Virus record (IMG/VR): IMGVR_UViG_3300045455_000024
Span: 1 to 24,592 of that record
Origin: a virus
Length of the DNA: 24,592 nucleotides
Direction: 5' to 3' (one strand)
Positions within the stretch are counted from its first letter, which is position 1. Each line of letters starts with the position of its first letter. Both the position numbers and the translations under genes were made by a program. The notes beneath the pieces are model-generated. The model saw nothing but the letters and a program-made list of their open reading frames with translations, did not search any database and was not told where the DNA came from. Below are positions 1-24,592 of the stretch, one piece after another.

Positions 1-105
1 GTGAATCTGCTTAATTCACCGCAAAAGAGACGTCTTTTCCTTTCCTAAGATACGGTCATTATATCCGTCAGCTTGCGGACAAACAAGCATGTCAACTAGT
101 GGCCA
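1..105. other. left edge, no gene recognised
   Basis: No convincing coding region was found on either strand. The expected next phage gene after the large terminase, the portal gene, is not here. The stretch could be phage accessory DNA or flanking chromosome; the sequence alone does not decide. Confidence 0.4.
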
Positions 106-240
106 TTATGCGGGAGCTGAAACAGCCAGGTTCTCCCCTTTTTTCTCCGCATACGACGGCAAGAAGCTTCTTAATATGAGTTGAATAAAAGTAATAGCAA
201 CGATAATTATGAACGTGTGAAGCCATTCCATATCAGGCAT
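106..240 (-). CDS. small single-pass membrane ORF, possibly a truncated gene
   Basis: A 44-codon frame starts inside the stop region of the preceding gene (ATG at 240; a second ATG at 231). It encodes a hydrophobic stretch of about 20 residues near the N terminus followed by LRSFLPSYAEKKGENLA and then a stop. Many small Firmicutes proteins begin with a membrane helix followed by a similar LPSYxxEKGKNLA segment and then a long charged helix, which is missing here. I infer either a truncated relative or a micro-protein. There is no strong Shine-Dalgarno sequence; translation could be coupled to the upstream gene, with which it overlaps. Function is unknown. Confidence 0.45.
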   Translation of the reverse strand: MPDMEWLHTFIIIVAITFIQLILRSFLPSYAEKKGENLAVSAPA

Positions 241-754
241 CACCATTTAGGAACATTTCCCTATACCGCATCAAGGTATCTTTGACTCCGCCCCATATAG
301 TGACAGTCTCACCATCATCCTCGAACACTTTCCCATGGCTCTTGGGCGCATCTAGCTTCATCTGTGCGTAGTTACTACGGAACGTTGGAACATAGGTCTT
401 AGGATGAGATTTGTCGCTGCAAAGCCTCTCCATTTCGGCGAGAGTGACTCTCCTCCCCCCCTGCTCAATAGTAAGAAATGCTTTAATGATTCGGTGGTTG
501 AACTGTTTCGGTTTCATCGCCCATGATGGAATCCGGCGGTTTGCCATACCATGGTGTTCTATTCCTGTCTCTCCCATTTTCTTTGGCTTAGTGTTTGGGT
601 CGTATGTTAGAGCCGCTCTTTCAAAACTTTTGTTAATGTACCATTTCAGACATTGCTCGAGTGCTTCATCCTCCTCGTCTCTGGTGAGTTCGAGTGCAAT
701 ACGGAACTTGTCGTATACGTCATGATCTACGGCTAGAGTAACAGTCTTACGCAA
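233..754 (-). CDS. hypothetical protein with ribbon-helix-helix-like N terminus
   Basis: The frame is open from 787, but I choose the TTG at 754 because GGAGG lies eight bases upstream of it and no ribosome-binding site precedes the GTG at 787. The product is about 173 residues. Residues 1-45 (RKTVTLAVDHDVYDKF followed by two predicted helices) resemble an Arc/MetJ-type ribbon-helix-helix DNA-binding fold. The C-terminal half, containing HRIIKAFL and YVPTFRSNYAQMK, looks like a second globular domain that I know only from uncharacterised Firmicutes proteins. A 26-bp palindrome lies about 40 bases upstream and would suit an autoregulated DNA-binding protein. The gene stands where a portal gene is expected, so it may be an accessory insertion or the first gene outside a truncated late module. 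The DNA-binding role is inferred. Confidence 0.7.
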   Translation of the reverse strand: MRKTVTLAVDHDVYDKFRIALELTRDEEDEALEQCLKWYINKSFERAALTYDPNTKPKKMGETGIEHHGMANRRIPSWAMKPKQFNHRIIKAFLTIEQGGRRVTLAEMERLCSDKSHPKTYVPTFRSNYAQMKLDAPKSHGKVFEDDGETVTIWGGVKDTLMRYREMFLNGDA

Positions 755-792
755 ATTTACCACCTCCGATTGAGGCCATTCTAACACTTTTA

Positions 793-818
793 TTAGTATT
801 AGTAAATACTAATACTAA
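793..818. promoter_or_regulatory. 26-bp AT-rich palindrome, candidate operator
   Basis: The arms TTAGTATTAGTA (793-804) and TACTAATACTAA (807-818) are perfect reverse complements around a central AA. Each arm is itself a tandem repeat of a 6-bp unit. The site overlaps the stop codon of the large terminase gene and lies just upstream of the putative ribbon-helix-helix gene. Such proteins commonly bind short tandem or inverted repeats cooperatively, so this is a plausible operator; that link is inference. Confidence 0.55.
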
Positions 819-2416
819 AATACTAGTAGCCCGCGCTCATCATACACCGAGGTTGCGTTGCCGTTTCCGCAGCGGATGGCACGGTCGAGCGCCATGATGG
901 TCGCCACCGCGCCATCTATTTTTTCTGTGCTCTTTTCTTTGTCGGGCTTCACATTGCCAGCGGGGTCAGTCTTGATGAAGATGTTGTCCATCATCCACCG
1001 CAGCACCGGATGCCCGCCGTGGGCGATCTTCTCCTCCAGTGTCAGCTTCATCAGTTCCTTCGTCGGCGGGGACATATCCTTAAAGCCCTGGCCAAAGGGA
1101 ACCACAGTAAACCCCATACCCTCAAGGTTCTGCACCATCTGTACAGCCCCCCAGCGGTCAAAAGCAATTTCACGGATGTTGTACTTCTCCCCAAGCTCTT
1201 CAATGAACTTCTCGATATAGCCGTAATGGACGACATTTCCCTCGGTGGTTAGCAGATGCCCTTGCTTCTCCCAGTGGTCGTACTGCACATGGTCCCGCCG
1301 CACCCGCAGGTCAATGTTTGCCTCGGGCATCCAGAAGTACGGGAGAACAACGTACTTGTCATTCTCATCTTCCGGTGGGAACACCAGAACAAACGCCGTG
1401 ACATCCGTCGTACTCGACAAATCCAACCCACCGTAGCAGACACGACCTTCAAGGGCCGTGGTATCTATCGGGAAGGCACAAGCATCCCACTTGGCCATCG
1501 GCATCCAGCGGACGGCCTGCTTCACCCACTGATTCAGCCGCAGTTGTCGGAAGCTGTTCTCCTCTGCGGGGTTCTGCTTCGCGCTCTCACAGGCTGCTTT
1601 AACTTTATCTATACCTACCGTAATACCGAGGGATGGGTTCGCCTTCTTCCACACCTTTGGGTCAGTCCAGTCATCATCATCCTTCGCGCCGTATATGACG
1701 GGATAAAAGGTGGGATCACACTTCCTGCCCTCAAGGATGTCCACCGCCTTCTGGTGGGTCTCATAACAGATGCTCTGGGTGTCGTTGCCTGCGGTGGTTA
1801 TGAGGAAGTAAAGGGGCTGCGTCCGCGCATCTCCGGAACCTTTGGTCATCACGTCAAACAGCTTACGGTTGGGCTGGGTGTGTAGCTCATCAAACACCAC
1901 CCCATGGATGTTAAAGCCGTGCTTGGAGTATGCTTCTGCACTCAGGACTTGGTAGAAGCTGTTGGTCGGCAGGTAGATTAGCCTCTTGGTCGAGGCCAGT
2001 AGCTTAACCCGCCGGGATAGAGCCGGGCACATCCTCACCATATCGGCGGCCACCTCAAATACGATGGACGCCTGCTGGCGGTCAGCTGCACAGCCGTACA
2101 CTTCAGCGCGCTCCTCCCGGTCCCCGCAGGTGAGCAGCAAGGCGATTGCTGCTGCCAGCTCGCTCTTGCCCATCTTCTTGGGTATCTCCACATACGCCGT
2201 GTTGAACTGCCGATGTCCGCTGGGCTTGAGGATGCCGAACAAATCGCGGACAATCTGCTCTTGCCAGTCTATTAGTTCAAAGGGCTTGCCCGCCCAGGCA
2301 CCTTTGGTATGAGAGAGAGCTTCTATAAAGGACACGGCATAATCTGCAGCACCCTTGTCGTAGCGAGAACCCTCTGCCATGAAGGCGGTAGGCCTGTACT
2401 TCTTCAGCTTTCGCAT
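815..2416 (-). CDS. terL: phage terminase large subunit (ATPase/nuclease)
   Basis: This is the motor that drives DNA into the prohead and cuts the genome. The ATG at 2416 follows GAGGAGG by eight bases and gives 533 residues, normal for the Terminase_1/HK97-like class. The N-terminal ATPase shows a deviant Walker A, PKKMGKSE (about residue 84), and a Walker B, VVFDELH (about 174). The C-terminal RNase H-like nuclease shows YGGLDLSSTTD (about 332) and a final acidic site in EKIDGAVATIMALDRA (about 507). All expected motifs are present, so it appears intact. It lies downstream of DUF5049 across an 83-base gap that holds a long hairpin. The small subunit is separated from it by about 4.2 kb of accessory genes rather than being adjacent. 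Confidence 0.96.
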   Translation of the reverse strand: MRKLKKYRPTAFMAEGSRYDKGAADYAVSFIEALSHTKGAWAGKPFELIDWQEQIVRDLFGILKPSGHRQFNTAYVEIPKKMGKSELAAAIALLLTCGDREERAEVYGCAADRQQASIVFEVAADMVRMCPALSRRVKLLASTKRLIYLPTNSFYQVLSAEAYSKHGFNIHGVVFDELHTQPNRKLFDVMTKGSGDARTQPLYFLITTAGNDTQSICYETHQKAVDILEGRKCDPTFYPVIYGAKDDDDWTDPKVWKKANPSLGITVGIDKVKAACESAKQNPAEENSFRQLRLNQWVKQAVRWMPMAKWDACAFPIDTTALEGRVCYGGLDLSSTTDVTAFVLVFPPEDENDKYVVLPYFWMPEANIDLRVRRDHVQYDHWEKQGHLLTTEGNVVHYGYIEKFIEELGEKYNIREIAFDRWGAVQMVQNLEGMGFTVVPFGQGFKDMSPPTKELMKLTLEEKIAHGGHPVLRWMMDNIFIKTDPAGNVKPDKEKSTEKIDGAVATIMALDRAIRCGNGNATSVYDERGLLVF

Positions 2417-2435
2417 ATCTGCCGCCTCCTCGAGA

Positions 2436-2484
2436 CTAGCGGAATACAAGAACAGAGCCTCCGAAGAAGCTCTGTTTCCGCTAG
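2436..2484 (-). promoter_or_regulatory. long two-tier hairpin in the DUF5049-terL gap
   Basis: Outer arms 2436-2444 and 2476-2484 (CTAGCGGAA/TTCCGCTAG) and inner arms 2452-2458 and 2469-2475 (ACAGAGC/GCTCTGT) form one extended stem with a seven-base bulge and a ten-base loop. It ends about ten bases before the terL Shine-Dalgarno. There is no long U-tract after it, so a terminator role is uncertain. It could modulate terL translation, process the mRNA, or act as a packaging-related DNA site. Confidence 0.55.
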
Positions 2485-2499
2485 CGCTGACTGATTGTC

Positions 2500-2694
2500 T
2501 TATTCCTGTTCGGTATCCTTGCCGGTCAGAATAAATCGGCTGTATTCAGCCTTGTTGCTGTTAAGGTACCCCAGCAGCTCATGAAAGCCGCGGACATAAG
2601 CCTCGTACTGAACGCGGGGCACGTCAAACATGTTGGTTACGCCGCTGGCCCTGATGGCGAGGATCTGCTTCCTGACTTCGTCAGTCACACGCAT
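2500..2694 (-). CDS. DUF5049 family small phage protein
   Basis: A 64-residue protein with the pattern I associate with DUF5049: VRKQILAIRASGVTNMFDV near the N terminus, an aromatic-rich YEAYVRGFHELLGYL helix, and an ending like YSRFILTG. This family occurs as a tiny gene just upstream of terL in many Firmicutes prophages; no function is known. Its start overlaps the last 14 bases of the GGCT-fold gene, which points to translational coupling in the same operon. It is predicted to be a small helical cytosolic protein. Confidence 0.8.
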   Translation of the reverse strand: MRVTDEVRKQILAIRASGVTNMFDVPRVQYEAYVRGFHELLGYLNSNKAEYSRFILTGKDTEQE

Positions 2695-3145
2695 TCCCCC
2701 CTGTCTCTACGGACTCTATGGTGGCCCTGCGCAGGATTTCGATGTCAAAGCCCGCGCTCTTGTAACCTTCCAGAATGGTGCTGTAGTAATAGCAGCTTGG
2801 CTGCCCAAGCAGTCTGCCATCGTTCAAAATGTAGACCATCGCCTCGACGCTCTTACCGTCGAGCTCTACTGAAACTACTTCCTTCCGGTAAAGGAATGGC
2901 CAGCCCTCGTAGCGGTCCAGCGCCGCTTCATCGGCAGGCGTTATTTCCCAGACCAGCACCGGCACGCTGCCGCCTTCAAATGGCTCGACCGTGGCCACGG
3001 CGCCTGCGTGTGCGCCCCTGAACAAGAGTCGCCAGCCTGTCATTACGCTGCTTCCCAGTACCGTTGCTGTGGGGCACCTGTCCGCCATCTGCGCTAGGTT
3101 TAGGTTGGAGCCGTAAGCGAGATACAGCTTTTTGCTTTGCTTCAT
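2681..3145 (-). CDS. gamma-glutamylcyclotransferase-fold protein
   Basis: This 154-residue protein has the hallmarks of the GGCT/AIG2-like fold: YGSNL at residues 11-15, the substrate-binding loop, and RYEGWPFLY with Glu80 as the probable general acid/base. Family members release 5-oxoproline from gamma-glutamyl amines or dipeptides, and some remove gamma-glutamyl protecting groups. AAAGGAGG stands nine bases before the ATG. It lies 42 bases downstream of the amidoligase gene and overlaps DUF5049. Amidoligase plus GGCT is a recognised pairing: one enzyme forms an amide with a glutamate or peptide and the other cleaves such a linkage. The true substrate cannot be told from sequence. Confidence 0.9.
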   Translation of the reverse strand: MKQSKKLYLAYGSNLNLAQMADRCPTATVLGSSVMTGWRLLFRGAHAGAVATVEPFEGGSVPVLVWEITPADEAALDRYEGWPFLYRKEVVSVELDGKSVEAMVYILNDGRLLGQPSCYYYSTILEGYKSAGFDIEILRRATIESVETGGNACD

Positions 3146-3187
3146 GGTCGTTGTCCTCCTTTGTCTTTATGAGGGGTTTCAGGCGGC

Positions 3188-4087
3188 TCAGGCCGCCCGA
3201 AACCTCCAGGCCGCCGAGCCGCGCAGGTGGGCTGTCAGGTGTTCGCGGCAGTTAGCAAACTCGTCGCCGATGAAGCCGATGCGGTTCAGGTAAGTCCGCA
3301 TGGCGAACTTCTGGTTGTCTGTTTGCGGCTTCTTTGCCGATGCGCATTTTTGCGTTAAGGCTTGGTGGTTGAGCGCCAGGGCAAGAACTATGTAGCTTCT
3401 GACCTTGCCCGCGTGGAGTTCGCTGTTGAAGCCCCTCAGTTCCACCGTGCGGTTTCCAGTGAAGAAGCTGTGCAGGTTAAGAAAATGGTAGCGGCTCTGG
3501 TGGTAGTGCTGGCCGCGGCTCTCGCTGTAGCCCTCGTACCAGATTTCCTCAAGCATCTCCATGGTCTTGGGCTTTCTGCGGTTCATCTTTTCGACCAGCA
3601 GGCTGTCCATCTTCTTGCAGTAGCTCATGCGCTGAGGCGCAATCTGGAGCGCGTCGTAGAAAAGGTCGTTCTTGCTGGCGATGATGTTCACGAAGTTGCG
3701 GATGCTCCTGGGCGTGTGGCTGGCTCCATCCAGATGGATGTGTATGCCGCAGGTGGTGTTAGCAAAGGCTCCGGCCTGGCGAAGCTTGCGCACTAGCTCC
3801 TGCAGAGTGTCAATGTCCTCGCGGTAGGTGAGAATGGGGCTAACCAGTTCCACACTGTAGTCGCGGGAGGCGGAAACCTTCCGCTTGCCCTGCCTCGTCT
3901 GGCAGGCAATGCTGCCGTCACTCATGAACTTCCAAACCCTGCCGTCCGGTGCAGTGACCCTCTTGGTGTCGTAGTAGTCGCCTGCGCCGGTTACCGTGCC
4001 GCCCAAGTGCTCCGCCGCGATCCTTGCTGCCTCGCCTCTGGTGATGCCTGTGAACTCGATCTCAATCCCAAACTTGCTCTTAAACAT
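3188..4087 (-). CDS. amidoligase family enzyme (COOH-NH2 ligase, glutamine synthetase-like fold)
   Basis: A 299-residue protein with the signature motifs of the amidoligase superfamily: GIEIEF (residues 7-12), the metal/ATP-binding CGIHIHLD (about 113-120) and TVELRGFN (about 217-224), a normal set for catalysis. Such enzymes use ATP to join a carboxylate to an amine, often on peptides or small metabolites. A strong GGAGG lies nine bases before the ATG. Residues of about 258-299 (NQKFAMR, GFIGDEF, ending in AAWRF) match the C terminus of the virulence-related protein encoded 350 bases upstream. The gene is preceded by a copy of a repeated regulatory-looking element and followed by the GGCT gene. 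The substrate is unknown; cell-envelope peptides or a tagged partner protein are possible. Confidence 0.88.
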   Translation of the reverse strand: MFKSKFGIEIEFTGITRGEAARIAAEHLGGTVTGAGDYYDTKRVTAPDGRVWKFMSDGSIACQTRQGKRKVSASRDYSVELVSPILTYREDIDTLQELVRKLRQAGAFANTTCGIHIHLDGASHTPRSIRNFVNIIASKNDLFYDALQIAPQRMSYCKKMDSLLVEKMNRRKPKTMEMLEEIWYEGYSESRGQHYHQSRYHFLNLHSFFTGNRTVELRGFNSELHAGKVRSYIVLALALNHQALTQKCASAKKPQTDNQKFAMRTYLNRIGFIGDEFANCREHLTAHLRGSAAWRFRAA

Positions 4088-4129
4088 CTGGTTCAGCCTC
4101 CTTCAGAGTGTTGGTGTACCTTTGGGTAT

Positions 4130-4178
4130 GTACATATATCACTCTGAACGGCTGTAATAGCAAGCTATTTCTGTCAGG
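4130..4178 (-). repeat. upstream element, copy A (before the amidoligase)
   Basis: On the plus strand this begins GTACATATATCACTCTGAA and continues with a diverged GCTGT...AGCAAG...TCTG tail. A second copy is at 5129-5174 in the same position relative to the virulence-related gene. The core differs at one base in 19. Here, but not in copy B, the core also forms a 9-bp inverted repeat (TTCAGAGTG 4102-4110 with CACTCTGAA 4140-4148) whose second arm abuts the amidoligase ribosome-binding site. The repeat could be a promoter/operator or an RNA element. Confidence 0.65.
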
Positions 4179-4212
4179 AAAATACACCAATACTGGGGCC
4201 TTGGGGGCATGC

Positions 4213-4437
4213 CTATAGTCTCTTAACGACGTCCTCACCGTAGACGATGCCGAGGGTGGAGCCGCTGTCCCAGTTGCAGAAAATGGTTCCCGTGTCGTCG
4301 ATGAAGTCCACGGTCCCCTTGTCACCGGGCTTCAGCGTGGAGTACGGGTCGTTCATTCTGACCAGTTCCACGCGAGTTCCGCGGGGATATGTCTTGCGCA
4401 GTTGTAGCACAGTCTCCTTGGCGGGGAAGCTATTCAC
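4213..4437 (-). CDS. DUF4314 family protein
   Basis: A 74-residue protein with RGTRVELVRMNDPYSTLKPG, then GTVDFIDDTGTIFCNWDSG and ending in VYGEDVVKRL; I recognise this as DUF4314, a small beta-rich, SH3-like domain common in clostridial phages and plasmids. The GTG start at 4437 overlaps the last codons of the virulence-related gene, so the two are probably translated together. The function is unknown. SH3-like barrels often bind proteins or nucleic acid, and it may be an accessory partner for the enzymes on either side; that is inference only. Confidence 0.82.
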   Translation of the reverse strand: MNSFPAKETVLQLRKTYPRGTRVELVRMNDPYSTLKPGDKGTVDFIDDTGTIFCNWDSGSTLGIVYGEDVVKRL

Positions 4438-5098
4438 TCGGTGTCACCCCGGCTTTGGGCGCCCCGCTTTTGAAGGCACTGTTGCCAGAAAGGTTCTTCA
4501 GCAGGATTCTACGCGCAACCTTGTACTCGTCACCCACGAAGCCTAATCTAATGAGGAACACCCGGAAAGCAAACTTCTCATTGTCTACATCCTTCTCTTT
4601 GGCTGTGACCCGCTTTTGCTCCTTGGCCGCTGCGCAGAGTGCACCGATGAAGCGAGAGTACGCTAAGACTTCATCGCTCTCCGCCGGGAGCTTGAACCAC
4701 GGGAATACCAGGGTGTTTTCGGTCCGTTCGATGACTAGTGAATCGGCATTAAGGGCCTTCTTGATGAGGTTGGCCTTGCTGGCAATGAGTTTCTTGAGGT
4801 TGGTGATACTTTCCTCGGTGAATCCGTCCAGCGGCATCTCAATGGCCAAGCGGTCCTGGGCGTCAGACTCCTCAAAGTCAAAGCCTCGTTCCGACAGTCC
4901 AGCCATGACCTTTTGGACAAGATCACTGTCCAGCTCGATCGGGTAGCTGAGGGTGCCTTCTTTGTCGATAGAAAACCGCCCGACCTCGTAGGCGAATGTG
5001 GGTGCGCCTTTGTAGCTCATGGGTTCACCCACCAGATCGCTAATAGCAGACACCATCTCTTTGCGCCTAGCACCTGTTACGTTGTATCTTAGTTCCAT
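4430..5098 (-). CDS. phage 'virulence-related' family protein with amidoligase-like C-terminal module
   Basis: I choose the ATG at 5098 because GGAGG lies nine bases upstream; the open frame extends 12 codons further without a good site. The 222-residue product begins MELRYNVTGARRKEMVSAIS and belongs to a family often labelled 'virulence protein' in clostridial prophages, without known biochemistry. The N-terminal region (to about residue 100) looks like an alpha/beta domain with a FAYEVGRFSID strand pair. Residues of about 173-210 (NEKFAFR, GFVGDEY, NLSGNSAF) match the C terminus of the amidoligase (about 17 identities in 38 positions), and the similarity seems to begin before that. It lacks the GIEIEF and CGIHIHLD motifs, so it is not an active amidoligase by itself. 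Confidence 0.8.
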   Translation of the reverse strand: MELRYNVTGARRKEMVSAISDLVGEPMSYKGAPTFAYEVGRFSIDKEGTLSYPIELDSDLVQKVMAGLSERGFDFEESDAQDRLAIEMPLDGFTEESITNLKKLIASKANLIKKALNADSLVIERTENTLVFPWFKLPAESDEVLAYSRFIGALCAAAKEQKRVTAKEKDVDNEKFAFRVFLIRLGFVGDEYKVARRILLKNLSGNSAFKSGAPKAGVTPSE

Positions 5099-5128
5099 AA
5101 TCGTGAGCCTCCTTTGCTTCTTTGGTGA

Positions 5129-5174
5129 GTACATATATCCCTCTGAAGCTGTGGAAAAGCAAGTTTTATCTGAC
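5129..5174 (-). repeat. upstream element, copy B (before the virulence-related gene)
   Basis: The core on the plus strand is GTACATATATCCCTCTGAA (5129-5147), followed by GCTGT, AGCAAG and ATCTG blocks that also occur in copy A at 4130-4178. It fills the gap between the methylase stop and the start of the virulence-related gene. A weak TATATG-type -10 could be read on the minus strand, but the -35 is poor in both copies. Confidence 0.65.
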
Positions 5175-5184
5175 GACAGAGGCT

Positions 5185-6426
5185 TTACTGAAGGCGTTCA
5201 GGCACCTTCACGTCGTTGAAGTGTACCTTTTCCCCGCCCCGAATGAGATAGACATCCTTGGCCGAGACCTGCTCAATATACCTCTTTACAATGACATCGC
5301 AGTACTTTTCATCGAGCTCTACGGTATAGCACACTCTGTCCGTCTGCTCACTAGCTATTAGCGTAGAGCCACTTCCACCGAAGGGATCGAGAACTATGCA
5401 GCCAGTCATAGAACTATTGACTATGGGATAGGCGATAAGCGGTACCGGTTTCATGGTAGGATGCTCGCCATTCTTCTTGGACTTCTCAAACTCCCATATC
5501 GTGGTCTGCTTACGGTCGGAGTACCAGGCATGCTTGCCAGCCTTCTTCCAACCAAAAAGAATCGGCTCGTGCTGCCACTGGTAGGGAGAGCGTCCAAGGA
5601 CCAGCGATTGCTTCTTCCAGATACATGTACCTGAAAGATAGAATCCCGCATCAGAAAAAGCCCTGCGGAAGTTGAGGCCTTCGGTGTCAGCATGGAACAC
5701 GTAGATGCTCGCATCCTTGGCCATCGCTTTTTCGGTGTGGGTAAAGGCCGCAAGCAGAAACTGATAAAACTTGTCGTCAGCCATATTGTCGTTCTTGATT
5801 TTCCCGGCACGACCTTCATAGTTGACATTGTAGGGTGGGTCCGTCACCGTCAGGTTGGCCAGCTTCCCATCCATAAGAAGGTCAAAGGTTTCAGCCTTAG
5901 TGCTATCGCCGCAGACCAGGCGGTGATTGCCCAGCAGCCACAAATCCCCCAACTGGGTGATGGCGGGCTTTTGAAGCTCGGCATCCACGTCAAAGTCATC
6001 ATCTTTGACATCATCCATTCCACCCAGCAGCTTATTGAGCTCAGCATCGTCAAAACCAAGGAGCGAAATGTCAAAGTCCGCGCCTTGCAGGTCCGCAAGT
6101 TCCACAGACAGCATTTCCGCATCCCAGCCAGCATTCAGCGCAAGCCGGTTATCTGCGATGATGTAGGCACGCTTCTGGGCCTCAGTTAGATGCTCGGCAA
6201 ATACACAGGGCACCTCGGCTATGCCTTCTTCCTTGGCGGCCATGATGCGGCCGTGGCCTGCAATCACGTTGAGATCTTTGTCGACGATGACCGGGTTGAC
6301 GAAGCCAAACTCCCGTAAGGAAGCCCGCAGCTGCAGGATCTGCTCCTTACTATGGGTGCGGGCGTTTCTGGCATACGGCACTAGCCGGTCGATATTGACT
6401 TTCTCAAAGCGCTCGGTTGTTTTCAT
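5185..6426 (-). CDS. DNA methyltransferase with N-terminal ParB-like domain
   Basis: The ATG at 6426 follows GAAAGGA by eight to nine bases and matches the family start (MKTTERFEKVNIDRLVPYARN); the product has 413 residues. Residues 1-120 form a ParB/sulfiredoxin-like domain (PYARNARTHS, NPVIVDKDLNVIAGHGR). The C-terminal part is an amino-methyltransferase with the catalytic TDPPYNVNYEG (about residue 198) and the SAM-binding DPFGGSGST (about 350). DPPY before FGGSG is the beta-type order, typical for N6-adenine or N4-cytosine methylation. Phage enzymes of this design are usually orphan methylases that protect the phage genome from host restriction. It lies between the terS-linked 68-aa gene and the accessory cassette and appears intact. 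Confidence 0.93.
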   Translation of the reverse strand: MKTTERFEKVNIDRLVPYARNARTHSKEQILQLRASLREFGFVNPVIVDKDLNVIAGHGRIMAAKEEGIAEVPCVFAEHLTEAQKRAYIIADNRLALNAGWDAEMLSVELADLQGADFDISLLGFDDAELNKLLGGMDDVKDDDFDVDAELQKPAITQLGDLWLLGNHRLVCGDSTKAETFDLLMDGKLANLTVTDPPYNVNYEGRAGKIKNDNMADDKFYQFLLAAFTHTEKAMAKDASIYVFHADTEGLNFRRAFSDAGFYLSGTCIWKKQSLVLGRSPYQWQHEPILFGWKKAGKHAWYSDRKQTTIWEFEKSKKNGEHPTMKPVPLIAYPIVNSSMTGCIVLDPFGGSGSTLIASEQTDRVCYTVELDEKYCDVIVKRYIEQVSAKDVYLIRGGEKVHFNDVKVPERLQ

Positions 6427-6610
6427 GCCGTAATACCATCCTTTCAAGTCCTTTTTGTGCACCAGACAAGTCGCCTGCCAAGGCTTGACCACGTAATGTC
6501 TTGATCTGCTGCCTATTTAGTCCCGATTGCTTTAGGCTTCGCATGAAATGCGCAAGCCCTGGCTGATGCTTTGATTGCGGCTCATTTATCACTGAAAAAG
6601 GTCTCATCAT
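6404..6610 (-). CDS. small phage protein coupled to terS
   Basis: A 68-residue basic protein (MMRPFSVINEP, then HFMRSLKQSGLNRQQIKTLRG and QALAGDLSGAQKGL). Its ATGATG overlaps the terS stop codon and is preceded by GGGGAGGAGG; its own end overlaps the methylase start by 23 bases. Those features, and a composition that looks genuinely coding, favour a real gene in the packaging operon. I recall similar tiny ORFs beside terS in clostridial prophages, with no assigned function. Confidence 0.7.
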   Translation of the reverse strand: MMRPFSVINEPQSKHQPGLAHFMRSLKQSGLNRQQIKTLRGQALAGDLSGAQKGLERMVLRHENNRAL

Positions 6611-7182
6611 TTCCTCCTCCCCGATAATAGGGCTTCCATAATGTCGTCTTGAGGGTTGCTCACAAAGGCCGTGGTGCAGTTCTGCTTCACGATGTCGAAG
6701 ATCTCATACCAGAGCAGGTTAGCCTGTTTCTGAAATGACTGGCTCATCTGAACGAAAGGGCTGGCGATCGCCCCGCCGGTTGTCGGATGTTTGCCGAGAA
6801 GGCCGTAGAGACTAATGGCCTCTTCGCATTGAATGTAGCGGGTGAAAGCTTGCGCATAGGCCTCGATAAGCCTCGGGTTTACAAACTTCTCGCACCCACG
6901 TTCTTTGAGCCATTTCCACGTTTCAATAAAGAGAGCATCAGCACCCAGCGACTTTCCGTCCTTTTGTCTGGAGCGAAGGTAGTCGCTGGGTGTTGGCATG
7001 TCCTCTCCATATAGATCTGCTGCTCCCTCCAGGCCCTCAGCTTCAAGCAGAGATTCAGGTTTGAGGTCTGGGACCTCCAGTATCTTTGCTGCCTTGCCTT
7101 TTGTGATTTTGTCAGCCAAAGCATGGGGCTTATCTCCAGCGCGAACGCGCCTGCCCCCTCTGTTAGTGCCGTCCTTTGCCAC
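6607..7182 (-). CDS. terS: phage terminase small subunit (P27-like)
   Basis: This DNA-recognition subunit of the packaging enzyme selects the genome and loads the large subunit. The GTG at 7182 is preceded by AAAGGAGG eight bases away and gives 191 residues; the open frame upstream translates G-rich noncoding DNA. The protein begins with a basic segment (AKDGTNRGGRRVRAGDKPHALADKI) and continues with the helical DALFIETWKWLKERG, AYAQAFTRYIQCEEAIS and FVQMSQSFQKQANLLWYEIFDIV patterns of the P27/Terminase_4-type small subunit. It follows the HNH gene across a G-rich stretch that may hold the cos site. Confidence 0.88.
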   Translation of the reverse strand: MAKDGTNRGGRRVRAGDKPHALADKITKGKAAKILEVPDLKPESLLEAEGLEGAADLYGEDMPTPSDYLRSRQKDGKSLGADALFIETWKWLKERGCEKFVNPRLIEAYAQAFTRYIQCEEAISLYGLLGKHPTTGGAIASPFVQMSQSFQKQANLLWYEIFDIVKQNCTTAFVSNPQDDIMEALLSGRRK

Positions 7183-7208
7183 GCGCCGCCACCTCCTTTT
7201 GCAGCGGA

Positions 7209-7306
7209 GGGGGTTAATCCCCCGTTTGAACCGTGATTTTTGCGCGCGTGCCCCTGTGCCCGTTCCCCGCCTCAAAGGCTACAGAGATTCAGACCCCCCT
7301 GGGGTC
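7209..7306. other. candidate cos/packaging region between HNH and terS
   Basis: Two G/C-block palindromes lie in this 122-base gap: GACCCC/GGGGTC around three bases (7292-7306, overlapping the HNH stop) and GGGGG/CCCCC around TTAAT (7209-7223). In HNH-terS-terL phages the cohesive-end site lies near terS, and I recall G-rich sequence of this style in related prophages. The exact nick positions cannot be read from one integrated copy. Confidence 0.45.
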
Positions 7307-7667
7307 AGTCCTTGCGCCTCCAGCGGCTACCTTCTCGAGCAGTAATCTCAGAATGGCACGGTGTGCATAGGGACATCAGGTTTGTGAATTCATTGGTGCC
7401 GCCTTGCGACAGCGGCTTTATGTGGTGTACCTCATCGGCTAGCACGCTCTTACTACGCGCCAGGCATTGCTCACACAATGGATGGGAAGCGATGTAACGG
7501 TCGCGGATGCGCTTCCACGTCCTGCCGTAGCGTTTCTTCACTGCCGGGTCGCGCTGGTAGCGTTCATAGCGTCTGGCTTCCTGTTTCGCATGCTCTACAC
7601 AGAACCGGGCGTCAGTCAGCTCCGGGCAGCCGGGATGTGAACAAGGCCGCTTTGGTTTGTATGGCAT
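7305..7667 (-). CDS. HNH endonuclease adjacent to terminase
   Basis: Start at the ATG at 7667, with GAGGTGAG just upstream, giving 120 residues. The N terminus has a small Cys/His cluster (PCSHPGCPELTDARFCVEH). The HNH core is DEVHHIKPLSQGG...NLMSLCTPCHS, with the metal-binding histidines and a Cys pair. HNH nucleases encoded beside terminase genes are known in several phages to act with the terminase in cos cutting and morphogenesis, and the position directly before terS fits this role. It is the first gene after a strong terminator, so it probably opens the late transcription unit. Confidence 0.92.
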   Translation of the reverse strand: MPYKPKRPCSHPGCPELTDARFCVEHAKQEARRYERYQRDPAVKKRYGRTWKRIRDRYIASHPLCEQCLARSKSVLADEVHHIKPLSQGGTNEFTNLMSLCTPCHSEITAREGSRWRRKD

Positions 7668-7692
7668 CTGCTCACCTCGCTTTTGGGGATGC

Positions 7693-7721
7693 AAAAAGCC
7701 CCCGCGGTATTCCGCGAAGGC
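7693..7721 (-). terminator. rho-independent terminator after the late regulator gene
   Basis: On the minus strand GCCTTCGCGG and CCGCGGGGGC pair over ten base pairs (two G-U pairs) around a four-base loop and are followed by TTTTT. It lies between the ArpU-like gene and the HNH gene, only about 25 bases before the HNH start. Confidence 0.85.
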
Positions 7722-7736
7722 TCTGCCCAGTAATCC

Positions 7737-7789
7737 ACAATACTATTGTAAGCTGCTATTCTGCAAAAATCGTCCACTGTTTGTCCACT
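7737..7789 (-). promoter_or_regulatory. candidate activator-dependent late promoter region
   Basis: On the minus strand there are two direct copies of AGTGGAC 11 bases apart (plus-strand positions 7772-7778 and 7783-7789), then a -10-like TACAAT (7745-7750) within the perfect palindrome ACAATA-C-TATTGT (7737-7749). No -35 consensus is seen at the right distance, which would fit dependence on an activator such as the ArpU-like protein encoded immediately upstream. Inferred; no experimental support. Confidence 0.4.
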
Positions 7790-8245
7790 CTAGAGACCGT
7801 AGAGTAGAAGCGTCAGTTGGCGCAAGGCCTCTTCTTTTCTCTTGTAGACCCAGGAACGCTCGATATGGAGCTTCTCGCTGATGTTCAGAACAGCCTCCGT
7901 CTTAGTAATGTCTCTGACGAAGAATTCATGCAGGATAAAACGCGAGGCATCATCAAGCTTCTCCCAAGCTGGTTTGAACCACTCCATGTACTCCAGCGCC
8001 TGCCGGTAGCGCTCCTTTAAAACATCAATCTCATCAATACAGGCAGCTAGGCGATCTTCTGCGGCTTTGGGATTATACGCCTTGGGCATCAGTGTTGGCA
8101 GAGACCTCCGCGGCGACTCTGCCTTTGCATAAATGGCAGCTATACTCTCATCGGTGTTCGCAATAATGAATTCCATATTGCTGTAGTCCTTAAGGGCATT
8201 AACAGCCGCTGTTTTCTTGTCTAAGTAATGCCAAACGATGTTCAC
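7790..8245 (-). CDS. ArpU/RinA-like late transcription regulator
   Basis: This 151-residue protein ends with a sigma region 4-like helix-turn-helix (DDASRFILHEFFVRDI, then NISEKLHIERSWVYKRKEEALRQLTLLLYG). The arrangement matches the ArpU/RinA/DUF1492 class of phage proteins that sit at the end of the early region and activate the packaging and structural genes. The GTG start overlaps the stop of the SNF2 helicase gene (GTGA), so it is translationally coupled. A terminator follows. The family assignment is by pattern and gene position; the exact subfamily is uncertain. Confidence 0.8.
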   Translation of the reverse strand: MNIVWHYLDKKTAAVNALKDYSNMEFIIANTDESIAAIYAKAESPRRSLPTLMPKAYNPKAAEDRLAACIDEIDVLKERYRQALEYMEWFKPAWEKLDDASRFILHEFFVRDITKTEAVLNISEKLHIERSWVYKRKEEALRQLTLLLYGL

Positions 8246-9600
8246 TGCGCCAAGCCTCCTTTAACTGCCGCCTTGACCGCATCGATAAGCGCGGCTTGGG
8301 TATTGTTCTTATCCTTTAGAGCTTTCATGACCTGTTCGTCAATGGTACCCCTGGCTATGATATGGTGAATCACCACCGTGTCCTTTTGCCCTTGCCGCCA
8401 GAGGCGGGCGTTGGTTTGCTGGTAGAGCTCCAGGCTCCAGGTAAGGCCAAACCATACCAAGGTAGAACCCCCCGCCTGTAGATTTAGTCCGTGACCAGCA
8501 GAAGCCGGATGGATAACACCTAGCTGGATTTCTCCTTTGTTCCATCGGGTGATGCTCTCTGCTGAATCCAGCTTTTCAGCGGGAAAGCGCTCTAATATCC
8601 GCTCGAGGTCGTGCTTGAACCAATAGGCAACCAGCACCGGCTTGCCATTAGCCGCCTCGATGATATCCTCCAGGGCATCCAACTTGCGGTCATGAAGCTT
8701 TACCACGCCGCCGTCACCATCGTAGACTGCTCCGTTAGCCATCTGAAGCAGCTTGCCGGAGAGGGCTGCGGCGTTGGCAGCGTCAATCTCCCTGCCCTTG
8801 AAGGACAGCACCATCTCAGCCTTCATGGTCTGGTAGTGCTTTGCTTCAGAGCCAGACATCCGGACGGGGACTTCGTTCATCACGAGCTCGGGTAGTTTCA
8901 GATAGTCGCTGCCCTTCATGCTGATGGTGATGTCTGAAATGAGGCGGTAGATGGCTTCCTCTGCCCCGGGTTTCGGTTTGTAGCTAAAGATGACCTGGCC
9001 ATTGCGCTTATCCGGCGTGAAGAAGGCTTCACGGTAATTCCCAATAAAGCGCCCCAACCGCTGCCCCATGTCCAGCAGCCTGAACTCCGCCCATAAGTCG
9101 ATTAGCCCATTGCTGGACGGTGTGCCCGTCAGGCCCACTATCCGCTTAACCAGGGGCCTCACCTTGACCAGGCTTCTGAACCGCTTGGCTTGATGGGACT
9201 TAAATGAGGACAGCTCATCGACTACTACCATATCGTAGTCAAAGGGCAGCCCGCTTTTGGTGACCAACCACTCCACGTTCTCCCGATTAATAAGGTAGAC
9301 CTGTACTCTTTGCAACAGAGCCGCTTTCCGCTGCGACTCATTGCCGATCGCAACTGTGTAGGTCAGGCCGCGCAGATGATCCCACTTCTCAATCTCCGCA
9401 GGCCAGGTATCCCGCGCCACCCTGAGAGGGGCGATGACTAGCACCTTGCGAATCAGAAAGCTGTCCAGGGTGAGGTCAAAGATGGCGGTCAGGGTGATCA
9501 CCGACTTACCAAGACCCATGTCCAGCAGGATCGCCGCAATGGGATGCTGGAGGATATACTCCGTGGCAAAATCCTGGTATTCATGTGGCTCGTATTCCAT
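8242..9600 (-). CDS. SNF2-family DEAD/DEAH-box helicase
   Basis: The ATG at 9600 has GGAGGG seven bases upstream and gives 452 residues. Motifs in order: LLDMGLGKSVITL (Walker A, about residue 28), VVVDELSS (motif II, about 127), GLTGTPSSNG (motif III) and HGLNLQAGGSTLVWFGLTWSLELYQQTNARLWRQGQ split across motifs V and VI (about 370-405). This is a compact SNF2-like translocase typical of phage replication modules in Firmicutes, where it follows a VRR-NUC gene. The role is probably remodelling or unwinding DNA during replication or recombination. The start overlaps the VRR-NUC gene by 20 bases. Confidence 0.95.
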   Translation of the reverse strand: MEYEPHEYQDFATEYILQHPIAAILLDMGLGKSVITLTAIFDLTLDSFLIRKVLVIAPLRVARDTWPAEIEKWDHLRGLTYTVAIGNESQRKAALLQRVQVYLINRENVEWLVTKSGLPFDYDMVVVDELSSFKSHQAKRFRSLVKVRPLVKRIVGLTGTPSSNGLIDLWAEFRLLDMGQRLGRFIGNYREAFFTPDKRNGQVIFSYKPKPGAEEAIYRLISDITISMKGSDYLKLPELVMNEVPVRMSGSEAKHYQTMKAEMVLSFKGREIDAANAAALSGKLLQMANGAVYDGDGGVVKLHDRKLDALEDIIEAANGKPVLVAYWFKHDLERILERFPAEKLDSAESITRWNKGEIQLGVIHPASAGHGLNLQAGGSTLVWFGLTWSLELYQQTNARLWRQGQKDTVVIHHIIARGTIDEQVMKALKDKNNTQAALIDAVKAAVKGGLAQ

Positions 9601-9862
9601 CGAGTATCCCTCCAATCTGTGTTTCACTGTCTAACACATACACCAGAAATCCTAGCCGCCTGAGCATCCCATGCCTCATAGCCTGCAGGGGTCTGGGTTT
9701 CTTACCATGCGCCTTCACTTCCACAAAAGCCATCCTGCTGTCAGGTAGGAGCACGAGGCGGTCCGGCATGCCATCGTAACCAGGCGAGACAAACTTCACG
9801 GCAATTCCGCCAGCTGCTTTGACTGCTCGGACAAGCTTCTGTTCTATCAGTTTCTCACGCAT
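9581..9862 (-). CDS. VRR-NUC domain nuclease
   Basis: Start at the ATG at 9862, preceded by GGAGGTTCTT, giving 93 residues. The protein is essentially one VRR-NUC domain: PGYDGMPDRLVLLP carries the catalytic Asp and FVEVKAHGKKPRPLQ carries the Glu-x-Lys pair, typical of the PD-(D/E)XK superfamily. Related phage proteins act as structure-specific nucleases and are regularly encoded next to an SNF2 helicase, as here. Full-length for a stand-alone phage VRR-NUC. Confidence 0.92.
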   Translation of the reverse strand: MREKLIEQKLVRAVKAAGGIAVKFVSPGYDGMPDRLVLLPDSRMAFVEVKAHGKKPRPLQAMRHGMLRRLGFLVYVLDSETQIGGILDGIRAT

Positions 9863-10087
9863 AAGAACCTCCGTGTGCCGATGCATGTGCCCAAACACTT
9901 CAAACTCTTACGCGCGCATACACGCTCATTCGTGCCCATTACTCCTTTATTACCTATAACTACAACATTTAGAGGGTGAATTATTGGCACAATGGGAACA
10001 GGCAAGGCAAGGAGCCTGGTATACAAGGGGCTTGCGACTGTGCCGACAGGCTGCTGTATTGGCACGACTGGAACAATGGGCATGTGC
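9863..10087. repeat. noncoding repeat-rich spacer between primase and VRR-NUC genes
   Basis: A 225-base gap in an otherwise tightly packed operon. It is flanked by a 12-base near-perfect direct repeat, GCATGTGCC(C/T)AA, at 9883-9894 and 10080-10091. Inside are two related 18-mers beginning ATTGGCAC and ending GGAACA (9983-10000 and 10058-10075; 15 of 18 identical) and an inverted relative near 9930-9944. No credible gene was found; the frame spanning it encodes low-complexity Pro/Val/Ile sequence. Confidence 0.5.
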
Positions 10088-12421
10088 CTAAGCCTCCTCG
10101 CTGGAGCGGATGAACACTCGTTGCGGACCATATAGCGGCAGGTTCTTTTTTCCCGTTTTGTTGCCGGTGAACTTCACCCAGCCCCCGATTTTATTGAGAA
10201 TCCCCTCGATCTCGTAAGAATCGCCTTTCTTGAGAGCCTCGCGGTTCTTGCCGAAGCACTCGCACCAGACCTCCATAATGCAGACCTGCTCTCGACGCAT
10301 GGTTCCCGTGCGGTTTTCACCGCCAAACTCACTGCCGTCAAGGAAGTTGCGGCGGGCATATAAGTCCAGCTTGTCCCACCCTTCGGGCAAGAGCGCCTCG
10401 AGATATTCGGCCACCAGGCCTTCCCGGTCATCACCCTCCATGGCGTCGCGCTGCTGAGTGATGGCTTCCTCCGCGAGGCTGCCTTTAAGGAATAGTTCCT
10501 CTCCCTCGTTGTAGCGCTCGATCGCTTCAGCCCATACTTGATCAACCTCTGTCAGCTCCCAGGCCTGGTACTTGCCCTGGCCTACAACTCGCACTGGCCA
10601 GAAGCGGCGGTTTCCCGTGATGTCGCGCAGAAAGCCGCCGTCGCTGTTGGTGGTGCCGACGATAATACAGGAACGCGGGTGGCTCTCCACAACAACGCCG
10701 TAGGACTGACGATACTTATCATCAGTGCGGGTTATGAACGATTTCACCGTCTCCACGTCTACCTTCTTGATGCCCGCCAGTTCTCCAAGCTCCAGTATCC
10801 AATAGCCCTGCAATTTCTCCGGCGCGGTCTTGTCCCTCATGTCGGAGATGGAGAGGGAGTCTGAGTACCACTGCCTGCCCAGCCGGGCAAAGAGCGTGGA
10901 TTTCCCAATGCCTTGCGCGCCGTTCAGCACGAGGATGGAGTCAAACTTCACCCCAGGCTGGTAGATGCGCGCCACCGCTGCCACCAGCGTTTTCCTCGTT
11001 ACTGCCCGGACATACGGTGTATCGTCAGCCCCAAGATAGTCGATGAGCACGGTATCCAGCCGATCTATGCCGTCCCACGACAGCCCGCCGAGGTACTCTT
11101 TGACAGGGTGGTAGAGCCGCTCGACAGAGATAACTCCAAGCAAAGCGTCTTTAAACTTAGTCGGTGACCAGATACCGTAGGTCCGCTCGAAGTACAATTT
11201 CGCGCAGGCAAGGTCGGTATCGCTCCAGCCGGGTTTCACTTGCGGCCATGGGAGATCGCCAATAACGTCGATCATGTTCTTGAACTGGTTAAAGACGATA
11301 GGCTGAAGGTTAGGGTCAAAGCGCAGGATGATGGAGATATTGGTCAGCGTGTCTTTCACCGCGCCTGTCTTATCTAACTCAAGTTGGCTCTGCCAGTTGT
11401 CCTTATCAGTGAAGTCCGCCTCAGCCTGCACCCGGCGCTCCTCGGCAAGCTGCACCTTAACACGCTCATCCTTAACAGCGAAATCGGACATGGCTTTGAA
11501 GGATGCCTTTTCATCAAGTTCACTGAATTTATGGAGCCGCACCAAGTCAAAGGCATTGAGCAGCTTTCCACACACCGGGTCTGTAGCGTGGTGACTGTAG
11601 GCGAACTTACCGTCGTAGACCACCACGCCTGCCGAACTGTCGGCGGGAATATAATCATAGCGGCCTGTCATAGTTGAAGGCTCGTACACATCTGAGAGAA
11701 ATGCTTCAATTGCATCCTCTATGGAATAAGCCCGGCAGAAGGCGCCGACTACACCACCTTTGGCATGGGGGTCCTGCTGCTGTTTTAGCCTGCGCTCCAG
11801 CACCTCCGACTGCCGTTTCGAGGTCGGCCACATGGAGGTGTCCCGCCAATCAGCGTATTTGGAGAGGTAAACGTCGGGATCAAGCATCTCGCCTTCCTTT
11901 TCACAAAACACAAACTCGCCGTCAGAGGGTGTGGATGGCCAATACATCAGCCGTGAGGGTTCGTATGTCGTGTCGTCAAACAAATCAATACCGATTTCCT
12001 TTGCAACCATCCGTCCCAATGCAGGATACTCATCTTCGCTGACCTCCCGGGCAAGGGGAACGACCAGCCGCAGGCGAGGTGCTTCCGGTGTATGCTTATG
12101 GGTAGAGTAGACACAGCACGACCAGTCATAAAGCGCTTCTATCTGCCCCCAGATGTCGGGGGTAGCATAATCCATATCGAGGGTCAGCATGGAACGGCAT
12201 ATAACGTAGCCGTTCCTGCGCTTTCCTTCCCGCAGGGCACCGCCCACGAAGCCGCCGATGTCTTTTACCTGATCCTGCTGGGGCTTGCTCATTTTGCGAA
12301 ACTCGGACACTGTCTCCGTCGTGCGTTTTGTGGTACGTACAGTGTTCTTGAATTCCTCCCATGAAATGTCCTTGTTTTTCCACTTCTTATCCATACGGCT
12401 GTTGCCCACCGCTATTTTCAT
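10088..12421 (-). CDS. VapE/VirE-type phage primase-helicase
   Basis: The ATG at 12421 follows AGGAGG and gives 777 residues. The N-terminal region has the acidic motif LTLDMDYA (about residue 82) and RLRLVVPLAREV, suggesting an archaeo-eukaryotic-type primase-polymerase domain. The C-terminal half is the virulence-associated protein E AAA+/SF3-like helicase with Walker A GAQGIGKST (about 505), ILELGELAG (Walker B region) and FITRTDDKYRQSYG, then TTNSDGGFLRDITGNRRFWPV. The enzyme would prime and unwind phage DNA together with the family A polymerase encoded upstream. Its start overlaps the preceding gene by four bases. It appears intact. Confidence 0.94.
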   Translation of the reverse strand: MKIAVGNSRMDKKWKNKDISWEEFKNTVRTTKRTTETVSEFRKMSKPQQDQVKDIGGFVGGALREGKRRNGYVICRSMLTLDMDYATPDIWGQIEALYDWSCCVYSTHKHTPEAPRLRLVVPLAREVSEDEYPALGRMVAKEIGIDLFDDTTYEPSRLMYWPSTPSDGEFVFCEKEGEMLDPDVYLSKYADWRDTSMWPTSKRQSEVLERRLKQQQDPHAKGGVVGAFCRAYSIEDAIEAFLSDVYEPSTMTGRYDYIPADSSAGVVVYDGKFAYSHHATDPVCGKLLNAFDLVRLHKFSELDEKASFKAMSDFAVKDERVKVQLAEERRVQAEADFTDKDNWQSQLELDKTGAVKDTLTNISIILRFDPNLQPIVFNQFKNMIDVIGDLPWPQVKPGWSDTDLACAKLYFERTYGIWSPTKFKDALLGVISVERLYHPVKEYLGGLSWDGIDRLDTVLIDYLGADDTPYVRAVTRKTLVAAVARIYQPGVKFDSILVLNGAQGIGKSTLFARLGRQWYSDSLSISDMRDKTAPEKLQGYWILELGELAGIKKVDVETVKSFITRTDDKYRQSYGVVVESHPRSCIIVGTTNSDGGFLRDITGNRRFWPVRVVGQGKYQAWELTEVDQVWAEAIERYNEGEELFLKGSLAEEAITQQRDAMEGDDREGLVAEYLEALLPEGWDKLDLYARRNFLDGSEFGGENRTGTMRREQVCIMEVWCECFGKNREALKKGDSYEIEGILNKIGGWVKFTGNKTGKKNLPLYGPQRVFIRSSEEA

Positions 12422-12849
12422 GTTCCTTGCACCTCCTGGCATTTCTCGTTAAAGTACCGGATCGGAATCCCGCATCTCCTGGCTTTGGCAATTTCTCGTG
12501 CCATTCCATCCGAAATCCGGCTGCCGAATACCCAGACGGCATCGCACTTGGTAAGGAGAATCAGTGCAAAAAACAGCCCCATCTCACGGCTTTCCTTATC
12601 GGTGTCATCCATGAACTGTGGGTAGTGGAGGTGCGGTGCAAGGGGAATACACCCCTCGCTGACCGCAAACCGGCAATAACCACGGGCACGGCTTGTATTG
12701 TAGTCAATATCCCCCGCAAAGGGCGAGCAAATATAGACAAGCGGGCGGTAGTGCTTTACTTTTGCTTTTTCCTCCAGAGCCACGTTTGTCAGGGCTTCTG
12801 CGGCGGTGGGGTCGGGGTATCCTTCGCTGTTACGCCTGTCCATGGCCAT
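12418..12849 (-). CDS. DUF4406/deoxyribosyltransferase-like phage protein
   Basis: About 143 residues from the ATG at 12849 (GGAGG just upstream; another ATG lies at 12843). The core VYICSPFAGD, then FAVSEGCIPLAPHLHYPQFMDD and DAVWVFGSRISDGMAREI, matches the Rossmann-like DUF4406/DUF7768 group, distantly related to nucleoside 2-deoxyribosyltransferases. A role in nucleotide metabolism or nucleotide sensing during replication is plausible but unproven. It overlaps the antirepressor gene by 20 bases and the primase gene by four, so it belongs to the replication operon. Confidence 0.8.
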   Translation of the reverse strand: MAMDRRNSEGYPDPTAAEALTNVALEEKAKVKHYRPLVYICSPFAGDIDYNTSRARGYCRFAVSEGCIPLAPHLHYPQFMDDTDKESREMGLFFALILLTKCDAVWVFGSRISDGMAREIAKARRCGIPIRYFNEKCQEVQGT

Positions 12850-13615
12850 TCGCACCTCCACCGAGAAAATAATTGATAAAATACTGCTGTCCTTTGCCGG
12901 TCACCTTAGTGGTCTTGGAAATGGTGACATGTCCGTCTGAATGGGTGATGGCGGTTTCCTTGACCCTAAACAGCCCCAGTTCCATTGCCTTCTGGGTCGG
13001 TGCATTGTAATCGGTGCCTTTGCGCTTGATGAGGAAGCCGTCCTGTCGGAGCCTTTCAAACAAGCGGTTCTGCCCAATTTCTATTCCATTGCCTTTGAGG
13101 ATTTTTGCCAGCTCGCCGATAAGGATGGTGCCTTCCGAAACTGATACCGCATCGGCAAAGACCACTTTGGGCCTGTCTTCAGCGGCCTGAAGCTGGAGTC
13201 GTTCCTTTTCCTGCCGTTCTTTCTTAAGGGCGGTAAGCAGCTTAATCCAGGAGTCGGGATCATTCATGATCTCTTCCAGCTTGGAGGTGGTGATGTAAGC
13301 ACCATGTTTGCGGATTTGCGGTAGAACCTCGTGAGTAACCCAGCGTTTGAACTTCTTGGCTTCCGGCTTGTCAGAGCGCAGGATAACATTGTAAAGCCCG
13401 CTCTCACTGACAATAAGAGTTTCCTGTTGTCTGCCGATTGCATCGGTGAGATGAGTCTGGCTCACTTCATCTTCATCAAGCCGCTCAGCTACTCTGGTAG
13501 GTGTTGTCAGTCCTAATACATCACAAACATCTTTCAGCACCCACCATGGCTCCCCATTTCTCTGAATCGTTCTGACCTCTTTCCCCTCGTAGGAGAAAAT
13601 TTTAAGTTCGTTCAT
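12830..13615 (-). CDS. phage antirepressor (BRO-N plus KilAC)
   Basis: Start at the ATG at 13615, which follows the leader sequence GGAAAGGACAAATCAT; the 261-residue product begins MNELKIFSYEGKEVRTIQRNG. Residues 5-105 form a BRO-N domain (WWVLKDVCDVLGL, LIVSESGLYNVILRS, KRWVTHEVLPQIRKHG). Residues of about 150-255 form a KilAC/ANT domain (ILIGELAKIL, GIEIGQNRLFERLRQDGFL). Such proteins counter phage repressors during induction. It follows the polymerase gene with a 92-base gap holding a hairpin leader that is repeated before another gene at 17936-17991. The frame stays open upstream through the hairpin, so an N-terminal extension or leader peptide is possible. Confidence 0.93.
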   Translation of the reverse strand: MNELKIFSYEGKEVRTIQRNGEPWWVLKDVCDVLGLTTPTRVAERLDEDEVSQTHLTDAIGRQQETLIVSESGLYNVILRSDKPEAKKFKRWVTHEVLPQIRKHGAYITTSKLEEIMNDPDSWIKLLTALKKERQEKERLQLQAAEDRPKVVFADAVSVSEGTILIGELAKILKGNGIEIGQNRLFERLRQDGFLIKRKGTDYNAPTQKAMELGLFRVKETAITHSDGHVTISKTTKVTGKGQQYFINYFLGGGANGHGQA

Positions 13616-13669
13616 ATGATTTGTCCTTTCCGAAGGCTCAGTTTTGTTGTGGCCTTCGGTATAAGCCAC
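13616..13669 (-). promoter_or_regulatory. hairpin leader, copy 1 (antirepressor gene)
   Basis: On the minus strand CCGAAGGC (13659-13652) pairs with GCCTTCGG (13637-13630) around a 14-base loop containing AACAAAA, followed directly by AAAGGA, the ribosome-binding site. An alternative pairing of GTGGC with GCCAC would compete with the 5' arm. The leader is closely similar to copy 2 before the 70-aa gene. Confidence 0.65.
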
Positions 13670-13707
13670 GGGAAAGGACGGATTCGGACGGTATAGAAAA
13701 ATTTCTT

Positions 13708-15642
13708 TTAATCTTTTTTATAAAATGGGCACAAGAACCCATCGGCACGAAGCAAAAGTCCTTTTGCCCAGGGAGGGGTTTCTGCCATACAGCTACAAAT
13801 AGACTCAAGCGACACATCTGGTGATGCTTCAATGACTACCTCATCGTGAACGCTCATAACAATGGAGAGTCCCATACTATCCAGTCTCCGCATGGCATAG
13901 CAGAGGATGTCACGGGAAATTGCCTGCACGATGTTTTCCACAAACTTGGGACCATAGGATTCGATGCGCTCCCATTTTTTCGTCGCACCCACCCCTTCGT
14001 AGGTAACAGCGTCACCTCCAAAGCGGTTCTGACCGATTTTAGGCTTCACATAGGCAAGCCGCCTGCCGGAGGGCAGGGTTATAAACAGCATTCCGCTTTT
14101 GCACTCAAAACGGATACCGTGAGTGTCTGTTGTTGTCCGTTCCCGAACTGCGGTCATGGCCGCCTTGTCCACGTCCCACCATAGCCGCACAATGTTGGGA
14201 TTGGCAGTTCTCCAAGCATTCACCAACGGTTGTAGTTCTTCTTCCGTGACACCCATATCCAATGCACCCATGGCTTTTAATGCGCCTACCGAGCCACCGT
14301 AGCCAAGGGCGAGCTCCGCAATCTTACCCTTCTGACGGAGCGGGCTGCCCTTGGTGATATCCTCAATGGGCACTTGGAACATCTGACTCGCCGAAGCTTC
14401 ATAGATCTTACCGTGGGTAGCAAACACCTCATTACGCCACATTTCCCCAGCAAGCCATGCTATGACACGAGCTTCAATCGCACTGAAGTCGGCTACGATG
14501 AAATTACAGCCCGGTTTCGGAACAAAGGCTGTACGGATGAGTTCGGACAGGACACCGGGAACGGAATCATAGAGGGCTTCCAGCATTTCGAAGTCGCCGC
14601 TTTTCACAAGGCTTCGAGCCTGTGCTAAATCCGGTAGATGGTTCTGGGGAAGGTTCTGCACCTGAATTAACCTACCCGCCCAGCGCCCGGTTCGGTTTGC
14701 ACCATAAAACTGCAAGAGCCCTCTGGCCCTGCTGTCTGAGCAGACGACACTCTCCATGGCGGTGTATTTCTTTACACTGCTCTTGGCCAAGGATTGCCTG
14801 AGTGTCAACACCTCTGCCAGATTCTCCGGTGCTGTTTTCAGCAGTTCCTTAACCGCCGCCTTACCAAGGATGTCTGTCTCCAGACCGTTATCAGCCAGCC
14901 ACGCCTTCATCTGAGTAACCGAGTTGGGATTCTCCAGTGCGGTCATTTCCTTCATTAGTCGGGTAAGTTTAACCTTTGCCCGCTCGTCACATCGGATTGC
15001 TTCTGTAACCAGACCCATGTCCAGCCGAATACCTCTGTCATTGATATGCTGATCAAGAATATAGTTCTGCCACTCGTCCTCCGGCACCGGGAACTTTTGA
15101 AGTCGCCCCTGAATCGCTATTTCGGTCTCCACGTCACGGGCGTTATATGCTTTGAACTGCTCCCATTTGTCCGGCGCGTCGGCGGGGAGATTCCGTGTGC
15201 GTCCGCCGTTAGCCTTGGTGGGCTTGCAGGGTACGGAGAAATATCGGATGAGGTCTTTTCCTTCCTTCAGCTTCTGCTTTTCCAATCCGAGCACCGCACC
15301 TGCGCCTTCCAGGGATAGGGGAAGTCCCATGTACGCAGCCCAGATCATGGTGCATCGCCATGATTCCGGTTCCAACCAGTTGCCCAGATAACGTGATAAA
15401 CAAATCCGCTCAAACTGGGCGTTGAAGGCCCATTTCGTGACATTTTTATCTACCAAAGCTTCCTTGATTTCCTCCGTCAATGTCTCGCCGTTTGCCAAAT
15501 CAATGACATGTACCTTTCCTCCGTCAATGGCGTAACCGAACAGCAAAATTTCAAAAGCCGGTGATTCAGCATACTTGTACACACCGCACTTGGATAGGTC
15601 ACGATCGCTATATGTTTCAATATCGATGCTAAGATTTCTCAT
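13708..15642 (-). CDS. phage DNA polymerase, family A, with 3'-5' exonuclease
   Basis: A 644-residue replicative polymerase preceded by GGAGGGCGT. The N-terminal DnaQ-like exonuclease shows SIDIETYS (residues 5-12) and KWAFNAQFE (exo II). The polymerase domain has motif A FIVADFSAIEARVIAWLAGE (about 384), motif B with RQKGKIAELALGYGG (about 441) and motif C MSVHDEVV (about 599). It is shorter than bacterial Pol I because there is no 5' nuclease domain, as usual in phages. It lies downstream of the DUF2815 gene across a GC hairpin that may moderate its expression. All catalytic motifs are intact. Confidence 0.97.
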   Translation of the reverse strand: MRNLSIDIETYSDRDLSKCGVYKYAESPAFEILLFGYAIDGGKVHVIDLANGETLTEEIKEALVDKNVTKWAFNAQFERICLSRYLGNWLEPESWRCTMIWAAYMGLPLSLEGAGAVLGLEKQKLKEGKDLIRYFSVPCKPTKANGGRTRNLPADAPDKWEQFKAYNARDVETEIAIQGRLQKFPVPEDEWQNYILDQHINDRGIRLDMGLVTEAIRCDERAKVKLTRLMKEMTALENPNSVTQMKAWLADNGLETDILGKAAVKELLKTAPENLAEVLTLRQSLAKSSVKKYTAMESVVCSDSRARGLLQFYGANRTGRWAGRLIQVQNLPQNHLPDLAQARSLVKSGDFEMLEALYDSVPGVLSELIRTAFVPKPGCNFIVADFSAIEARVIAWLAGEMWRNEVFATHGKIYEASASQMFQVPIEDITKGSPLRQKGKIAELALGYGGSVGALKAMGALDMGVTEEELQPLVNAWRTANPNIVRLWWDVDKAAMTAVRERTTTDTHGIRFECKSGMLFITLPSGRRLAYVKPKIGQNRFGGDAVTYEGVGATKKWERIESYGPKFVENIVQAISRDILCYAMRRLDSMGLSIVMSVHDEVVIEASPDVSLESICSCMAETPPWAKGLLLRADGFLCPFYKKD

Positions 15643-15658
15643 ACGCCCTCCATAGCGG

Positions 15659-15686
15659 AAAAGGGCGGCAAGTTATCCCGCCGCCC
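15659..15686 (-). terminator. hairpin with short U-tract between DUF2815 and polymerase
   Basis: GGGCGGC (15686-15680 on the minus strand) and GCCGCCC (15669-15663) form a perfect seven-pair GC stem with a ten-base loop, followed by TTTTCC. The U-tract is short, so it may be a partial terminator that reduces polymerase expression, or an mRNA stability element. Confidence 0.55.
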
Positions 15687-15707
15687 CATCCATGGTTGTT
15701 TTTGCTG

Positions 15708-16289
15708 TTATTCCAGAAAGTCTTCGCTATCATAATCCGAGGTGAAATCGTCAGCTGCACTGGTCTTGCCGCCAAGCGGCTCTCCATCGCGAATTTTTTG
15801 GATATTCCCCAGTCCGCAGGCGATGCCGCGATTACCGTTGGAATTGAAAGCGTAGAAGTTCACACTGACCCTTGCATACACACCGGAGTAAACCTCCGAA
15901 CGGCTCAGGATGGGGTTAAGCGCCTTGTCCACAATCTCCGGTGCGGAGTTGCTGTTGGCATTTACGAAGTAGCTGTTTGCATAGGCTTCGTCGTCCGGAC
16001 GATCGATGTCACCATCGCGGAGCGGGAGTTTCAAAGCGGCCTTGTTTGGAATTTTGCCGCCGAACTTACCGCGCCCTTCTTCGATAGCTGCATCCACTGC
16101 GCCATTGATGGCTGCGATGGTCTTGGTGTCACTTTTGGGAATGATGAGAGACACGCTGTACTTAGGTGTCCCGCCATTGATAGACTTCGGCTCGTGGACG
16201 TTGGCATAGCTCAGACGAACAATGCCTGTGATAACCTTGGTGGGGCTTAATTTTGCCCCGGTATTTACTCTGTTTGCTGTGTTTGACAT
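15708..16289 (-). CDS. DUF2815 protein, probable ssDNA-binding protein
   Basis: A 193-residue protein whose ribosome-binding site (AAAGGAGG) lies in the last codons of the DUF2800 gene. It matches DUF2815: VITGIVRLSYANVHEP, then PKYSVSLIIPK and VYARVSVNFYAFNSNGNRGIACGLGNIQKI, a beta-rich OB-like core. It ends in a very acidic tail (DDFTSDYDSEDFLE), the kind single-stranded DNA-binding proteins such as T7 gp2.5 use to contact polymerase and helicase. Its place between a Cas4-like nuclease and the polymerase supports a replication/recombination role. Confidence 0.88.
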   Translation of the reverse strand: MSNTANRVNTGAKLSPTKVITGIVRLSYANVHEPKSINGGTPKYSVSLIIPKSDTKTIAAINGAVDAAIEEGRGKFGGKIPNKAALKLPLRDGDIDRPDDEAYANSYFVNANSNSAPEIVDKALNPILSRSEVYSGVYARVSVNFYAFNSNGNRGIACGLGNIQKIRDGEPLGGKTSAADDFTSDYDSEDFLE

Positions 16290-16291
16290 GG

Positions 16292-17428
16292 TTACATTTC
16301 CTCCTTAAAATCATGTTTTGCAGATGTATTGATTGCCTGACGCTTGTCCGAAAGCGGAACTAGCGTCGGCTTACCAGGAGGTTTTTCAATAAGACCGCCG
16401 AGAATTTCCTGAAATTTTGCCTTGCCGAGCAGTTTTTCCATCGCAGTAATGCCGATAAGCTTAGTCTCATAGATGTCACGATACCCAGCTGCCTTAGCCG
16501 CTTCTGCGACGGCTTCTTCGTTTGAATACTTCCTAATGGAACGCCCTTCAACCAGCTTGAAGCCGCGCCACTCCTTACCGTGGCTGACCGCCGCTTCCAA
16601 AGCGTATGCTTTAATGTCGTTAGCCCAGGATGTCAGGTCGTCCAGTTTGGTAAGGATTTCTTCAATGTCGGTGTCCGTAAGCAGTGGGGGCAGTGTGAAT
16701 TCGAACCGGGCTAGCTTGAGCTTTTCCTCTGCCCGTGCACGGCACTTCACCGCCGCACGGCAGAACTGGCAGTGCTCGCCTGGGACATAATCACCGTCGC
16801 CTTTGAAGGCGATTGCCGCTGTGGGCTTTAAGATTTCCTCTGCCCACTGGTACAGCGATTCCTTGAAAACCGTATGGGCGCTGACGTTTTCACGGCGTGG
16901 CTGGTAGATGGTCATGGACACTGTGCTGATGTCATAGATGCCATCGAAAAGCTCCAGGGCACCAAGGGCATACAGCTTCATTTGCGGATTATCCTCCGCA
17001 CTGACAAGGACACCCTGACCATACTTAAAGTCAATGATGTGGAGTACCTCGTCTGCAATAATTACGCAGTCACCCGTGCCAAAGCCGTCTGGCACGTATT
17101 TAGAGAAGTTTAGCCGTTGTTCAATAAGGACTTGTGGGTCGGCACACGTTTTCATTGCCAGAGCAATCTGCTCCAGTACAAACTCCACATAGTCATCCGT
17201 GTATGAGTCCATCTCTTCGGAGTCGTACTGTAAGATGGGTTTTTTCGACCGCATCTTCAGCGCACGGCGCAGCTTATGCTCAGCCAGTGCGTGAGCAGCC
17301 GTGCCTTCTGCAGCCGCCTCGCCGCTGTTATCCTGAAATGTCTGCTCCAGTCGTGCCGAGGGTGTGCAATTCATCCAGCGATGGGCAGCGGAAGCGGAGA
17401 GCAGTGCATGTTGTTTTTCTTCACTCAT
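16292..17428 (-). CDS. DUF2800 protein, PD-(D/E)XK (Cas4/RecB-like) nuclease
   Basis: A 378-residue protein with the signature of DUF2800: SASAAHRWMNCTPSARLE, GEAAAEGTAAHALAEHKL, then the nuclease core FGTGDCVIIADEVLHIIDFKYGQG split over residues of about 117-137. Cys21 and the GEHCQFCRAAVKC cluster (about 219-230) could bind a 4Fe-4S cluster, as in Cas4 and AddB. It probably resects or processes DNA ends with the DUF2815 partner encoded two bases downstream. The ATG overlaps the stop of the upstream gene, so the three genes are tightly coupled. Confidence 0.9.
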   Translation of the reverse strand: MSEEKQHALLSASAAHRWMNCTPSARLEQTFQDNSGEAAAEGTAAHALAEHKLRRALKMRSKKPILQYDSEEMDSYTDDYVEFVLEQIALAMKTCADPQVLIEQRLNFSKYVPDGFGTGDCVIIADEVLHIIDFKYGQGVLVSAEDNPQMKLYALGALELFDGIYDISTVSMTIYQPRRENVSAHTVFKESLYQWAEEILKPTAAIAFKGDGDYVPGEHCQFCRAAVKCRARAEEKLKLARFEFTLPPLLTDTDIEEILTKLDDLTSWANDIKAYALEAAVSHGKEWRGFKLVEGRSIRKYSNEEAVAEAAKAAGYRDIYETKLIGITAMEKLLGKAKFQEILGGLIEKPPGKPTLVPLSDKRQAINTSAKHDFKEEM

Positions 17429-17748
17429 TTCAGCCCCTCCGCATCTGCCAGTAGTGCAGCATAATTCGCCGGGTCTATCTGGCCGAGTTTGGGAGCGCCG
17501 TACTTTTCCAGCAGAGCCCGCACATCAGCTGTAAAACCTTGCTGGCTCTTGTCGGCCAGCACAGCCCGCACCTGTTCCAGCGTAACCGCCTTTGCCGCAG
17601 GCTTTGCTTCCTTTGCTGTGGCTGGTTTTTTAGCCTGGGCAGCTTCAGCAGGTTCATTGCCCGCCATCGCTTCCGCGACCGCCTGCAGGCTGTCCGCAAG
17701 GGAGCGCAGATCGCCCACTACATCAAGTAACAGCTTGGTTTTGCTCAC
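17425..17748 (-). CDS. conserved phage hypothetical protein (replication module)
   Basis: The GTG at 17748 after GGAGGTGAAAACC gives 107 residues. It begins MSKTKLLLDVVGDLRSLADSL, has an Ala/Lys-rich linker, and ends with VTLEQVRAVLADKSQQGFTADVRALLEKYGAPKLGQIDP, a C-terminal helical motif seen in many Firmicutes phage proteins of this size, some mislabelled as 'rrp5' rRNA biogenesis proteins. It lies directly before the DUF2800 gene and is coupled to it. Its biochemical role is unknown; the architecture (coiled helix, flexible linker, small C-terminal domain) suggests an adaptor. Confidence 0.82.
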   Translation of the reverse strand: MSKTKLLLDVVGDLRSLADSLQAVAEAMAGNEPAEAAQAKKPATAKEAKPAAKAVTLEQVRAVLADKSQQGFTADVRALLEKYGAPKLGQIDPANYAALLADAEGLK

Positions 17749-17935
17749 GGTTTTCACCTCCCTCCTCAACAATGGACAGTGCCTTTACGCTGTCCCCCGG
17801 AACGATGACCGTCAGCCTTCGCTTGTCACCTAACAGGATGCGCAGCAGCTTTTCCCGCACGGTGACATGGCGGCAGCCGACTATCCCGCCGTCCTGCGGT
17901 TCCTTTGAAACACTGATTTTGAGTATGTGTTTCAC
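17723..17935 (-). CDS. conserved small phage protein
   Basis: A 70-residue protein beginning with GTG: MKHILKISVSKEPQDGG, then CRHVTVREKLLRILLGDKRRLTVIVPGDSVKALSI. It is a small, beta-rich, basic protein that I recall from many clostridial prophages in this position, without known function. Its start overlaps the stop of a 19-codon reading frame in the hairpin leader (GTGA), which suggests possible coupling to translation of a leader peptide. It overlaps the next gene by 26 bases. Confidence 0.78.
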   Translation of the reverse strand: MKHILKISVSKEPQDGGIVGCRHVTVREKLLRILLGDKRRLTVIVPGDSVKALSIVEEGGENREQNQAVT

Positions 17936-17991
17936 TTGGAATCACCTTGCCTTTCCGAAGGCTGATTTTGTTTGCCTTCGCCATATACCAT
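17932..17991 (-). promoter_or_regulatory. hairpin leader, copy 2, with possible leader peptide
   Basis: CGAAGGC (17980-17974) pairs with GCCTTCG (17962-17956) around an 11-base loop with AACAAAA, followed by GGAAAGG, as in copy 1. A 19-codon frame (MVYGEGKQNQPSERQGDSK) starts at ATG 17991 and ends in a GTGA overlap with the downstream gene. The matching frame in copy 1 reads VAYTEG...PSER. There is no Shine-Dalgarno before the small frame, so translation is uncertain. Confidence 0.6.
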
Positions 17992-18014
17992 GTGGCGATG
18001 GTAAATCGGATGGT

Positions 18015-18407
18015 CTATGACAGGATTTTTTTCAGCTTGTCCTTTGCGCGGTTAACGGCATGGCGAATAGCTGATTCATCTTTCCCTTCGAGTTTGGCTA
18101 GGTCTGTGTATGACCAGCCCTCAATACAGCACTTTTGAATAAGGTATTGCTGACGTTCTGTAAGCTGCGACATGGCATGGCTGACTGCTTCAGAACTCAT
18201 AAGGTCAGCAAGTAAGTCTGTACCGTCAGAAAAGAAGCGCACATCCTCATAGGTGAAGGTGCTTAATTGGGTGTGGCGGTCAGGACGGCTGTTTCGCCGG
18301 TCGTTGCTCTTCTCTGCTGCCACGGATTCCAAGTAGAAGGTTCCGACCTCGTCGGATACTTCCAGTTCGATAATTTTGCCATCTGCGTCTTTGTAATTGA
18401 TTTTCAT
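18015..18407 (-). CDS. sigma-70 family-like phage protein (region 4)
   Basis: A 130-residue protein. The C-terminal part, LTERQQYLIQKCCIEGWSYTDLAKLEGKDESAIRHAVNRA with KDKLKKIL after it (given in pieces: residues of about 83-130), is a clear sigma region 4 helix-turn-helix. The N-terminal half lacks a recognisable region 2, so it may work as an anti-sigma-like or activator protein rather than a complete sigma factor. The Shine-Dalgarno GGAG is sequestered in a hairpin with a GAAA tetraloop immediately before the ATG, which predicts post-transcriptional control. It follows the zinc-ribbon gene after a 156-base structured leader. Confidence 0.85.
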   Translation of the reverse strand: MKINYKDADGKIIELEVSDEVGTFYLESVAAEKSNDRRNSRPDRHTQLSTFTYEDVRFFSDGTDLLADLMSSEAVSHAMSQLTERQQYLIQKCCIEGWSYTDLAKLEGKDESAIRHAVNRAKDKLKKILS

Positions 18408-18530
18408 TGTTTGGCTCCTTTCGGAGCCTGAACAAGCAACTACAAAGCAAAGAACGAGCCTAAACGCATAGCTTTACAGCTACTTGTCAGGCTCGTCCGT
18501 CATATTTAATCTCTGCCGCTTATAGCGGCA
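18408..18530 (-). ncRNA. structured leader of the sigma-like gene, candidate RNA switch
   Basis: In 5'-3' order on the minus strand: hairpin TGCCGCT-ATA-AGCGGCA (18530-18514); segment 1 ACGAGCCTGA (18496-18487); inner hairpin TAGCT-GTAA-AGCTA (82-69 of 18400s); segment 2 AGGCTCGT (18461-18454); segment 3 TCAGGCTC (18431-18424); and segment 4 GGAGCC (18418-18413), which contains the Shine-Dalgarno. Segment 1 can pair perfectly over eight bases with segment 2 or with segment 3, while segment 3 can pair with segment 4 through GGCTCC-GAAA-GGAGCC. The 1-2 fold hides the ribosome-binding site; the 1-3 fold frees it. Confidence 0.55.
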
Positions 18531-18563
18531 TTTGCGTCGTGCTCAGTACAAGGTACTCAGTGG

Positions 18564-18782
18564 TTATTCAATTTTTCTCAATCCGACTTCTGCTTTACAG
18601 TGGTAGCATTTAGTGTAATAGTCCGCTTTCCAGGGGTCATTCTTTTCCATCACGTGTAACTCTGAATGTGTATTCTGCTCAGCATCAATCAGCCGACCGA
18701 AACCACAAGCTGGACAGGGTAATCGCTTTTTTTGATACTTATGTCCGAAGGGCTTCATTCGCTTTACCGTATTTGTTTGCAT
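18564..18782 (-). CDS. small zinc-ribbon protein, first early gene
   Basis: A 72-residue protein starting at ATG 18782 after GGAGGTGTTCCT. Two CxxC pairs, Cys23/Cys26 in LPCPACGFGRL and Cys59/Cys62 in YTKCYHCKAEVGL, form a typical zinc ribbon. It is probably nucleic-acid binding or a protein adaptor. It is the first gene after the repressor/protease pair and an operator-like site lies between, so it likely heads the early operon. Its specific function is not known. Confidence 0.82.
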   Translation of the reverse strand: MQTNTVKRMKPFGHKYQKKRLPCPACGFGRLIDAEQNTHSELHVMEKNDPWKADYYTKCYHCKAEVGLRKIE

Positions 18783-18807
18783 AGGAACACCTCCGCTCTT
18801 ATTGTGT

Positions 18808-18830
18808 CTATGTTAGCGAACTTGCGAACA
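18808..18830. promoter_or_regulatory. operator-like sites ahead of the early genes
   Basis: CTATGTTAGCGAAC (18808-18821) is identical over 14 bases to the site in the repressor promoter, and a second half-site TTGCGAACA follows at 18822-18830. The pair lies between immA and the first early gene. A TATATT (18841-18846 region, minus strand) could be a -10 just upstream, but no good -35 is seen. Confidence 0.6.
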
Positions 18831-18846
18831 CTGGGGTAAAATATAT

Positions 18847-18873
18847 GGAGAATCCTTAAGTTTAGAATTCTCC
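18847..18873 (-). terminator. weak hairpin downstream of immA
   Basis: GGAGAAT (18873-18867 on the minus strand) pairs with ATTCTCC (18853-18847) across a 13-base loop and is followed by ATATATTTT. The stem is short and the loop long, so it would be a weak terminator at best; it lies directly after the immA stop. Confidence 0.35.
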
Positions 18874-18877
18874 GAAT

Positions 18878-19591
18878 TTAATGGAGTAACAAGTTCAAAT
18901 CTTCAAGCCGTATCGACATAGCAGACTTGGACACATTATATATGTCGGCCATTTCCCTGATGCATAAATCAGATAAGTACACAGGGGAGAGAGCGTCAAC
19001 CGCTATTCCCAAACGTTCAGCCATCATCATCCTCACTGTCTTGGCAGGCATAATTAATGCAGCAGCCAACCGATTCGCCTGCCATTCACGAACTTCCTCA
19101 TCTGTCATAGGCAATCGCCGTGCACCATCTTCAATTTGATAAACGGCACATTGAATTTTCGGTATTACATTCCCTGGCTTTTGGTAGTAAAAACGGCGAT
19201 GAAGAATAAGGTGGGCGCACTCGTGGATGATAGTAAAGCGAACTCTCCCCTCAACTTCACTACAAAGAATCTCTTTATCGACAAATATATAACCCTTTTC
19301 AACCTCAAGCGGGTATTGTTTTGTTCGGTCGTCATTCCAGACCATCAATACTCCATCGTTGAAGCATGTACATCCTAGGGTCTTTTTGTCCTGAGATAGG
19401 TTGGCGAAGTCAATCTTTGCATCCAAGTGAAATTCCGCAAAGTGGTCTACATCCATCGCCTGCGGTGTAACAAGAAGTTCCCCCTGTTTATATATTTTGA
19501 GAATCTCCTCAGCTTTTTTCTCAAGCCGTTCTGGGGAGTAGTTGTGATACAAGCTGTTCCCTCCAATCATGGAATTGTCTTCGGCGGTCAC
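18878..19591 (-). CDS. immA: ImmA/IrrE family metallopeptidase
   Basis: A 237-residue protein with the zinc-protease motif HECAHLILH (His123, Glu124, His127) and a downstream EVREWQANRLAAALIMP helix that supplies the third ligand. In phages and integrative elements, ImmA-type proteases cleave the paired Xre repressor after DNA damage or a signal, triggering induction. The GTG start overlaps the repressor stop (GTGA), which supports this pairing. The C-terminal part (LGIAVDALSPVYLSDLCIREMADIYNVSKSAM in pieces) is probably a regulatory helical domain. It appears intact. Confidence 0.92.
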   Translation of the reverse strand: MTAEDNSMIGGNSLYHNYSPERLEKKAEEILKIYKQGELLVTPQAMDVDHFAEFHLDAKIDFANLSQDKKTLGCTCFNDGVLMVWNDDRTKQYPLEVEKGYIFVDKEILCSEVEGRVRFTIIHECAHLILHRRFYYQKPGNVIPKIQCAVYQIEDGARRLPMTDEEVREWQANRLAAALIMPAKTVRMMMAERLGIAVDALSPVYLSDLCIREMADIYNVSKSAMSIRLEDLNLLLH

Positions 19592-19965
19592 TCGCCAATT
19601 TTTTTGTTAATAAGCTCGATGACCTCCCGCCACCCCTCGTCCGAAAGGTTTCCCGATTTCGCCCTACGGAGGGCAACTCGTGCTAAGTCCTTCTCCATAA
19701 TGTATTCAGGAAGGTCGGAGGACACAGTCTTTGTTTTGGTCAGTGCTGCCAAATCCAGCATATGGGCTTTTTCCTCCTCCTGCAGTTTCAGGATTTGGGC
19801 GATTTCATCCAGTTTCTTGTCAGGGGGATATCGACGCCCTTTTTCAATATCGCTCATATAAGCGGGTGCAATATCCAGTTCAGCTGCAAATCCCCTAAGT
19901 GTTAATCCCAGAGCCTTGCGCCTTTCTTCTATGAATTTACCGAAAGCTGTCTCGTTTTCGTTCAT
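19588..19965 (-). CDS. Xre-family phage repressor
   Basis: I choose the ATG at 19965 because AAAGGAG lies at ideal spacing before it; an ATG at 19983 in the same frame overlaps that Shine-Dalgarno region. The 125-residue product has an N-terminal helix-turn-helix (FGKFIEERRKALGLTLRGFA, ELDIAPAYMSDIEKGRRYPP) of the HTH_3 type. The C-terminal half is helical and probably mediates dimerisation. It is co-transcribed with the protease that likely cleaves it. A consensus promoter and an operator-like palindrome precede it, as expected for an autoregulated lysogeny repressor. Confidence 0.93.
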   Translation of the reverse strand: MNENETAFGKFIEERRKALGLTLRGFAAELDIAPAYMSDIEKGRRYPPDKKLDEIAQILKLQEEEKAHMLDLAALTKTKTVSSDLPEYIMEKDLARVALRRAKSGNLSDEGWREVIELINKKIGE

Positions 19966-19992
19966 TATAGGCTCTCCTTTCATTTTGTGTAT

Positions 19993-20006
19993 ATGTTCGC
20001 TAACAT
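19993..20006. promoter_or_regulatory. operator-like palindrome in the repressor promoter
   Basis: ATGTTCGCTAACAT has arms ATGTT/AACAT and lies just downstream of the -10, where bound repressor would block its own transcription. The same sequence recurs at 18808-18821 before the early genes, the pattern expected for sites of one repressor. Confidence 0.6.
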
Positions 20007-20012
20007 AGTTAC

Positions 20013-20041
20013 ATTATACTCAGATCAAATTTGCTTGTCAA
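20013..20041 (-). promoter_or_regulatory. consensus sigma-A promoter of the repressor operon
   Basis: On the minus strand TTGACA (20041-20036), a 17-base spacer, and TATAAT (20018-20013): a perfect match to the housekeeping consensus. It lies between the hsd terminator and the Xre gene and would drive the repressor and immA in the lysogen. Confidence 0.93.
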
Positions 20042-20072
20042 TGCCCTGTTATAATATTGATACATTATTTTC

Positions 20073-20104
20073 AAAAAAAATAACGACGGTTGGGTTACCG
20101 CCGT
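20073..20104 (-). terminator. rho-independent terminator of the hsd locus
   Basis: ACGGCGGT (20104-20097 on the minus strand) pairs with ACCGTCGT (20090-20083) with one G-U pair and a six-base loop, then TTATTTTTTTT follows. It lies directly downstream of the hsdR remnant. Confidence 0.9.
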
Positions 20105-20121
20105 ATTCTTGCCTGATTACT

Positions 20122-22945
20122 TTATATTTTTGAGAGTCGAGCGTGTACCAAGGGAAGAAGTATTTTGTCGATTTCTATACGAAATTCCTCGTCCTCAAGA
20201 TATTTCTCACAGAATTCTTGGTTCTTTGTCATGCGGCTGAGAACGACATCCATAATAGTGTTGTCGTAGATGATTTTGAACAGGTCAAGCGGATTCTTGG
20301 AACGTAGCACTAATTCGTCGATGGTAGCCATATCCTCCACTATCTGCTCAAGAACCTTATCCTCATTAGTGAAATTTGTGCCGAGCCGTTCATTGAGTTT
20401 AGATAAAATCACAGAGAGATTTTCTTGCTCATCTTCAAGAGGAAGCCCCGTACCGGAAGTTTTGCCATACAACACGCCGTCCTCTTTTACTAAACTGATA
20501 GTTCCCTCGTATACTCTCTGAAGACGGTAATACTGAAGTGTCACATCGTTATCAAGGCTCGGCGTGCGTGTTCCTCCATCTTTTGGCAGCTTGCGAATCA
20601 GGCACTTGGCGTAAGCATAGAATTTATGAAGGTTCGCATCACCAAGGCTGATTATATGCGTGAGGAATGAATACAGGCGAATAAATTTAGAGAGCGCGCC
20701 TTTAAAGTCATTTTATCCTGTTCTTCGGTCAATGCCTCGTAACGGTCGACGGCAGGGTCAATGAAAGAGTTCAGCTTTGCCAAGTCGATGTTGCCCTGCG
20801 CCTTTGATTCCTTAAAGAACACCTTGGCAAAGGCATCAATCTCGTTGTCCGTATATAGCATGAAGCTGTCCAGTACATTTTTAATGTCATAGATAGTGTT
20901 CGGGTCGGTTGTCTCAGCTACGCCGGTTCCCTGATAGTAATCCTGGAACGCTTTCTCAATATCCTCCGGGGAGTTGACGAAGTCCAATATAAAGGTCTCC
21001 GTTTTGCCGGGGCAGGTTCGATTGACACGGGAGAGCGTCTGAACCGCCTTAACACCGGACAGCTTCTTATCGACATACATTGTGTGCAGAAGCGGCTGGT
21101 CAAATCCGGTCTGGTATTTCTCGGCGACGAGCAGAAGCTGATATTCCCCGGTTGCGAATTTATCTACCGTTTCAGTGTCAGGAAACTTGTTCAGATTTGC
21201 TTCTGTGTATTCCTTAAACTCTCCAGTCACATTGTCTTTAACCATGCCGGAAAATGCCACCAAGACACCCAAGTCCGTGTAGCCCATTTTTTTGATGTAC
21301 TTTTGGAACTCAAAAAAGTAACGAACGGCATGGAGTCGCGAACCTGTAACGAGCATCGCTTTCGCTTTGCCGCCGATACGGTGCTGAACTTGACTGCGGA
21401 AATGTTCCACAATGACCTCGGTCTTTTGGGCCAGGTTATGCGGGTGCAAGCTCATATACTTGCCAAGAGCCTTGTTTGCCTGACTTTTCCCATAGACAGG
21501 GTCGTCGGCAATCTTCTTACCAATTTGGAAGTAGGTCTCGTATGTCGTATAGTTTTCGAGGACGTTGAAAATGAACCCCTCCTCGATAGCCTGCCTCATG
21601 CTATAAAGATGGAACGGTTCGGGTTTTCCAGAAGCAGTCTTTGTTCCAAATATCTCAAGCGTTTTTTGCTTCGGTGTAGCGGTGAATGCGAAAAACGAAA
21701 GATTATCCTGCTGACCATGCGCCGCCATTTCAGCCGCGATTTCCTCATCGGGATCCATTTCCTCGGCTTCGGCCTTCGCTTCCTCAACGGCATACTCGTG
21801 GAGCTTTTTTTCGATGGCGTCCTCGCCCTGTGCAGAAATATCAGCGAGAACCTCCTTAAGCCGCTCACTCGCCTTGCCCGTTTGGGAAGAGTGCGCTTCG
21901 TCAACAATGATTGCAAACCGCTTTCCGGCGGTCGCCACATTTTTAACATCTACAAATGGGAATTTTTGCAAAGTGCAGATGATGATTTTCTCTCCCTTTT
22001 CAAGAGCGGTGGTCAGTTGTTTTGAGTTTTTATCGACGCGTACAACTACGCCAGGCTTATGCTCCATATTGTAGATGTCGCGCTGAAGTTGTTTGTCGAG
22101 AACACGGCGGTCGGTAATTACAATAATACTGTGGAACACCACTTCGTTGTTGCCATCGTGCAGGTTCGCCAGATGATGGGCGAGCCATGCTATAGAATTT
22201 GATTTGCCTGAACCTGCTGAATGTTGTATAAGGTAGTTCTTGCCTGACCCGTTTTTGAAAACGTCATCCACGATTTCGCGCACTGCGTCCAACTGGTGAT
22301 AGCGCGGGAATATCAGCTTCTCTTTACCTGTTTTCTCGTCTTTTGTTAGCTGGACAAAGCGATGGAGGATGTCGAGCAAGCTGTCCTTCCGCATGACTTC
22401 CTTCCAAAGGTATGAGGTGCGGTAATCGCCCTTCACAGGCGGATTGCCCGCTCCCTTGTCGTAGCCTTTGTTGAACGGGAGAAAAACTGTATCCAGCTTC
22501 TTAAGCCACGTTGTCATCCAGACTTCCTCGGTATCCACAGCGAAATGCACGAATGACGTGTTATTTGGAGGACGTTTTTATCGTACAAATCCGAAAGGCT
22601 CTTGTTCATACCACTTCCTGGCTTGAAATAGGCGAGCCGAATGGGCACACCAAGATCAACGATTCCGTGGCGAAGCACATCAATCATCCCACGCTTGTCA
22701 AGTTCGGCGCACAAGCGCTTCAAAAACTCCCGCTCCACATCCGCGCCGTGACGTTTTTCCAAATCCACCCATGCTTTAGGTTGTGAATTTTTCACAAAAG
22801 CGATAACAGCCCCTGTATCCATCGCCAATTCACGGCTAAACGCGGAAGGACTGCCCTTGACGTATCGATCGGTTTTTTTCGCACCGTTCGTCAGCCAGTA
22901 TTCAATTTCCTGTTCAAAGGTTCGCTCTTTTGTGTCTATAGCCAT
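20122..22945 (-). pseudogene. hsdR: type I restriction enzyme R subunit, disrupted
   Basis: HsdR cuts DNA and translocates it with an SF2 motor. Three pieces in different frames cover the family. The first (22945 to about 22556) starts MAIDTKERTFEQEIEYW and reaches NKSLSDLYDKNVLQITR. In the family the next 70 or so residues contain the nuclease core (Asp in NENSIDLVLF-like sequence, then ELK). Here they are missing: the sequence jumps to VHFAVDTEEVWMTTWLKKLD (about 22550) in another frame. The second piece keeps the motor: QHSAGSGKSNS, VDEAHSSQTG, FTATPKQ and QTLSRVNRTCPGK. A further frameshift in an A run at 20711-20714 separates it from the last piece (RLYSFLTHII to the end), whose frame is open without a start. 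The motor could be made; cutting seems impossible. Confidence 0.88.
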
Positions 22946-22948
22946 TTC

Positions 22949-24247
22949 CTATCCCTCCGTTACCTTAATTTTACCCGTGACCGCATCGTGAATAGCGATT
23001 TTACGGTATTGCTTCAGCTTTTCTATCTGCATGCGGATGTCGACGAGCAAACCTTCGACTTCACTAGTTCTGTTGTCCAAATAAGCTGCGATTTTCTCTT
23101 GCTCATCGATAGGCGGCTGTGGCAACTGCATGTTTAGGAACTGGTCGGCTTGAAGCCGCCAACGCCCAAAGTTTGAAACGCCTTGACCCAAACGATAGAA
23201 AATACGGCTTTTATAACATATCTGGAACAGATATTTGTAATAGTCATGACATTGCTGTTTCGATGGATGAAAACGAAAAACCCGATAATCGGGACTTGTT
23301 ACGCCTTCAAACGGACTGCAATCCACCCAGCCAGTCAGCAAGTCCATAGAGTTCATGGCAAAATCGTTCACATTCACCACCTGATAACTGGTATAGGACT
23401 CTGCCAGTTGACCTTCATTGGATTCGATGTCCTTAACCTTTATGCCTCTTTGAGTGATGGAAAGCACATCGCGGTCTTCTTTTCCATAGATGCGCTTGAC
23501 GATTTCAAACATCCACTTTGTCTTGGTGATCGTCCAATGCGCTGGTATATCGCCAATCCAATCAACGCCGCTATCCTTGCGTGGAGCAGCTTTGTCTAAA
23601 CCATGCGTCACGGAATTAGCTATTATTTCCCATTTATACCGTTCGAGCATCTTCGCTTGGGCGTGCAGGTCGGCGAGTAAGCCGTCAATTTCGGCAGTTC
23701 GGCGGTCGAGATAGGCAACAATTTTCTCCTGCTCATTATAAGGCGGGATAATTGTTTTCAGCGAAGACAACGCCGTGCTTGTTATAGCTGGGTAACTAAT
23801 CCCCACAGAATGACGCTCAACATCAGATACAAACCAATCTGCATTTAAAGCATAAAAGAGAAACCGGCTATTCACGCCCTTCTTTGGAGTAAAAACTGCG
23901 AAACCTGTAGAGCAGATATAGCTGTCGTATTCATCCGAGATGTAGGCGATTGCCTTCAGGTAGGTTCTTACCGTGGAGATAATTGTATCACCAGACTTTA
24001 CAACCCTTCTCGCTCTGCTCGGAGCGTTTGCAAATGTAAACTCCTGCGTATTGCAAACGCCTTGCCCGTAATTCACTGAACTGATATCAATATATGTTAT
24101 TTCGGCCCCCTCGTCGGTGCTCTCAGATAACACACGAGAATTACAATCAGCTATGAACTTGAGAGGTTTTGCTTCCCATTCCAGAGGCATATAAGGAACT
24201 AATGATATTCCGCTTTTCTTGTAATCTACATATCGCTCTACGCTCAC
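22949..24247 (-). CDS. hsdS: type I restriction-modification specificity subunit
   Basis: HsdS recognises the split target sequence for both methylation and cutting. The 432-residue product has the usual two halves: target domain 1 (about 1-160), then the conserved PPYNEQEKIVAYLDRRTAEIDGLL coiled-coil (split here for length), then SGVDWIGDIPAHWTITKTKW opening target domain 2, and a second PPIDEQEKIAAYLDNRTSEVEGLL helix near the end. The frame is complete. It starts with GTG five bases after the hsdM stop and ends four bases before hsdR. With its partners damaged, it may be nonfunctional unless an intact HsdM exists elsewhere. Confidence 0.93.
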   Translation of the reverse strand: MSVERYVDYKKSGISLVPYMPLEWEAKPLKFIADCNSRVLSESTDEGAEITYIDISSVNYGQGVCNTQEFTFANAPSRARRVVKSGDTIISTVRTYLKAIAYISDEYDSYICSTGFAVFTPKKGVNSRFLFYALNADWFVSDVERHSVGISYPAITSTALSSLKTIIPPYNEQEKIVAYLDRRTAEIDGLLADLHAQAKMLERYKWEIIANSVTHGLDKAAPRKDSGVDWIGDIPAHWTITKTKWMFEIVKRIYGKEDRDVLSITQRGIKVKDIESNEGQLAESYTSYQVVNVNDFAMNSMDLLTGWVDCSPFEGVTSPDYRVFRFHPSKQQCHDYYKYLFQICYKSRIFYRLGQGVSNFGRWRLQADQFLNMQLPQPPIDEQEKIAAYLDNRTSEVEGLLVDIRMQIEKLKQYRKIAIHDAVTGKIKVTEG

Positions 24248-24250
24248 ACC

Positions 24251-24592
24251 TCATACCTCCTCCGCAAACAACCGGTTAATCCCTGACTGAATCCGTTCAC
24301 CCAGCGATTGGATTTCAAGCAAGGTCTCCTCGGCATCGCCGAGTTCCTCATATTTATAGAAGTGACGCGTGAACGGGATTTCATAGCCCTTTTTTGTTTT
24401 GGAATAATCCACCCATGCATCGGGCGCATAAGGCTTGACCTCCCGCTCGATGTAATCGTCGATGGTGTTAGCACTCACGTTGCCTGTCGGTAGACGAGTG
24501 CTTTTTTCTTGCATTGGATAGCGGAGCTCTGGGATAATGATTGGCGTGTGCGGCGTAGAGGCACACGCCAATCAGCTTTTGAGAGAGGAAAA
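24251..24592 (-). pseudogene. hsdM: type I DNA methyltransferase subunit, C-terminal stub
   Basis: The last 75 or so residues (DDYIEREVKPYAPDAWVD, YSKTKKGYEIPFTRHFYKY) are the conserved C terminus of HsdM. The frame is closed upstream by TGA at 24574-24572, inside an inverted repeat, and the SAM-binding and NPPF catalytic motifs are absent from the window. The window ends 18 bases further, so whether the rest of hsdM lies beyond in another frame is unknown. It would not be active as it stands. Confidence 0.75.
24538..24574. repeat. 14-bp inverted repeat breaking hsdM
   Basis: Plus-strand arms TGATTGGCGTGTGC (24538-24551) and GCACACGCCAATCA (24561-24574) are perfect complements around a nine-base loop; GCTTTT follows on the plus strand. 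It contains the stop that closes the hsdM frame. It may be a terminator-like hairpin, a short interspersed repeat, or the end of an insertion. Confidence 0.6.

Follow-up and report, generated by a model that had tools for sequence, protein, structure and literature searches.

The leader of a sigma-like gene in the window, the whole 24,592-nucleotide stretch of IMG/VR virus record IMGVR_UViG_3300045455_000024 that was analysed, is probably (a chance of about two in three) a two-level attenuator controlled by the tiny protein encoded upstream of it, in a cassette of Bacillota phages that resembles Com/mom of phage Mu. This reading draws on computed features: two exclusive folds and their conservation, U-rich tracts, a strict association between leader class and upstream protein type, and the likeness of one protein type (B-type) to Com.

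The leader lies on the minus strand, as do all window features given below, between the gene of a 72-amino-acid zinc-ribbon protein (A-type; 18564-18782), the proposed cognate RNA-binding regulator, and the gene that would be under control (18015-18407). The latter encodes a protein of 130 amino acids and is sigma-70 region-4-like (PF08281, E 4.4e-9; phrog_11138, E 1.1e-21), not mom. It is flanked by an HTH/ImmA pair on one side and by DUF2800-DUF2815-PolA genes on the other, a place that fits its preliminary labelling as an early regulator. A bacterial genome (L242) carries a near-identical copy of the small gene, the leader and the sigma-like start, so an assembly artefact is unlikely. Upstream of the immunity genes, the window also encodes a SWI2/SNF2-type helicase with similarity to a type I restriction R-subunit domain (20652-22550).

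From its 5' end, the leader comprises a conserved block common to class A leaders (its start, GTACTGAGCACGACGCAAATGCC, at 18527-18549), a small hairpin GCCGC-TATAA-GCGGC found only in the long form of class A (18515-18529), a terminator-like hairpin of segments 1 and 2 (18452-18497) whose helix is kept in all class A leaders, and, 3' of it, a U-rich tract GTTCTTTGCTTTG (18443-18455; 5 T in 8 nt in the window). The Shine-Dalgarno sequence (SD) AAGGAGCC (18413-18420) is located in the 3' arm of the hairpin GGCTCC-GAAA-GGAGCC (18413-18428). This SD-hiding hairpin and the 1:2 hairpin make up the OFF fold. The preliminary description had proposed that segment 1 (18487-18496) pairs perfectly over eight bases with either segment 2 (18454-18461) or segment 3 (18424-18431), and that segment 3 otherwise sequesters the SD; both the segments and the SD hairpin were found as described, as were the GTAA and GAAA loops. 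The 1:3 pairing is real, and the eight bases first reported are only the tip of a helix three times longer, of about 24 bp. Its 5' strand (18471-18494) and 3' strand (18424-18448), the 3' end of which is the anti-SD, form 24 pairs with one bulge; the duplex has -34.7 kcal/mol, whereas shuffles average -12.8 (0/1000 as good). This long alternative is referred to as the ON helix.

Structure beyond chance was confirmed for the window leader, a 140-nt stretch of which folds at -57.5 kcal/mol (z -6.5), with none of 200 shuffles as good. The OFF fold is the thermodynamic default, with the class A SD of the window unpaired at 0.00. When the terminator 3' arm and segment 2 were blocked in silico, this value rose to 0.68. 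The class means of unpaired SD after the same block were 0.35 (A), 0.23 (B) and 0.40 (C), and the opening is thus partial in many leaders and works for some only.

Relatives were collected from homologues of the sigma-like protein, and patterns for the three main leader classes were then run over viral contigs. True matches are followed nearly always by a small sigma-like protein, belonging to several subfamilies. The homologous leaders fall into at least three classes (A, that of the window, B and C) with unrelated sequence and the same plan: a conserved 5' block, a terminator-like hairpin with U tract, segment 2, segment 3, the SD hairpin and the start codon. In class A the 1:2 hairpin is the terminator itself, whereas in classes B and C the 1:2 pairing encloses a separate terminator hairpin. 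The 5' blocks are nearly invariant and differ between classes. Some relatives (L068, L069, L071, L073, L106 and L153) lack the SD lock while retaining block and terminator, an indication that the terminator is the older or the central target. Three further leaders before a sigma-like start (class D; L002, L017 and L072) have other sequence and a longer layout, and in L017 a small upstream ORF carries PPRFCDVVIEDGKIFLEKK, reminiscent of the C-type motif. Upstream of the sigma-like gene in L044, L045, L023-L025 and L029, the terminator-like hairpins and the stems that hide the SD have different sequences again and may represent additional classes, and cassette-like blocks stand before other genes (HTH regulators) or degraded regions in L092, L097, L224, L225 and L234-L237. 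Among phage isolates, the search for relatives of the sigma-like protein returned none and that for relatives of the B-type protein returned one.

Both exclusive folds are conserved across classes A, B and C. Against dinucleotide shuffles, the 1:3 duplex of class A has a mean z of -7.4 (0/1000 as good for 11/11 leaders), that of class B a z of -4.1 (19/19 at p<0.05) and that of class C a z of -4.0 (40/40 better). Swapping partners across classes mostly destroys the pairing (own class -32, -25 and -18; other classes -8 to -17); the exception is B with A (-24), since both use GGAGCC/GGCTCC. The covariance analysis called for in the preliminary description found compensatory changes in homologous leaders, clearest in classes B and C. 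With structures drawn from one member and counts inflated by sequence kinship, the ON helix of class C had 93.2% of cells paired (20-43% when slid) with 15 double changes (4.4 in shuffles) and its SD hairpin 88.9% with 7 (1.9); the ON helix of class B had 90.7% with 16 (7.0) and its OFF fold 91.8% with 9 (3.3); the ON helix of class A had 87.8% with 5 (2.4), all in the loop part, and its OFF fold 98.5% with little variation. The class A ON helix is thus supported mainly by conserved pairs, with compensation confined to its loop part. The paired fractions of all six alignments are well above those of the slid versions; counted as pairs with at least one double change, the alignments do not exceed shuffles, so that the strength lies in cells and score.

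A feature missed in the preliminary description is that the 1:2 hairpin looks like an intrinsic terminator. A U-rich tract (at least 5 T in 8 nt) follows the hairpin in 67/69 leaders, with 5-8 T in 11/11 class A leaders, and the combination of a GC-rich hairpin and a U tract marks the leaders as putative intrinsic terminators. Because the tract follows the 1:2 hairpin, transcription is probably controlled as well as translation.

The class of the leader matches the type of the protein encoded upstream, which is a zinc ribbon for class A, a Com-like zinc ribbon for class B and neither for class C. The match held for A in 15/15 loci, for B in 21/21, for terminator-only B in 12/12 and for C in 51/51, or 99/99 classifiable loci with no mismatch, once the many rows scored 'none' that proved to be pattern hits in coding DNA without relation to the leaders, or on the strand opposite a true leader, had been set aside by eye, sequence by sequence. 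In the reverse direction, where loci in bacterial genomes were picked by the small protein alone, 17 of the 20 readable loci then had the cognate block (C-type 6/7, B-type 9/11, A-type 2/2), and an 18th, the remaining C-type locus, had its terminator part. One phage (L165, and the near-identical L183) holds two cassettes on one contig (L165:10446-11579, minus strand): first a B-type gene, followed directly by a B block and terminator, and then, about 1 kb further along, a C-type gene whose C leader precedes the sigma-like gene. A 48-amino-acid basic protein (phrog_5079, 1.5e-18) is encoded between the B-type gene and the leader in L006, L007, L099 and L141, and upstream of the B-type gene in L074, so gene order differs between loci, the B-type gene remaining close to the leader.

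Which subfamily of sigma-like protein is encoded downstream is nearly independent of leader class. On a quick tree of the adjacent sigma-like proteins, in which many branches are weak, class requires at least 31 changes (shuffled mean 37.4), and the well-supported branches alone force 8 changes for C, 8 for B and 6 for A. The ImmA gene further upstream partly follows class (7 changes against 15.1 expected; 33 rows). Small gene and leader travel as a unit among phages, because their types match in 99/99 loci while the sigma-like subfamily shows almost no linkage to class. Plain physical linkage may explain part of this perfect association, because no sequence common to the classes lies between small gene and leader and there would be no site for homologous exchange there; by contrast, the classes resemble one another in the SD/start region, where a crossover could take place.

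Phage Mu provides, in Com/mom, the textbook example of a phage zinc-ribbon protein that opens the mRNA of the next gene. Com, a translational activator and the only studied relative, exposes the start of mom by binding a hairpin that adjoins the structure concealing it; its selected RNA motif consists of CC(N)2-3GAG within a loop that a C-G pair closes (PMC6483171). B-type proteins fall into phrog_6417 ('translational regulator') in 21/23 members and align with Mu Com by hhalign (probability 91.5, E 8.7e-7), and they score 19.7 bits against the Pfam Com model PF10122, below its cut-off of 22.9. The A-type and B-type profiles align with each other (probability 96.8, E 2.2e-10), and the A-type protein of the window aligns directly with Com at a probability of 54%. 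The class A and B proteins have two CxxC pairs and a gene directly upstream of the target. Class C proteins are without CxxC pairs, align with neither the A-type nor the B-type profiles, and were ruled out as Com relatives by hhalign, which gave no significant similarity to Com (probability 5.8). No Pfam or PHROG family was found for the C-type protein, whose structure is confidently predicted as a five-stranded sheet (model m242e5ca573cb, L176:4826-4981; pLDDT 94.5) with no convincing match in a fold search against the PDB (best Z 5.0). The B-type model weakly resembles ribosomal protein bL33 (E 0.034).

The RNA of class B also recalls the Com target. All 23 distinct pattern-matched 5' hairpins have a C-G closing pair and a loop that begins with C and ends in GA; the closing pair is partly built into the fixed arms of the pattern (G.A[AG]C and G[CT]TA[CT]C), the loop ends are not. 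These loops otherwise vary from 8 to 23 nt and are longer than that of Com, and the stem pairs are compensated. Two variants of the block fall outside the pattern: GGCAC/GTGACC with loop C...GA (L165/L183), which fits the motif, and GTAG/CTAC with a loop that has no final GA (L068/L096). The Com loop motif was sought in the class A RNA of the window and in class C RNAs and was not seen.

From these observations we infer protein binding, termination, the direction of control and an action of the class A and C proteins like that of the Com-like B-type. By default, segment 1 of the nascent RNA would pair with segment 2 to form the terminator. In transcripts that leak through, the terminator hairpin would hold segment 1, segment 3 would pair with the SD, and the sigma-like protein would not be made. 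Binding of the cognate protein to its class-specific 5' block would keep the terminator from forming, so that RNA polymerase reads on and the freed segment 1 joins segment 3 in the long helix, exposing the SD. Translation would then be restricted to RNAs whose terminator region was open when the polymerase went through. Activation is the favoured direction because the OFF fold is the thermodynamic default and Com is an activator. As a counterpoint, the 5' block includes segment 1, and a protein remaining on the block might impede formation of the ON helix too.

The same RNA device could instead answer to a repressor, the small protein stabilising the terminator and OFF fold for dual repression of transcription and translation. 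The association and the folds are equally compatible with this arrangement, and TRAP on trp leaders offers a precedent for one protein that imposes both termination and SD hiding. It is nevertheless unlikely, given that OFF is already a deep default without protein, to which a repressor would add little, and that Com is an activator (PMC6483171). Still less probable is a small molecule or host factor that senses the conserved 5' block, with the upstream gene merely a linked neighbour. The near invariance of the blocks would suit such a sensor, and linkage alone could hold neighbours together; however, three unrelated blocks each have their own protein type without exception, B and C kinds occur side by side in one phage, the pattern-matched class B hairpins have the Com motif, and there is no Rfam family. 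The preliminary description had left the choice between a translational attenuator and a riboswitch. The attenuator, with its two exclusive folds round the ribosome-binding site of a phage regulator, stands. A metabolite riboswitch is not supported; the 5' blocks differ by class and each comes with its own upstream protein type, which points to protein control.

Pacing by ribosomes is very improbable. Segment 1 would be held open in this scheme by a ribosome that translates a leader peptide (ATGACGGACGAGCCTGACAAGTAG in the window, MTDEPDK) or by one leaving the upstream gene. An ORF does overlap segment 1 in the window, L014, L018, L080 and L084, and most loci have the upstream stop codon 1-70 nt ahead of the block; the distance, however, reaches about 190 nt, the ORF is without a good SD, and class B preserves no ORF of this kind in frame. 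A conserved translated leader ORF over segment 1 was rejected because its start codon is lost in 6/11 class A leaders (L077, L079, L083, L085, L087 and L090). Least credible is that two ordinary devices adjoin, a terminator and a stem that hides the SD and so keeps long read-through transcripts silent in the manner of T4 late genes, with the 1:3 pairing a by-product of duplicated sequence. Terminators and SD hairpins are each common, and the terminator alone is kept in L068, L069, L071 and L073. This view sits poorly with a 1:3 pairing that is far beyond shuffles and is kept, with compensatory changes, in three unrelated classes.

The attenuator under protein control may be one of a wider kind. 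Tentatively, at somewhat less than even odds, these cassettes would form an undescribed and widespread phage family in which a tiny RNA-binding protein and its own leader RNA, in mutually distinct pairs (at least A, B and C, probably D), gate a sigma-like regulator so that only transcripts antiterminated by the cognate protein are translatable. The results suggest that many Bacillota phages and prophages use Com/mom logic, extended by a transcription terminator and a long competing helix, to control a sigma-like regulator ahead of replication genes. Small proteins of no known function, such as that of the window (18564-18782) and the C-type without family match, gain a testable role, and several natural RNA/protein pairs may be available, perhaps orthogonal ones. 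The preliminary remark that no riboswitch class was recognisable was borne out: Rfam covariance models gave no match at gathering scores in the window and 20 loci, and at E up to 10 only chance-level matches, so the leader classes are RNA families absent from Rfam. The Weinberg-type DUF2800 RNA motif, which we took to be a candidate since DUF2800 lies downstream of the sigma-like gene, was rejected for want of an Rfam match. Nothing on point was found for Com-like leaders in Gram-positive phages in the openly accessible journal literature. In the same libraries and papers no description turned up of the combination, of its distribution among Bacillota phages, of the sigma-like target or of the several protein/RNA classes, while the kinds of component, Com-like control and attenuators, are already known.

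Translational attenuators of the ermC type, which are triggered by a ribosome stalled on a conserved leader peptide, share with these leaders the successive segments and exclusive pairings round the SD; here the leader peptide is not conserved. In the trp leader of B. subtilis, the pairing of one segment, under the control of TRAP, sets both whether transcription terminates and whether the SD of read-through RNA is hidden; TRAP is a tryptophan-sensing repressor ring that binds triplet repeats in RNA. In the present leaders a single segment would likewise decide both, but with no ligand, no repeats and no TRAP relative. Com/mom of Mu (phrog_6417, PF10122) shares the tiny zinc-ribbon gene directly upstream of a gene whose ribosome-binding site is hidden in RNA; by profile comparison, Com is also similar to the class B proteins, and the pattern-matched class B 5' hairpins carry its CC...GAG loop signature, closed by C-G (PMC6483171). 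The class A and C RNAs differ in being without the motif, and the C-type proteins in being without similarity to Com. Unlike Com/mom, the cassettes described here belong to Bacillota phages, come in several protein/RNA classes with longer loops, add what looks like an intrinsic terminator as well as a long competing helix, and target a sigma-like regulator in place of a DNA-modifying enzyme.
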